Of a stretch of 64,000 bases of DNA, positions 1-64,000 are shown in pieces. The stretch covers positions 124,001 through 188,000 of the forward strand of contig NZ_CANMEH010000002.1 in NCBI RefSeq assembly GCF_947496875.1, written 5' to 3'. The stretch's first letter is position 1. Each line of letters opens with the position of its first letter. This DNA comes from an uncultured Paracoccus sp. (GTDB lineage: Bacteria; Pseudomonadota; Alphaproteobacteria; Rhodobacterales; Rhodobacteraceae). The translations under genes and the position numbers were made by a program. The notes under the pieces are model-generated. The model was not told the DNA's origin, did not search any database, and saw only the letters and a list, made by a program, of their open reading frames with translations.

Positions 1-1896
1 CGCAGAGGCGAGCGCGTCGACGGCAAGCAGCGTCGCGGCCAGGGCGATCAGCCAGCCGCGCAGGTCGGTGCCGGTCGTCTGCCCCGGGTCCTCGACGACC
101 GCCCCCGGCCACTCCGCGCGGACCAGCCCGTGGCCCGCGTTCAGTGCCACGCGCCGTTCACCGGCGACATACAGCCCCGCGGGCACCCCGGGACCTGGTC
201 CCTGGGCCAGATCGTCGGCTGCCACCGGCGTCAGTCCGTCCGCGGGGACGGTCCGTCCGAACCCGTCCAACACCGTTTCCGCCGTCCAGAACGCCTGTTC
301 GCCGTCATCGCCTGCGGGTGCATCGGCGTGGCCGGTGCGCGCGGACTGGACCAGCCGCATCAGCATGTCCACGAACAGACCCGACAGCGGCAGGGTCGAC
401 CAGCCCGGGCTGGCCGCGGTGTGGACCAGCACCACCTGCCCCTGCCCCAGCTCCTCGCGGGTGACCAGCGGCGTGCCGTCGCTGAGCCGCACCAGCGTGC
501 GGGCATCCAGCTGCGGATCGGGATCGGCCATCAGCTGCGCGCGCACCGTCACATCGTCCGAGGGCAGCAGCCCGGCGAACGGACCCTCCGCGTCGAACCG
601 TTCGATCGTCTTCGGTTCGCCCCAGCTCAGCGCCCCCCCGACATCACGGCCGCCCGGGCGCAGCCGGGCCGGCAGCAGCGGGTCGAGGTCCAGGGTTTCG
701 GATGCCGCCATCCGTGGCCCGGCAAAGCGGATCAGCAGCCCGCCTTCCTCGATCCAGCGCGGCAGGGCCGCGTCGGCGAGATCGAGCACTTGGTCGGGCA
801 GGATGATGACGTCCGGTGCCGCCGGGAGTACCTCGGACAGTGTGCCTTCGATCAGGTCGGTCTGCGGGGCCAGCGCACGCCGCAGGTAGTGCGTGGAGGA
901 CAACAGCGCCTGTCCTTCGGTTTCGCGGGCGTCGCCGGCAATTGCGACCTTGCGCCGTCGCACCCGATCGTCGGCCAGCACCACTGCCCCGGCCCCGGGC
1001 TGGTCTTCCAGCACGAAGCGGGTGACCCGGTTGCGCAGTTCGGACGGCAGGTCGATCGGCAGGGTCGCGGTGGCGATCCCGTCTGCCAGGCTTGGCTCGG
1101 GCGGGTCCAGCCGGGCCAGCGTGCGAAACGTTCCCTGCGGGTCCGGGCCGGTCGCCAGCACGGCCGGCAGCGGGCCGCCCGCGGTCGACTGCATCGTAAG
1201 GACCGGAGTGGCGCCGGTGTCGATCCGCAGGCTGCGGACGGCAGATGTCGGCGGCACCACCGTGACGTCGCCGCGGGCAGACAGTGCCGCAAGCCAGTCC
1301 GCGCGCCCGGGGTGGTCCAGCCCGTCACTGAGCCACAGCGTCGAGAAACCCTCCGGCGCCTCCGCCAGGCTGGCGGCCGGGTCCCCGGGATAGCGCGTCT
1401 CCCATGGCTGGGGCTCGGCCGCGCGCAGTCGCGTCACCTGCTCTGCCGCGGCCTGGAACGGCAATGTGGTACCGCGACCGGGCGCGCCGTCGGCCAGCAG
1501 CACGGCGACCGGGCGGGCGGCCGCCGCTGCTGCATCAAGCGCCCCGATCGCCCGCGCCCTCATGGCGGCCCAGCCTGGCGCCGCCGTCCAGCCCGCATCC
1601 ACCACGACCAGCAACGGCGCGCGGCCCGGATCGGCCGGTGCGGGTTTCCACACGGGCCCGGCAAACCCCAGAATTGCCGCCCCAACGGCTGCGAGCCGCA
1701 GGGCGAGCAGCCACCATGGCGTTCGCCGCGCGACCGGCGCCGGGTCGGCCAGGCCGATCAGCAGGACGGTCCCGGGAAAGGTGATCTCTTTCGCCCGGGG
1801 CGGCACAGCGCGCAGCAGCAGCCACAGCAGCGGCAGGGCGATCAGCGCCGTCAGGACCCAGGGCGCGGCAAACCCCAGCGGGCCGAGTGTCAGCAC
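1..1896 (-). CDS. DUF4159 / BatA-type membrane protein, partial (C-terminus beyond left edge)
   Basis: The reading frame is open from a GTG at 1896 to the window edge, giving 632 residues without a stop; it is absent from the ORF track because it is open-ended. The GTG has a GAGGTGG ribosome site 4 bases upstream and lies 13 bases after the DUF58 stop. Visible: an N-terminal membrane segment (about residues 7-28), a second near 60-78 ending in FAGPVW, a von Willebrand-like strand LLVVVDAGW near 95, and a hydrophobic segment at the very end of the visible part. Family members are about 900 residues with a C-terminal DUF4159 domain, which would lie outside the window. Third gene of a moxR-DUF58-DUF4159 operon, the usual arrangement in alphaproteobacteria. 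Molecular function is unknown; an envelope-associated role with the MoxR ATPase is inferred. Confidence 0.8.
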   Translation of the reverse strand, partial: MLTLGPLGFAAPWVLTALIALPLLWLLLRAVPPRAKEITFPGTVLLIGLADPAPVARRTPWWLLALRLAAVGAAILGFAGPVWKPAPADPGRAPLLVVVDAGWTAAPGWAAMRARAIGALDAAAAAARPVAVLLADGAPGRGTTLPFQAAAEQVTRLRAAEPQPWETRYPGDPAASLAEAPEGFSTLWLSDGLDHPGRADWLAALSARGDVTVVPPTSAVRSLRIDTGATPVLTMQSTAGGPLPAVLATGPDPQGTFRTLARLDPPEPSLADGIATATLPIDLPSELRNRVTRFVLEDQPGAGAVVLADDRVRRRKVAIAGDARETEGQALLSSTHYLRRALAPQTDLIEGTLSEVLPAAPDVIILPDQVLDLADAALPRWIEEGGLLIRFAGPRMAASETLDLDPLLPARLRPGGRDVGGALSWGEPKTIERFDAEGPFAGLLPSDDVTVRAQLMADPDPQLDARTLVRLSDGTPLVTREELGQGQVVLVHTAASPGWSTLPLSGLFVDMLMRLVQSARTGHADAPAGDDGEQAFWTAETVLDGFGRTVPADGLTPVAADDLAQGPGPGVPAGLYVAGERRVALNAGHGLVRAEWPGAVVEDPGQTTGTDLRGWLIALAATLLAVDALASA

Positions 1897-1908
1897 GCGC
1901 CCACCTCG

Positions 1909-2904
1909 TCAGGCCTCTGCCGTGTTCCGGGCAACCGGCCGAATGGGTGCATTCGGATCGCGCCGCTCGGGCCGGTCCTGTGGAGACACGCCCCCCGTCG
2001 TGACCCGGCCCGGCGCCCGGTTGCCCAGGGTGCCGTGCAACCACAGCAGGGCGCCGGTCGCGGCGTTGCCGGTGTCGTGGGTGCCGAACTGCCAGCCCGC
2101 CGTCGCCGCGACCTCGGCCAGCGCCGCGCGCCGGTCGGCCAGGCGCGCCAGATACGCGTCGCGCAACGCAGCGGCGTTTCGGGTTTCGTGCGCCAGCACG
2201 CCGGCCGCGGAGCGGAACCGGACCGCGCCGGCAAAGGGAAAGCCCTCCTCGACCGGATCGAGCACCTGGAGCAGCGAGCCCGTGATCCCCTGCGCGGCAG
2301 CGCGCGCCAGATAGTCGCGCAGCGGCGCCGGGTCATCCAGGAAATCACCAATCAACACCTGCCGGCGAAACGGGCGCAGATCGGCGACGGGGGGAAGGTC
2401 GTCGTCCCCTGTTCCCTGTCCCTGTGACACCAGCAGCTGCGCGATCCGGTCCGCCTGTGCACGGCCGGGCTGCGGCGTGTGACCGGCCAGCCCGACCTTC
2501 TCGCCGCCGCGCAGCAGCACCAGCGCCAGCGCCAGCGCCAGCAGTTCGGCCCGTGCACGTTTCGTGGGACGGGACGGATCGCCGCGCCACGCCATGCCCC
2601 GGCTCGCCGACACCCAGATCATCGCCGTCTGCGCCGTTTCGGATTCCCGCTCGCGCACGAAGGTGGCGTCGGACCGCGCCGACCTGCGCCAGTCGATCTG
2701 GCGCATGGTGTCGCCGGGCGCGGCGGGCCGGTACTGCCAGAAATCCTCGCCGACGCCGGGGCGGCGCAGCCCGTGGACGCCCGGCTGCAAGGCTGCGGCC
2801 AGCCGCTCGGCTGACAGCAGCAGTTCGGGGACCGCAGCGGCCGCCGCCTCCGCCTCGGCGCGCAGCCGCGCGGCGCCGGGTTCCCGGGACACAGCCACGC
2901 TCAT
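1909..2904 (-). CDS. DUF58 domain-containing protein
   Basis: A 331-residue protein. The diagnostic DUF58 motif is at residues 59-79 (RPAAPGDTMRQIDWRRSARSD-like, with the G-D-x-x-R-x-I-D-W core). The rest reads as a degenerate von Willebrand factor A fold, with DFLDDPAP in the middle. The ATG at 2904 overlaps the moxR stop as ATGA, so the two are translationally coupled. The ORF track starts it at 3972, but that extension is a shadow of moxR. DUF58 proteins are typical partners of MoxR AAA+ ATPases; the biochemical role is not established. The gene is complete and of normal size for the family. Confidence 0.9.
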   Translation of the reverse strand: MSVAVSREPGAARLRAEAEAAAAAVPELLLSAERLAAALQPGVHGLRRPGVGEDFWQYRPAAPGDTMRQIDWRRSARSDATFVRERESETAQTAMIWVSASRGMAWRGDPSRPTKRARAELLALALALVLLRGGEKVGLAGHTPQPGRAQADRIAQLLVSQGQGTGDDDLPPVADLRPFRRQVLIGDFLDDPAPLRDYLARAAAQGITGSLLQVLDPVEEGFPFAGAVRFRSAAGVLAHETRNAAALRDAYLARLADRRAALAEVAATAGWQFGTHDTGNAATGALLWLHGTLGNRAPGRVTTGGVSPQDRPERRDPNAPIRPVARNTAEA

Positions 2905-3902
2905 GCAGCCATCTGGCGCTGCCCTGCGGCCAGCCGGGCGATCACGTCGTCCACGCTGTCGCCCCGCGCGCGCGCCGCAAAGGACAGCGCCATGCGATGC
3001 CGAAGAACCGGCGCTGCCATTGCCGCGACATCGTCGAATGTCGGGGCAAGGCGCCCGTTCAGCACCGCGCGGGATCGCACCACCAGCGTCAGCGCCTGCG
3101 CCGCCCGCGGCCCCGGCCCCCACGCCAAAGTGTCGGACAGCCAGCCCGGCGCGTCGCCTGCCCCCGGGCGGGCGGATCGGACCAGGTCCAGGATGGCTTC
3201 CATGACCGTTTCCCCGACCGGCATCCGGCGGATCAGATGCTGGGCCGCGACCAGCCCCGCGGCGTCGAAGACGCCATGCGGCGCGTCCTCCTCGACCCCC
3301 GTGGTCGCCATCAGGATCGCCCGTTCGGTGTCCCGGTCGGGATAGTCGATGTTGATCTGCAGCAGGAACCGGTCCAGCTGCGCCTCGGGCAGCGGATAGG
3401 TTCCTTCCTGCTCGATCGGGTTCTGCGTCGCCAGCACGTGGAACGGTCGCCCGAGCGGTCGGTTCTCGCCGGCGACGGTAACCTCGCGTTCCTGCATCGC
3501 CTGCAGCAGTGCCGACTGGGTGCGGGGACTTGCCCGGTTGATCTCGTCCGCCATCAGCAGCTGCGTGAACACCGGACCCTTGATGAAGCGGAAGGCGCGG
3601 GTGCCGTCCGCCCGCACGTCCAGCACCTCGGACCCCAGGATGTCGGCGGGCATCAGGTCGGGCGTGAACTGGATCCGCGCCGTGTCCAGCCCCAGCACCG
3701 TGCCCAGCGTGTCGACCAGCATCGTCTTGCCGAGGCCGGGCTGACCGACCAGCAGGGCGTTCCCGCCTGCGAGGATCGCCGCCAGCACCTGCTCGACCAC
3801 CGCGTGCTGGCCGACAAAGCGGCGTTCGACGCTGCGCCTGGCCTCGGCCAGCCGGTCGGTCAGCGCCAGAATGTCGCCGACAAGCCTGTCGTCCTCGGCC
3901 AT
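2901..3902 (-). CDS. MoxR-family AAA+ ATPase
   Basis: A 333-residue ATPase. Walker A GQPGLGKT is at residues 53-60, Walker B LLMADE at 115-120, followed by a typical MoxR stretch (INRASPRTQSALLQAMQE) and the sensor-1 region ATQNPIEQEGTYPLPEAQ. I chose the ATG at 3902, with AGGGG about 8 bases upstream, because family members begin just before the DILALTDRL helix; the longer ORF-track start (4376) runs through the divergent DUF1285 gene. MoxR proteins are thought to act as chaperones for protein complexes together with VWA proteins, here probably the DUF58 and DUF4159 products encoded next in the operon. Confidence 0.93.
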   Translation of the reverse strand: MAEDDRLVGDILALTDRLAEARRSVERRFVGQHAVVEQVLAAILAGGNALLVGQPGLGKTMLVDTLGTVLGLDTARIQFTPDLMPADILGSEVLDVRADGTRAFRFIKGPVFTQLLMADEINRASPRTQSALLQAMQEREVTVAGENRPLGRPFHVLATQNPIEQEGTYPLPEAQLDRFLLQINIDYPDRDTERAILMATTGVEEDAPHGVFDAAGLVAAQHLIRRMPVGETVMEAILDLVRSARPGAGDAPGWLSDTLAWGPGPRAAQALTLVVRSRAVLNGRLAPTFDDVAAMAAPVLRHRMALSFAARARGDSVDDVIARLAAGQRQMAA

Positions 3903-3965
3903 GACAAAGCCCCTGAACTGTTCTATCGACAGCATAGGGACAGCCGCAGGAAGGCTCCACAGCCA

Positions 3966-4502
3966 ATGGCACAGGACAGTGACAAAACCGTGAGTTCTCT
4001 CGCCGCGGCCGCCAGTGAGGCGAGCCGAAAGGGTCCAGCCCCGGTGCATCTGTGGAACCCGGATTACTGCGGCGAAATGGATCTGACCATCCGGGCAGAC
4101 GGAACCTGGGTGCATGAGGGGCGGGTGATCGCCCGGCCCGAGATGGTGCGGCTGTTCGCTTCGGTCCTGAAGCGCGAGGGGGATCGGTTCTTCCTGGTCA
4201 CGCCGGTCGAAAAGCTGGGCATCACGGTCGAGGACGCCCCTTTTCTGGCGATCGATGCCGACATCACGCCGGACAGCATCACCTTTGCCACCAATGTCGG
4301 GGATCGGGTGACCGCCGGTCCCGACAATCCGATCCGCGTCGAAGATCCCGATCGAACGCCGCGCCCCTATGTGCATGTGCGCCGCGGGCTGGATGCGCTG
4401 ATCGACCGCAAGACGTTCTACCGCCTGGTCGAGGCGGCGGAGACCGGGTCAGATGGGCGACTGGTGCTGCGGTCCGCGGGGGCAGAATTCGAACTGGGCT
4501 GA
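3966..4502 (+). CDS. DUF1285 domain-containing protein
   Basis: A 178-residue cytoplasmic protein without signal peptide or membrane segment. It carries the DUF1285 signature: a WNPDYCGEMDLTI start to the domain near residue 28, then a WVHEGRVIARPEMVRLFASVL segment and a KREGDRFFLVTPVEKLGI segment. The ATG at 3966 has AGGAAGG about 11 bases upstream; the ORF-track start at 2424 is an artefact of reading antisense to moxR and DUF58. Divergent from moxR with 63 bases between the starts. Function is unknown; in Rhodobacterales this gene commonly sits beside the moxR operon, which is the only functional hint. Confidence 0.85.
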   Translation: MAQDSDKTVSSLAAAASEASRKGPAPVHLWNPDYCGEMDLTIRADGTWVHEGRVIARPEMVRLFASVLKREGDRFFLVTPVEKLGITVEDAPFLAIDADITPDSITFATNVGDRVTAGPDNPIRVEDPDRTPRPYVHVRRGLDALIDRKTFYRLVEAAETGSDGRLVLRSAGAEFELG

Positions 4503-4640
4503 TCCCGTCACCGGGTTTGCGCGCCAATCCGACGGTGTTGCTCAGTGGGGTGCGCAGGACCCGCGGCATGCACGACGACGGATCCAAAGCCGCGGTGAAT
4601 GCGGGAAGAAGCGGCTCGAGCTGCCGACTCGTCAAGGCAG

Positions 4641-4666
4641 GGAACCACGCCGCTCGCCGGATTGTT
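4641..4666 (+). promoter_or_regulatory. Candidate EcfG (general stress sigma) promoter
   Basis: GGAAC (4641-4645), 18 bases, then GTT (4664-4666). This fits the alphaproteobacterial EcfG consensus GGAAC-N16/17-CGTT with T in place of the C-G dinucleotide's last base. The GTT ends 56 bases before the ATG of the 24-residue peptide gene, almost the same placement as in the paralogous gene at 36.5 kb. This positional match is what makes me report it. Confidence 0.5.
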
Positions 4667-4722
4667 GGCCTGACATCCCACGCCGCGCTTTGCCGGCCCA
4701 AGTCACCAGAGGAAACCCTGAC

Positions 4723-4797
4723 ATGAATTCGATCATCTACATCGTCGGCCTGATTGTTGTCGTGCTGTTCATCCTGTCCATGCTGGGCCTGCGCTGA
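4723..4797 (+). CDS. 24-residue single-span membrane peptide (copy 1)
   Basis: A tiny gene seen only as the tail of a longer ORF in the track (4453-4797). It encodes 24 residues, MNSIIYIVGL followed by VVV-rich hydrophobic sequence and ending LGLR. Almost the whole peptide is a membrane helix with a terminal arginine. The ribosome site AGAGGAAA lies 7 bases upstream. A paralogue at 36534-36608 differs at only a handful of positions (start MSSIIYLVGL, end LGLR), so selection on the protein is likely. It is not in an obvious operon; typA follows after 157 bases. Function is unknown. The candidate EcfG promoter upstream suggests induction in the general stress response. Confidence 0.75.
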   Translation: MNSIIYIVGLIVVVLFILSMLGLR

Positions 4798-4954
4798 CGG
4801 TCCGCGCGGCAGGGTCGGTGGATCGCCCGTCACCGAGGCGCGGGCCACCACCGACCGGGATCACCTGACGAACGCCAGCCGGCCGACAGGCTTTCGGCTG
4901 GCATTCAGCCTGTTGCTGCGCTAACGGGGCCGCGCAACTCTGGAAGGCGCCCCC

Positions 4955-6775
4955 ATGGACATCCGCAACATCGCCATCATCGCCCATGTGGACCATGGCA
5001 AGACCACGCTCGTGGATCAGCTGCTCAAGCAGTCCGGCAGCTTCCGCGAGAACCAGGCCGTGGCCGAGCGGGCAATGGATTCCAACGACATCGAACGTGA
5101 GCGCGGGATCACGATCCTGGCCAAGGCCACGTCGGTCGAGTGGAAGGGCACCCGCATCAACATCGTCGACACCCCTGGCCACGCCGATTTCGGCGGCGAG
5201 GTGGAGCGGATCCTGTCGATGGTGGATGGCGTCTGCCTGCTCGTCGACGCGGCCGAAGGGCCGATGCCGCAGACCAAGTTCGTGACGTCCAAGGCCCTGG
5301 CACTGGGGCTGAAGCCGATCGTCGTTCTGAACAAGGTGGACAAGCCCGCGGCCGAACCCGACCAGACCCTGAACGAGGTCTTCGACCTGTTTGCCAATCT
5401 GGGTGCAACGGACGAGCAGCTGGATTTCCCGCATGTCTATGCGTCGGGGATCGGCGGCTGGGCCGACGAGGTGCTGGATGGCCCCCGCAAGGACCTGTCG
5501 GCGCTGTTCGACCTGATCCTGCGCCACGTCCCGCCGCCCGCGCAGCTGACTCAGCAGGACCAACCGTTCCGCATGCTGGCCACCACGCTTGGCGCCGACC
5601 CGTTCATCGGCCGGATCCTGACCGGTCGGATCGAGGCCGGTACCGTGCGCGCGGGCGACACGCTGAAGGCGCTGTCGCGTGAAGGCGAACGAATCGAGCA
5701 GTTCCGCGTCTCCAAGGTCCTGGCGTTCCGCGGCCTGACCCAGACCACGATCGACTCGGCCGGGGCCGGCGACATCGTGACGCTGGCGGGGATGAGCAAG
5801 GCGACGGTGGCCGATACGCTGTGCGCCCCCGAGGTCGATGCGCCGTTGCAGGCCAAGCCGATCGATCCGCCCACGATCAGCGTGACCTTCGGCATCAACG
5901 ACAGCCCGCTAGCCGGGCGGGACGGCACCAAGGTCCAGTCCCGGGTCATTCGCGAACGGCTGATGCGCGAAGCGGAAACCAACGTGGCGATCCGGGTCGA
6001 GGACACGCCGGGCGGCGACGCCTTCGTGGTGTCGGGCCGGGGCGAACTGCAGATGGGCGTGCTGATCGAGAACATGCGCCGAGAGGGCTTCGAACTTTCG
6101 ATCAGCCGTCCGCGGGTGATCTTCCGCGAGGAGAATGGCGAAAGGCTCGAGCCGATCGAAGAGGTCATCATCGACGTCGATGACGACTATACCGGTGCCG
6201 TCATCGACAAGCTGACCGGCGCACGCCGCGGTGATCTGGTCGAGATGCGTCCGGCCGGTCACGGCAAGACGCGGCTGGTCGCCCATGTCCCGTCGCGCGG
6301 GCTGATCGGCTATCAGGGCGAGTTCATGACGGATACCCGCGGCAACGGGGTGCTGAACCGCATCTTCCACGACTGGGCCCCCTACAAGGGCCCGATCGCC
6401 GGACGCCGTCAGGGTGTACTGATCTCGATGGAGGATGGCGTGTCCGTCGCCTATGCGCTGTGGAACCTGGAAGAGCGCGGCAAGCTGTTCATCGGCGCGC
6501 AGGAGCAGGTCTATCAGGGCATGATCATCGGCGAGCATTCCCGCGACAACGACCTGGAAGTGAACCCGCTGAAAGGCAAGAAGCTGACCAACGTGCGCGC
6601 CTCGGGCACGGACGAGGCGGTGCGCCTGACCACCCCGGTTAGGATGAGCCTCGAGGAAGCGATCGCCTATATCGACGACGACGAGCTGGTCGAGGTCACG
6701 CCCAAGGCGATCCGGCTGCGCAAGCGGCATCTGGACCCGCATGAGCGCAAGCGACAGGCCCGCGCCGACGCCTGA
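4955..6775 (+). CDS. typA: Translational GTPase TypA/BipA
   Basis: A 606-residue ribosome-associated GTPase, the normal length for TypA/BipA. G1 HVDHGKT is at residues 11-17, then the switch region with ERERGITI, G3 DTPGH and G4 NKVD. Domain II and elongation-factor-like domains follow, and then the family-specific C-terminal domain ([16 protein letters not shown] motif). The ATG at 4955 follows a GGAAGG ribosome site. TypA is a 50S-associated factor that matters at low temperature and under stress. Monocistronic; a perfect hairpin separates it from the convergent purU. Confidence 0.97.
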
Positions 6776-6847
6776 ACCCGGGGTGCGGGCCTGCCCGGCG
6801 GGTCCTGCAGGGTCTATGATTCCGCCGGACCCGCGCGCATCCTGAAC

Positions 6848-6868
6848 GCAACCGCCTCTGGCGGTTGC
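6848..6868. terminator. Hairpin between convergent typA and purU
   Basis: Perfect 9-bp inverted repeat GCAACCGCC-TCT-GGCGGTTGC, 72 bases after the typA stop and 9 bases after the purU stop on the other strand. No long T run on either side, so termination efficiency is uncertain. Confidence 0.6.
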
Positions 6869-6877
6869 GGCGCCTGT

Positions 6878-7762
6878 TCAACCCATTCGTTCTGACGCGT
6901 AGCCGCCGGGGCTGGCCGGAAAGACGACGGTCTTGTTGCCGTTGGAAAAGACCCGGTGATGGATATGGGCGTGAATGGCGCGGGCCAGCACCTGCGCCTC
7001 GACGTCGCGGCCAAGGCTGACATAGTCAGCGGGTGACTGCGCGTGGGTCACGCGCACGGTGTCCTGCTCGATGATCGGGCCCTCGTCGAGATCCGCGGTG
7101 ACGTAATGCGCGGTGGCACCGATCAGCTTGACCCCGCGTTCATAGGCCTGCCGATAGGGGTTTGCCCCCTTGAAGCTGGGCAGGAAGGAGTGGTGGATGT
7201 TGATGATCCGGCCGGCCATGCGGCTGCAGAACTGGTCGGACAGCACCTGCATGTAACGCGCCAGCACCACCAGCTCGGCGCCGCTTTCCTCAACGAGGTC
7301 CAGCAGCCGCGCCTCTGCTGCTTCCTTCGTCTCGGGCGTGACCCGGATGTAGTGGAACGGGATGTCGGCATTCACCACCACCTTCTGGTAGGTCAGGTGG
7401 TTCGACACGACGCCGACGATGTCGATCGGCAGCGCCCCGATCCGCCACCGATACAGCAGGTCGTTCAGACAATGGCCGAAGTTCGATACCATCAGCAGCA
7501 CGCGCATCCTGTGGCGGGCCTCATGGAATTCGGCGGCCATCCCGAACTCGTCGGCGACCGACGCGAACGCCGCACGCAGCTGGTCCGCGGTCTCGCCCAG
7601 TTCGGACCGGAAGCTGACGCGCATGAAGAAGCGGCCGTTCTGCTGGTCGTCGAACTGCGCCGAATCCGTGATGTTGCAGCCATGCTGCGCCAGAAAACCG
7701 GCAACCGCCGCAACGATGCCGCGGCGGGTCGGACAGGCGACGGTCAGAACGAGGTCGGTCAT
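6878..7762 (-). CDS. purU: Formyltetrahydrofolate deformylase
   Basis: A 294-residue enzyme hydrolysing 10-formyl-THF to formate and THF, balancing one-carbon pools. An N-terminal ACT domain (residues about 4-85, starting LVLTVACPTRRGIV) precedes a formyltransferase fold. The latter contains the catalytic region NIHHSFLPSFKGANPY and the later GATAHYVTADLDEGPIIEQD block typical of PurU. The ATG at 7762 has GGTGGA 6 bases upstream. The ferredoxin gene lies 53 bases upstream on the same strand, so the two may be co-transcribed. Length and motifs are all normal for the family. Confidence 0.95.
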   Translation of the reverse strand: MTDLVLTVACPTRRGIVAAVAGFLAQHGCNITDSAQFDDQQNGRFFMRVSFRSELGETADQLRAAFASVADEFGMAAEFHEARHRMRVLLMVSNFGHCLNDLLYRWRIGALPIDIVGVVSNHLTYQKVVVNADIPFHYIRVTPETKEAAEARLLDLVEESGAELVVLARYMQVLSDQFCSRMAGRIINIHHSFLPSFKGANPYRQAYERGVKLIGATAHYVTADLDEGPIIEQDTVRVTHAQSPADYVSLGRDVEAQVLARAIHAHIHHRVFSNGNKTVVFPASPGGYASERMG

Positions 7763-7815
7763 GGCAGGTCCACCGCCTGATGCAGAAGGGCTGTGCTGCA
7801 GACTCGCCGCCGCGG

Positions 7816-9742
<1,927 letters not shown>

Positions 9743-9746
<4 letters not shown>

Positions 9747-10006
9747 CCCTTCGCGGCCACGAGCTTTGCCACTGCCGAGCTAATCGACCCGACCGACCTC
9801 AGGTCGAAGTCCGACTGTACGGGTTCATTGACATTGTAGGGGATCGAGATGTCGAAGGCTTCCTCGATGGCAAACAGCGCCTCGACCATCCCGAGACTGT
9901 CGATCCCCAGATCGGTGGGGCTCATCTCCGCATGTATCTGGCCCGGCTCGAGCATCGCCTGTTCCGCGATGATCGTCACGATCCGGTCATGGACGTCCAG
10001 TGCCAT
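9743..10006 (-). CDS. Specialised acyl carrier protein
   Basis: An 87-residue ACP with the phosphopantetheine attachment serine at position 37 in the motif GIDSLGMVE. The sequence following it (ALFAIEEAFDISIP) is helix II and III of the ACP fold. The C-terminus (NEPVQSDFDLRSVGSISSAVAKLV) differs from housekeeping AcpP, which is shorter and more acidic. Ten bases downstream of lpxD and overlapping the ketoacyl synthase gene by 4 bases. The organisation recalls the acpXL clusters of rhizobia that build very-long-chain acyl groups of lipid A, but gene order and sequence are different, so I do not assign that name. Confidence 0.88.
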
Positions 10007-10016
10007 CTGACAACCC

Positions 10017-11117
10017 TCATTTCCCGTCGGTCAGTGTTGCGACCGTTTTCTGAAGTTCGGCCACCTGCCTGGCCAGTCGCGGCAGTCGACGGGTCGCCTT
10101 CTGGATTTCCACCTGCGTGTCCATCCGGGTCGCGGGCGACCCCAGCACCACGCGGCCGGCCGGAACGTTGGTAAAGATCTTGCTGGCGCCACCTGCGATC
10201 ACGTCGTCGCCGACGAAGATGTTGTCGCTGACGCCGCACTGGCCACCCAGCACCACCCGGTCGCCGATGCGGGACGATCCGGCGATGCCCACCTGCCCGG
10301 CCATCAGCACATCGGCGCCGATCTGCACGTTGTGTCCGACATGCACCTGGTTGTCGAGCTTGCTACCCGACCCGATCGAGGTGGCGCGGATCGTGCCGCG
10401 GTCGATCGTCGCGTTCGCGCCGATCTCGACGTCATCGCCGATCTCGACCCCGCCCAGCGAATGGATCCGGACCCAGTGCTGGGATCTCGCCTCGCCCCTG
10501 CTGCCGAGCGTCCTGCGGATTTCCTCGACCCCCGACTCCTCGGGTGTGACAAAGGAAAACCCGTCGCTGCCGATCACCGCACCAGGCTGCACGATCAGCC
10601 GATCGCCGGCGGTGACGTGATGGCCGATGCGGACCCCCGCCCCGATCAGCGCGTCGTCCCCGATCACCGTCCCGCGGCTGACGGACACATGCGCGCCTAT
10701 CCGGGCACCCCGGCCGATGCGCACCCCGGCGCCGATCACCGCAAAGGGCCCGATCGAGACAGGATCGTTGATCTCCGCATCGGGCGCGATGATCGCCGAC
10801 GGATGGATCCCCGGCCAGGCATCGGGGCCCTGGTCGAACGTCCGGGTCAGACCCGCCATCGCCAGCCGGGGGCGATTGACCAGAACCGCTGCGGTCAGCC
10901 CGTAGGCGTCGGGGTCCATTCCCTGGGCGAGCAGCGCGATGCTGCCGGGCCGCAGGGCCTGCGCATATTTCGGCGCCATGGCCAGCGCAATGCGTCCGGT
11001 GCCGCCCTCGACCGGCTCCACCTCGGACGGTTCGCCCGCGCCGGTGATGCGGATCGCAGCATCGCCCCAGGGCTGCGCGTCAAGCGCACGGGCCAGTTCG
11101 GCCAGGGTCACGGTCAT
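10017..11117 (-). CDS. lpxD: UDP-3-O-acylglucosamine N-acyltransferase LpxD (possibly second copy)
   Basis: A 366-residue LpxD. It has an N-terminal uridine-binding domain (about 1-100), then a left-handed beta-helix of hexapeptide repeats ([14 protein letters not shown] and so on, 105-310), and a C-terminal helix. The catalytic histidine is His262 in VGHNVQIG. The conserved IDRGTI and [14 protein letters not shown] stretches are present. The enzyme N-acylates UDP-3-O-acyl-GlcN from acyl-ACP in lipid A synthesis. The canonical copy normally lies in bamA-lpxD-fabZ-lpxA-lpxB; here it is instead next to an L,D-transpeptidase, an ACP and a KAS, so either this strain moved it or it is a paralogue with another acyl specificity. 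Confidence 0.92.
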
Positions 11118-11140
11118 CCGGATTCCTTTCGCCCGCGGTG

Positions 11141-12763
11141 TTAACCGCCGCCGTCACCGGTTTCCAGTCCGGCCTCCTGCAGCGCCTCCCACAGGCGCGC
11201 GTCCCGGCCGTAGATGTCCGGATAGCTGCGGATGCTTCCGTCATCGTCGGGAAAGCTGGTGAAGTACACGAGATGCACCGGGATCGTGGGCTCCAGCGGC
11301 AGCCAGCGCTCCCGTCCGGAGCGCAATGCGGTGGCGTAGGTCGCCGTCGGATCGGCCACCTGTCCGCGCAGCAATTCATAGGCAAGCTCCTGCGGCCGTC
11401 CGACCCGCACGCAACCATGTGAAAAGGTGCGGCGGCGTTCGGAAAACAGCCCCTTGGTCGGGGTGTCGTGCAGATAAATGTTCCAGGGATTGGGGAAGAT
11501 GAACTTCACCTCACCCAGCGCATTGTCGTCGCCGGGCTTCTGCCGCATGCGATAAGGAAAACTGCGCGGGGTGTACTTGGCAAAGTCGATCTGGTCGCGC
11601 GGGATAACCCTTCCGCGCTGGTCCACGACGTCCAGATGACCCACTGAATGGCGGTTCTGCTGCAGCCGGGGCAGGTATTCAGCGATGGTGATCGATCGGG
11701 GAACGTTCCAGGCGGGATTGACCACCAGGTATTCCATCTGGTCGGAAAACTCGGGCGTGCGCAGATTCGGGTCGGTCTTGCCGATCACCACGCGGGTTTC
11801 GAAGATGGTCTGCCCGTGCTCGACCACCCGGGCGGTGAACTCCGGCAGGTTGACCCACACATGGCGGGCCGACAGGTCGTGGCTACCCATCCATCGCATC
11901 CGCTCCAAGGCGATCAGCAGCGCCTTTCGCCGCGTCTCGTCCCCGTGGTTCAGCTGTGCGATGGTCTGCGGCCCCGCGATCCCGTCGGGCTGCAAACCTG
12001 CCCTATCCTGAAACTGCCGGACGGCGGCGGACAGCGGCTCGTCGAAAATCTCGCCGTCGCCCGCCGACAAGCCCAGCGCCGCCAGACGTCCGCGCAAAGC
12101 CACGATCGCCGGGCCCCGGTCCCCGGGTCTCCACAAGCCAGCGGGAACTGGCGGCGTGCCGGGCGCGGGCAGTTCGTCCTGCAGTTCCGCCAGCGCAGCC
12201 TGCAGCGCACGATAGCGAGGATCACGCGGCTCGATCAGCCGCAACGCCTCTGCGGGATCGTTCGAGCCGGCGAACGTCGCCAGCACCTCGTCCAGGGGCG
12301 GCCGCCGCACGTCGCGGTGTATCCCGCTGTCGACGCGGTCCGGCTGGACGATCCCGCCGGTCACATCGTTGACCCATCGGGCGAACGTCATGGCAAAGGC
12401 AAGCTCGGCGTCCGCTCCGCTCGCGCCAGCCTGGTGGACGCGCTCCAGATCCGGACCGCGGTAGCGCGCAGGCGGCAGACCGTGGATCGATGCGCGCTCG
12501 ATCGCGGCCAGCAGTGCGATGCGTCGGGCGGCGCCGGCGGCTCCCGAGAACACGGGGTCGAGGTTGCGGCCGCCATAGAACGCCGCCAGTCCGGGTTCGA
12601 TTGCGATCGCCTCGGCAAAGGCCCATTCGGCTGACGAGAACTCGATTCGCGGCGCCGGCGCCGCGGCCGCCTGTCCGGCGCCACTCAACCAGCAGGCGAA
12701 CAGCGCTGCGGCGGTTATCACCCCGAAATCAGGGCGAACATGTCTGCGCTGGAAGCTTGGCAC
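11141..12763 (-). CDS. L,D-transpeptidase, YcbB/LdtD-like, exported
   Basis: Peptidoglycan 3-3 cross-linking enzyme. A signal peptide (hydrophobic [20 protein letters not shown]) is followed by a large scaffold region. A PG-binding domain comes next ([14 protein letters not shown]...[12 protein letters not shown]), then the YkuD catalytic domain with SHGCVRV, active-site Cys near residue 451. I prefer the GTG at 12763 (540 residues), which has GAGG 7 bases upstream and gives a compact signal peptide; the ORF-track ATG at 12835 would add 24 polar residues. Lies 23 bases upstream of lpxD on the same strand, so this may be the first gene of the operon. Divergent from the MepK-like gene. Confidence 0.88.
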
Positions 12764-12966
12764 GGATCGGCCTCGTGTGAATAGTCGCTGTTCACCCAAC
12801 GTTACACGGAGCCTCGTTTCCGAAAGGTTCCGCATCTTTTGTCCGTAGGCAGATTTTTGCCGATTGTGGCAAATTCCCGTCAGGGCTGTAAACAGCCGGG
12901 TTTCGCGGCTCGCGGTACGGTGACATACTGTTAGGTGTTCCGGAATAAATCGGACCGGCCATCACG
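12764..12966. promoter_or_regulatory. Divergent promoter region between L,D-transpeptidase and MepK-like genes
   Basis: A 203-base gap if the GTG at 12763 is the transpeptidase start. It holds two dyads: TTTGCC-N6-GGCAAA at 12856-12873 and GGCTG-TAAA-CAGCC near 12884-12897. The region is the most AT-rich in its neighbourhood. These may be operators or short hairpins; I recognise no named regulator site. Confidence 0.4.
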
Positions 12967-13563
12967 ATGGCAAGCAGAACGAACGCAGGACAGGCGGATC
13001 AGAACATGACCTTCGAACTATCGCGTCGCGGCCTCCTCGGCGTGTTTGCGGCTACCTCGGTCGCTGCAGCACCCGTGATGGCGAACGCGTTCGGGATCAT
13101 CCGTGGGGCCGGTGACTATCGCCGGATCCGGATGTACTCCGGGCGGACAGGGGAAAGCATCGACACCGTATACTGGGTCGAAGGGAAATACATCCGCGAC
13201 GCGTTGAACGAGATCAACGTGCTGATGCGGGACTGGCGGACCGGACAGGTGATCGGGATCGACCCGCGCACCATCGACGTGGCGGCTGCATCGCACCGGC
13301 TGCTGCAGACGAACGAACCCTACATGATGCTGTCGGGCTATCGCTCGCCGAAGACCAACGCGATGCTGCGGGCGCGCAGCTCGGGTGTGGCGCGCAACTC
13401 GTTGCACACAAAGGGCAAGGCGGCCGATCTGCGTCTGAAGTCGCGCTCCGTCGGCCAGATGTACAAGGCGGCGATGACCTGCAAGGCAGGCGGCGTCGGG
13501 AAGTACACGCGCTCGAATTTCGTGCACATGGATTGCGGTCCGATCCGCAACTGGGGCGGCTGA
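12967..13563 (+). CDS. MepK/YcbK-like murein endopeptidase (DUF882, M15 family)
   Basis: A 198-residue exported zinc peptidase. A Tat-type signal (SRRGLLGV near residue 19, ending AAPVMANA) precedes the DUF882 domain. Zinc ligands can be read as His147 and Asp154 (HTKGKAAD) and His187 (FVHMDCG). E. coli MepK cleaves 3-3 cross-links made by L,D-transpeptidases, and here the gene is divergent from such an enzyme, so a make-and-break pair acting on the same bond is likely. An alternative start is the ATG at 13006, which would place the twin arginines at residues 7-8 as in close family members; ribosome sites do not decide between them. Confidence 0.9.
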   Translation: MASRTNAGQADQNMTFELSRRGLLGVFAATSVAAAPVMANAFGIIRGAGDYRRIRMYSGRTGESIDTVYWVEGKYIRDALNEINVLMRDWRTGQVIGIDPRTIDVAAASHRLLQTNEPYMMLSGYRSPKTNAMLRARSSGVARNSLHTKGKAADLRLKSRSVGQMYKAAMTCKAGGVGKYTRSNFVHMDCGPIRNWGG

Positions 13564-13600
13564 CCGGGTCCTTTTTCGTGCAGATGAGACGGATATGGCG

Positions 13601-13624
13601 CGGCCCGCATTTGCGGGCCGTTTT
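13601..13624 (+). terminator. Rho-independent terminator after the MepK-like gene
   Basis: Perfect hairpin CGGCCCGCA-TT-TGCGGGCCG followed by TTTTC, starting 38 bases after the stop codon. Confidence 0.85.
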
Positions 13625-13626
13625 CA

Positions 13627-13654
13627 TTGACACTTGCACGGTGTCATCAATCCT
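13627..13654 (+). promoter_or_regulatory. Candidate promoter with overlapping dyad upstream of manC
   Basis: A perfect -35 hexamer TTGACA (13627-13632) sits just after the terminator T run, with AATCCT 16 bases later as a weak -10. The -35 is embedded in the inverted repeat TGACAC-N7-GTGTCA (13628-13646), which could be a repressor operator. The element lies about 130 bases before the manC start. Confidence 0.4.
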
Positions 13655-13783
13655 GGCCACAAGGGTCCGGCGGTTCTGTCGGCGACAAGACCCGTGATCC
13701 GCCGCGCTGCGGAGCAGCCATGACCGGATTGCCCATGCGCGCCCCGCTGAACCCGAAGAGGCTTGCGCCTGAGGAGTGCCGCA

Positions 13784-15229
13784 GTGACCGAGGACGACCA
13801 GATCACCACCGTGACCCCGGTCCTGCTGGCAGGTGGATCCGGCACGCGGCTGTGGCCGGTGTCGCGCAAGTCGTTCCCCAAGCAGTTCGCCCGGCTGATC
13901 GGGAATCGCACCCTGTTCCAGGCATCGGCGCGCCGCCTGTCGGGACCGGGCTATGCCGCGCCGGTGGTGCTGACCAACGCGGACTTCCGGTTCATCGTCA
14001 CGGAACAGCTGGCGGAAAGCGGGATCGATCCTGCGGCGATCCTGATCGAGCCGGATGGCCGGAACACCGCGCCTGCGGTCTTGGCAGCCTCCCTGTACGT
14101 GGCAGGAAAAGAACCCAACGCGCTGCTGCTGGTCGCACCCTCGGATCACGTCGTCCCGGATGCCGCCGGCTTTCGCCAAGCGGTCGCGGCCGGTGTGCCG
14201 CTGGCATGCGCCGGACGGATCGTCACCTTCGGCATCCAGCCGACCCGCCCAGAAACCGGCTACGGGTATCTGGAGGTCGCGGGCGACGGGTCGGCAGAGA
14301 CCGCCGATCTGAAACGCTTCGTCGAAAAGCCTGATGCCGCCTCGGCAGCGCGCATGCTGGAAGAAGGCAATTTCCTGTGGAACGCCGGGATTTTCCTGTT
14401 CGCCGCGGGCACCATGATCGAGGCGTTCCAACAGCATGCGCCCGACTATCTCGCCCCTGTGCAGACCGCCCTTGCAGATGCCCGGCCCGACCTGGGGTTC
14501 CTGCGTCTGGCGCCCGGCCCCTGGGGGCAGGTCCAGGATCGGTCCATCGACTACGCCGTGATGGAAAAGGCCGACAACCTCTCCGTGGTCCGGTTTGCCG
14601 GCAAGTGGTCCGATCTGGGTGGCTGGGATGCGGTCTGGCGCGAGCTCCAGGCCGCCGGCCCGGCGCCGCGCGGCGTCGTGGTCGATGACCGCTCGACCGC
14701 GATCGACTGTGACGACGTGCTGCTGCGATCCGAGAATGACGATGTGGAGGTGGTGGGGATCGGGCTGAGGGACATCATGGTCGTGGCGACCAATGACGCC
14801 GTGCTGGTGGCCGATCGCAACCGCGCCCAGGACGTCCGGCTGGCTGTCGCAGCGCTGAAGGACAAGGGCGCACGACAGGCGGAAACCTTTCGCCGCGATC
14901 ACCGGCCGTGGGGCTGGTTCGAGACGCTCGTCCTGGGCGAGCGTTTCCAGGTCAAGCGGATCGTCGTCCACCCCGGCGCGGCGCTGAGCCTGCAGAGCCA
15001 TGTGCACCGATCCGAACACTGGATCGTGGTCAGCGGTACAGCCCGGGTGACCGTCGACGATCAGGTCACGTTGCTGTCGGAAAACCAGTCCGTGTATGTT
15101 CCCTTGGGTTCCGTGCACCGTCTGCAGAACCCCGGCAAGGTGCCGATGGTGCTGATCGAGGTGCAGACCGGCCCCTACCTGGGCGAGGACGACATCATCC
15201 GCTACGAGGACGTCTACGCCAGAAGCTGA
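13784..15229 (+). CDS. manC: Mannose-1-phosphate guanylyltransferase / mannose-6-phosphate isomerase
   Basis: A 481-residue bifunctional enzyme giving GDP-mannose for exopolysaccharide or LPS. The nucleotidyltransferase signature LLAGGSGTRLWP is at residues 14-25, with FVEKP in the middle of the first domain. A type II phosphomannose isomerase cupin follows, with RPWGWFE and the metal-site stretch LSLQSHVHRSEHW. The start is the GTG at 13784 with GAGGAG 7 bases upstream; the ORF-track start at 13763 is a TTG. The gene stands alone, without algD, wbd or other sugar genes beside it, so which polysaccharide it serves cannot be said. Confidence 0.93.
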   Translation: MTEDDQITTVTPVLLAGGSGTRLWPVSRKSFPKQFARLIGNRTLFQASARRLSGPGYAAPVVLTNADFRFIVTEQLAESGIDPAAILIEPDGRNTAPAVLAASLYVAGKEPNALLLVAPSDHVVPDAAGFRQAVAAGVPLACAGRIVTFGIQPTRPETGYGYLEVAGDGSAETADLKRFVEKPDAASAARMLEEGNFLWNAGIFLFAAGTMIEAFQQHAPDYLAPVQTALADARPDLGFLRLAPGPWGQVQDRSIDYAVMEKADNLSVVRFAGKWSDLGGWDAVWRELQAAGPAPRGVVVDDRSTAIDCDDVLLRSENDDVEVVGIGLRDIMVVATNDAVLVADRNRAQDVRLAVAALKDKGARQAETFRRDHRPWGWFETLVLGERFQVKRIVVHPGAALSLQSHVHRSEHWIVVSGTARVTVDDQVTLLSENQSVYVPLGSVHRLQNPGKVPMVLIEVQTGPYLGEDDIIRYEDVYARS

Positions 15230-15421
15230 TGCGTCCGCTTACCGGCGGGACCACGCGGCCGGGTCGCTGCCCTGCCACAAGGTGCCAGCAGTCGGTGGCA
15301 CTCGTCGGGTCGCCGACGTGATACCGGATCGCAGCAATGCTGTCGCAAATGACAGGTGTTGACGCTGGTGCGGAAAGCAGCCGCAGCCTATGCTGCCCCG
15401 CAGACAGACAGAGGAGTTTCC

Positions 15422-16414
15422 ATGAACCGCATCCTGAAGACATGCCTGACCGCGCTGCTGGCGTCCGGTGTGGCCCTGCCCGCCCTGGCGCAGGACATCT
15501 CGATCAAGTTCAGCCACGTGGTCGCCCCGGACACGCCCAAGGGCAAGGCTGCCGCAAAGTTCAAGGAACTCGCCGAGCAGTACACCGAGGGCAAGGTCGC
15601 GGTCGAGGTCTACCCGAACAGCCAGCTCTACAAGGACAAGGAAGAACTTGAGGCGCTGCAGCTCGGCTCGGTCCAGATGCTCGCCCCGTCGCTCGCCAAG
15701 TTCGGCCCGCTGGGAATCGGCGATTTCGAGGTGTTCGATCTGCCGTTCCTGTTCGACGGCTATGACCAGCTGCGGCAGGTGACCGATGGCGAAATCGGCC
15801 AGCAGATGCTCGGCCGACTGGAAGAAAAGGGCATCAAGGGCCTGGCGTTCTGGGATAACGGATTCAAGATCATGTCCGCGAACTCGCCCCTGCAGTCGCC
15901 CGACGACTTCCTGGGGCTGAAGATGCGCATCCAGTCGTCCAAGATCCTGGAGGCGCAGATGGAAGCGCTGGGCGCATTGCCCCAGGTCATGGCTTTTTCC
16001 GAGGTATACCAAGGGCTTCAGACCGGTGTCGTCGACGGAACCGAGAACCCGCCCTCGAACATGTACACGCAGAAGATGCACGAGGTGCAGAAACACGCGA
16101 CCCTGTCCGACCACGGCTATCTGGGTTACGCGCTGATCGTGAACAAGGAGTTCTGGGACGGTCTGCCGGACGACGTGCGGGGGCAGCTGGACCGGGCGGT
16201 CGCCGAGGCGACCGAATACGGAAACGGCATCGCCAAGGAAGAGAACGACAAGGCGCTGCAGGCAATGCGGGATGCCGGCACGACCGAGTTCCACGAGCTG
16301 ACCGAGGAGGAACGCGCCGCGTGGAAGGAAAAGCTGGTTCCGGTGCATGAAGAAATGGCAGAGCGGTTCGGGGCCGAGCTGCTCGCCTCGATCAAGGCAA
16401 CGCTCGCGCAGTAG
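15422..16414 (+). CDS. dctP: TRAP transporter substrate-binding protein, DctP family
   Basis: A 330-residue periplasmic binding protein. It has a cleavable signal peptide (MNRILKTCLTALLASG...LPALAQ) and the DctP fold signature ISIKFSHVVAPDTPKGKAA. The conserved arginine that grips the ligand carboxylate lies in LKMRIQSSKI. The downstream QTGVVDGTENPPSN segment is typical of the C4-dicarboxylate branch. The ATG at 15422 has GAGGAG 7 bases upstream. First gene of the TRAP cluster dctPQM. Substrate is probably a C4-dicarboxylate or related organic acid; the flanking transaminase could point to a keto acid. Confidence 0.93.
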   Translation: MNRILKTCLTALLASGVALPALAQDISIKFSHVVAPDTPKGKAAAKFKELAEQYTEGKVAVEVYPNSQLYKDKEELEALQLGSVQMLAPSLAKFGPLGIGDFEVFDLPFLFDGYDQLRQVTDGEIGQQMLGRLEEKGIKGLAFWDNGFKIMSANSPLQSPDDFLGLKMRIQSSKILEAQMEALGALPQVMAFSEVYQGLQTGVVDGTENPPSNMYTQKMHEVQKHATLSDHGYLGYALIVNKEFWDGLPDDVRGQLDRAVAEATEYGNGIAKEENDKALQAMRDAGTTEFHELTEEERAAWKEKLVPVHEEMAERFGAELLASIKATLAQ

Positions 16415-16431
16415 ACTTGACACAATGAGAA

Positions 16432-16463
16432 GGGGCCGGCTGCGATGCACCGACGGCTGGCCC
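16432..16463 (+). terminator. Intercistronic hairpin between dctP and dctQ
   Basis: GGGCCGGC and GGCTGGCCC form a stem with one mismatch, followed by a pyrimidine-rich stretch CTCCTTTCCCC. Such hairpins after a binding-protein gene commonly stabilise or attenuate so that the binding protein is made in excess over the membrane subunits. Confidence 0.45.
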
Positions 16464-16501
16464 ACCCTCCTTTCCCCTAATCCTGCTCGGGGCTGACCCA
16501 G

Positions 16502-17152
16502 ATGTTGCTTCGCCTTCTCGACCGCTTCGAGGAGATCTTCATCTCGCTGCTGATGGCGGCTGCGGTGGTCCTGATCTTTGTCGCGGTCCTCCATCGGTTC
16601 TCGCTCGGCTGGCTCGCCGACCTGATGCGCTACGGGCGCACGAACGAGATCGCCTGGCTGGCCGAGAACAGTCGCAGCCTCTATTCCGCCGTCAGCGGGA
16701 TCAGGCTGACCTGGGCGCAGGAAGCCTGCATCTACCTGTTCGTCTGGATGGCCAAGTTCGGCGCCGCTTATGGCGTGCGGCTGGGCATCCATGTCGGGGT
16801 GGACGTGCTGGTCGAGCGACTGTCCCCGGAACAACGTCGGCCGGTCACGGTGATCGCCTTTCTGCTGTGCATCCTGTTCACGGCGCTGGTGGCGTTCATC
16901 GGGTTCGATTTCGTGCGCGAGATCTATCACACCGGGTCGGTGTCAGCCGATCTGGAGATCAAGATGTGGATCGTCTATCTGGCGGTTCCGGTCGGCTCGG
17001 CCCTGATGTGCTTTCGGTTCCTGCAGGCGCTGTGGACCTATCTCCGGACCGGAGAGCTGGCCCACCACGATCATGCGGTCGAGGGGCTGGCGGTGAGCCA
17101 GGGTAACGAAGGCGCCTCTGCCACCACTGCCGCAGGAGAGCCGCGCCCGTGA
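16502..17152 (+). CDS. dctQ: TRAP transporter small permease, DctQ family
   Basis: A 216-residue inner-membrane protein with four hydrophobic segments (about residues 15-37, 75-95, 116-138 and 155-175). The family signature is seen in TWAQEACIYLFVWMAKFGAAYGVRLGIHVGVDVL. A polar stretch of about 35 residues between helices 1 and 2 (YGRTNEIAWLAENSRSLY) is longer than in minimal DctQ proteins but occurs in this branch. The gene ends in a GTGA overlap with dctM. It scaffolds the DctM channel and interacts with the DctP protein. Confidence 0.92.
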   Translation: MLLRLLDRFEEIFISLLMAAAVVLIFVAVLHRFSLGWLADLMRYGRTNEIAWLAENSRSLYSAVSGIRLTWAQEACIYLFVWMAKFGAAYGVRLGIHVGVDVLVERLSPEQRRPVTVIAFLLCILFTALVAFIGFDFVREIYHTGSVSADLEIKMWIVYLAVPVGSALMCFRFLQALWTYLRTGELAHHDHAVEGLAVSQGNEGASATTAAGEPRP

Positions 17153-18474
17153 CCCCCGTCATCATCTTCGGACTGCTCAGCGTCCTGCTGCTCACCGGCA
17201 TGCCGGTCTCGATCGCGCTGGGGCTGACGGTCTTCGGCTTCCTGTTCGCCTTTGCCGACATTCCCATGGACAGCATCGCGCTGAAGCTGTTCACCGGGAT
17301 CGAGAAGTTCGAGATCATGGCGATCCCGTTCTTCATCCTCGCCGGCAACTTCCTGACCCATGGCGGCGTGGCCCGCCGGATGATCAACTTTGCGACCTCG
17401 ATGGTCGGGCACTGGTATGGCGGGCTGGGCCTTGCCTCGGTCGTGGCCTGCGCCCTGTTTGCCGCCATCTCCGGATCGTCCCCGGCCACCGTCATGGCCG
17501 TCGGTTCGATCCTCATCCCCGCGATGGTCGCGCAGGGTTATCCGACCCGCTTCGGCACCGGGATCATTGCGACCTCGGGCGGTCTGGGCATCCTGATCCC
17601 GCCGTCGATCGTGATGGTCATGTATTCGGTCGCGACCTCCGGGATGGTCGTGACCGGCCCGGACGGAGAGCCGGTGATGGCCGCCTCCATCGGCACGATG
17701 TTCATGGCAGGCGTGGTGCCCGGCCTGATCCTGGCGATGATGCTGGGGACGACGACGTTCTGGCGGGCCTATTCCAACGGCTACCCCCGGATGACGCGGG
17801 CCAGCTGGGGCGACCGCTGGCGGGCGTTCCGGTCGTCGGTCTGGGGCCTGATGCTGATCGTGATCATCATGGGCGGCATCTATGGCGGGATCTTCACGCC
17901 GACCGAAGCGGCCGCGGTCAGCGCCGTCTATGCGTTCTTCGTCGCGGTGTTCATCTACAAGGACATCAGGCTGCGCGAAGTGCCCAAGGTCCTGCTCAGC
18001 TCGGCCGCGATGTCGGCCATGCTGCTCTACATCATCACCAACGCGGTGATGTTCGCCTTTGTCCTGACCAGCGAACAGATCCCCCAGGCGATGAGCGAGT
18101 TCATCACCGACATGGGGCTGGGCAAGATCGGGTTCCTGCTGGCCGTGAACGTGATCCTGCTGGTGGTCGGCATGGTGATGGAGCCGTCGGCGATCGTCCT
18201 TATCATGGCGCCAATCCTGTTCCCGGTAGCGGTCAAGCTGGGCGTCGATCCCGTGCATTTCGGGATCATGATGGTCGTCAACATGGAGGTCGGGCTGGCC
18301 ACCCCGCCTGTCGGATTGAACCTGTATGTCGCGGCATCCCTGTCCAGGATGGGCCTGACAGAGGTCACCCGCGCCACGATGCCATGGCTGCTGACCGCGC
18401 TGCTGTTCCTGATGCTGGTCTCCTATGTCCCCGCCATCTCGCTGTGGCTGCCCCACACGCTGGGGATGAGATAG
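17149..18474 (+). CDS. dctM: TRAP transporter large permease, DctM family
   Basis: A 441-residue integral membrane protein with about 11-12 hydrophobic helices. Family motifs include EIMAIPFFILAGNFL, the SGSSPATVMAVG loop and GGIYGGIFTPTEAAAVSAVYA. It forms the sodium-driven translocation subunit. It begins with GTG at 17149, overlapping the dctQ stop, with AGGAGAG 8 bases upstream. Ends in tandem hairpins. Length and motifs are typical. Confidence 0.95.
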   Translation: MTPVIIFGLLSVLLLTGMPVSIALGLTVFGFLFAFADIPMDSIALKLFTGIEKFEIMAIPFFILAGNFLTHGGVARRMINFATSMVGHWYGGLGLASVVACALFAAISGSSPATVMAVGSILIPAMVAQGYPTRFGTGIIATSGGLGILIPPSIVMVMYSVATSGMVVTGPDGEPVMAASIGTMFMAGVVPGLILAMMLGTTTFWRAYSNGYPRMTRASWGDRWRAFRSSVWGLMLIVIIMGGIYGGIFTPTEAAAVSAVYAFFVAVFIYKDIRLREVPKVLLSSAAMSAMLLYIITNAVMFAFVLTSEQIPQAMSEFITDMGLGKIGFLLAVNVILLVVGMVMEPSAIVLIMAPILFPVAVKLGVDPVHFGIMMVVNMEVGLATPPVGLNLYVAASLSRMGLTEVTRATMPWLLTALLFLMLVSYVPAISLWLPHTLGMR

Positions 18475-18512
18475 GCTGTCTCATCCGGACGCGGCGGGCA
18501 TCTGCCGCGTCC
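18464..18512 (+). terminator. Tandem hairpins at the end of the TRAP operon
   Basis: Two perfect 8-bp stems in a row: GGATGAGA-N7-TCTCATCC, which spans the dctM stop codon, and GGACGCGG-N10-CCGCGTCC. No T run follows, so they may protect the message 3' end or act with Rho rather than as an intrinsic terminator. Confidence 0.55.
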
Positions 18513-18518
18513 CATCGC

Positions 18519-18546
18519 TTGACTGCCGTCCTGCCGCTGCTAGCGT
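18519..18546 (+). promoter_or_regulatory. Candidate housekeeping promoter for the transaminase gene
   Basis: TTGACT, 16 bases, TAGCGT, ending 28 bases before the ATG at 18575. The GCTAGCGT form of the -10 is common in Rhodobacterales genes. It suggests the transaminase has its own start and is not only read through from dctPQM. Confidence 0.5.
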
Positions 18547-18574
18547 CGCCGGGTCCCAGCAGGAAAGACAGATC

Positions 18575-19900
18575 ATGGCCCTGGATCACAAGCCCGCCCC
18601 GAACGACCTGCGTGCGTTCTGGATGCCGTTCACCGCGAACCGGCAGTTCAAGAGCCAGCCGCGCATGCTCGTCGCCGCAGAGAACATGCACTATACCTCC
18701 GCCGACGGGCGGCAGATCCTGGACGGGACCTCGGGGCTGTGGTGCTGCAACGCCGGACATTGTCGACCCCGGATCACCAGGGCCATCTCCGACATGGCCG
18801 GCACACTCGATTACGCGCCGGCGTTCCAGATGGGCCACCCGACGGCCTTCGAACTGGCCAACCGGCTGGTCGATATCGCGCCGGACGGGATCGACCATGT
18901 ATTCTACTGCAATTCGGGGTCAGAGGCCGTGGACACGGCGCTGAAGATCGCCCTCGCCTGGCATCGGGTCCGGGGTGAGGGCCAGAGGACGCGGCTGATC
19001 GGACGCGAACGCGGCTATCATGGCGTGGGCTTCGGCGGCATCTCGGTGGGGGGGATCGTCAACAACCGCAAGTTCTTCGGCACGGCGCTGAACGGCGTCG
19101 ACCACCTGCCGCATACGCATTTGCCGGAAAACCGGATGAGCCGCGGCCAGCCGAAGCATGGCGCGCACCTGGCCGACGAGTTGGAGGATCTGATCGCGCT
19201 GCATGGCGGCGACACCATCGCGGCGGTCATCGTCGAGCCGATGGCCGGATCGACCGGCGTCCTGTTGCCGCCCAAGGGCTATCTGGAACGCCTGCGCGAG
19301 ATCACGACTCGCCACGGGATCCTGCTGATTTTCGACGAGGTCATCACCGGTTTTGGCCGGCTGGGGTCGCCCTTCGCCAGCAAGCATTTCGGCGTCACGC
19401 CCGACATGATCACCTGCGCCAAGGGGCTGACGAACGGGGTGATCCCGATGGGCGCGGTGCTGGCGACCTCGGCGATCCATGACGCCTTCATGCAGGGCCC
19501 TGAACACGTGATCGAACTGTTCCACGGCTACACCTATTCCGGCAATCCGATCGCCTCTGCCGCGGCGATCGCAACCTTGGACACCTATGCCGACGAGGGG
19601 CTGCTGACTCGGGCCAAGACGCTGGAGGCTCACTGGGAAAAGGCGCTGCACGGACTTGCCGACCATCCCCATGTCGTCGACATCCGCAACATGGGCCTCA
19701 TCGGCGCGGTCGAACTGGCGCCGATCGACGGCCATCCCGGCAAACGCGCATTCGACGTCTTCGTGCGCGCGTTCGAAGCGGGGATCATGATCCGGGTAAC
19801 GGGTGACATCATCGCCATGTCGCCGCCCCTGATCATCAGTGAGGCGCAGATCGACGAGCTGGTCGGCACGCTGGGTGAGGTGCTGAAGGCGGCGGCGTGA
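18575..19900 (+). CDS. Omega-amino acid:pyruvate aminotransferase (class III)
   Basis: A 441-residue PLP enzyme close to the beta-alanine/omega-amine:pyruvate transaminases. The PLP lysine is Lys283 in TCAKGLTNG, the ring-binding Asp254 is in LLIFDEVITGFGR, and the aromatic pocket residue is Trp56 in GTSGLWCCNAGH. CNSGSEAVDTALK binds the phosphate. The ATG at 18575 has AGGAAAG upstream. It follows dctPQM, so the pair may import and transaminate or deaminate an amine or amino acid; the exact substrate is not readable. Residue pattern (GTSGLW, FGR) favours the omega-amino acid group over GABA or acetylornithine transaminases. Confidence 0.9.
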   Translation: MALDHKPAPNDLRAFWMPFTANRQFKSQPRMLVAAENMHYTSADGRQILDGTSGLWCCNAGHCRPRITRAISDMAGTLDYAPAFQMGHPTAFELANRLVDIAPDGIDHVFYCNSGSEAVDTALKIALAWHRVRGEGQRTRLIGRERGYHGVGFGGISVGGIVNNRKFFGTALNGVDHLPHTHLPENRMSRGQPKHGAHLADELEDLIALHGGDTIAAVIVEPMAGSTGVLLPPKGYLERLREITTRHGILLIFDEVITGFGRLGSPFASKHFGVTPDMITCAKGLTNGVIPMGAVLATSAIHDAFMQGPEHVIELFHGYTYSGNPIASAAAIATLDTYADEGLLTRAKTLEAHWEKALHGLADHPHVVDIRNMGLIGAVELAPIDGHPGKRAFDVFVRAFEAGIMIRVTGDIIAMSPPLIISEAQIDELVGTLGEVLKAAA

Positions 19901-19913
19901 GCCTGACCTGCAG

Positions 19914-20915
19914 GTGAGATGGAAAACTGCCCTGACGATTGCCGCCGTCGGGACGATGCTGCTGCCGCGCCCCGGTCACGCGGACGAGCCCTTAACCCTG
20001 CAGCTGAACTGGCTGCCGCGGGCGCAGCACGCGGGCTATCTGATGGCGCAGGCAAAAGGCCATTTCCGCGCCGAGGGGCTGAGCGTCATCCTCAAGCCCG
20101 GCGGGCCCGCGGTCGCCCCGGTGCAGGTCATTGCGGCAGGCGGCGCCGACATCATCATCGAGTCGCTGCCCACTGCTCTGGCCGCCCGCGCAGCCGGTCT
20201 GCCGCTCGTCAACGTCGCGCAGCCGTTTGCCGTTTCCGGATGGTGGCTGGTCTGTCGGTCCGACAGCGGCATCAGCGGGGCCGAGCCGGACCTGCGCGGC
20301 CACACGATCGGGGTCTGGCCGAATGGCAGCGAGGTGCCGCTGCGGTTGTGGCTGCAGAGCCGCGGCATCTCGGCCGATGGTGGCGCGGACGGGGTGACCC
20401 TGCTCGCGCAGGATGTCGGCATCGCGCAGCTGCAGGACAAGCGCGCCTCGTGCATCTCGGCGATGAGCCACGACGAGGTGATCCAGCTTGCCGAGGCCGG
20501 CATTCCGGACGACGCCTTAGTCAGCTTTCGTCTGGACGGGCCGCTTCTGCCGGATGGTCTCTATGTCCTGGATCATGCCCTGGGCGATCCGCAGATGCGC
20601 GACCGACTGGTGCGCTTTGTCCGGGCTGCGATGCGGGGCTGGCGAGATGTGCGCCAGAATCCGGAAGCGGCGGTGGACGTCCTGCAGGCGCACGGGGCGG
20701 GGATGATCGATGAGGAGTTGTTGTCCGACGCGCAGCAGCGGCGCCGGCTGGATGCGGTTCTGCCGCTTCTAAGCGATGAAGCCGGCAGACTGGACGACGA
20801 TGCCTTCCGCCGGGCTGTTCCTGCGTCCTCGCGCTCGGCCAATCACGCGGCAGCAACCGGCGGTGACGCCGCGGAGGCATTCACGCACGCGATCACCGAC
20901 GCGGCGCGAAACTGA
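19914..20915 (+). CDS. THI5/NMT1-like ABC substrate-binding protein, orphan
   Basis: A 333-residue exported binding protein with a signal peptide (ALTIAAVGTMLLPRPGHA). It then shows the SsuA/THI5 domain start LTLQLNWLPRAQHAGYLMAQAKG and a later GGADIIIESLPTALAARAAGLPLVNVAQ segment. This family binds pyrimidine precursors of thiamin, riboflavin or sulfonate/taurine-like ligands. The start is a GTG at 19914, 13 bases after the transaminase stop; no strong ribosome site is visible, so coupling to the upstream gene is likely. No permease or ATPase gene lies nearby, so it must use components encoded elsewhere. Confidence 0.78.
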   Translation: MRWKTALTIAAVGTMLLPRPGHADEPLTLQLNWLPRAQHAGYLMAQAKGHFRAEGLSVILKPGGPAVAPVQVIAAGGADIIIESLPTALAARAAGLPLVNVAQPFAVSGWWLVCRSDSGISGAEPDLRGHTIGVWPNGSEVPLRLWLQSRGISADGGADGVTLLAQDVGIAQLQDKRASCISAMSHDEVIQLAEAGIPDDALVSFRLDGPLLPDGLYVLDHALGDPQMRDRLVRFVRAAMRGWRDVRQNPEAAVDVLQAHGAGMIDEELLSDAQQRRRLDAVLPLLSDEAGRLDDDAFRRAVPASSRSANHAAATGGDAAEAFTHAITDAARN

Positions 20916-21003
20916 CCGCGAGAGGCTGAGGCGACCTGCTGACTGAAGGCCGTTTCCGGCGCGCCGGCTTGCCAGTGATGCGCCCGGCCAGCTAAGCGCA
21001 GGC

Positions 21004-21678
21004 ATGATCAAGCGATCCACTCCCCCTCAGAGCCCGGCCCCCCACGGGCTCGACACCGGTCCGGTGCCCCTGCGGGTTCCGAACCCGCCGAAGCCGCACA
21101 GCCGGCTCGAGGACGCGCAGGGTATCGCCTACGGCAGTTTCATGGCGGCCGTGGCGATCCTGCTGCTGACCCATCTGGGCTTTGTGACGGGCCAGACCGC
21201 AGGTGCGGCCATCCTGATCTCCTATGCGACCGGCTGGGCATTCGGACCGGTTTTCTTCGCGATCAACCTGCCCTTCTACTGGCTGGGATATCGCCGCTTC
21301 GGCACGACCTTCGTCGTCAAGAGCGTCCTGGCCGTCGGCCTGCTGTCACTGCTGACGGCATGGCTGCCCGCGCATCTGGTCTTCGGCCATGTCGACTCGT
21401 TCGTCGGCGCGGTGCTCACCGGGGCTCTGACCGGCAGCGCCCTGCTGGCGCTGTTCCGGCACGGCGCCAGCCTTGGCGGCATCGGGATCGTCGGGCTCTA
21501 TGTGCAGGAAGCGACGGGCTTCCGGGCCGGGTGGGTGCAGCTGATCTTCGATGCGCTGCTCTTTGCGCTGGCGCTGACGCTGCGCGACCTGCCGACGGTC
21601 GCGTGGTCCTTTCTTGGCGCCGTGATCCTGAACGCGGTCATCGCCGTGAATCACCGCCGCGACCGCTACCTCGCGTGA
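21004..21678 (+). CDS. YitT-family membrane protein (short form)
   Basis: A 224-residue protein. It has an N-terminal Pro-rich cytoplasmic tail of about 40 residues, then five or six hydrophobic helices. The YitT/DUF161 signature is seen in GAAILISYATGWAFGPVFFAINLPFYWL and RHGASLGGIGIVGLYVQ. The C-terminal DUF2179 domain of longer YitT proteins is missing, as in many alphaproteobacterial forms. No operon partner: 88 bases separate it from the binding-protein gene, and it converges on the ArsC-like gene with 20 bases between stops. Transport function is unproven in the family. Confidence 0.8.
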   Translation: MIKRSTPPQSPAPHGLDTGPVPLRVPNPPKPHSRLEDAQGIAYGSFMAAVAILLLTHLGFVTGQTAGAAILISYATGWAFGPVFFAINLPFYWLGYRRFGTTFVVKSVLAVGLLSLLTAWLPAHLVFGHVDSFVGAVLTGALTGSALLALFRHGASLGGIGIVGLYVQEATGFRAGWVQLIFDALLFALALTLRDLPTVAWSFLGAVILNAVIAVNHRRDRYLA

Positions 21679-21698
21679 GCGTCATGCCGCGAAGGATC

Positions 21699-22043
21699 TC
21701 AGGCGGGGACCCCAAGCGCCCGCTTGACGTTCGCGGTCCAGCCCAGCAGGTGCTGATCCTCGGCAATCATGGCCGGGCGTTTCATCAGCGCCGGCTTGGC
21801 CGCGATCATGTCAGTGGCAGGGGCGGCGCGCTCCTCCTCGGACATGCCCCGCCAGGTCAGGCTGGCGCGGTTGACCAGCTTGTCGCCGAAACGCTGCAGC
21901 AGCGCCTGACGTTCGGTGTCGTCCAGTGGATCCTTGCCGACGTCGCGGAATGCGACGGTCCAGCCGGCCTCGGTCAACGCCGCCTGCGCCTTCTGGCAGG
22001 TCGAACAATGCGCCAGACCGTACATCTGCAGCGTACGTGCCAT
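21699..22043 (-). CDS. ArsC/Spx-family thioredoxin-fold protein
   Basis: A 114-residue protein with a thioredoxin-like fold and the CSTC motif (residues about 13-16, AHCSTCQKA). The family element ALMKRPAMIAEDQHLLG lies toward the C-terminus. The sequence resembles YffB-type proteins more than true arsenate reductases, and there are no ars genes around it. The substrate is unknown. It follows a 24-residue lipoprotein gene by 9 bases on the same strand, probably in a unit with DUF3422. Confidence 0.85.
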   Translation of the reverse strand: MARTLQMYGLAHCSTCQKAQAALTEAGWTVAFRDVGKDPLDDTERQALLQRFGDKLVNRASLTWRGMSEEERAAPATDMIAAKPALMKRPAMIAEDQHLLGWTANVKRALGVPA

Positions 22044-22052
22044 TCCGCCGGA

Positions 22053-22127
22053 TCAGATCAGCGGCACAAAGGGGATGCCGCAGGCGGACAGCGCCATCAG
22101 CGCGGCAAGTGACATAATGACCTTCAT
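22053..22127 (-). CDS. 24-residue small lipoprotein, not in the ORF track
   Basis: Reading from the ATG at 22127 gives 24 residues beginning MKVIMSLAALMA and ending with GIPFVPLI. The lipobox LSAC places the lipidated cysteine at residue 16, leaving a mature peptide of 9 residues. AGAGAGG lies 6 bases upstream as a ribosome site. It is 30 bases downstream of the DUF3422 stop and 9 bases upstream of the ArsC-like gene. Such entericidin-sized lipoproteins are usually missed by annotation pipelines. Function is unknown; that it is translated is inferred from the ribosome site and the exact lipobox. Confidence 0.65.
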   Translation of the reverse strand: MKVIMSLAALMALSACGIPFVPLI

Positions 22128-22157
22128 CGCGAACCTCTCTCGCTTCCGGGGACGTCT

Positions 22158-23468
22158 TCAGTGACCATCCGGGCCGTCATGCAGCCGTGCCCTGATCCGA
22201 CGGATCGCCAGCCACACGCCCAGCACGACCACCGGGGTCAGCGTAGCCAGCAACAGCGTCTTGTCCATCCCCACCGCTGCCGCGACCGGATGCACCGCAT
22301 AACCGAGCAGACCCACCGCATAATAGCTGATCGCCACGACCGACAGGCCCTCGACCGTGTGCTGCAGCCGCAGCTGCAGGTCGGCGCGCCGGTCCATGCG
22401 GGCCAGCAGCGACTGGTTCTGCGCGCTGCGCTGCACGTCGACGCGGGTGCGCAGCAATTCGCCCGCGCGGCCCGCACGGTCGATCATGGTGGCAAGCCGG
22501 CGCCGCGCCGACTTGACCGTCCGCATCGCGGGCTCATAGCGGCGGGCCATGAACTCCTGGATCATCTGCCGCCCCTCGAAGCGATCCTCGCGCAGAGCGG
22601 CGATGCGATCATGAACGATCGCCTCATAGGCCTCGGTGGCGCCGAACCGGAAGCTGTGCTGCATCGCCGCCCCTTCCAGCCGCGACGACAGGTCCAGCAG
22701 TTCGTGCAGCACGGCCTCGGGCACGCTGGCATCCGAGGCCATGCCCTCGACCAGCCCGGTCAGGCGGGGGTCCAGCGTGTTCAGTCGTTCCGTCAGGTCG
22801 CGGGCCCGGGGCAGGCCGAGCATCGACATGGCCCGGTAGGTTTCCAGTTCGAGCAGCCGCTGCACGACCCGGCCGATCCGCCCCGGTCCGATGCCCGGAG
22901 GGACAAACACCGCGAACCGCATCCATCCGGCCGGGTCGATGCGGAAATCCCCGGCTGCCACGCCAGCCCCGTCCAGCACCCAGCTGACTGCCAGCCCTTC
23001 CGGCGCAAACCACTGTTCCACCAGCGGCAGCACCTCATCGGGATCGTCCGGCAGCATCTCGACCTGGATCATGACCGCGGCCAGTCGCCTGCCCGGCGCG
23101 CGAGCCTGCCAGTCGGCGGGAAAAATGTCCGCCAGTGCCGGGTCAAAGGGCCGCGGCGGTGACCCGGGCTCGATGGCGGTATAGCTGACGAACTCGGCAT
23201 GGCCCTCCCATCGAAGGGCGTGACGGCCGAGCGTCGCGGTGTAGTGGCTGGTGCCGGGCTGGGGATCCGGCGCCCCGTGGCGGCGGGTCAGATCGGCCAG
23301 ATGGGCCAGATCGCGGCCCCTGTCGCGATTTACCGCGTCGCGGGGTTCCTTGAAGCCCAGCATCACCACCGTACAGGGCGCCTTGATCCGCGGACTGGGA
23401 CGGGCGTGCAGTTCGTTGACCAGCGGGTAGCGCAGGGGGTGATCGGGGCCGATGGGCGTGTCTGTCAT
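22158..23468 (-). CDS. DUF3422 family membrane-anchored protein
   Basis: A 436-residue protein. The N-terminal signature DHPLRYPLVNELHARP (near residue 8) defines DUF3422. A long helical region (EFMARRYEPAMRTVKSARRRLATMIDRAGRAGELLRTRVDVQRSAQNQ) precedes two C-terminal membrane segments (VVAISYYAVGLLGYAV and LLLATLTPVVVLGVWLAI). This topology resembles CorA-like tails, but no GMN motif is present. I use the ATG at 23468 nearest the conserved domain; the track's 23519 start adds 17 residues. Function is unknown. Divergent from the lipoprotein L,D-transpeptidase. Confidence 0.85.
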   Translation of the reverse strand: MTDTPIGPDHPLRYPLVNELHARPSPRIKAPCTVVMLGFKEPRDAVNRDRGRDLAHLADLTRRHGAPDPQPGTSHYTATLGRHALRWEGHAEFVSYTAIEPGSPPRPFDPALADIFPADWQARAPGRRLAAVMIQVEMLPDDPDEVLPLVEQWFAPEGLAVSWVLDGAGVAAGDFRIDPAGWMRFAVFVPPGIGPGRIGRVVQRLLELETYRAMSMLGLPRARDLTERLNTLDPRLTGLVEGMASDASVPEAVLHELLDLSSRLEGAAMQHSFRFGATEAYEAIVHDRIAALREDRFEGRQMIQEFMARRYEPAMRTVKSARRRLATMIDRAGRAGELLRTRVDVQRSAQNQSLLARMDRRADLQLRLQHTVEGLSVVAISYYAVGLLGYAVHPVAAAVGMDKTLLLATLTPVVVLGVWLAIRRIRARLHDGPDGH

Positions 23469-23604
23469 GGCGTGCAGCATAAATGTCCCGCTTGCCACCA
23501 CAATCCGCTGCTTCAGCAATCCTCGTTCTTTCGTGATCTTCGTGGCAGTTGTGCCAGCCGGACAGGAGCGGCAGACTCACGCGAAAAGGCGAGGGCAGGC
23601 ACAC

Positions 23605-24114
23605 ATGCGCAGATCACTCATCCTGACCGGGGCCACGCTGGTCGTCGCGATGGTCGCTTCGTGCGGCCCCAGCAAGTTCAAGACCTATGACGGACCGCCG
23701 GTGACCCAGATCACGGTGAACAAGTCGGCGCGGCAGATGCTGCTGTTCAGCGGCGATGCGCTGCTCGGCGCCTATCCTGTCGGCCTGGGAAACGAGCCGG
23801 TCGGCCACAAGACCGCGTCGGGTGACGGCAAGACGCCCGAGGGCACCTACTACATCGACCGGCGCAACCCCGACAGCGCCTATCACCTGTCCCTGGGCGT
23901 GTCCTACCCCGATCCCAACGACGTGGCCGCGTCGAACCTGCTTGGCGTTGACCCGGGCGGCGACATCTTCATTCACGGACAGGGTCCCGAAGGACGGGCC
24001 AAGGCGCCCCATCTGCGGGACTGGACCGCCGGCTGCATCGCCGTGACCGACGACCAGATCGAGGATCTGTATGCAATGATCCAGGACGGGACCCCGATTA
24101 CCATCAATCCGTGA
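23605..24114 (+). CDS. L,D-transpeptidase lipoprotein (YkuD domain)
   Basis: A 169-residue lipoprotein. The signal peptide ends in a lipobox VASC (Cys near residue 20). The YkuD domain follows, with ITVNKSARQMLLFSGD at its start and the active-site pair HGQ...TAGCIAVTD, catalytic Cys about residue 146. The true start is the ATG at 23605; the track start at 23452 lies in the divergent gene. Small YkuD lipoproteins catalyse 3-3 cross-links or attach proteins to peptidoglycan. This is the second YkuD protein in the window, much smaller than the YcbB-like one and lacking a PG-binding module. Followed by a strong terminator. Confidence 0.9.
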   Translation: MRRSLILTGATLVVAMVASCGPSKFKTYDGPPVTQITVNKSARQMLLFSGDALLGAYPVGLGNEPVGHKTASGDGKTPEGTYYIDRRNPDSAYHLSLGVSYPDPNDVAASNLLGVDPGGDIFIHGQGPEGRAKAPHLRDWTAGCIAVTDDQIEDLYAMIQDGTPITINP

Positions 24115-24164
24115 TTGGTGCCGCGGTTCACGCCCGACAACACCAGCGACTGCCGATAATGAAA

Positions 24165-24189
24165 GAACCCCCGCCACTGGCGGGGGTTC
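24165..24189. terminator. Bidirectional terminator between L,D-transpeptidase and pntB
   Basis: Perfect hairpin GAACCCCCGCC-ACT-GGCGGGGGTTC followed on the plus strand by GTTGTTGT and preceded by GAAA, so it can serve both convergent genes. Confidence 0.8.
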
Positions 24190-24212
24190 GTTGTTGTCTG
24201 CTGCCGGTCAGG

Positions 24213-25778
24213 TCAGTCGATCAGCGGCAGCAGCGAGTCCACGGACTTTTTGGCGTCGCCATAGAACATTCGCGTGTTCTCCTTGTAGAACAGCGGGTTC
24301 TCGATCCCGGAATAGCCGGTGCCCTGCCCGCGCTTGCTGACGAAGACGTTCTTGGCCTTCCAGACCTCCAGCACCGGCATGCCGGCGATCGGGCTGTTCG
24401 GGTCTTCCTGCGCGGCCGGATTCACGATGTCGTTCGACCCGATGACGATCGCCACGTCGGTCGAGGGGAAGTCATCGTTGATCTCGTCCATCTCCAGCAC
24501 GATGTCATAGGGCACCTTCGCCTCGGCCAGCAGCACGTTCATGTGCCCCGGCAGGCGCCCGGCAACGGGGTGAATGGCGAAGCGGACCTGCTTGCCGGCC
24601 GCGCGCAGCTTGCGCACCAGCTCGCTGACGGATTGCTGCGCCTGTGCCACCGCCATGCCGTAACCCGGCACGATCACCACGCTGTCGGCTTCGTTCAGGG
24701 CCTGGGCCACGCTTTCGGCGTCGATGGCGATCTGCTCGCCCTCGATGGCCATGGCCGGACCCGCCTCGCCCCCGAACCCGCCCAGGATGACGCTGATGAA
24801 CGACCGGTTCATTGCGCGGCACATGATGTAGCTCAGGATCGCACCGGAGGAACCAACCAGCGCGCCGGTCACGATCAGCAGATCGTTCGACAGCGTGAAG
24901 CCGATCATCGCCGCGGCCCAGCCGGAATAGCTGTTCAGCATCGAGACGACCACCGGCATGTCGGCGCCGCCGATCCCCATGATCAGGCTCCACCCGATGA
25001 AGCCTGCCAGCAGCATGATCAGCACCAGCCAGAACAGGCCCGGGCCAACACCGGCCACGTAGAGGATCATGAACAGCAGCGACGCGAGCGCCGCGGCCAG
25101 GTTGGTCATGTGGCCGCCGCGGACCTTCTTCGGCTTGCCGTCGATCTTGCCGGCAAGCTTGCCGTAGGCGACTACCGACCCGGTGAAGGTCACCGCCCCG
25201 ATGAACACGCCCAGCGCAACCTCGATCTTGAGCATCGCGATCTCTGCCGGCGTCTTGTGCGCCAGCATCGCCGCAAAGCCCCTGAGCGAAGCCCATGCCG
25301 CGCCGGCACGCTCTAGCGCCACCGGGTCAGGGTTGGGCTCGAGGACGGTGCGGCCCAGGCGCAGGACGCGGCCCAGTTCGATCTGGGCGTTCAGCCCGAT
25401 CAGAACCGCGGCCAGACCCACCAAGCTGTGCATTCCCGCCACAAGCTGTGGCATCTCGGTCATCTGCACGCGCTTGGCGAGGAAGAACCCGACAGTCCCG
25501 CCGATTGCGATCATCAGGATCGACAGCCACCAGTTGCCGACCCCGGGGCCGAACAGCGTGGCCAGAACGGCCAGCCCCATGCCGACGATGCCGTACCAGA
25601 TCGCGCGCTTGGCGCTTTCCTGACCCGACAGGCCGCCCAGCGACAGGATGAACAGCACCGCGGCGACGACATATGTCGCAGTGGTGAAGCCATAGGCGGG
25701 CAGCGCCTCCATCAGGCCCGGCGCACCCTGGATGACGACCGCATTGTCGGGCGCCGTGGTGATCACAGTGGTCTCCAT
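24213..25778 (-). CDS. pntB: NAD(P) transhydrogenase subunit beta
   Basis: A 521-residue membrane subunit of the proton-translocating transhydrogenase, which makes NADPH from NADH at the expense of the proton gradient. The N-terminal membrane domain (helices within residues about 25-280) leads to the NADP-binding domain III, with [16 protein letters not shown] and [21 protein letters not shown]. About 28 residues precede the usual start ([15 protein letters not shown]); the longer start is supported by GAGGAGG 6 bases before the ATG. Ten bases after pntA. Confidence 0.96.
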
Positions 25779-25788
25779 CAGCGCCTCC

Positions 25789-27360
25789 TCACGACTTCTG
25801 GAACATGGAGAGCATCCGGCGTGTGACCAGGAAGCCCCCGAAGATGTTGATGGCGGTCATCAGGACCGCCAGCGCGCCCAGGATTACGACCCAAGCCGAG
25901 CCCGAGCCGATCTGCATCAGCGCGCCAAGGATCACGATCGACGAGATCGCGTTCGTGACCGCCATCAATGGCGTGTGGAGCGAATGGGCCACGTTCCAGA
26001 TCACGTTGAACCCGACGAAGCACGCCAGCACAAACACGATGAAGTGCGACAGGAACGACGCCGGCGCGAACAGGCCGATCAGCAGCATGACTGCGCCGCC
26101 AGCGACCAGCATGCCGACCTGCGACCGGGTCTGCTCGCGGAACGCGGCGATCTCGTTGGCGCGGCGTTCCTCGACGGTCAGTTCACGCTGCCGTTCCTTG
26201 GGTTTGGCCGCCGCGATCGCCTGCACCTTGGGTGGCGGTGGCGGATAGGTGATGTCGCCCTGGTAGGTCACGGTCGAGCCACGGATGACGTCGTCATCCA
26301 TGTTGTGAACCAGCGTCCCATCCTTGCCGGGGGTCAGGTCGGCAAGCATGTGGCGGACGTTGTTGCCGTAGAGTTCGGACGACTGCGCCGCCATGCGCGA
26401 CGGAAAATCGGTATAGCCTATGATCGTCACGCCGTTGTCGGTCACGATCTTCTGGTCCGGAACCGTCAGGTCGCAGTTGCCGCCCCGTTCCGCGGCCAGG
26501 TCGACGACGACGCTGCCGGAGCGCATCATCTCGACCATGTCGGCGGTCCACAGCTTGGGGGCCGGCCGGCCAGGGATCAGCGCCGTGGTGATGACGATGT
26601 CCATGTCGGGGGCGAGTTCGCGAAACTTCTCCAGCTGCTTGGCAAGAAACTCCGGCGAGGAGGGCTTGGCATAGCCGCCCGTTTCCGACCCGTCCTGCGA
26701 GTCCTGGAAGTCGAGATAGACGAACTCGGCGCCCATGGACTCGATCTGCTCGGCCACCTCGGGGCGGACGTCGAAGGCATAGACCTGCGCGCCCAGGCTG
26801 GTGGCCGCACCGATCGCGGCCAGCCCGGCCACGCCGGCCCCGACGATCAGGATCTTGGCGGGGGGAACCTTGCCCGCGGCAGTCACCTGGCCGGTGAAGA
26901 ACCGGCCGAAATTGTTGGCCGCCTCGATCACCGCGCGATAGCCCGCGATGTTCGCCATCGAGGACAGGGCGTCCATCTTCTGCGCCCGGCTGATCCGCGG
27001 GACCATGTCCATCGCCAGAACGTTGACGCCCCGTTCGCGCGCCTTTTCCAGCAACTCGGCATTCTGACCTGGGTAGAAGAACGAGATCAGGTTCTGCCCC
27101 TCGTCCATGCGGCCCAGCTCGTCTTCGCTCGGCGGACGCACCTTGACGATGGTGTCGACCGCGTCGGTCAGCGCCGCGGCGTCGGGCAGCACGGTGACGC
27201 CGGCCCGTTCGTACAATGCGTCAGAAAAACCGGCCAGTTCGCCTGCGCCGGACTGCACGAATACCTCGTGGCCGAGTTTCTGCAGATGAGCAGCCGACGA
27301 AGGGGTGACGGCGACACGCGCCTCGCCCTCGGTCGTTTCCTTCAATGCGCCAACCTTCAC
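25789..27360 (-). CDS. pntA: NAD(P) transhydrogenase subunit alpha, fused form
   Basis: A 523-residue protein that joins the soluble NAD-binding domain I (residues 1 to about 380) to the membrane part (about 425-515). It is thus the fused alpha as in E. coli and not the split PntAA/PntAB of Rhodospirillum. Domain I starts MKVGALKET and has the nucleotide fold [19 protein letters not shown] and the mobile loop [23 protein letters not shown] Pro-rich linker (TYPPPPPKV) connects the domains. Starts at the ATG at 27360 and is followed 10 bases later by pntB. Confidence 0.96.
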
Positions 27361-27449
27361 CGGCGATCTCCCCTTTCCGCATCAGCGTTGTCGTCCTAGC
27401 CCGCGCAAGAATCTTTCACAAGTGCGGCCGCTATCGTATGGAAACACGC

Positions 27450-27465
27450 CCCGGCCTTCGCCGGG
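27450..27465 (-). terminator. Terminator after glcB
   Basis: CCCGGC-GAAG-GCCGGG hairpin on the minus strand, 9 bases after the malate synthase stop, followed by GCGTGTTTCC. A GNRA tetraloop caps the stem. Confidence 0.55.
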
Positions 27466-27473
27466 ACACGTTG

Positions 27474-29609
27474 TCAGCCCCGCGCCTTCGCCTGCTGGCG
27501 GCGGCGATGCAGTGCGGGTTCCGTATAGCCCGACGGCTGCGCACGCGCCTGGAAGATCAGGTCGCAGGCGGCCTGGAACGCCACTCCATCATAGCCGGGC
27601 CCCATCGGCCGATAGGCGGGATCGCCTTCGTTCTGGCGATCGACCACCTGGGCCATCCGGCGCAGCGTGTCCATCACCTGGGATTCGCTGATGATCCCGT
27701 GATGCAGCCAGTTGGCCAGCGCCTGGGACGAGATCCGCAGCGTTGCCCGATCTTCCATCAGGCCGACGTCGTGGATGTCGGGAACCTTGGAACAGCCGAC
27801 CCCCTGATCCACCCAGCGCACCACGTAGCCGAGGATGGACTGGCAGTTGTTGTCCAGCTCGGCCCGGATTTCCGCGTCCGAATAGTTCCGCCCCCGCGCC
27901 AGCGGCAAGGTCAGCAGGTCATCCAGCCGGTCGGGCCGGTTGGCGGCGCTGATTTCCGCCTGGCGCGCGGCGACGTCCACGAGATGGTAATGCGTGGCGT
28001 GCAGCGTGGCCGCCGTGGGGCTGGGCACCCACGCCGTCGAGGCCCCGGCCCGCGGATGGCCGATCTTGGCCTGCAACATGTCCGCCATGCGGTCCGGCAT
28101 TGCCCACATGCCCTTGCCGATCTGCGCCTTTCCGGCCAGTCCGCAGCGCAGGCCGATATCGACGTTGCGATCCTCGTAGGCCGAGATCCACGGCTGGTCC
28201 TTCATCTCGCCCTTGGCGAGCATCGGGCCGGCCTCCATCCCGGTGTGGATCTCGTCGCCGGTGCGATCGAGGAAGCCGGTGTTGATGAATGCGACACGAT
28301 GGCGGGCCGCATGGATGCAGGCGGCAAGGTTCGCCGAGGTGCGCCGTTCCTCGTCCATGATCCCCAGCTTGACCGTGTTGCGCGGCAGCCCCAGCACATC
28401 CTCGACCCGGTCGAAGATCTCGCCGGCAAAGGCGACCTCCTCGGGTCCGTGCATCTTGGGCTTGACCACGTAGACGGAGCCGTGAAGCGAGTTCCGGGGT
28501 CCCTCGGTCTTCTTCAGGTCGTGCATCGCGCAGAGCGTGGTGAGCATCGCGTCGAGCAGGCCCTCGAACACCTCCGCGCCGGTGTCGTCCAGCACCGCGG
28601 GCGTGGTCATCAGGTGACCGACATTGCGCACCAGCATCAGCGCGCGGCCCTTGGCCGTCACGGTGCCGCCGTCGGGTCCCGTAAAGGTCAGGTCGTCGTT
28701 CAGGCGGCGGGTGATCTCGCGGCCATTCTTCTGCAGCGTCTCGGTCAAGGTCCCGTCCATCAGACCCAGCCAGTTCGTATAGACCGTGGTCTTGTCGGCG
28801 CCGTCCACGGCTGCCACGGAATCCTCGCAGTCCATGATGACCGAGATTGCCGATTCCAGTCGGATGTCGGAAATCGCTGCCCTGTCCTGCTTGCCAACGG
28901 TGGTGGCCGCATCGATCACCAGCTGGATCAGCAGGCCGTTGTTGCGCAGGAACACCGCGTCGGGCCGATCGGCGCTGCCCTGATGTCCCGCGAACTGCGA
29001 GCCGTCGCGCAGGGCGGGCGTCAGGTTGCCGTCCCCGACGCTGATCGCGTCGATGTCACGCCACGATCCCCCCTGCAGCGGCACCGCCTTGTCCAGGAAG
29101 TCCCTGCCCCAGTCGATCACCTTCTGCCCGCGCGCCTGATCATAGCCGGCCGCATCCGCGGTGCCCTCGATCGCGTCGGTGCCGTAGAGGGCGTCGTACA
29201 GGGATCCCCAGCGGGCATTCGCCGCGTTCAGCGCATAGCGCGCGTTCATCACCGGCACGACGAGCTGCGGCCCTGCGATGTGGGCGATCTCGGGGTCGAT
29301 GCCGGTGGTCTCGATGCTGAACGGCGCCGGCTCGGGCACCAGGTAGCCGATCTCTTCCAGCATGTTGCGATACGCAGCCGGGTCGTCGAGCTTTCCCCGG
29401 TGCGCGCAGTGCCAGGCGTCGATCTGTTCCTGCAACTGATCGCGGCGGTCCAGCAGGCCCCTGTTGCGGGGGGTCATGTCACGGATCAGCCCGGCCAGGC
29501 CCTCCCAGAACCGTTCGGCGGAAACATCGGTGCCGGGCAGCGCGCGATCATCCACGAATCGGGCAAGAGCCTCGTCAACCTGCAGGCCGGCCTTGTTGAT
29601 CCTCGTCAT
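27474..29609 (-). CDS. glcB: Malate synthase G
   Basis: A 711-residue enzyme that condenses glyoxylate and acetyl-CoA to malate, close to the usual 720 residues. The G-isoform active site is visible: [12 protein letters not shown]-type Asp/Glu cluster, the Arg in [11 protein letters not shown] and the late [19 protein letters not shown] motif. The start is the ATG at 29609 with AGGAG 9 bases upstream; the track start at 29684 lies upstream of the ribosome site. Its partner isocitrate lyase is not in the window, and no glcDEF genes adjoin it, though a D-lactate/glycolate-type FAD oxidase is found at 48 kb. Confidence 0.97.
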
Positions 29610-29699
29610 CGTTCCGTCGCTCCTGCTTGGCTGAATCTGGCAGACGTTAATGGGACGGGCCGGAACCCGCAACCTGACAGGCATCTGCCGAAATGCGAA

Positions 29700-29728
29700 G
29701 CGGCCGCAGTGTCGAACACTGCGGCCGC
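29700..29728 (-). terminator. Strong hairpin after the Thr/Asp-rich protein gene
   Basis: Perfect 12-bp stem GCGGCCGCAGTG-TTCGA-CACTGCGGCCGC read on the minus strand, 31 bases after the stop, then TTCGCATTT. It separates this gene from glcB on the same strand. Confidence 0.7.
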
Positions 29729-29759
29729 AACATGACCCGAACGGGTGTGCGCGAGGCGA

Positions 29760-30395
29760 TCAGTTGGTCGGCGTGACCGGGACCGTGGTGGTGGTCGTGT
29801 CCGCGTCCGCATCGGCCGCACCGTCGGTGGTCGCGGCAGCGTCAGCCGGCTCGGCAGCATCGGCGTCAGCCGGAGCGGTCGTGTCGGTGGTCGCGGTCGT
29901 GTCGGTCGTGGTGGTGTCCATAGTCGCCGTGTCGGCGGCTTCGGTATCAGTCACCGCAGTGTCGGTGGTCGCCGTGTCGGCTGCGTCCGCATCCGCGTCC
30001 TCTAGCGGCACGGTCGCGGTGTCGGTGGTCACGTCGGTCGTGGTCTCGGTTTCGACCTCGACGGCTTCGGTGTCGGTGGTCGTGGTCAGATCGGCGGCCG
30101 GCTCGGTCGTCGTTGCCGTGTCGGTCACGGCCGGGGTGGTGTCGACCGTGGTCGTCGTCGTCTCGGTCTCCTCGACCACGACTTCGTCGTCGCCCATGAA
30201 CGTCGACAGCAGCCACCAGGCCAGCGCGAGGGCCAGCAGGATCCCGATGATCAGCGGCAGCGGCGAGGCCTTCTTTTCGACCGGCTCGACATAGGTTTCG
30301 GTCACAACCGTGTTGTTGCGGGCTGCAGGGTCCACCGGACGGTTCGGGTCTGTCGCGTTGGTGCGACGGGGATCGTTGGGATCATAATTGGCCAT
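29760..30395 (-). CDS. Single-span membrane protein with Thr/Asp/Ala-rich low-complexity tail
   Basis: A 211-residue protein. A short N-terminal part (MANYDPNDPRRTN) and one membrane helix (residues about 46-67, LPLIIGILLALALAWWLL) are followed by some 140 residues made almost only of Thr, Asp, Ala, Val and Glu in degenerate repeats (TDTATTTEP, TTDTAVTDT). With the tail outside the cytoplasm, it would be an acidic, unstructured periplasmic brush. ATG at 30395 is preceded by GAGGAG; the track start at 30416 adds 7 residues. No homologous family recognised. An EcfG-like promoter lies 101 bases upstream. The repeats make the opposite strand appear as a Ser/Val-rich ORF, which is a shadow. Confidence 0.78.
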   Translation of the reverse strand: MANYDPNDPRRTNATDPNRPVDPAARNNTVVTETYVEPVEKKASPLPLIIGILLALALAWWLLSTFMGDDEVVVEETETTTTTVDTTPAVTDTATTTEPAADLTTTTDTEAVEVETETTTDVTTDTATVPLEDADADAADTATTDTAVTDTEAADTATMDTTTTDTTATTDTTAPADADAAEPADAAATTDGAADADADTTTTTVPVTPTN

Positions 30396-30495
30396 GACAG
30401 CTCTCCTCAAACTCAATATGCGATGTGCGCGAGCGGCCCGGCCATGCGCAAGGCTGATGCCCGGCGCCGGCTTGCGACCCGGCTATCCTGCGCTT

Positions 30496-30520
30496 AACAC
30501 GTGCCCCTGACACAAGTTCC
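30496..30520 (-). promoter_or_regulatory. Candidate EcfG promoter for the Thr/Asp-rich protein gene
   Basis: On the minus strand GGAAC (30520-30516), 17 bases, GTT (30498-30496), which reads as GGAAC-N16-TGTT. It lies 101 bases upstream of the start, in the short divergent gap with pepN. Confidence 0.4.
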
Positions 30521-30551
30521 GCGCGTGAAACCTTTTTTTGGGTGTGATCTC

Positions 30552-33164
30552 ATGACGGCAACAACCCGCCGACTGGCGGACTGGCAACCCTATCCGTTTG
30601 CCCTGACCGAAACGCGCCTGCGCTTCGACCTGCACCCGACACGCACCCGGGTCACCGCCGAACTCGACCTTGCGTCGCGGCGGCGGGGTGCCGACCTCGT
30701 GCTGAACGGCGCCGGGTTGCGCACCCTGTCTCTGCGACTGGACGGGATCGAACCGCCGCCCGATGCGGTGGTCCAGGACGCCGAGACGCTGACCATTGCG
30801 GCGTCTGCCCTTCCCGCCGGTCCCTTCACCCTGTCGACCGAGGTGGAGATAGATCCTGCCGGCAACACCGCGCTGGAAGGGCTGTACCTGTCCGGCGGCC
30901 TGTTCTGCACGCAGTGCGAGGCCGAAGGGTTCCGCCACATCACCTGGTACCCGGACCGGCCCGACGTCATGGCGCCGTTCCGGGTGCAGATCGGGTCGGA
31001 CCTGCCGGTGCTGCTGTCGAACGGCAACACGGTCGCACAGGAGCCCGGGCTGGCCGAATGGCATGATCCCTGGCCCAAGCCCAGCTATCTGTTCGCGCTG
31101 GTCGCAGGCGACCTGCAGGCGGTCCGCGACAGCTTCGTCACAATGTCCGGCCGGAACGTGGCGCTGAACGTCTGGGTCAGGCCCGACGACCTGCCGCGCG
31201 CCGGATTCGCCATGGAGGCGCTGAAGAAGTCGATGGCGTGGGACGAACGGGTCTATGGCCGGGAATACGACCTCGACGTGTTCAACATTGTCGCGGTGGA
31301 CGACTTCAACATGGGGGCGATGGAGAACAAGGGGCTGAACATCTTCAACTCCAAGCTGGTGCTCGCCTCGCCCGAGACCGCCACCGACGCCGATTACGAA
31401 CGCATCGAGGCGGTGATCGCGCATGAGTATTTCCACAACTGGACCGGCAACCGGATCACCTGCCGCGACTGGTTCCAGCTGTGCCTGAAGGAAGGGCTGA
31501 CGGTCTTTCGTGACCAGCACTTCACCAGCGACATGCGCTCGGCCGCGGTGAAGCGGATCGAGGATGTGGTGGCCCTGCGCGCCCGCCAGTTCCGCGAGGA
31601 TGCGGGACCCCTGGCGCACCCGCCGCGGCCCGACAGCTACGAAGAGATCAACAACTTCTACACCGCCACCGTGTACGAGAAGGGCGCCGAGGTCATCGGC
31701 ATGCTCAAGCGACTGGTGGGCGACGCAGGTTACGCGCGCGCGCTGGATCTCTACTTCACCCGCCACGACGGGCAGGCCTGCACGATCGAGGACTGGCTGA
31801 AGGTTTTCGAGGACGCGACAGGCCGCGACCTGAGCCAGTTCAAGCGGTGGTACACCGACGCGGGCACGCCCCACGTCGTGCTGACCGAGGACTGGGCCGC
31901 GGGGGACACCGGCGGCACCCTCACGCTTACCCTCAGCCAGTCGACCGCGGCGACTCCGGGCCAGCCGGACAAGCCGGCGAGGGTCATCCCGGTTGCCGTG
32001 GGGCTGATCGGCCCCAACGGCCACGAGGTCCGGTCGACCGAACTCCTGGAACTGACCGAGCCCACGCGGGAATGGCGGTTCGAGCAACTCGGGGCGCGCC
32101 CGGTCGTGTCCGCGCTGCGCGGCTTCTCCGCACCGATCGTGCTGCGCCGTCAGCTTTCCGAGGCCAACCGGGCGCTGCTGCTGGCGCATGACACCGACCC
32201 GTTCTGCCGCTGGGAGGCGGGACGATCGCTAGGGCTCGACGCCCTGATCGCGCGGGCGGGCGGTCAGATGGATGCGGGTGGTGCCTACATCAGTGCGATC
32301 GGCGATTTTCTGGGCGGCGCGGAATCCGACCCGGGATTTGCGGCGCTGGTCCTGCGCCTTCCGCCCGACGAAGAGGTCGCGGCGGTCATCTTCGACCGCG
32401 GCATGATCCCTGATCCGGACGCGATCCATGCGGCGCGCGAGGCCCTTGCGACCGATCTGGCCCGCGCACATGAACGGGTGCTTGCGCAGCTTCATGACGC
32501 CATGGCGGTCCCGGGCCCCTATTCCCCCGATGCGGCGGCGGCCGGTCGGCGGGCCCTCAGGCTAGACGCGCTCGGGCTGCTGTCGCGGCTGGATGGCGGC
32601 GGACGTGCCCGGGCCTTGTGGAACGATGCCAGCAACATGACCGAGAGAATGGGAGCCCTGGGCAACCTGGTTCGCCTGGACCAGGCCGCGGCTGCGCTGG
32701 CGGAGATGGAGGCGGAGTTCGCGGACAACCGGCTGGTCATGGACAAGTTCTTTTCCATCCAGGTGATGGCGGCACCCCGGGATCGGGCGGCGCAGGTTGC
32801 ACGGCAACTGGCCGAACGCCCCGATTTTGACTGGAAGAACCCCAATCGCTTCCGGTCCCTGGTCGGCGGGCTGGCCGCCAATCACGCGGCCTTCCATGCG
32901 CCGGACGGGTCGGGCTACGACTTCGTGGCGGACTGGCTGATCCGGCTTGATCCGGTCAACCCGCAAACCACCGCGCGGATGAGCGCGGTGTTCGAGACCT
33001 GGGTGCGCTATGACGAAGGGCGGCGCGATCGGGCGAGGTTCGCGCTGACCCGTCTGGCGGATCTGCCGGGCCTGTCACGCAACACGTCGGAGATGGTCAC
33101 GCGGGTTCTTGCCGCAGGCGATCCGGACGCGCTTGCGGGTTCGGGCGACCGGGGCGATAATTGA
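30552..33164 (+). CDS. pepN: Aminopeptidase N (M1 family)
   Basis: An 870-residue zinc aminopeptidase of normal length. The exopeptidase motif GAMEN is present (DFNMGAMENKGLN). The zinc site is His291-Glu292-x-x-His295 (HEYFHNWTG) with Glu314 in LKEG. The C-terminal DUF3458-type domains follow. The start is the ATG at 30552; the track's start at 30501 uses a GTG in the divergent promoter region. It releases N-terminal amino acids in cytoplasmic peptide turnover. The gene overlaps or abuts the acyltransferase gene downstream. Confidence 0.96.
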   Translation: MTATTRRLADWQPYPFALTETRLRFDLHPTRTRVTAELDLASRRRGADLVLNGAGLRTLSLRLDGIEPPPDAVVQDAETLTIAASALPAGPFTLSTEVEIDPAGNTALEGLYLSGGLFCTQCEAEGFRHITWYPDRPDVMAPFRVQIGSDLPVLLSNGNTVAQEPGLAEWHDPWPKPSYLFALVAGDLQAVRDSFVTMSGRNVALNVWVRPDDLPRAGFAMEALKKSMAWDERVYGREYDLDVFNIVAVDDFNMGAMENKGLNIFNSKLVLASPETATDADYERIEAVIAHEYFHNWTGNRITCRDWFQLCLKEGLTVFRDQHFTSDMRSAAVKRIEDVVALRARQFREDAGPLAHPPRPDSYEEINNFYTATVYEKGAEVIGMLKRLVGDAGYARALDLYFTRHDGQACTIEDWLKVFEDATGRDLSQFKRWYTDAGTPHVVLTEDWAAGDTGGTLTLTLSQSTAATPGQPDKPARVIPVAVGLIGPNGHEVRSTELLELTEPTREWRFEQLGARPVVSALRGFSAPIVLRRQLSEANRALLLAHDTDPFCRWEAGRSLGLDALIARAGGQMDAGGAYISAIGDFLGGAESDPGFAALVLRLPPDEEVAAVIFDRGMIPDPDAIHAAREALATDLARAHERVLAQLHDAMAVPGPYSPDAAAAGRRALRLDALGLLSRLDGGGRARALWNDASNMTERMGALGNLVRLDQAAAALAEMEAEFADNRLVMDKFFSIQVMAAPRDRAAQVARQLAERPDFDWKNPNRFRSLVGGLAANHAAFHAPDGSGYDFVADWLIRLDPVNPQTTARMSAVFETWVRYDEGRRDRARFALTRLADLPGLSRNTSEMVTRVLAAGDPDALAGSGDRGDN

Positions 33165-33169
33165 TCACG

Positions 33170-34120
33170 ATGACAACGCGCCTGACCCTAGGCGGCGACA
33201 CCGCCGCACCCCCTGCCGCCCGGCAGGAGATGCAGCAGCGCCTCGATCCCCTGATCGCAGAGCGGGCCCCTTGGCTGTATTCCGGACGACCGCACCACGC
33301 GCTGGCGAGATCGGTCATGATGCGCCTGCTGCGCTATCCGCGCACCATGGATCTGGCGACCGAATTTCGCGACCTGCCAACCGAGGAGATCATGCGCCGC
33401 ATCTCGGCGCTGATCGTGCGGGACCTGCGGGTCGAGGGGCTGGAAAACATTCCCGCGACCGGGCCGGCGCTGATCGTATCGAACCATCCCACGGGGATCG
33501 CGGACGGGATCGTCCTGCATGCGGTGGTGTCGGCAGTGCGCGACGACCTGTTCATCTATGCCAACCAGGACATGGTTCGGGTCCTGCCGCAGACCGAGGA
33601 ACTGATCGCGCCGGTGGAATGGCGTGTGGAAAAGCGCAGCCACGCCAAGACGAAGGCCACCATGGATTACACCCGCTCGGCGCTGGGTCAGGGCCGGATC
33701 GGGCTGATCTTTCCGTCCGGTCGGCTCGCCAAGCGGCACGGGCTGAAACTGCACGAACGCCCGTGGATGGCGAGCGCCGCGATGATCGCGCGCAAGTTCG
33801 GCGCGCCGGTCATCCCGCTGCATGTCCGGGCGCGGAACTCGGCGCTGTTCTATCTGCTCGACGCCATCCACCCGACCCTGCGCGACGTGACGCTGTTCAA
33901 CGAGGTGCTGAACAAGTCGGGCCACACCTACCGGATCACGATCGGAACGCCCCTCGACCCGGCGGACCTGCCCAAAAGCTCGGACGAGGGCATCGCGCTG
34001 CTGCGGCAGATGGTGCTGAACCTGCCGCCACCGGGCGCCAGTGCGGCGCGGATGTCGCATCTGCGCGAAGTGCGGCAGCGCCGCCGCGCCCGTCTGCACC
34101 GCCTGCCGAACGAAAGCTGA
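33170..34120 (+). CDS. Lysophospholipid acyltransferase-like protein (PlsC fold)
   Basis: A 316-residue protein with a PlsC-type acyltransferase fold. The HX4D-like catalytic element occurs as SNHPTGIADG (near residue 108), where the family often has NHxxxxD. FPSGRLAK is the second, substrate-phosphate motif, followed by VIPLHVRARNS. The ATG at 33170 is 5 bases after the pepN stop; a TTG at 33161 overlapping it is an alternative. No signal or transmembrane helix is obvious. Likely acylates a glycerophospholipid or ornithine-type lipid at the membrane; the exact acceptor is unknown. Confidence 0.8.
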   Translation: MTTRLTLGGDTAAPPAARQEMQQRLDPLIAERAPWLYSGRPHHALARSVMMRLLRYPRTMDLATEFRDLPTEEIMRRISALIVRDLRVEGLENIPATGPALIVSNHPTGIADGIVLHAVVSAVRDDLFIYANQDMVRVLPQTEELIAPVEWRVEKRSHAKTKATMDYTRSALGQGRIGLIFPSGRLAKRHGLKLHERPWMASAAMIARKFGAPVIPLHVRARNSALFYLLDAIHPTLRDVTLFNEVLNKSGHTYRITIGTPLDPADLPKSSDEGIALLRQMVLNLPPPGASAARMSHLREVRQRRRARLHRLPNES

Positions 34121-34148
34121 GGCGCATCGCGCCGGATCGGCCGGTGGC

Positions 34149-36334
<2,186 letters not shown>

Positions 36335-36453
36335 TCAGCCGTCCTGACCCGCCGTGACGGGCAAGGTGGTTGCCTAATACGTCCGCCTGACGGGCGCAAG
36401 ACGTGCGCGAGGAGACAAAGCCGTTGAAAACTCATCCATTTGCCGCCGCAACC

Positions 36454-36478
36454 GGAACTTGCGCCGTGGGCTGACGTT
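36454..36478 (+). promoter_or_regulatory. Candidate EcfG (general stress sigma) promoter, best match
   Basis: GGAAC (36454-36458), exactly 16 bases, CGTT (36475-36478): a full match to the alphaproteobacterial EcfG consensus GGAAC-N16/17-CGTT. It ends 55 bases before the ATG of the 24-residue peptide, near-identical to the spacing in the paralogous locus at 4.6 kb. Confidence 0.65.
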
Positions 36479-36533
36479 CCGTTGCATGGGGACCACCCGA
36501 CGCCGGTCCCACCCATTTCGCAAGGAGTTGGAG

Positions 36534-36608
36534 ATGAGTTCAATCATTTATCTCGTCGGCCTCGTCGTGGTCATCCTGTTCATCCTGTCGTTCCTGGGGC
36601 TGCGCTAA
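36534..36608 (+). CDS. 24-residue single-span membrane peptide (copy 2)
   Basis: Too short for the ORF track by itself. It encodes MSSIIYLVGL, a Val/Ile/Leu-rich helix and a terminal LGLR; the paralogue at 4723-4797 is the same length and differs by conservative changes only. The ribosome site AAGGAG/GGAG lies just before the ATG. The TAA stop overlaps the ATG of the next gene as TAATG, so the peptide and the 371-residue membrane protein are translationally coupled. The best EcfG-like promoter of the window lies upstream. Function unknown; a small regulatory subunit or membrane-stress peptide is plausible. Confidence 0.78.
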   Translation: MSSIIYLVGLVVVILFILSFLGLR

Positions 36609-37723
36609 TGGTGCGGGAAACGGCCGTGACGCCGCCGCGCGGACCAGGGCCCGAGGGCTCGGACCGCAGCTATATCGACTGGGCTGCCATCCTGGCGGGC
36701 GCCGCCATCGCCGCCGGCAGTTCGGTGGTGTTGACCACCTTTGCGGCAGGGCTGGGGCTTGGCGCCATCTCGGCCGATCCGACCGAGGGCATCAGCGGCT
36801 TCGGCCTGGTTCTGACCGCCCTCTTCACGGCCATCTCGATGGTCGCGGTCTACATGCTTGGCGGCTACATCGCCGGCCGCATGCGCAAGCGGGTCGATGC
36901 GGCCGACAAGGATGAGATCACCGCCCGCGACGGCATCCACGGGCTGGTCGTCTGGGCGTTGGGCATGCTGGTCGGCGGCATGCTGGCCATGAACGCCGTC
37001 GGCAGCGGCGCCCGCGCCGTGGGTTCGGCAGCGGGCACGGCCGTCGAGGCGGCGGGGTCCGCCGTCGGCGGCGTCGCGCAGGGCGCCGGGCAACTGGCCG
37101 GTGGCGCGATCTCGGGCGTCGGCCAGATGGTCGGCGGTGCGGCATCGGGGGCCGGTCAGCTGGCCGCCGGCGCAACCGAGAATGCGGGCGAGTTGAGCGA
37201 CATGCTGCCCGAAGGCATGCAGGCCAATCCGCTCGACTATCTCACCGACGGATTGCTGCGGCAGGACGAACCCGGCGCCGGCTATTCCGAGGCGGCGCTG
37301 CGCCGCGAGGTGTCGGGCATCATCATGACGCTGGTGCGCACGGGCGAGATCAGCGAGGCGGACCAGCAGTATCTGCGCTCCGCCGTCGCCGCGCGGACCG
37401 GTCTGTCCGAGGCCGAGGTGAACCAGCGCGTCCAGCAGGCAATCGCGCAGGCCCGGCAGATCCGCCAGGAGGCAGAGCAGCGGCTGGAAGAAGCCGAGCA
37501 GGCGCTGCAGCAGGCCCGCCAGGAAGCCGAGGCCGCGGTCGCGAACGCCAAGGAGGAGGCCATCCAGGCAGCCGAGAACACCCGCCAGGCCGGCGTGCTG
37601 ACCGCCTTCCTTCTCGCGGCCTCGTCGCTGCTGGCCGCGGTCGCCGCCTATATCGGCGCCGTTCGCGGTGGGCGTCACCGCGACGAAAACAAGCTGTGGG
37701 GCGGTCTGCGCTATCACCGCTGA
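36608..37723 (+). CDS. Membrane protein with 11-residue repeats and coiled coil
   Basis: A 371-residue protein of unknown function. Three N-terminal hydrophobic segments (about residues 25-50, 63-88 and 110-132) are followed by five consecutive 11-residue units at 139-193 (GSAVGGVAQGA, GQLAGGAISGV, GQMVGGAASGA and relatives). An acidic region follows, then a Gln/Glu/Ala-rich coiled coil (about 275-335) and a last membrane helix (about 337-358). The 11-mers would form an amphipathic helix of the LEA/apolipoprotein kind lying on a membrane. ATG at 36608 overlaps the stop of the 24-residue peptide. The track start at 36440 is too early. Terminated by a strong hairpin. Confidence 0.8.
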   Translation: MVRETAVTPPRGPGPEGSDRSYIDWAAILAGAAIAAGSSVVLTTFAAGLGLGAISADPTEGISGFGLVLTALFTAISMVAVYMLGGYIAGRMRKRVDAADKDEITARDGIHGLVVWALGMLVGGMLAMNAVGSGARAVGSAAGTAVEAAGSAVGGVAQGAGQLAGGAISGVGQMVGGAASGAGQLAAGATENAGELSDMLPEGMQANPLDYLTDGLLRQDEPGAGYSEAALRREVSGIIMTLVRTGEISEADQQYLRSAVAARTGLSEAEVNQRVQQAIAQARQIRQEAEQRLEEAEQALQQARQEAEAAVANAKEEAIQAAENTRQAGVLTAFLLAASSLLAAVAAYIGAVRGGRHRDENKLWGGLRYHR

Positions 37724-37742
37724 ACCACATGAGACGCCAGAG

Positions 37743-37772
37743 AGACCCGCCACCCACGGCGGGTCTTTTTTG
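37743..37772 (+). terminator. Rho-independent terminator
   Basis: AGACCCGCC-N6-GGCGGGTCT followed by TTTTT, 20 bases after the stop of the 11-mer repeat protein gene. One of the clearest intrinsic terminators in the window. Confidence 0.9.
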
Positions 37773-37816
37773 TGTCCGATCTTTGAAATGCCCGCCTCGC
37801 AACCCAGATCAGGGGC

Positions 37817-39226
37817 ATGACAGCACCTCGGTTCGACAACAGCTATGCCCGACTCGGTTCCGGGTTCTTTTCCCGCACCGCGCCGACGCCGGTGCCCCAG
37901 CCGGAGTTGATCGCGCTCAATCGCGACCTCGCCCTTCGCCTCGGACTGGACGCCGACTGGCTGTCCGGACCCGATGGCGTGGCGATGCTGGCCGGCAACG
38001 CCCTGCCCGACGGGGCGGAACCCATAGCCCAGGCCTATGCCGGACATCAGTTCGGCGGGCTGTCGCCGCAACTGGGCGACGGTCGCGCGGTGCTGCTGGG
38101 CGAAGTCGTGGCGCCGGACGGCGCACGGTTCGACGTGCAGCTGAAAGGGTCCGGGCCGACCCCGTTTTCACGCCGGGGCGATGGCCGGGCATGGCTGGGC
38201 CCGGTGCTGCGCGAATATCTCGTCAGCGAGTTCATGGCCGCAATGGGCGTGCCCACCACGCGAGCCCTGGCCGCCGTGACCACTGGCGAGCCGGTGTGGC
38301 GGGAGACCGCCCTGCCCGGCGCCGTCCTGACCCGCGTGGCGTCAAGCCATGTGCGGGTCGGCACGTTCGAGTTCTTCGCGATCCGCGGGGATACCGACCG
38401 GCTGCGGGCACTGACCGAGCACGTGATCGCGCGGCACTACCCGGACGCGGGCGACGCGCTGGGGATGCTCAGGGGCGTGGTGGCGCGCCAGGCCGAGACG
38501 GTGGCACAGTGGATGGCCCTGGGGTTCATCCACGGCGTGATGAACACCGACAACATGGCCGTGTCGGGGGAAACCATCGACTATGGCCCCTGCGCCTTCA
38601 TGGACGCCTATCATCCCGAGACGGTGTTTTCGTCGATCGACCGGGGCGGGCGCTATGCCTGGGCGGAACAGCCCCGGGTGGCGGTCTGGAACCTTGCGCA
38701 GCTGGCCAGCTGCCTCATTCCGCTAATGGGTGAGCAGGAAAGCGCGATCAGGGACGCGACCGAGGTCGTGCATGGATTTCCGGGCCTCTACCAGGCGGCC
38801 TGGCTGCGCCGTTTCGGGGACAAGCTCGGGATTGCCGATGCGACCGAGGGCGATCGCCCGCTGATCGAACGGCTGCTCGATCTCATGGCCGCGCAGCAGG
38901 CCGATTTCACCCGGGTGTTCCACGGGCTTGCCGCGGATACGGCCGCGGCCGAGTTCAGCGATCCGGCGCCGTTCCGCGACTGGCAGGCGGACTGGCGCGC
39001 CCGCAAGCCCGATCTGGATCTGGCTGCACGGACGAACCCGGTCCGGATCCCGCGCAATCACCGCATCCAGCAGGCGATCGACGCGGGTCTGACCGGGGAT
39101 TTCGCCCTGTTCCACCGGCTGGCGCTCGCCTGGACTGCCCCGTTCGACACCCGCGCGGAATGGGAAGACTTGGCCGCGGCGCCCGCCCCGGGCGAGGAGG
39201 TTCGATTGACCTTCTGCGGTACCTGA
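37817..39226 (+). CDS. selO: Protein adenylyltransferase SelO (YdiU/UPF0061)
   Basis: A 469-residue pseudokinase-fold enzyme that transfers AMP to Ser, Thr and Tyr of target proteins and is linked to redox stress. Family motifs: [43 protein letters not shown], the HGVMNTDNM catalytic loop and [11 protein letters not shown]. The last residues are FCGT, with a cysteine at 467 at the place where eukaryotic SelO carries selenocysteine. No selenocysteine codon is present. Single gene between the terminator above and the EEP-family gene 40 bases downstream. Confidence 0.94.
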
Positions 39227-39266
39227 GGCTGGCAGCCGATCGATTCCCTGTGGCAGACTGGCCGGC

Positions 39267-40010
39267 ATGATCCTGCGACTGGCAAGCTATAACCTGCACA
39301 AGTGCCGTGGCCTGACGGGGCCGCATGCGCCCGAGCGCAACCTCGCGGTCATTGCTGACCTGAAGGCCGACATCGTCGCTCTGCAAGAGGTCGATTTCCG
39401 GTTTGGTGCCCGGCCCGAGGCGCTGCCGCGCGCGCTGATCCGCGAGGTCACCGGCCTTGTCCCCGCGCCCCATCTGGGCACCACCGCGCTGTCGCTGGGC
39501 TGGCACGGCCAGACCGTGCTGCTGCGCCCCGAGCTTGCGGCCGAGGCACGGCTGCGGCGGCTGCCGCTGCCCGGCATCGAACCGCGCGGCGCGCTGGCCG
39601 TGATTCTGCCGACGCTGACCATCGTGGCCGTGCATCTGGGGCTGGCCCGCTCGTCCCGTCGGGCGCAGTTGCAGCGGCTGATCGCCAAGGCCACCCGGAT
39701 CGGGGGCGAGGCCGTGGTCCTGACCGGCGATTTCAACGAATGGCGCGACGACCGCGGGCTCGAATCGCTCAAGCCGTTTACCGTGGTCGCGCCGGGGCCC
39801 AGCTGGCCCGCACCGTTCCCGCAGTTGCGATATGACCGGATCGCGGTATCGCCGGCACTGGATGTGACCGACTGTTCCGTCTTCGATTCCGCGCTGGCCC
39901 GGCGCGCTTCCGACCATCTGCCGATCTGGGCGGATCTGGAACCGGCGGCGCAGGCCGGCCGCGCGACCGGCGCCAGCGACGGGATCCCCGACGCGTCTGC
40001 GTTCGGGTAG
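39267..40010 (+). CDS. Endonuclease/exonuclease/phosphatase family protein
   Basis: A 247-residue member of the EEP superfamily (DNase I-like fold). Metal and catalytic residues are recognisable: Asn in SYNLHKCRG, Glu in ALQEVD, TGDFNEW, and the C-terminal SDHLPIWADLE. No signal peptide is visible. Similar proteins act on nucleic acids, phospholipids or phosphoinositides, so the substrate is open. ATG at 39267. The final 20 residues are an unconserved Ala/Gly-rich tail. Confidence 0.88.
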   Translation: MILRLASYNLHKCRGLTGPHAPERNLAVIADLKADIVALQEVDFRFGARPEALPRALIREVTGLVPAPHLGTTALSLGWHGQTVLLRPELAAEARLRRLPLPGIEPRGALAVILPTLTIVAVHLGLARSSRRAQLQRLIAKATRIGGEAVVLTGDFNEWRDDRGLESLKPFTVVAPGPSWPAPFPQLRYDRIAVSPALDVTDCSVFDSALARRASDHLPIWADLEPAAQAGRATGASDGIPDASAFG

Positions 40011-40094
40011 AATGCGCCGCGCCTCCGTTTGCCTCGCGTCGCGTTTCGCGGCTTTCCCTGTGGGGCGGCCGGGGCTAGAACCCGCCAAACCTGA

Positions 40095-41393
<1,299 letters not shown>

Positions 41394-41440
41394 AGCCCGC
41401 GGCGCAAGCCGACGCGACCCCCTTATCGAGAGGAGCGACC

Positions 41441-42004
41441 ATGCACCACGATCCCCTGAGCTTTCTGCGCCAGCGCCGGTCCCATCCACCCAGGACGCTG
41501 CAGCCGCCCGCCCCGGACCGGGAGGAACTGACCGACCTGCTGACGCTGGCGGCGCGGGTGCCGGATCATGGCAAGCTGGAGCCGTGGCGGTTCGTGGTCC
41601 TGGAACGCCCCGCCCTCGAACGGCTGGCACCGCTGCTGGCCGATCACGTCACGCGGACCGGGGGGGACGCGGCAGCCGCGCAGAAGGCGCGCGATGCGTT
41701 CGGGTCGCCCCTGATCGTGGCGGTCGTGTCGTCCCCCAAGGACCATCCCAAGGTTCCAGAATGGGAACAGTTCCTGTCCGCCGGCGCGGTATGCCTGTCC
41801 CTGCTCAACGGTGCTCTGGCCGCGGGCTATGGCGCATCCTGGCTGACCGGGCCCGCCGCCGAGCCGGATTTTGCCCGCGCGCATCTGGGATTGCAGCAAG
41901 GTGAACGGATCGTCGGGTTCATCCATATCGGCACCCGCGGCAGTGCCGAGATACCCGATCGGCCCCGTCCCGACGTGGCGTCGCGCACGACCTACCTTTC
42001 ATGA
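41441..42004 (+). CDS. Nitroreductase family protein (YdjA-like)
   Basis: A 187-residue FMN oxidoreductase with the short YdjA-type fold. It starts with a RRSHPPRTL stretch where FMN-phosphate-binding arginines are expected, then AARVPDHGKLEPWRFVVL and a late GLQQGERIVGFIHIGT strand. The ATG at 41441 has AGGAG 5 bases upstream. Physiological substrate unknown. The stop overlaps the next gene's ATG (ATGA), coupling it to the EI24-type membrane protein. Confidence 0.9.
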   Translation: MHHDPLSFLRQRRSHPPRTLQPPAPDREELTDLLTLAARVPDHGKLEPWRFVVLERPALERLAPLLADHVTRTGGDAAAAQKARDAFGSPLIVAVVSSPKDHPKVPEWEQFLSAGAVCLSLLNGALAAGYGASWLTGPAAEPDFARAHLGLQQGERIVGFIHIGTRGSAEIPDRPRPDVASRTTYLS

Positions 42005-42696
42005 CCGCTGCGGTCCTCGCGCTGATCCGCGGCTGGCTCGACCTGCTGCGTCCGCGCATCTTCCGGGTTCTCGCGCTGGGGGTCGGGCTGACCCTGCTGC
42101 TGTTCGTGGTTCTGCAGGTGGCGGTGTTCTGGGCCATCCGCGCGATCGGCCCCGATCAGCTGACCCTGCCATGGGTCGGCCCGATCGAGATCGGCTCCGC
42201 CCTGTCATGGGGATCCCTGGCATTGTTCCCGGTCCTGGGCTTCTTCTTGATGGCGCCGGTCGCGGCAGGATTCGCGGGTCTGTTCACCGAACAGGTGGCC
42301 GACACTGTCGAGGCGGTGCATTATCCGGCAGATCGGGGGCGTTCCGGTGACTTCGCCGACGGTGTGCTGGAATCGCTAGCCGTTGTTGCCGCGGCGCTGG
42401 GGGTTGCCGTCGGCCTGCTGGTCCTGACTCCGCTGATCGGCCCGCTCGCCCCGGTCGCATTCTATCTGGCCAACGGGTGGCTGCTGGGTCGCGAGTTCTT
42501 TCAGATGGCCACGCGTCGACATCTTCCGGACGACCGCGCCGCCGACTTGCGGCGCAGGCGCGGGGTTGCGGTCACGCTGCTGGGCGTGGGGGTCGCGGTG
42601 CTGCTGACGATCCCGGTGCTGAACATCGCGGTACCGGTGCTGGCCGCCGCGTCATTCACCCATCTGTTCCACCTGGTCAGGCGCCCGGGCGATTGA
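42001..42696 (+). CDS. EI24/CysZ-like membrane protein
   Basis: A 231-residue protein with four to six hydrophobic segments. The EI24/CysZ region is seen in FLMAPVAAGFAGLFTEQVADTVEAVHYP and in PVAFYLANGWLLGREFFQMATRRHLP, a typical end of the domain. CysZ members are sulfate channels, but this branch (annotated as EI24 domain-containing in Rhodobacterales) has no proven substrate. Overlaps the nitroreductase gene by 4 bases and converges on DUF1467 with a 20-base tail overlap. Confidence 0.82.
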   Translation: MTAAVLALIRGWLDLLRPRIFRVLALGVGLTLLLFVVLQVAVFWAIRAIGPDQLTLPWVGPIEIGSALSWGSLALFPVLGFFLMAPVAAGFAGLFTEQVADTVEAVHYPADRGRSGDFADGVLESLAVVAAALGVAVGLLVLTPLIGPLAPVAFYLANGWLLGREFFQMATRRHLPDDRAADLRRRRGVAVTLLGVGVAVLLTIPVLNIAVPVLAAASFTHLFHLVRRPGD

Positions 42697-42946
42697 AGTT
42701 CCGCATGTCGTCCCGGGTGATGATGTCGCCCAGGATGACCCAGGCGATCACCGCAAATATCAGCGTGGCCAACAGGGTCGCCCACAGCGCCTTGCGCAGC
42801 AGCTGGGGATCGTGCGGCGCCCCGGCGGGCGTGCCCGGGACCACCTCGCCCGCGTCTTCCTGGCTGCGATGTCCGAGGGGCAGCATCAGGAACAGGCACA
42901 GGAACCACAGTGTCACATAAAGAACCAGGCCGCCGGTGATCGACAT
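42677..42946 (-). CDS. DUF1467 family small membrane protein
   Basis: An 89-residue protein with two membrane helices (about residues 4-25 and 53-75) and the DUF1467 features: YVTLWFLCLFLMLPLGHRSQ, a Gly/Pro/Ala loop, and LLRKALWATLLATLIFAVIAWVI. It is typical of alphaproteobacteria and usually lies beside methylmalonyl-CoA epimerase, exactly as here: it starts 1 base after the mce stop. Its 3' end overlaps the convergent EI24 gene. Confidence 0.9.
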   Translation of the reverse strand: MSITGGLVLYVTLWFLCLFLMLPLGHRSQEDAGEVVPGTPAGAPHDPQLLRKALWATLLATLIFAVIAWVILGDIITRDDMRNFNRPGA

Positions 42947-42947
42947 C

Positions 42948-43352
42948 TCAGACCTGTTCCAGTTCGATCAGGCAGCCGTCGAAATCCTTGGGATGCAGGA
43001 ACAGGACGGGCTTTCCATGCGCCCCGATCCGCGGTTCCCCGTCGCCCAGCACCCGCGCGCCGCCGGCCTTCATCTGGTCGCGTGCAGAAAGGATGTCGTC
43101 CACTTCGAAACACATGTGGTGGATGCCGCCTGCCGGATTCTTGTCGAGAAACCCGAGGATCGGGCTGTCTTCGCCCAGGGGGTACAGCAATTCGATCTTG
43201 GTGTTGGGCAGTTCGATGAACACCACGGTGACGCCGTGATCGGGTTCGTCCTGCGGATCGCGGACCGTCGCCCCCAGCGTGTCGCGATAGCGCGCAGCCG
43301 CTGCCTGCAGGTCGGGAACGGCAATCGCGACGTGATTCAGACGACCAATCAT
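42948..43352 (-). CDS. mce: Methylmalonyl-CoA epimerase
   Basis: A 134-residue metalloenzyme of the glyoxalase/VOC fold that interconverts (R)- and (S)-methylmalonyl-CoA in propionate and ethylmalonyl-CoA metabolism. Features: GRLNHVAIAVPDL, PDHGVTVVFIELPNTKIELLYPLG, GGIHHMCFEVDDI with the metal His, and the LFLHPKDFDGCLIELEQ end with the metal Glu. The true start is the ATG at 43352, with AGGAGA upstream; the track's 44159 start is spurious. In an operon with DUF1467. Confidence 0.95.
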   Translation of the reverse strand: MIGRLNHVAIAVPDLQAAAARYRDTLGATVRDPQDEPDHGVTVVFIELPNTKIELLYPLGEDSPILGFLDKNPAGGIHHMCFEVDDILSARDQMKAGGARVLGDGEPRIGAHGKPVLFLHPKDFDGCLIELEQV

Positions 43353-43508
43353 GCTGGTTTCTCCTTTGGCGTGGCCCGCTTCTAGGCCGCACCGAGGCGG
43401 GGGAAAAGGGGCCGCGGATCGCAGTCGCGTTAACGGGGCATTAGGTCGCGCGACATAGGGTCTGACCTCAGCGATTCGTCGGTGCCGTGCGAAAGGAGCT
43501 TGCCGCCC

Positions 43509-44240
43509 ATGGACGACAGGAATGCCCCGGTCACGAAAGATCCTGCGCCGAAGGGTCGAGGCACCGTTCGCGACCGCCCGCTGACCGGACTGACGGTCCT
43601 GGTGGTGGAGGATTCCCGTTTCGCGTCCGAAGCATTGCGGCTGTTGTGCCTGCGTTCGGGTGCGCGCATCCGGCGCGCCGACAGCCTGCGATCGGCCGGG
43701 CGCCACATGCTGTCGCACCGTCCGGCCGTGGCGGTCGTCGATGTGGGCCTGCCGGACGGCAGCGGTGCAGAGCTGATCAGAACCTGGGCGGAGACCGGCC
43801 GCCGGGTGCCGGTGCTGCTGGGCATGTCGGGTGACCCCGACAACGAGGCCGTGGCAATGGCCGCCGGTGCCGACGGGTTCCTGCTGAAGCCGGTCGAGAG
43901 CCTGGCGGTGTTCCAGCAGGCCATCCTGTCGAAGCTGCCGCCCGAGGACCGCCCCGCCGGACCGCGTCTCGTGGCCGACGAGACCATCATTCCCGACAGT
44001 GGCGCGTTGCGCGACGATCTGGTCCACGTGGCCGAGGTTCTGGCGGCATCCGACACGACCGAGTCGATCGACTACATCGCCCGCTTCCTTGCCGGGGTGG
44101 CGCGGTCGTCGCACGATCCCGGCCTGACCGACGCGGCAAGCGCGCTCGCCCGCGATCATTCGGCCGGGCGGGCCCTGGCAGCCGACCTGGCGCGGGTCAG
44201 CGGGATGGTCCAGGACCGGCTGTCAGCTGCCAACCGCTGA
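43509..44240 (+). CDS. Response regulator with unusual C-terminal helical region
   Basis: A 243-residue protein. A receiver domain spans about residues 28-140 with Glu34-Asp35 (VVED), phospho-acceptor Asp78 (VVDVGLPDGSG) and Lys127 (LLKPVE). The remaining 100 residues are predicted helical (TESIDYIARFLAGVARSSHDPGL and ADLARVSGMVQDRLSA) without a recognisable DNA-binding, GGDEF or phosphatase motif. They might act as a phosphotransfer or protein-binding module. ATG at 43509 has AAAGGAG 9 bases upstream; divergent from mce. No kinase gene is adjacent, so its partner is unlinked. Confidence 0.85.
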   Translation: MDDRNAPVTKDPAPKGRGTVRDRPLTGLTVLVVEDSRFASEALRLLCLRSGARIRRADSLRSAGRHMLSHRPAVAVVDVGLPDGSGAELIRTWAETGRRVPVLLGMSGDPDNEAVAMAAGADGFLLKPVESLAVFQQAILSKLPPEDRPAGPRLVADETIIPDSGALRDDLVHVAEVLAASDTTESIDYIARFLAGVARSSHDPGLTDAASALARDHSAGRALAADLARVSGMVQDRLSAANR

Positions 44241-44276
44241 TCCCGCCGTGGGCCGAGCACGCGGCTGCCGGGCATT

Positions 44277-44556
44277 TCAGCCCAGCAAGCCCGGATCGCG
44301 CCCCAGATCCAGTCTCGGAAAGATCGTCCGTTCGATCATCCCTGCATCCGTCCCGAACAACCCCCGCATGGCCCAGCCCGCATAGGCGCGCACGTCGCGT
44401 CGGCATCAAGTCGCGCTGCTGATAGAGCGCATTATCCGCCAGACCCGGCCAGTCGCCGATCACCCGGGCGGACTGCCCCGCCCGCGAAAAGCAGCGCGCC
44501 CCCCGTGCCATGGTCCGTCCCGGCGGACCCGTTCTCGCGCCGGGGCGCATGTCACG
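44277..44556 (-). pseudogene. Relic of the C-terminus of a DUF1501 protein
   Basis: The 340-base gap between the response regulator and aspS holds the broken 3' end of a DUF1501 gene. In three successive frames on the minus strand I read ENGSAGTDHGTGGALLFAGGA (44552 down), then RVIGDWPGLADNALYQQRDLM, then DVRAYAGWAMRGLFGTDAG ending in a stop at 44277. These are the consecutive conserved C-terminal blocks of the family. At least two frameshifts separate them, and the first 300 or so residues are absent. The track ORF 44197-44550 is one of the frames and is not a gene. A dead remnant left by deletion beside aspS. Confidence 0.75.
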
Positions 44557-44581
44557 GTTGGCTGAGCGACCGCGGGGCCGA

Positions 44582-46360
44582 TCAGCTTTCCCGCGGCAGC
44601 ACCCGCAGCCGCAATTCGCGCAGCTGTTCGTTCGTGGGCTCGCTAGGCGCCCCCATCATCAGGTCCTCGGCGCGCTGGTTCATCGGGAACATGATGACCT
44701 CGCGGATGTTCACCTCGTCGGCCAGCAACATCACGATGCGGTCGATCCCCGCCGCGCAGCCGCCGTGCGGGGGCGCACCATAGCGGAACGCCTTGACCAT
44801 GCCGCCGAACCGCTTTTCGACCTCGTCGCGTCCGTATCCCGCGATCTCGAAGGCCTTGAACATGATCTCGGGCTTGTGGTTGCGGATGGCGCCGCTGACC
44901 AGCTCGTAGCCGTTGCAGGCAAGGTCGTATTGATAGCCGAGCACCTGCAGCGGATCGCCGGCCAGCGCGTCCATTCCGCCCTGCGGCATCGAGAACGGGT
45001 TGTGGCTGAAGTCGATGCGGCCGTCCTCGCCCCTCTCGTACATCGGGAAGTCCACGATCCAGGCGAACCTGAACTGGTCTTCGTCGATCAGGCCCAACTC
45101 GCGCCCGATTTCGGTCCGCGCGCGGCCGGCGACGGCCTCGAAGGTCTCGGGCTTGCCGCCGAGGAAGAACACGGCGTCGCCCTGATCCAGAGCCAGGGCA
45201 GTGCGGAGGGCCTCGGTCTGCTCAGCGCCAAGCGCCTTGGCAACGGGGCCTGCGGCCTCGGTGGTCCCGTCATCGGCCTTGCGCCAGAAGATATACCCCA
45301 TCCCGGGCAGCCCCTGCTGCTGCGCAAAGGCGTTCATCCGGTCCGCGAACTTGCGCGATCCGCCGCCCGGCGCCGGGATGGCGCGGACCTCAGTCCCCTC
45401 CTGCTCCAGCAGCTTGGCGAAGATGCCGAAGCCACTGCCGCGGAAATGGTCGGATACGTCCACCATCTCGATCGGGTTGCGCAGGTCGGGCTTGTCGGTG
45501 CCGTATTTCCGCATCGACTCGGCGTAGGGGATGCGCGGCCAGTCGGGATCGACCCGGCGGCCGCCACCGAATTCCTCGAACAACCCCTGGATCACCGGCT
45601 GTACGGCCGTGAACACGTCCTCCTGCTCGACGAAGCTCATCTCGACGTCGAGCTGATAGAAATCCGTCGGGCTGCGGTCGGCGCGCGGATCCTCGTCGCG
45701 GAAGCAGGGGGCGATCTGGAAATAGCGGTCGAATCCCGCGACCATGATCAGCTGCTTGAACTGCTGCGGCGCCTGCGGCAGCGCGTAGAAGCGGCCGGGA
45801 TGCAGGCGCGACGGCACCAAGAAGTCGCGCGCGCCCTCGGGCGACGAGGCGGTGATGATCGGGGTCTGGAACTCGGTGAAGCCCGCATCCCACATCGCGT
45901 CGCGCAGCCATTTCACGACCCGCGACCGCAGCATGATGTTGTTGTGCAGGCTGTCGCGGCGCAGGTCGATGAAGCGATAGGCCAGCCGGGTTTCCTCAGG
46001 GTAGTCCTGATCGCCGAAGACCGGCAGCGGCAGGTCGTCTGCGGGGCCGAGCACCTCGACCGCGCTGGCATAGACCTCGATCTCGCCGGTGGGCAGCCGG
46101 GGATTGACCAGCGCGGCATTGCGCAGCTTGACCCGGCCGTCGATGCGGATGACGGTTTCGGCGCGCAGTCGCTCCAGCGTCGCAAAGGCGGGGCTGTCGC
46201 TGTCGGCGATGACCTGGGTGATGCCGTAATGATCGCGCAGGTCGATGAAGAGCACGCCGCCGTGGTCGCGGACCCGGTGCACCCACCCCGACAGACGGAC
46301 CTGCGATCCGGCATCGGCGGCGGTCAGCTGGCCGCAGGTATGGCTGCGATAGGCGTTCAT
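44582..46360 (-). CDS. aspS: Aspartyl-tRNA synthetase, bacterial type
   Basis: A 592-residue class II synthetase. It has an N-terminal OB-fold anticodon domain ([24 protein letters not shown]), class II motif 2 ([19 protein letters not shown]), the bacterial GAD insertion (about residues 290-415), and motif 3 with GIDRIVMLL near the C-terminus. I use the ATG at 46360; an adjoining ATG at 46363 is equally possible. The track start at 46546 is within the upstream gap. AGGGGA serves as ribosome site. Whether it is discriminating cannot be told by eye, and gatCAB is not in the window. Confidence 0.97.
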
Positions 46361-46446
46361 CATCGATCCCCTTGACGTCAGGCCCCGCATCAACCTTTTT
46401 GCACTTGCGAAGTCAAGGCGGCCACCAGAACCGGGAAATCGCAGCG

Positions 46447-46785
46447 ATGGCGTATCTGATCCTGAAGGCTGCGATCTCGGGGGTCCTTGTCGCGCTCGCA
46501 TCCGAGGTGGCGCGGCGACACGCCGGGCTGGGGGCGCTGATCGCATCGCTGCCGCTGGTGTCGGTGCTTGGCATGATCTGGCTGTGGCGCGACACGCATG
46601 ACGCGGCGCGGCTGGCCGATCACGCGCAGGCCACGCTGTGGTATGTCGCGCCGTCCTTGCCGATGTTCCTGTTGATCCCGATGCTGCTGCGGAATGGCGC
46701 CGGATTCTGGGTCAGTCTGGGGGCGGGCTGCGTCCTGACGGTGGCGCTCTACCTGCTGGCCATGCGGATGCGGGGCGCCCTCTAG
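46447..46785 (+). CDS. DUF3147 family small membrane protein
   Basis: A 112-residue protein with three to four hydrophobic helices ([60 protein letters not shown], and a last segment [20 protein letters not shown]). This is the DUF3147/GlpM-like pattern. The start is the ATG at 46447, not the longer ORF. Function is unknown; some family members are linked to alginate or polyol physiology. Converges on the CPBP gene with a 4-base overlap of stops. Confidence 0.75.
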
Positions 46786-47450
46786 AACGGGCGCACCACG
46801 TTGCCCGACCAGAAGTACGCGCCCATTCCCACCGTGAACAGCACGTTCCCCGCGATCGCGTGCAGCACCCAGGCAGCCGGAAAGCCGCGCTTCAGATAGA
46901 CGTCGGCAAAGATCCAGCCGCCGACAAAGGTCATCACCGCGACGACCGACGACCAGTACATCAGATGCGCCAGCGCAAAGATGCCGGCGTTGGTCAGGCG
47001 TGCCGCGCGCATGCTGGGAAACAGCGGCGCGTAGCGATGAAAGAACAGCACGCGGAAGATCAGTTCCTGCGGCAGGGCCGAAAAGAACGGGTAAAGCAGC
47101 CACAGCAGCGGCAGGAATCGCAGCCGCTGAGGTGAGAAGTCGGGGACGAAGCCCGGATGGGTGACGATCATGACCAGCCATCCCGTGGCGCCGACCAGGA
47201 CCGCGAATGCCAGGGTGCGGCCCCACCGCACCCTGGCCCAGCCGGTGACCAGTTCGGACCACCGGAATTCCCCGGTCCACCAGATCAGCCCCAGCCCCAC
47301 CAGCGTGAACCCGAACAGCGCGGCGAACAGCCGTTCGGGCTCCAGGAACACCGCGATGGCGAGCGGCGCCCCGACGAACAGCGCCAGGAACTCGGTCCAC
47401 AGCGCCGTGCGCGACGGGGCCGTCAGCGCGACAGGTGGCTGTTCAGCCAT
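46782..47450 (-). CDS. CPBP-family intramembrane protease-like protein
   Basis: A 222-residue polytopic membrane protein of the CAAX protease/bacteriocin-processing family. The motif 1 region reads PQELIFRVLFF, so the usual EExxxR appears as Q-E-L-I-F-R; His residues follow in FALAHLMYWS and WVLHAIAGNV. The substitution of the first Glu may lower or abolish catalysis, though it recurs in this subgroup. ATG at 47450 lies inside the GH25 gene (28-base overlap), so the two are coupled. The track start at 47771 is a shadow of GH25. Confidence 0.82.
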   Translation of the reverse strand: MAEQPPVALTAPSRTALWTEFLALFVGAPLAIAVFLEPERLFAALFGFTLVGLGLIWWTGEFRWSELVTGWARVRWGRTLAFAVLVGATGWLVMIVTHPGFVPDFSPQRLRFLPLLWLLYPFFSALPQELIFRVLFFHRYAPLFPSMRAARLTNAGIFALAHLMYWSSVVAVMTFVGGWIFADVYLKRGFPAAWVLHAIAGNVLFTVGMGAYFWSGNVVRPF

Positions 47451-48220
47451 TGCTGCCACTGGATCGCCGTGCCCGCAAACGCGTTCAGGTCCACATTGCC
47501 ATTGAACCCGGGCGCGGTGCCGGTGCCGGAGTACTGCCAGAACGTCCAGCGCTGTCCCGGGTAGGTGCTGCGCGGGTGATCGGCCACCGAGCGCAGCCAG
47601 AATTCTGCCGGAAGCTGCCTCAGGTCGGCCTCCCTGTAGAAATCCACGGTCGTGTAGACGATCGGCCGCTGGCCGTAATACTGCTGCAGCGCCGACATGA
47701 AGATCCCCACCTCGCGGTGGATCTCGGCGGGGGACGGGCGAAAGCGGCAGGTACGCGAGGTGTGGACCCATTCCAGGTCGACAACCGGCGGCAGCGTGCC
47801 GCGTTCCCGCGGGACATTAGCGATGAACCAAGCCGCCTGTTCCGCGCCCGAGCGGCAGAAGTAATAGAAATGATAGGCGCCGCGCGGCATGCCGACCGCG
47901 CGGGTCTGTTCCCAGTAGCGGCGAAATGCAGGGTCGGCGTGGTCACCCCCTTCGGTGGCCTTGAGGAAGGCAAAGCTGATCCCGGCCTGCCGGGCCCGCG
48001 CCCAGTCGACCTGCCCCTGATAGCGCGACACGTCGACGCCGTGGACCGGCAGGTTGTAGGGATGGCCGCTGGTCCAGACATGCGGCTTTGTATCGCCCAG
48101 CTGCGGGACCGCGCCGCCGATATAGCTGCCCGGCACCGGACCGACGGGGCCGCGGGGCCCGCCACATGCCGCAAGCACTGCCAGCGACAGGACCGCCGCC
48201 ACCTTCAATAGCCTTCTCAC
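47423..48220 (-). CDS. Glycoside hydrolase family 25 (lysozyme-like) lipoprotein
   Basis: A muramidase-fold protein with a lipoprotein signal: RRLLKVAAVLSLAVLAAC, lipobox LAAC near residue 20. The GH25 domain follows with the N-terminal active-site block GVDVSRYQGQVDW, FLKATEGGDHADP, the catalytic region VVDLEW and a final WTFWQYSGTG block. I prefer the GTG at 48220 (265 residues), with AGGGA 9 bases upstream; the track's GTG at 48265 would add 15 residues without a ribosome site. Probably acts on peptidoglycan from the outer membrane side. Co-transcribed with the CPBP gene. Confidence 0.88.
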   Translation of the reverse strand: MRRLLKVAAVLSLAVLAACGGPRGPVGPVPGSYIGGAVPQLGDTKPHVWTSGHPYNLPVHGVDVSRYQGQVDWARARQAGISFAFLKATEGGDHADPAFRRYWEQTRAVGMPRGAYHFYYFCRSGAEQAAWFIANVPRERGTLPPVVDLEWVHTSRTCRFRPSPAEIHREVGIFMSALQQYYGQRPIVYTTVDFYREADLRQLPAEFWLRSVADHPRSTYPGQRWTFWQYSGTGTAPGFNGNVDLNAFAGTAIQWQQWLNSHLSR

Positions 48221-48337
48221 GCCTCTATGTCCCTGTCCGCTCGTTTCTTGTTGGGGCTTTGTCACATGGTCGCGACGTGATCATCCAGCCGCCCGTGCGC
48301 GGGAACGATCACGAACGCGTCAGCAACCTGCGGTTGT

Positions 48338-48356
48338 GAACGGGCGACGCCCGTTC
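48338..48356 (-). terminator. Hairpin at the end of the FAD oxidase gene
   Basis: Perfect 8-bp stem GAACGGGC-GTC-GCCCGTTC on the minus strand, overlapping the stop codon. No T run follows. It separates the oxidase from the downstream GH25 gene on the same strand. Confidence 0.5.
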
Positions 48357-49734
48357 AGTTCATGTCGGGGACCAGCTTGCCCGGATTCAGGATGTTGTTG
48401 GGGTCGAGGGCCTGCTTGATCGCCGCCATCACCTGCCAGCCTTCGCCATGCTGGGCCTGCATCAGACCCCGCTTGCCCAGGCCGATGCCGTGCTCGCCGC
48501 TGATCGTTCCACCGACCGCCATGGCGCGTTCGGCCATCCGGCCGGCGATCGCCTTCGCGGTGGCCAGTTCTGCCTCGCTCTCGGGGTCGATCAGCATCAG
48601 CGTGTGGAAATTGCCGTCGCCGACATGGCCCACGATGTCGCCGATCACCCCCTCGGCCGCCATGTCGGCGGCGGCCGCACTGACCTGCCCCGGCAGTTCC
48701 GTCATCGGCACGCAGATGTCCGTCACCACCCCGGTTGCGCCCGGCCGCAGCTTGAGACTCGCCCAGTACGAGGCGTGCCGTGCCGCCCACAGGCGGTTGC
48801 GATCCTCGAGGCTGGTGGCCCAGGTGAACCCGGTCCCGTGGCATTCATCGGCGAGGGCGCCGAACGCCTCGGCATCGGCCTTGACGGATTCCGGGCTGCC
48901 GTTGAACTCGATCATCAGGTGGGGCGCCAGCGGATAGTCGCTGCCCAGATGCAGGTTCACGGCCTTCATCGCCATCGGGTCCATGAACTCGATCCGGGCC
49001 ATGGGGATGCCCGACTGCATGGTCATCGCCACGCAGTTCACCGCGTCTTCCAGCGTGGGAAAGGCACAGACACCTGCCGCGACTTCCTCGGGCTGGCCAT
49101 GCAGGCGCAGCGTCAGTTCGGTGATCAGGCCCAGCGTGCCTTCCGATCCGACGACCAAGGCGGTCAGGTCATAACCGTTGCTGGATTTCGCCGCCCTTGT
49201 GCCGGTGCGGATCACCCGCCCATCGGCCAGCACCACCTCCAGCGCCAGGACGTTCTGGCGCATGGTGCCGTAACGTACCGCGGTGGTGCCGCTGGCCCGT
49301 GTGGCCGCCATGCCACCCAGTGTGGCATTCGCGCCCGGATCAACCGGGAACATCAGCCCGGTGGTGCGAAGCTCCTGGTTCAGGGCCTCGCGCGTCACGC
49401 CGGGCTGAACGACGGCCAGCATGTCGCCCGGACGGACCTCCAGCACCTTGTCCATGCGGGTCAGGTCCATCGTCAGCCCGCCCCGCACCGCCAGGGCGTG
49501 ACCCTCCAGCGAGGTTCCGGCGCCCCATCCGATCACCGGGACCCGGTGATCGTTGCAAATGCGCAGCACCGCCGACACCTCGGCCGTGGTCAGCGGCCAG
49601 GCGACGGCATCGGGCGGCGGGGCGCGGTGAAAGGTTTCCGATCCCCCATGCTGTTCGCGGTCGCTGTCCAGGGTGGACAGACGATCGCCGAGAACGGCGC
49701 GCAGGTCGGACAGGACATGGTCGGGGATGGGCAA
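48355..49734 (-). CDS. FAD-binding oxidase, D-lactate/glycolate dehydrogenase type
   Basis: A 459-residue flavoprotein of the GlcD/Dld family. The PCMH FAD-binding domain (VIGWGAGTSLEGHA, PVDPGANATLGGMAATRASGTTAVRYGTM, VGSEGTLGLITELTLRL) is followed by the cap and the C-terminal metal-binding region (HVGDGNFHTLML and GEHGIGLGKRGLM). It oxidises a 2-hydroxy acid, probably D-lactate or a related acid, passing electrons to cytochrome c or quinone. Not with glcE/glcF, so it is not the glycolate oxidase complex. ATG at 49734. Confidence 0.93.
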   Translation of the reverse strand: MPIPDHVLSDLRAVLGDRLSTLDSDREQHGGSETFHRAPPPDAVAWPLTTAEVSAVLRICNDHRVPVIGWGAGTSLEGHALAVRGGLTMDLTRMDKVLEVRPGDMLAVVQPGVTREALNQELRTTGLMFPVDPGANATLGGMAATRASGTTAVRYGTMRQNVLALEVVLADGRVIRTGTRAAKSSNGYDLTALVVGSEGTLGLITELTLRLHGQPEEVAAGVCAFPTLEDAVNCVAMTMQSGIPMARIEFMDPMAMKAVNLHLGSDYPLAPHLMIEFNGSPESVKADAEAFGALADECHGTGFTWATSLEDRNRLWAARHASYWASLKLRPGATGVVTDICVPMTELPGQVSAAAADMAAEGVIGDIVGHVGDGNFHTLMLIDPESEAELATAKAIAGRMAERAMAVGGTISGEHGIGLGKRGLMQAQHGEGWQVMAAIKQALDPNNILNPGKLVPDMN

Positions 49735-49830
49735 GGCGCTCTCCGCTTCGGACAGGACAGCGCAGCATCGCGCGACATGGGCCGCTGTTCAAGCGGACAA
49801 GCCCGGTCGGACCTGAGCACACGAGACAGA

Positions 49831-49860
49831 TTGACGGGTTCGTCGGCGATGTGATATTCA
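49831..49860 (+). promoter_or_regulatory. Candidate promoter of the YeeE/YedE pair
   Basis: TTGACG (49831-49836), 18 bases, TATTCA (49855-49860). The -10 lies inside the palindrome described next, so a repressor bound there would occlude RNA polymerase. Confidence 0.5.
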
Positions 49861-49873
49861 TAGTACAGAATAT
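49854..49873 (+). promoter_or_regulatory. ATTC-N8-GAAT palindrome, SqrR/BigR-like operator
   Basis: ATATTC-ATAGTACA-GAATAT, a perfect 6-8-6 dyad ending 14 bases before the start codon. As I recall it, the sulfide-responsive ArsR-family repressor SqrR of Rhodobacter recognises ATTC-N8-GAAT, exactly this pattern. The genes downstream belong to the sulfur-transporting YeeE/YedE family. No sqrR-like gene is in the window. Confidence 0.6.
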
Positions 49874-49887
49874 GACAGGAGATGCTC

Positions 49888-50442
49888 ATGACCCTCGATT
49901 GGAAAAGCGGAGGCGTCCTGCTGGGCCTCGTGTTCTTCCTGGCCTTCTTGCTCGTGAAACCCATCGGCGTGTCCACCCAGTTCGTGGTCGCCGACGGCGT
50001 GATCTGGGACATGCTGAACCCGTCGCTGGTGGTGACCGGCGCGGATGGCACGGCCTCGTCGGCGGTGACCTATATCGACAAGAACGCCTCGAAGATCGCC
50101 AACCCGCTGAACTACGACTTCATCTTCGTGCTGGTGATGATCCTCGGCGCGGCCGCGTCCACCCTGGCGCGCGGCGGGCTCAGCCGTGAGGAGCGTCGGG
50201 TGCCTGCCCTGTGGGCCGCGAACCACGGCAACGATGCCACCAAGCGGTTCCTCGTGGCGTTCGCATCCGGGTTCATCGTGCTGTTCGGGGCGCGGCTCGC
50301 GGATGGCTGCACCTCGGGCAACATGATGAGCGGCATGGGCCAGACGGCCCTGTCGGGCTACATCTTCACGCTGGGTGCGTTCGCCGCGGCGATCCCGACC
50401 GCGATCGCGCTGTTCCCCCGCGACACCAGCCCCAATACCTGA
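49888..50442 (+). CDS. YeeE/YedE-family protein, first half (PmpA-like)
   Basis: A 184-residue membrane protein with four hydrophobic helices. The hallmark motif GARLADGCTSGNMMSGM is near residue 137; its cysteine corresponds to the substrate-path cysteine of thiosulfate transporter YeeE (TsuA). I chose the ATG at 49888, which has AGGAG 6 bases upstream; the track's start at 49882 would leave no spacing. A periplasmic loop rich in Val/Thr/Ser (VADGVIWDMLNPSLVVTGADGTAS) is unusual in length. Forms a two-gene transporter with the next gene; sulfur-compound substrate inferred. Confidence 0.88.
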   Translation: MTLDWKSGGVLLGLVFFLAFLLVKPIGVSTQFVVADGVIWDMLNPSLVVTGADGTASSAVTYIDKNASKIANPLNYDFIFVLVMILGAAASTLARGGLSREERRVPALWAANHGNDATKRFLVAFASGFIVLFGARLADGCTSGNMMSGMGQTALSGYIFTLGAFAAAIPTAIALFPRDTSPNT

Positions 50443-50452
50443 GGAGAAACCG

Positions 50453-51043
50453 ATGCAAATCGTTCTTGCAATCATTCTGGGCGCGGCATTCGGCGCAGTG
50501 CTCGACCGCATCGGCGCCACGAATCCCAGCATCCTGAACCGCATGCTGGCGCTGCGCGACCTGCGCCTGGCCAAGGCGATCATGCTGGGGATCGGGGTCT
50601 TCTCGATCCTGACCTTCGCCGGCCAGATGCTCGGCCTCGTTGATGTCGGACACATGTCGGTCAAGGCGGCCAACGCCGGCGTGTTCCTGGGCGGCGTCCT
50701 GCTGGGAATCGGCTGGGCCGTCTCGGGGTACTGCCCCGGCACCGCGGTCTGTGCGGTGGGTGCGGGCCGGCGCGATGCGATCGGCTATGTGTTCGGCGGG
50801 CTGCTGGGCGCGCTGGCATTCACGCTGGTCTACGACGCGGTCACCGCCATGGGCCTGCTGGACGGCATCGCCGGCGGCAAGGTGACGCTGGGTCCGGTGC
50901 CCGGATCGGAATATGGCGGCGTGCTGAACATCCGCGGCGACGTGCTGGGCATCATCATGGGCCTGATCTTCGTCGCGGTGGCGTTCGTGCTGCCGGAACG
51001 GCTGCGCCCTGCCCCCGTCGTGGGTGAACCCGTTCGCGCCTGA
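50453..51043 (+). CDS. YeeE/YedE-family protein, second half (PmpB-like)
   Basis: A 196-residue membrane protein with four to five helices and the conserved GWAVSGYCPGTAVCAVGAG motif (near residue 87), containing the second path cysteine. This motif complements the GCTSG motif of the upstream gene, as in split YeeE pairs. Starts 10 bases after the first gene with GAGGAGAA as ribosome site. Followed by a strong hairpin. In sulfur-oxidising or sulfide-exposed bacteria such pairs are co-regulated with persulfide dioxygenase or sqr genes, neither of which is nearby. Confidence 0.88.
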   Translation: MQIVLAIILGAAFGAVLDRIGATNPSILNRMLALRDLRLAKAIMLGIGVFSILTFAGQMLGLVDVGHMSVKAANAGVFLGGVLLGIGWAVSGYCPGTAVCAVGAGRRDAIGYVFGGLLGALAFTLVYDAVTAMGLLDGIAGGKVTLGPVPGSEYGGVLNIRGDVLGIIMGLIFVAVAFVLPERLRPAPVVGEPVRA

Positions 51044-51064
51044 TCAGAACCGGACTGCTGCAAA

Positions 51065-51090
51065 AGTGCCCCGCCGAGAGGCGGGGCACT
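51065..51090. terminator. Bidirectional terminator between YeeE pair and aminopeptidase P
   Basis: Perfect 11-bp stem AGTGCCCCGCC-GAGA-GGCGGGGCACT. On the minus strand it is followed by TTTTGC after the aminopeptidase gene; on the plus strand by CACGTTTG. Confidence 0.8.
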
Positions 51091-52967
51091 CACGTTTGAA
51101 GCACAGCGTGAAGCGGCGCCGTCGCCCTGTGCAGCCATGCCCGCAGATCAGCTGGCACCAGCGGGTCCAGCCGTTCACGGACCACAGCATGATAGCTGTC
51201 GAGCCAGTCGATTTCAGCCGGGCTCAGCATATTTCGGTCGATCAACCGTCGGTCAAACGGCACAAAGGTCAGCGTCGCGAACCCGAGCATGTCGCGCCCG
51301 TCGGGACTGTCGGCGGGTTGCACGGCGATCAGGTTTTCCAGGCGGATGCCCCATTCCCCCTCACGGTAGTAGCCGGGTTCGTTGGAAAATATCATCCCCG
51401 GTTCCAGCGGAATGTCCGACCGGCGCGAGATCCGGGCCGGGCCTTCGTGCACGCACAGCGCCGCCCCGACGCCGTGGCCGGTGCCGTGATCGAAGTCGAG
51501 ACCGGCGGTCCACAGCGGTGCCCGCGCCACGGCTTCGATGTCGCGCCCCGACAGCCCGCGGGGAAAGCGCAACCGGCTGAGCGCGATCAGCCCCTGCAGA
51601 ACCCGGGTAAAGGGATCCCGCGCGGCGTCCGGCACCGACCCGATCGGCAGCGTGCGGGTGATGTCCGTGGTGCCGTCCGGGTACTGCCCGCCCGAGTCGA
51701 GCAGCAGCAGGTCACCGGGTTGCACGGTGCGGTTCGTGGCCTCGGTCACCCGGTAATGCACGATGGCGCCGTTGGGCCCCGATCCGCAGATCGTGTCAAA
51801 GCTGATGTCGATGCAGCCCGCCTCGCGCCGGAATCCCTCCAGCGTACGGACCACGTCGATTTCCGTGAACGCCCCGGGGGTCTGGCTGTCGAGCCAGGCG
51901 AGAATTCGGACCATCGCGACGGCGTCGCGGAGTTGGGCGGCGCGCATGCCCGAAAGCTCGGCGGCGGTCTTTCGCGCCTTGGGCAGCGCAACGGGATCGG
52001 GCGCCTCGGCGATCGCGATTCCCGCCCCTTCAAGCAGCCGGAAGACCTGCTCGGGTGCGGTCTGCGGGTCCAGCCGGACCGGACCGGTCAGCGACACCAG
52101 CGTATCGGCCAGCCGGTCCGGCGGGGCGATCATCACGTCGGCCCCAAGATGATCGCGCAGATCATCGTGGATTTTGGCCCGATCGACGAACAGCGTGGCG
52201 CGCCCGTCATGTCCCAGAATAGCGAAGGCCTGGACCACCGGATTGCGCGGAATGTCCGAACCGCGGATGTTCAGCAGCCAGGCAATCGAGTCCGGCTGCG
52301 TAAGGACGGTTGCGCGCTGGTCCGCCTCGGCCAGCACCGCGGCGATCTGCGCGCGACGCTGCTGTGCGGTCGCGCCTGCAAGATCATCCGGATGACGTCG
52401 GGCGCGGCCACATGGCGGGGCCGGTCGGTCGGACCAGATGGCATCGACCGGGTTGTCGGTGCCGACCAGAGCGACGCCGGCCTTGTCCAGCCGTTCGCGC
52501 AGCGCACTGATCTCGGCCCGGGTGTGCAGCCACGGATCGAACCCGAGGCGGCCGCCGCCAGGTAAGGCATCGGCCACCCAGTCCGCCGCCGTCGTTTCGG
52601 GCCAGTTCACAGGTACGAACAGGGCGGGATCGGTTTCCGCACGGACCTGGACGCGATAGCGGCCGTCAACGAAGACCGCCGCCCTGTCGGCGGTGACGAC
52701 TGCAAAGCCCGCGCTGCCCGAGAACCCGGTGAGCCAGCGCAGGCGCGCATCGCAGTCGGCGACGTATTCGCCCTGATGCGCGTCAGCCCGCGGCACGATC
52801 ACGGCGTCGAGTCCCTGCGCGGCCATGCGCGCGCGCAGTGCCCCCACCCGTGGGGCCGCAACGGCAGGACTGCTCGGCGCGGAGAAATCCTGAAAGGCCG
52901 TGTCCTCCGGCGATCCGGCGCCGGTCCTCATGCCACCTATCGCAGCTTCGCCCGCCGCCCGAACCAT
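51090..52967 (-). CDS. pepP: Aminopeptidase P family (Xaa-Pro) metallopeptidase
   Basis: A 625-residue protein of the long alphaproteobacterial/eukaryotic APP1 type with three domains: two creatinase-like N-domains (starting VGALRARMAAQGLDAVIVPRADAHQGEY) and a pita-bread catalytic domain. Metal ligands are seen in LLLLDSGGQYPDGTTDITRT (two Asp), FDHGTGHGVG (His), and FSNEPGYY and IRLENL (Glu). I prefer the ATG at 52967, with GAGGA 7 bases upstream, over the TTG at 52985 inside cobT; 52931 is a further option. It removes N-terminal residues preceding proline. Ten bases after cobT, so possibly co-transcribed. Confidence 0.92.
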   Translation of the reverse strand: MVRAAGEAAIGGMRTGAGSPEDTAFQDFSAPSSPAVAAPRVGALRARMAAQGLDAVIVPRADAHQGEYVADCDARLRWLTGFSGSAGFAVVTADRAAVFVDGRYRVQVRAETDPALFVPVNWPETTAADWVADALPGGGRLGFDPWLHTRAEISALRERLDKAGVALVGTDNPVDAIWSDRPAPPCGRARRHPDDLAGATAQQRRAQIAAVLAEADQRATVLTQPDSIAWLLNIRGSDIPRNPVVQAFAILGHDGRATLFVDRAKIHDDLRDHLGADVMIAPPDRLADTLVSLTGPVRLDPQTAPEQVFRLLEGAGIAIAEAPDPVALPKARKTAAELSGMRAAQLRDAVAMVRILAWLDSQTPGAFTEIDVVRTLEGFRREAGCIDISFDTICGSGPNGAIVHYRVTEATNRTVQPGDLLLLDSGGQYPDGTTDITRTLPIGSVPDAARDPFTRVLQGLIALSRLRFPRGLSGRDIEAVARAPLWTAGLDFDHGTGHGVGAALCVHEGPARISRRSDIPLEPGMIFSNEPGYYREGEWGIRLENLIAVQPADSPDGRDMLGFATLTFVPFDRRLIDRNMLSPAEIDWLDSYHAVVRERLDPLVPADLRAWLHRATAPLHAVLQT

Positions 52968-52977
52968 CGGCCCGTCC

Positions 52978-54846
52978 TCAGCCAAAGCGGCGGCCCTGTC
53001 CCGCCATCGCGCGGGCGCGTTTGCGGGGATCGCTTTCGAACAGCGCGGCGAGTTGTTCGGTGATCGCGCCCGCCAGCTGTTCGGCGTCGGTGATGGTCAC
53101 CGCCCGGTTGTAATAGCGGGTCACGTCGTGGCCGATCCCGATGGCGATCAGTTCGACCTGCTTTCGACGTTCGACCATCGCGATGACGTCGCGCAGGTGC
53201 TTTTCAAGATAATTGGCGGGATTCACCGACAGGGTGCTGTCGTCGACCGGGGCGCCGTCGGAGATCACCATCAGGATCTTGCGGGCTTCGGCGCGCCGGA
53301 CCATCCGGCGATGCGCCCATTCCAGCGCCTCGCCGTCGATGTTCTCCTTCAGCAGGCCTTCCTTCATCATCAGCCCGAGGTTCGGACGAACCCGCCGCCA
53401 GGGCGCGTCGGCGCTCTTGTAGATGATGTGGCGCAGATCGTTCAGGCGGCCGGGGCCGGCGGGACGCCCGGCCTTCAGCCAGTCCTCGCGCGACAACCCG
53501 CCCTTCCATGCGCGGGTCGTGAACCCCAGGATCTCGACCTTGACCGAACAGCGTTCCAGCGTGCGCGCCAGCACATCGGCGCAGATTGCGGCGATGCTGA
53601 TCGGGCGCCCCCGCATCGAGCCCGAGTTGTCCAGAAGCAGGGTCACCACCGTGTCGCGGAACTCGGTGTCCTTCTCGACCTTGAAGCTCAGCGGCGTGGT
53701 CGGATTGGCAACGACGCGGGCCAGGCGGCCGGCATCCAGAACCCCCTCTTCCTTGTCGAATTCCCAGCTGCGGTTCTGCTGTGCCTGCAAGCGGCGCTGC
53801 AGCTTGTTGGCAAGCCGGGACACGGCCCCGCGCAGCGGGTCCAGCTGCTTGTCCAGATAGGCGCGCAGGCGTTCCAGTTCGGCCGGCTCGGCCAGATCCT
53901 CGGCCCTGATCTCCTCGTCATGGGCCTGGGTAAACACGGCATAGTCGGGATTGGCCTCGCTGACCGGGGGCGGCAGGTCCGGGGGCATGTCGCTGTCGGA
54001 CATCTCGGCATCATCGGCCAGCTCGTCCTCGGACTGCTCGTCCATGCTGACCTGGGCCTGACGCTCGTCCTGGGTTCGTTCCTGGCTCTGCTCGGGGCTG
54101 GCTTCGGCGTCGTCGCCCTCATCCTGCTGCTGGGACTGCTCCTGGCCGGAATCATCCTGCTCCTGCTCGGCGTTCTCGTCGGCCTCATCCTCGGGCTCGT
54201 CCGGGTCGTCGCCCAACTGGTCGCCATAGCCGAGATCCGCGATCAGGCGCCGGGACAGCCGCGCAAAGGCGCCCTGGTCGTCCAGCGAATGGGCGGCGGC
54301 ATCCAGCGTGTCGCCGCCCTGCTGTTCGACGAACGGTCGCCACAGATCGGCCACGTGCTGTGCTGCCTGGGGCAGCGGTCGCCCGGTTGCCGCCTGCCGG
54401 ACCAGATAGCCGGCCGCCACCGCCAGCGGCACGTCGGACGCCTGTCGCACTTGGCCGTAGCCCTTGCGCTCTGCCTCGGCGCCCATGCGGGCGTCGATGT
54501 TGGACAGGGCACCCGGCATGTCGCGCGCCCCCAGCGCCTCGCACCGCGCCGTCTCCATCGCCTCGTACAATTCGCGCGCGACCGGGCCCGAGGGGGTGTA
54601 GCGGGCGTGGGTCGCCGCGTCGTGGTGGCGGATCTTCATCGCCATGGCATCGGCGGCGCCGCGCGCCATCAGCACTTCGTCCCGGCTCATCCGCCGGCTG
54701 ACCTGCGGCAGCCGCATCGTGTCGCCGGAAAAGCCCGACGGATCGGCCGTGAAGGTCACGTTCAGTTCGTGCTCCTCGGCGAGCGCGCGCGTCGCCTCGG
54801 TCAGCGCCTTCTTGAACGGATCGGCGGGGTTGTCGGTCTTTTTCAT
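52978..54846 (-). CDS. cobT: Cobaltochelatase subunit CobT
   Basis: A 622-residue protein of the aerobic cobaltochelatase CobNST, which inserts cobalt into hydrogenobyrinic acid diamide. An N-terminal region ([13 protein letters not shown]) is followed by a very acidic Gln/Glu/Asp linker (about residues 205-290) and a C-terminal von Willebrand A domain. The latter's MIDAS site DNSGSMRG begins at residue 406. The start is the ATG at 54846. It works with the AAA+ subunit CobS, encoded 0.8 kb upstream on the same strand, but another gene lies in between on the opposite strand. Confidence 0.96.
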
Positions 54847-55047
54847 GCGGTGCTCGGGCGCGGCTCGGGGATGTCAGGGGCGGCGGTGCGGGCGTTGGTC
54901 CAAGCCCGACAAGCGACAGGACGGCCGCTGGAGATCGCGGCGGCATGAACCCTTGTCCGACATGTCGGGCGCCGTGTCGAGAGGTCGCGGCGGAACCGGT
55001 CGGGCGTCCCGCGACGTTGAGGCAGCAGCACCAAGAAGGAGACGCCG

Positions 55048-55638
55048 ATGACTGCGCATTTCGCTCGCCCGACTCGCCTGCTGGCAGCTGCGTGCCTTGC
55101 ATTCGTGCTACACGGCGGGGCCGCCGCTCTGGCAGAGACGGGGAGCCCCGCGCCCGCGCCGCAGCCAGTGCTGAATGCCGGGCCGGGCTGCGCGAAGGAC
55201 GTCAGGCAGGCCTATAATGACGGCTTTCTGCACGGCGTGGATGCAATTAGGGCGCAGCTGGCGCAGGCAACCGCAACGATGCAGACGCAGGTACAGGCGC
55301 AGGTGAACGCGCAGCTGAAACAGCTGCAACAGCAGTCGGCGGCAGAACTCGACACCCGTATCGCGGCCGCGCAGGAACGGGCGCTGGAGGAGCAGGCAAA
55401 CGCCGGAGCGGGCGCGACGATCCCGAAGGACGCCAGGATGCCGTCACTGACCGGAACGCTGCAAAGCCTGGACGCAGACACGGCGCGGGGCACAGCGGAA
55501 CCCCGCGAGCGCACCGCGTCGCCGGCAAGCGATGGTGGCCCGGCATCCCTGCCGCCCGGCAGCACCCTGACCATCACCGATCCGCAGAACCTGCCCCCGG
55601 ACCTCTATCGGGCGCTGATGGAGTACGCCGCGCAGTGA
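55048..55638 (+). CDS. Exported coiled-coil protein of unknown function
   Basis: A 196-residue protein. A signal peptide (RLLAAACLAFVLHGGAAALA) is followed by a region with one cysteine (GPGCAKDVRQAYNDGFLHG), then a Gln/Ala-rich coiled coil (about residues 65-120, LAQATATMQTQVQAQVNAQLKQLQQQ) and a Ser/Pro/Thr-rich tail ending PPDLYRALMEYAAQ. ATG at 55048 with AAGGAG 8 bases upstream. It lies between cobT and cobS on the opposite strand, so it interrupts the expected cobST operon. I recognise no family. A GGAAC-N18-CGTT element upstream (54992-55018) resembles an EcfG promoter, with one base too much spacing. Confidence 0.7.
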   Translation: MTAHFARPTRLLAAACLAFVLHGGAAALAETGSPAPAPQPVLNAGPGCAKDVRQAYNDGFLHGVDAIRAQLAQATATMQTQVQAQVNAQLKQLQQQSAAELDTRIAAAQERALEEQANAGAGATIPKDARMPSLTGTLQSLDADTARGTAEPRERTASPASDGGPASLPPGSTLTITDPQNLPPDLYRALMEYAAQ

Positions 55639-55653
55639 CGGAAAAGGCGACCG

Positions 55654-56634
55654 TCAGCCTGCCTTGGCAACGGCGCTTTCCGGCAGTTCCTCATCGAACA
55701 GGCGCTGGTAGAATTCGGCCACCGTTTGCCGTTCCAGTTCGTCGCACTTGTTCAGGAACGTCAGGCGGAACGCATAGCCGATGCTGTCGAAGATCCGGCT
55801 GTTCTGCGCCCAGCTGATGACGGTGCGGGGCGACATGACGGTGGACAGGTCGCCCTGCATGAACGCCGTCCGGGTCAGATCGGCCAGGGTGACCATCTGC
55901 CCGACCATCTTGCGACCCTTGTCGGTGTTCATCTGCGGCACCTTGGCCAGCACGATCGCCGTTTCGGCATCGTGGCTGAGATAGTTCAGCGTGGCGACCA
56001 GCGACCAGCGGTCCATCTGGCCCTGGTTGATCTGCTGGGTGCCGTGATACAGGCCGGTGGTGTCGCCCAGGCCCACGGTGTTGGCGGTGGCGAACAGCCG
56101 GAAATACGGGTTCGGGGTGATGACCTCGTTCTGATCCAGCAGGGTCAGCTTGCCGTCGGCCTCCAGCACGCGCTGGATCACGAACATCACGTCGGCGCGT
56201 CCGGCGTCGTATTCGTCAAAGACGATCGCGGTCGGGTTGCGCAGCGCCCACGGCAGGATTCCCTCGTGGAACACCGTCACCTGCTTGCCGCCGACGAGCT
56301 TGATCGCATCCTTGCCGATCAGGTCGATCCGGCTGACGTGACTGTCCAGGTTCACCCGCACGCAGGGCCAGTTCAGCCGCGCCGCCACTTGCTCGATATG
56401 CGTGGATTTTCCGGTGCCGTGATAGCCCTGGATCATCACCCGGCGATTATAGGCGAAGCCCGCGAGAATGGCCAAGGTCGTGTCGGGATCGAACTTGTAC
56501 GTCGTGTCCAGATCGGGCACCCGATCGGTGCGCTCGGCAAAGCCCTTGACCTTCATGTCGCTGTCCAGGCCGAAGACATCACGAAGGTCGATCTCTTCGG
56601 TGGGTTTCGCGTGTTCGTCCAGATCGGCCATCAT
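55654..56634 (-). CDS. cobS: Cobaltochelatase subunit CobS
   Basis: A 326-residue AAA+ ATPase of the CobNST cobaltochelatase. Walker [10 protein letters not shown] is at residues 70-78 and Walker [11 protein letters not shown] around 140; [19 protein letters not shown] is a CobS-specific stretch. The true start is one of two adjacent ATGs at 56634/56631, after AAAGGACGGG; the track start at 56784 is too early. Converges on the coiled-coil gene with 15 bases between stops and is divergent from the DUF808 gene. Confidence 0.96.
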
Positions 56635-56765
56635 CCCGTCCTTTCGCCTATCCTCCCGGGTCATGGAGGATAAGCAATCTGCGTGCAAGCTGAGAACCCG
56701 ATGCGGCTCTTGCGCGTTCCGCCAGTCGCGGGACAGTATGACACGAAGATGCACAAGGGGCAGGG

Positions 56766-57740
56766 ATGAGCGGACTGATTGCATTGCTGGACGACGTCGC
56801 GGGGATCGCGAAAGTCGCCGCGGCCTCTGTGGACGACGTTGCCGGCATGTCGGCCAAGGCGGGAATGAAGGCCGCCGGCGCGGTGATCGACGACGCCGCC
56901 GTGACCCCGAAATACGTCCATGGGTTCGACGCCAGCCGCGAACTGCCGATCGTGCTGAAGATCGCCCGCGGGTCGATCGTGAACAAGGTCGCCATCCTGC
57001 TGCCCGTCGCGCTTCTGCTCAGCGTGTTCGCGCCGTGGCTGATCACGCCGCTGCTGATGTTGGGCGGCTGCTATCTGTGCTTCGAGGGGGCCGAGAAGGT
57101 CTGGCACGCGATCAGCGGCGCGACGCACGAGGACGCGACGCATGACGTGGACGGGGGCGACAAGGCGCATCTGGAAGAGTCCAAGGTGAAGGGGGCGATC
57201 AAGACCGACTTCATCCTGTCGGCCGAGATCATGACCATCGCGCTGGCGACCATCCCCGCGGAACAGAGCCTGTGGATGAAGGCGCTGGTCCTGCTGGCGG
57301 TGGCGATAGGCATAACCATCGCCGTGTACGGTTCGGTGGCGCTGATCGTGAAGGCCGACGATTACGGTCTGTCACTGGCGAAGACGCGCGAGGGGTTCCT
57401 GGAAGCCGCCGGCAAGCGGATCGTCAAGATCATGCCGGGGTTCATGAAGGCGCTGACGATCGTGGGCACGGCCGCGATGCTGTGGGTGGGCGGCAACATC
57501 GTGCTGCACGGCCTCGACGTGCTTGGATTTTCCACCCCGTACGACACGATCCACCACTGGTCCGAGGGCGCGTCCCATGCAGCCCCCGAGTCGCTTTCGG
57601 GGATCATCGGATGGGCGGTCACCGCGTTCTTCGACGGCGTATTCGGGCTGGCTCTGGGACTGCTGCTGATCCCCGTCGCCACCCGTGTCGTCAGCCCGCT
57701 GATCGGCGCGGTCACCGGAAGCGAAGCCAAGGCCCATTGA
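56766..57740 (+). CDS. DUF808 family membrane protein (YedI-like)
   Basis: A 324-residue inner-membrane protein. The DUF808 start ([24 protein letters not shown]) leads to hydrophobic segments at about 75-110, 160-200, 225-255 and 278-310. The [21 protein letters not shown] block is also typical. ATG at 56766. Function unknown. 131 bases separate its start from cobS on the other strand. It precedes a DUF475 gene; both are YedI/TerC-type proteins of metal or osmotic stress context, though this is inferential. Confidence 0.9.
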
Positions 57741-57955
57741 GCGCACGCCGGCCGCCGGCCGGATCGGAACGGACGGGGATGTGCGCCCGAGAAGGCCCAT
57801 GAAGCGCCTCGCCAGAGCGTCGCCCCCCTCACGATCTCACGGGCAAACGCGTGACCTGCACTCCCGGCAGGTCGGGGATGCGCTGACCCCCGCGCCCTTG
57901 CCCCCCGTCGGGGCTGCCCCTATCTGGGCCGGATCAAGTCGATCAGGGAACCGTC

Positions 57956-59053
57956 ATGCGCACCACATTGCAGTACATGAAGTGGCCCTTCATCGTCACG
58001 GTTGCAGGACTGATCCTGTCCGCCGCGCTGGGGTGGCAGTTTTCCGGCACCATCGCCGGCACGCTGTCGTTCTTCCTGATCGCTGCCGTCCTTGCCGTCC
58101 TGGAAATCTCGCTGTCCTTCGACAATGCGATCGTGAACGCGCAGAAGCTCAGGACGATGTCGCCCGTGTGGCAGCGGCGATTCCTGACCTGGGGGATCAT
58201 CATCGCCGTATTCGGCATGCGGATCATCTTTCCGCTGCTGATCGTCGTCATTGCCGCGCAGGTGGGCCCCTGGGCCGCGATGAAACTCGCCGCAACCGAT
58301 CCGGTTCGCTACGCCGAACTGATCGGCGACGCCCATCTGCCGATCGCCGCGTTCGGCGGGTCGTTCCTGATGCTCGTCGCGCTGAACTACTTCTTCGACC
58401 AGTCGAAGGACGTCCACTGGATCGAGGGGCTGGAGCGCCGCCTGCGCTCGGTCGGCAGCATCCGCGGCATGGAGGTGGGCTTCGTGCTGGTCTTCGTGCT
58501 GCTGTTCACCATCCTTCTCCCGCTGCCGGATGAGGCGCGGTTCATGTTTGCCGCCATGTGGGGGATCGTCACCTATCTGGCGGTCGACGCGCTGGGTCAC
58601 GTCCTCGACCGCTGGGGTCAGAGCAGCGCTAACGCGGCCGGTCAAGCGGGACTGGGCGGGTTCCTGTATCTGGAGGTGCTCGACGCCTCGTTCAGCTTCG
58701 ACGGGGTGATCGGGGCCTTTGCGCTGACCCAGAACCTGTTCCTGATCGCCATCGGACTAGGCATCGGTGCGATGTATGTCCGGTCCATGACGGTGATGCT
58801 GGTCGAACGCGGCACGCTTGCCGAGTTCCGTTTTCTGGAACACGGCGCGTTCTGGTCGATCCTGATCCTATCGGTGGTCATGTTCGCCCAGAGCATGTGG
58901 CACATCCCCGAGGTGATCACGGGCCTTGGCGGTGCTTTCGTGATCGGTCTGTCGTTCGTGTCGTCGCTGCGCTGGAACAGGAAGAACGGCCAACCGGACA
59001 TGGAAAGGGGCGCCGTGGAGGGCGCCCCTGGATCGTTCATCAGTTCGGACTGA
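57956..59053 (+). CDS. DUF475 / TerC-like membrane protein
   Basis: A 365-residue polytopic protein. Both TerC-superfamily repeats are visible: LEISLSFDNAIVNAQ near residue 45 and VLDASFSFDGVIGAFAL near 240, each with the Asp/Asn pair of the membrane core. The conserved PLPDEARFMFAAMWG segment lies in between. TerC relatives export or sense Mn or other metals. The 215-base gap upstream contains no recognised riboswitch; I looked for the yybP-ykoY element and did not find it. Ends directly against csbD, and its 3' end contains the csbD terminator. Confidence 0.88.
   Translation: MRTTLQYMKWPFIVTVAGLILSAALGWQFSGTIAGTLSFFLIAAVLAVLEISLSFDNAIVNAQKLRTMSPVWQRRFLTWGIIIAVFGMRIIFPLLIVVIAAQVGPWAAMKLAATDPVRYAELIGDAHLPIAAFGGSFLMLVALNYFFDQSKDVHWIEGLERRLRSVGSIRGMEVGFVLVFVLLFTILLPLPDEARFMFAAMWGIVTYLAVDALGHVLDRWGQSSANAAGQAGLGGFLYLEVLDASFSFDGVIGAFALTQNLFLIAIGLGIGAMYVRSMTVMLVERGTLAEFRFLEHGAFWSILILSVVMFAQSMWHIPEVITGLGGAFVIGLSFVSSLRWNRKNGQPDMERGAVEGAPGSFISSD
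59006..59029 (-). terminator. csbD terminator lying inside the DUF475 coding end
   Basis: On the minus strand AGGGGCGCC-N6-GGCGCCCCT is followed by TTTCC, 25 bases after the csbD stop. The hairpin therefore occupies DUF475 codons on the other strand. Confidence 0.6.
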
Positions 59054-59254
59054 TCACATGTGACGACGGAAGAAGTCGTTCATCTTCTCGTCGGCATCCG
59101 TCTTGGTCCAGCCATAGCGTTCCTGCAGCTTGCCGGACATGCGGTCGCGATCACCGGCGATCTGCGTCAACTCGTCGTCGGTCAGGTCGCCCCATTCCTG
59201 TTTCACGGACCCCTTGAGCTGGTCCCATTTCCCCTTGATGACATCCCAGTTCAT
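59054..59254 (-). CDS. CsbD family stress protein
   Basis: A 66-residue, highly charged protein. The CsbD pattern is clear: MNWDVIKGKWDQLKGSVKQEWGDLT at the N-terminus and DRDRMSGKLQERYGW later. CsbD-type proteins are induced by general stress sigma factors in many bacteria; their molecular function is unknown. ATG at 59254. Its stop lies directly against the DUF475 stop with no gap. An EcfG-like promoter lies 33 bases upstream of the start. Confidence 0.93.
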   Translation of the reverse strand: MNWDVIKGKWDQLKGSVKQEWGDLTDDELTQIAGDRDRMSGKLQERYGWTKTDADEKMNDFFRRHM

Positions 59255-59286
59255 GTCGAACTCCTGTGTTGGTTCATTCGCATACC

Positions 59287-59312
59287 AACTCGTTCAACCC
59301 GCTGGCGGTTCC
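59287..59312 (-). promoter_or_regulatory. Candidate EcfG promoter for csbD
   Basis: Minus strand GGAAC (59312-59308), 18 bases, GTT (59289-59287), 33 bases before the ATG. The -10 reads AGTT instead of CGTT. The CsbD family is a known general-stress target, which supports the call. Confidence 0.5.
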
Positions 59313-59331
59313 GCCGCCGGCACCCGGCCGC

Positions 59332-59360
59332 TTGAGGCCCGGGCGGGCAGTCGCTAACAG
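59332..59360 (+). promoter_or_regulatory. Candidate housekeeping promoter of hisD
   Basis: TTGAGG, exactly 17 bases, TAACAG, ending 26 bases before the hisD ATG. It is divergent from the csbD promoter, and the elements lie 20 bases apart. Confidence 0.45.
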
Positions 59361-59386
59361 GGGTTGACCCGCAGAAAGGCCTTGCC

Positions 59387-60700
59387 ATGCCCGCGACGCT
59401 ATCCACCGCCGATGCCGCGTTCGAGCAGCAGTTCGCTGCGCTGCTGGCGGTCAAGCGAGAGGACGCGGCCGATGTCGGCGCCGCGGTGGCGACGATCATC
59501 GCCGATGTGCGAAAGCGCCGCGATGCGGCGCTGGTCGATCTCACGAATCGCTTTGACGGAGTGGATCTGACGGCGGACGAGCTGCGCCTGCCGGATGATC
59601 TGATCGCGTCTGCCGCCGCACGGGTTCCGGCCGATCAGGCAGACGCGCTTGATCTCGCCGCGGCACGGATCCGCAGCTATCATCAGCGCCAGATGCCGAC
59701 GGATGAAAGCTGGACCGACGGCATCGGCGCGGAACTGGGCTGGCGCTGGACGCCGGTCCGGGCGGCTGGTCTGTATGTGCCTGGCGGGCAGGCCAGCTAT
59801 CCTTCGTCTGTCCTGATGAATGCCATCCCTGCGCGCGTGGCCGGGGTCGAACGGCTGGTGGTCTGCGTGCCGACGCCGGGCGGTGTGATCAACCCGCTGG
59901 TGATGCATGCGTGTCGGCTCGCCGGGGTCGACGAGGTCTATCGCATCGGCGGCGCACAGGCGATCGCGGCGCTTGCCTATGGCACCGATACGATCGCCCC
60001 CGTGGACAAGATCACCGGCCCCGGCAATGCCTATGTCGCCGCTGCCAAGGCACAGGTCTTCGGCCGCGTGGGGATCGACATGATCGCGGGCCCGTCCGAG
60101 GTCCTGATCATCGCGCAGGGCGCGCAGAATCCCGACTGGCTGGCGCTCGACCTGCTCGCTCAGGCCGAACACGATGCCGATGCCCAGTCGGTCCTGATCA
60201 CCCCCGATGCCGACCTTGCAGCCGCGGTGCGGCAGGCCGTCGACCGGCTGATCCCTACCCTGCCCCGGGCGGAAATTGCCGGCGCAAGCTGGCGCGATCA
60301 CGGCGCGATCATCCTGTGCCGGGATCTGGTCGAGGCCGCTGCGCTCAGCGATCGGATCGCGCCGGAACACCTGGAACTCTGCGTCGACGATCCCGAGGCG
60401 CTGGCGGCGCAGACCCGCCATGCCGGCGCGATCTTCATGGGCAGCTGGACGCCCGAGGCGGCCGGCGACTATGTCAGCGGCCCGAACCATGTGCTGCCGA
60501 CCGCGCGCTCTGCCCGCTTCTCGTCCGGGCTGTCGGTCATGGATTTCCTGAAACGCACGACGCTGTCCCGGCTGAACCCCGCCGCGCTGGCCGCGATCGG
60601 GCCCGCCGCCGTGACTCTGGCCAGCGCCGAGGGTCTGTCGGCGCACGCCAGATCCGTTGCGGTCCGGCTGGACTTACTCAACGACAGGGGCGCCGCATGA
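59387..60700 (+). CDS. hisD: Histidinol dehydrogenase
   Basis: A 437-residue zinc enzyme that oxidises L-histidinol to L-histidine. Family stretches: the NAD site in AAGLYVPGG, QAIAALAYGTDTI, the long signature IDMIAGPSEVLIIA, and APEHLE with the catalytic Glu-His. The C-terminal FLKRTTLSRL block is also typical. ATG at 59387 with AAAGG upstream. It heads hisD-UPF0262-phosphatase with an ATGA overlap. Other his genes (hisB, hisH) lie on the opposite strand downstream. Confidence 0.97.
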   Translation: MPATLSTADAAFEQQFAALLAVKREDAADVGAAVATIIADVRKRRDAALVDLTNRFDGVDLTADELRLPDDLIASAAARVPADQADALDLAAARIRSYHQRQMPTDESWTDGIGAELGWRWTPVRAAGLYVPGGQASYPSSVLMNAIPARVAGVERLVVCVPTPGGVINPLVMHACRLAGVDEVYRIGGAQAIAALAYGTDTIAPVDKITGPGNAYVAAAKAQVFGRVGIDMIAGPSEVLIIAQGAQNPDWLALDLLAQAEHDADAQSVLITPDADLAAAVRQAVDRLIPTLPRAEIAGASWRDHGAIILCRDLVEAAALSDRIAPEHLELCVDDPEALAAQTRHAGAIFMGSWTPEAAGDYVSGPNHVLPTARSARFSSGLSVMDFLKRTTLSRLNPAALAAIGPAAVTLASAEGLSAHARSVAVRLDLLNDRGAA

Positions 60701-61173
60701 CCCGGCTGATCCGCATCGCCATCGACGACAGCGCCCTGCCCCCGGCCACCCCCGAGATGGAGCAGGAGCGGCGGGTCGCGATCTTCGACCTGCTCGAGGA
60801 TAACAGCTTTACCCTGCCCGGCCGCGACGGTGTGGCGCCCGCGCCTGGCCCCTATGCGCTGCTGCTGGCGGTGCGGGACCGGCGCCTGGTCTTCGAGGTG
60901 ACGACCGAGGCGGGCGAGCTTGTCGCCGAGTTCCACCTGGCGATGTCGCCCTTCCGTCAGGCGGTAAAGGATTACTTCCAGATATGCGAAAGCTACTTCG
61001 ACGCGGTGAAGAAGCTGCCGACGGCGCAGATCGAGGCGATCGACATGGCCCGGCGCGGCATCCACAACGAGGGCGCCCGGACGCTGATGGAACGGCTGGA
61101 CGGCAAGGCCGAGATCGACATCGACACCGCCCGCCGCCTGTTCACCCTTGTCTGTGCCCTGCTCGCCGACTGA
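60697..61173 (+). CDS. UPF0262 family protein
   Basis: A 158-residue cytoplasmic protein. It starts MTRLIRIAIDD and has the UPF0262 features PGPYALLLAVRDRRLVFEV, FHLAMSPFRQAVKDYFQICESYF and the conserved IDMARRGIHNEGARTL helix. ATG overlaps the hisD stop by 4 bases. Restricted largely to alphaproteobacteria and regularly found between hisD and the phosphatase gene, but its function is unknown. The regular coupling to hisD hints at a link with histidine synthesis or at mere co-expression. Confidence 0.92.
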   Translation: MTRLIRIAIDDSALPPATPEMEQERRVAIFDLLEDNSFTLPGRDGVAPAPGPYALLLAVRDRRLVFEVTTEAGELVAEFHLAMSPFRQAVKDYFQICESYFDAVKKLPTAQIEAIDMARRGIHNEGARTLMERLDGKAEIDIDTARRLFTLVCALLAD

Positions 61174-61174
61174 C

Positions 61175-61630
61175 ATGGCGGACAGCTTCCCGGGCTCGGT
61201 CCTGTTCTGCTGCGATCACAATTCCATCCGCTCGCCCATGGCGGAGGGGATGATGAAGCAGTTCTATGGGCGGCGGGCCTATGTTCAATCCGCCGGAATC
61301 CGGAACGACATGGAAATCGACGGGTTCGCCGTGGCCGTCTGCGACGAGCTTGGCGTCGAACTTGGCCGGCACCGGACCCGCAGCTTCGAGGAAATGCGCG
61401 ACTGGGGCGATGATCTGGCCCAGTTCGACCTGATCATCGCGCTCAGCCCGGCCAGTCAGCGTCACGCGCTGGAACTGACGCGCACGTCGCATGTTGCGGT
61501 GGAGTACTGGCCGATCATGGATCCCACGGGCCTTGCAGAGGGCCGGGATGCCAAGCTGGCAGCATACCGCATGACCCGCGACCAGATCCGCAAACGGATG
61601 ATCGACCGGTTCGGCCCGCCGCAGCATTGA
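61175..61630 (+). CDS. Low-molecular-weight protein tyrosine phosphatase family protein
   Basis: A 151-residue protein of the LMW-PTP/ArsC fold. The P-loop C-x5-R is Cys13-DHNSI-Arg19, and the aspartate acid catalyst is the DP of MDPTG near residue 114. The start is the ATG at 61175, 1 base after the UPF0262 stop. Variation in the P-loop (DHNSI rather than GNICR) is common to this branch and leaves the substrate open. Could act on phosphotyrosine or histidinol-phosphate-like substrates; given the location in a his operon the second option is only speculation. Confidence 0.88.
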   Translation: MADSFPGSVLFCCDHNSIRSPMAEGMMKQFYGRRAYVQSAGIRNDMEIDGFAVAVCDELGVELGRHRTRSFEEMRDWGDDLAQFDLIIALSPASQRHALELTRTSHVAVEYWPIMDPTGLAEGRDAKLAAYRMTRDQIRKRMIDRFGPPQH

Positions 61631-61720
61631 AGCGCATCAGCGACTGGCCGGGCGCGCTGCGCCAGCGGCGTCAGCCAGCCCTGTTCATCCCGGCCGCGGC
61701 CAGCGGCCGTATCGGTGACC

Positions 61721-62359
61721 TTACGGCGACCATTCCAGAAAGTTGCGGATGATCCGCAGCCCGACCTGCTGGGATTTTTCAGGGTGGAACTGGGTCCCGA
61801 CGATGTTGTCGCGGCCGATCACGGCGGTCACGGGTCCACCGTAGTCAACGGTAGCGAGCAGGGTTGACGGGTCGGCCGGCATGAACTGCCAGCCGTGAAC
61901 GAAATAGGCGTGGTCCCCCGTGGCGATCCCCGACAGAACCGGGTGGGGCTGCAGGATCTTCAGGTCGTTCCAGCCCATATGCGGAACCTTCAGCGCCGGA
62001 TCTGCCGGCTCGATCGCCCGGATCTCTCCCGCAATCCAGCCGAGCCCCGGCGTTTCGCCATGCTCGAAGCCGCGGTCGGCGAGCAGTTGCATGCCAACGC
62101 AGATCCCCATGAACGGCACGGCGCGGCGCAGGACTGCGTCGTCCAGCGCCTCTCGCAGGCCGGGCTGGGCATCGAAGGCTGCCCGACAAGCGGGGAATGC
62201 GCCGTCGCCCGGCAGCACGATCCGGTCCGCCCGGCGCACCGCGTCCGGATCGGCCGTGACCTCGACACGGTCGACGCCCACCTCGCGGCCCATGCGGGCG
62301 AACGCCTTTTCGGCCGAATGCAGGTTGCCGCTGTCATAGTCGATCAGCACCACCCGCAT
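61721..62359 (-). CDS. hisH: Imidazole glycerol phosphate synthase, glutaminase subunit
   Basis: A 212-residue class I glutamine amidotransferase that supplies ammonia to HisF. The nucleophile Cys is in MGICVGMQLL (near residue 82), and the His-Glu pair is in GTQFHPEKSQ. The oxyanion loop LPGDGAF is also present. ATG at 62359 overlaps the hisB stop as TGATG; the track uses the GTG at 62362. hisA and hisF are not visible here and would be expected downstream of this locus or elsewhere. Confidence 0.96.
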   Translation of the reverse strand: MRVVLIDYDSGNLHSAEKAFARMGREVGVDRVEVTADPDAVRRADRIVLPGDGAFPACRAAFDAQPGLREALDDAVLRRAVPFMGICVGMQLLADRGFEHGETPGLGWIAGEIRAIEPADPALKVPHMGWNDLKILQPHPVLSGIATGDHAYFVHGWQFMPADPSTLLATVDYGGPVTAVIGRDNIVGTQFHPEKSQQVGLRIIRNFLEWSP

Positions 62360-62946
62360 CACAGCGCACCTTTTGTCGACGGGACGTCATCGGCGCGGCG
62401 GGGGTCCTGTTCCACCGCCTCGCGCAAGGCGCGGGCCACCGCCTTGAAGGCGGCCTCTGCGATGTGGTGCGCATTGATGCCGTGGATCAGGTCCACGTGC
62501 AGGGTGATGCCCCCATGGGTCGACAGGGCCTGGAAGAACTCGCGCACCAGTTCGGTGTCGAAGCTGCCGATCTTGGGTGCCGCGAACGGCAGGTTCCACA
62601 CCAGATAGGGGCGTCCCGACAGGTCCAGCGCCGCCCGCACCAGCGTATCGTCCATAGGCAGGTGGCAGCTGCCATAGCGGCGGATCCCGCGCTTGTCGCC
62701 CAGCGCGCGCGCCAGCGCCTGCCCCAGGGCGATCCCGGTGTCCTCGACGGTGTGATGGTCGTCGATATGCAGGTCACCGGTTGCCGCGATCTCCATGTCG
62801 ATCACCGAGTGGCGGGAGAGCTGATCCAGCATGTGATCGAAAAATCCGACCCCTGTCCGGTTGGCGAAGCGGCCGGTCCCATCGAGGTCGATCGTCACCG
62901 TGATATCCGTCTCCGCGGTCTGACGGGTCAACGTCGCGCGTCGCAT
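62359..62946 (-). CDS. hisB: Imidazoleglycerol-phosphate dehydratase
   Basis: A 195-residue monofunctional dehydratase, lacking the histidinol phosphatase fusion found in enterobacteria. The duplicated metal-binding motifs are visible: [31 protein letters not shown] and, in the second half, [16 protein letters not shown] and [14 protein letters not shown]. The start is the ATG at 62946 with GGGGA upstream; the track start at 62964 adds 6 residues. First gene of hisB-hisH. Confidence 0.97.
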
Positions 62947-63046
62947 GGCGGTCCCCATTTGCAAGCTCTGGTCCGCTTACAGGATGGATCAGCCCGGCGG
63001 CAAGCAGGCGCCACGACCGATCAGACGAGCCAGAGCGACGCGGCCT

Positions 63047-64000
63047 TCAGCTTCTGACGGATGACCTGTTCGCGTGACGGCAACCGGGACCGGTCGAACG
63101 CGGGCGGATCAGGTCCCGTCCGTCGCCGCCGACAACCAGCCGATCCCAGGCGGGCCAGCCCGCCATAAGCGCCTGCAACGCCGACAGGCAGGCCAGCGCC
63201 TCGACCACCTCGACCGCGCTGTCGGGCGCCGCGGCATAGAGCAGGGGCAGCTTTCGCCAGTGCCACGCGACCGCGCCGTCCATGCCGGCAAATTCGGGCC
63301 CCGGCCGCCCGCCGCCAAGGCTGTGGATGACCAGGGGCAGGATCACCTGATCCAGCCAGGGCACAAGGGCCTGGGCCGCCAGCGCCTCGCCGGGATCACG
63401 CTGCAGGTCGGTCGCCCAGGTCAGGAAGCGCCGCCCGAACTCCGCCGGATCTGGCCCGCAGAACCAGCCCGCGTTGAAGTAGAGATATCGCTCCCAGTGG
63501 TCCTCGGGCTGGGACAAGTCGAGCGACGTGGCGAGGTCCAGCCCAAACCGGTCATACAGCGCGCTCCAGATTGCATTATAACCCGGGCCGTAAAGCGGCG
63601 GATCGGGCCATGTGCCTTCGCGGCGCATCGATGCGGTCGGGGGGCAACTACCGAGCGGCAGCCGGCCGATCGGCCCGGTGATGACCGTGTCGCTGTCCAG
63701 AAACAGGAACGGTTCGCCGGCGGGCAGCAGCGCCAGTGCCTCAATCTTGTTGCCGTGCGGATAGCTGTGCCCGAACGCGTGCGCATGCAGCGGCACGATC
63801 TCGGCCCCGAAGTCCGTCAAGGCGGCGCGGCCGGCGGCTGTCAGGCGAACATCCCGCCCCTGCCACGCGCCGGTGGGCTGCGGCTCGGCCACGATCAGCC
63901 GGCCCCGGAACCCGGGCGCGTTCCGGCGCAGGCTGGCGGCCAGCAACGCGGCCTCGCGCTCCAGCCGGCCCGCCTGCGCCACTGCGAGGATGTTGAAGAC
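63047..64000 (-). CDS. Putative GT-A-type glycosyltransferase, 5' end beyond right edge; likely 3' frameshift
   Basis: The frame is open to the window edge (upstream residues VFNILAVAQAG), so the N-terminus is missing; the track's start at 63982 is an internal GTG. The family signature is a DxD metal site in FLFLDSDTVI, with NKIEALALL before it and YLYFNAGWFCG after it, as in nucleotide-sugar transferases. The listed frame ends at 63047 with an odd Arg/Ser-rich tail. The next frame instead reads PPAFDRSRLPSREQVIRQKL and continues to a stop at 63021, a more protein-like end, so a single-base frameshift near 63110 is likely. Acceptor and donor unknown; no polysaccharide genes adjoin. Confidence 0.6.
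   Translation of the reverse strand, partial: VFNILAVAQAGRLEREAALLAASLRRNAPGFRGRLIVAEPQPTGAWQGRDVRLTAAGRAALTDFGAEIVPLHAHAFGHSYPHGNKIEALALLPAGEPFLFLDSDTVITGPIGRLPLGSCPPTASMRREGTWPDPPLYGPGYNAIWSALYDRFGLDLATSLDLSQPEDHWERYLYFNAGWFCGPDPAEFGRRFLTWATDLQRDPGEALAAQALVPWLDQVILPLVIHSLGGGRPGPEFAGMDGAVAWHWRKLPLLYAAAPDSAVEVVEALACLSALQALMAGWPAWDRLVVGGDGRDLIRPRSTGPGCRHANRSSVRS

Follow-up and report, generated by a model that had tools for sequence, protein, structure and literature searches.

A conserved 24-residue peptide gene beside the gene of a four-helix membrane protein in Paracoccus: a putative two-gene unit of the general stress response

The locus described here raises the question of whether a reading frame of 24 codons, placed between a candidate stress promoter and the gene of a large membrane protein, encodes a working partner of that protein or stands there for another reason. 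It lies in a stretch of 64,000 nucleotides from an uncultured Paracoccus sp. (contig NZ_CANMEH010000002.1), referred to below as the window. A sequence-only reading had proposed that the peptide, here called pep1, may be a subunit or regulator of the 371-residue protein encoded next to it.

Layout of the locus and its putative promoter

The order in the sequence is EcfG-type promoter, 24-residue ORF and 371-residue ORF, and every element named in the earlier reading was found in its place. The features of the locus, and of a related copy of the peptide gene elsewhere in the window, are as follows.

36454..36478, + strand: putative EcfG-type promoter, GGAAC (-35, 36454-36458), 16-nt spacer, CGTT (-10, 36475-36478); from the sequence and its conservation upstream of related peptides
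36522..36527, + strand: Shine-Dalgarno sequence AAGGAG of pep1; from the sequence
36534..36608, + strand: pep1, predicted 24-residue single-helix membrane peptide, MSSIIYLVGLVVVILFILSFLGLR (ATG at 36534, TAA at 36606-36608); from codon selection and hydropathy
36606..36610, + strand: TAATG, overlap of the peptide stop with the membrane-protein start; from the sequence and its comparison among pairs
36608..37723, + strand: 371-residue membrane protein with four predicted transmembrane helices; from the ORF, hydropathy, AlphaFold and family alignments
37733..37776, + strand: strong hairpin and terminal T run, likely terminator of the two-gene unit; RNA fold of -30.6 kcal/mol, z -6.9
4641..4666, + strand: putative EcfG-type promoter of the pep1 paralog, GGAAC-N17-TGTT; from the sequence
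4723..4797, + strand: solo pep1 paralog, MNSIIYIVGLIVVVLFILSMLGLR, upstream of typA/bipA (4955-6775); 79% identical to pep1 at 36534

The peptide had rightly been called the second of its kind, given the paralog at 4723-4797. A mechanical terminator scan listed no terminator, the hairpin at 37733-37776 included, whereas RNA folding gave a strong hairpin there. With this hairpin and T run behind the 371-residue ORF, the unit appears to run from promoter through peptide and protein to terminator; it is flanked by obgE, on the opposite strand, and selO, both assigned by Pfam.

The promoter was claimed to match the EcfG consensus fully. It does so, and GGAAC-N16-CGTT equals the consensus published for Rhizobium etli (PMC3892343); the one given for Methylobacterium extorquens is GAAC-N16,17-C/GGTT (PMC4814048). 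Taken alone, the motif at 36454 is close to chance and non-significant in the window, where 4 matches were counted against 1.6 expected and 11 of 100 shuffles held as many. For the whole genome, the count of 67 was barely above the 50 of a reversed-pattern control. The motif becomes highly significant because it is kept upstream of pep1 across genomes. The strict form, GGAAC-N16/17-CGTT, was present within 250 nt upstream in 61 of 116 pep1 copies (2 for the reversed and 0 for the reverse-complement control), and GGAAC-N16/17-[CG]GTT within 150 nt upstream in 78 of the 116 copies of the genus set (shuffle mean 0.2) and in 26 of 55 distant copies (shuffle mean 0.1). The same genome also carries nepR, whose product matches PF18557 above the cut-off, followed by the gene of a 195-residue sigma-70-type ECF factor, and this nepR-ecfG locus itself has GGAAC-N17-TGTT 65 nt upstream of nepR. 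The conserved motif and the nepR-ecfG locus together support the promoter assignment, and the unit would be transcribed by EcfG.

The peptide gene and the membrane protein

The pattern of substitutions was analysed in 106 aligned 24-codon copies of pep1. Silent changes were found to be free and the amino acids conserved (pS 0.48, pN 0.091, pN/pS 0.19), with 0.15, 0.03 (0.027) and 0.42 differences at codon positions 1, 2 and 3, while the 72 nt on each side could not be aligned, about 70% of the positions being different. A Shine-Dalgarno-like motif preceded 104 of the 106 copies. Judged by these data pep1 is a real protein gene under purifying selection on its amino-acid sequence, as had been supposed at the outset; a chance ORF is ruled out by the codon-substitution pattern. 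The peptide has a hydropathy of 2.97 over 19 residues and is predicted to form a single hydrophobic helix.

Of the 148 genomes in which pep1 was sought, nearly all from the genus Paracoccus, 91 had copies, and profile searches found the family in 59 of 249 genomes of the bacterial family and in 30 of 385 spread over the class Alphaproteobacteria. No CDS was listed over pep1 in the plasmid records inspected, the gene tables of which are incomplete. Many genomes have solo pep1 copies, which in Paracoccus are mostly found upstream of typA; this arrangement is common in the genus and is that of the paralog in the window, with a motif of its own. In several genomes two pep1 copies stand in tandem. 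The solo copies point to a role, or a partner, outside the pair, so that pep1 is not an obligate subunit.

The stop codon of pep1 overlaps the start of the downstream gene in TAATG, from which a fixed ratio of the two proteins had been predicted. The overlap is present here; among Paracoccus pairs it was counted in 17 of 30, mostly with no Shine-Dalgarno sequence ahead of the membrane-protein gene, and it was also seen on two Brucellaceae plasmids, in the pairs of Pseudochrobactrum and Ochrobactrum. It is absent from all 23 distant pairs, whose spacers are 1-50 nt long and whose second gene mostly has a separate Shine-Dalgarno sequence. A fixed ratio would therefore be a local trait, and the prediction does not hold as a general property of the pair. 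Since TAATG occurs here with no Shine-Dalgarno sequence before the second gene, ribosomes that have finished the peptide are likely to re-initiate on the membrane-protein gene at this locus, and the same is probable for the other Paracoccus pairs built in this way, which together with it make up about half. Such an arrangement would also be expected if the small ORF were a cis-acting leader, so that the act of translating it regulated the next gene through coupling or attenuation and the peptide made had no part in this. We regard this as highly improbable, given the strongly conserved amino acids beside freely changing silent sites, the solo copies that have no partner downstream, the spacers and separate Shine-Dalgarno sequences of the distant pairs, and the position of the peptide gene behind its partner in other classes.

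The length of pep1, its single hydrophobic helix and its stress promoter also recall TisB, Ibs and Fst, type I toxins which are short hydrophobic helices with stress-linked expression. A stress-induced toxin of this kind, with the membrane protein as immunity factor or not, would differ from them in having a conserved partner gene, and no known antitoxin RNA was found at the locus in an Rfam scan of 36300-37850, which gave one sub-threshold match. Type I toxins seldom have a widespread partner gene or evolve slowly by vertical descent, and we consider this explanation improbable.

The 371-residue protein has four hydrophobic segments, predicted as transmembrane helices at about 25-53, 64-90, 108-133 and 327-354, with a Gly/Ala-rich and coiled-coil segment between the third and the fourth. 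The AlphaFold model (mean pLDDT 79.7) has helices at 25-53, 64-91 and 101-141 and a long one at 268-359 ending in the fourth hydrophobic segment, with residues 141-193 disordered or unsure. The charges suggest that both termini are inside and that the Gly/Ala-rich and coiled-coil part of 190 residues is outside. Family alignments show invariant or nearly invariant motifs after the second helix (GG-Y-x-A-G-R-x-R), at the third (R-D-G/T-x-H-G) and after the fourth (G-G-x-x-R-D). No match above the curated cut-offs was obtained in Pfam and NCBIfam, where only sub-threshold coiled-coil matches (ATP-synt_B) appeared, or above the cut-off in PHROGs, and neither a PDB sequence search nor a PDB fold search with the AlphaFold model gave a relative. 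By these results the protein would belong to a new family of four-helix membrane proteins.

Conservation of the pair among Proteobacteria

Absence of the pair as a unit from other genomes had been named beforehand as the finding that would speak against a link between the two genes. The pair was in fact found to be kept. In Paracoccus, pep1 stands directly upstream at 24 of 29 loci of membrane-protein homologs and is lost at 5 of 29. Across Alphaproteobacteria, strong homologs of the membrane protein (E<=1e-50; n=29 from 385 genomes) have a single-helix peptide of about 25 residues directly beside them in 28 of 29 cases. Here pep1 is directly upstream at 18, a different peptide, pep2, is directly upstream at 9 and directly downstream at 1, and neither is present at the remaining one. 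The best named relatives are Paracoccus species; named examples in the class are those of Paracoccus marinus, P. lichenicola, P. subflavus, Pseudochrobactrum and Ochrobactrum. Among named records, the pep1 pair also occurs in Mesorhizobium terrae and Bradyrhizobium japonicum, and pep2 stands upstream of the membrane-protein gene in Phyllobacterium and Ensifer (Ensifer adhaerens).

Some copies are found in unusual surroundings. The Pseudochrobactrum and Ochrobactrum pairs are plasmid-borne, with transposases and stress genes (Ku, DUF892, DNA glycosylase) in the neighbourhood, and a transfer between families is possible for them. One membrane-protein gene, a decaying copy, is broken by a stop and has no peptide upstream. 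Members of the membrane family were also met on IMG/VR contigs filed as viral, with pep1 upstream in the two cases checked; they are probably cargo, or host sequence next to proviruses.

The second peptide, pep2, with the consensus MGRGILLWLLGIPIPIIILLALFWR, is unrelated to pep1 in sequence and is found either solo or beside the same membrane family; its promoters in Alphaproteobacteria are of EcfG type. In that class GGAAC-N16/17-[CG]GTT was present at 8 of 30 pep2 loci against a shuffle mean of 0.06, and by this measure pep2 is stress-linked there too. The pep2 branch reaches Beta- and Gammaproteobacteria, and in it the peptide often follows the membrane-protein gene. Among the best loci of a phylum-wide search, 19 were examined and pep2 lay beside the gene in all 19, upstream in 10 and downstream in 9; among named records it is upstream in Pandoraea (beta) and downstream in Pantoea (gamma) and in Paraburkholderia and Variovorax (beta). 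Mapped on the membrane-protein tree, the type of peptide keeps to the branches, with 3 label changes against 11.1 in shuffles, the number of pep1/pep2 switches being unsure because the deep branches are weak.

The adjacency survives both a flipped gene order and a change of peptide family, which argues for a functional link between the products, and its retention across much of Proteobacteria suggests that peptide and membrane protein work together. From this distribution the pair is seen to be an old unit. Both genes could, however, be members of the general stress regulon that stand together for co-expression only, with a peptide that by itself acts on membranes or stabilises them under stress. 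The solo pep1 and pep2 copies with EcfG-type promoters would fit such an explanation, as would the tandem pep1 copies. So would peptide-less relatives of the membrane protein with a retained EcfG-like promoter, met among the Paracoccus homologs and in a third, more distant branch of the membrane family, which is mostly without a peptide and often has GGAAC-N16/17-NGTT 44-122 nt upstream (nine loci); with the EcfG-like motif in this branch as well, the whole membrane family looks stress-regulated. Peptide-less homologs and solo peptides together mean that each partner can do without the other in some genomes. Co-expression would nevertheless leave unexplained why the peptide adjoins 28 of the 29 strong homologs, why it remains next to the gene even where the two have changed places, and why its type tracks the branch of the partner. 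Moreover, EcfG is exclusive to Alphaproteobacteria according to PMC3892343 and is not expected elsewhere, so a shared EcfG promoter cannot explain the adjacency in the beta and gamma examples. We therefore think co-expression as the sole reason rather unlikely.

Proposed action of the pair and comparison with known systems

A stress-induced two-gene unit, in which pep1 is a dedicated small membrane subunit or a regulator of the four-helix protein, is the probable explanation of the locus. EcfG, released by the PhyR/NepR partner switch, would read the promoter at 36454 and yield a single mRNA encoding the peptide first and the membrane protein second. The peptide of 24 residues would insert into the inner membrane as one helix, most likely pack against the conserved N-terminal helices of the four-helix protein, and stabilise or tune it under stress. 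From the genes we thus infer the transcription by EcfG, the insertion, the physical contact, the effect on the partner and the role of the complex in the cell. In its widest form the proposal would be a Proteobacteria-wide two-component membrane system, in which a four-helix protein requires a single-helix partner of about 25 residues, two unrelated micropeptide families replace each other between branches, and the general stress response takes control in Alphaproteobacteria; for this extension we see the chances as evenly balanced.

Annotation misses micropeptides of such size, so little of what they contribute to the general stress response has been mapped. In at least three classes, conserved adjacency ties two micropeptide families to a single uncharacterised family of membrane proteins, and "hypothetical proteins" of the stress regulon become a defined two-part unit, open to testing in culturable Paracoccus, Bradyrhizobium or Ensifer. 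Replacement of pep1 by pep2 beside the same kind of partner would offer a clean case for the study of small-subunit evolution.

The locus resembles the PhyR-NepR-EcfG regulon in its GGAAC-N16/17-CGTT promoter and in the nepR-ecfG genes of the same genome, which have the same type of promoter; the pep1 and membrane-protein families were not found described in the EcfG regulon papers searched. A literature search of openly available main texts gave no description of pep1, pep2 or the partner family, and neither peptide motif is mentioned in the body of PMC10903887, a survey of small membrane proteins.

A dedicated subunit might be expected never to occur without its partner; pep1 does occur alone, mostly upstream of typA in Paracoccus. 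The known small membrane subunits are not all strict in this respect either. The closest parallels are CydX of cytochrome bd, KdpF and AcrZ, short single-helix proteins whose genes often adjoin that of a large membrane protein or share its regulation (PMC4325964, PMC7267776). Like them, pep1 is a short predicted single helix encoded beside a large membrane protein, and it would act as they do in outline. However, pep1 and pep2 are shorter (24-25 residues) and have no recognised sequence similarity to these subunits, and their partner belongs to an uncharacterised family and is not an oxidase, an ATPase or a pump. A further difference is that two sequence-unrelated peptides, pep1 and pep2, serve two branches of one partner family.
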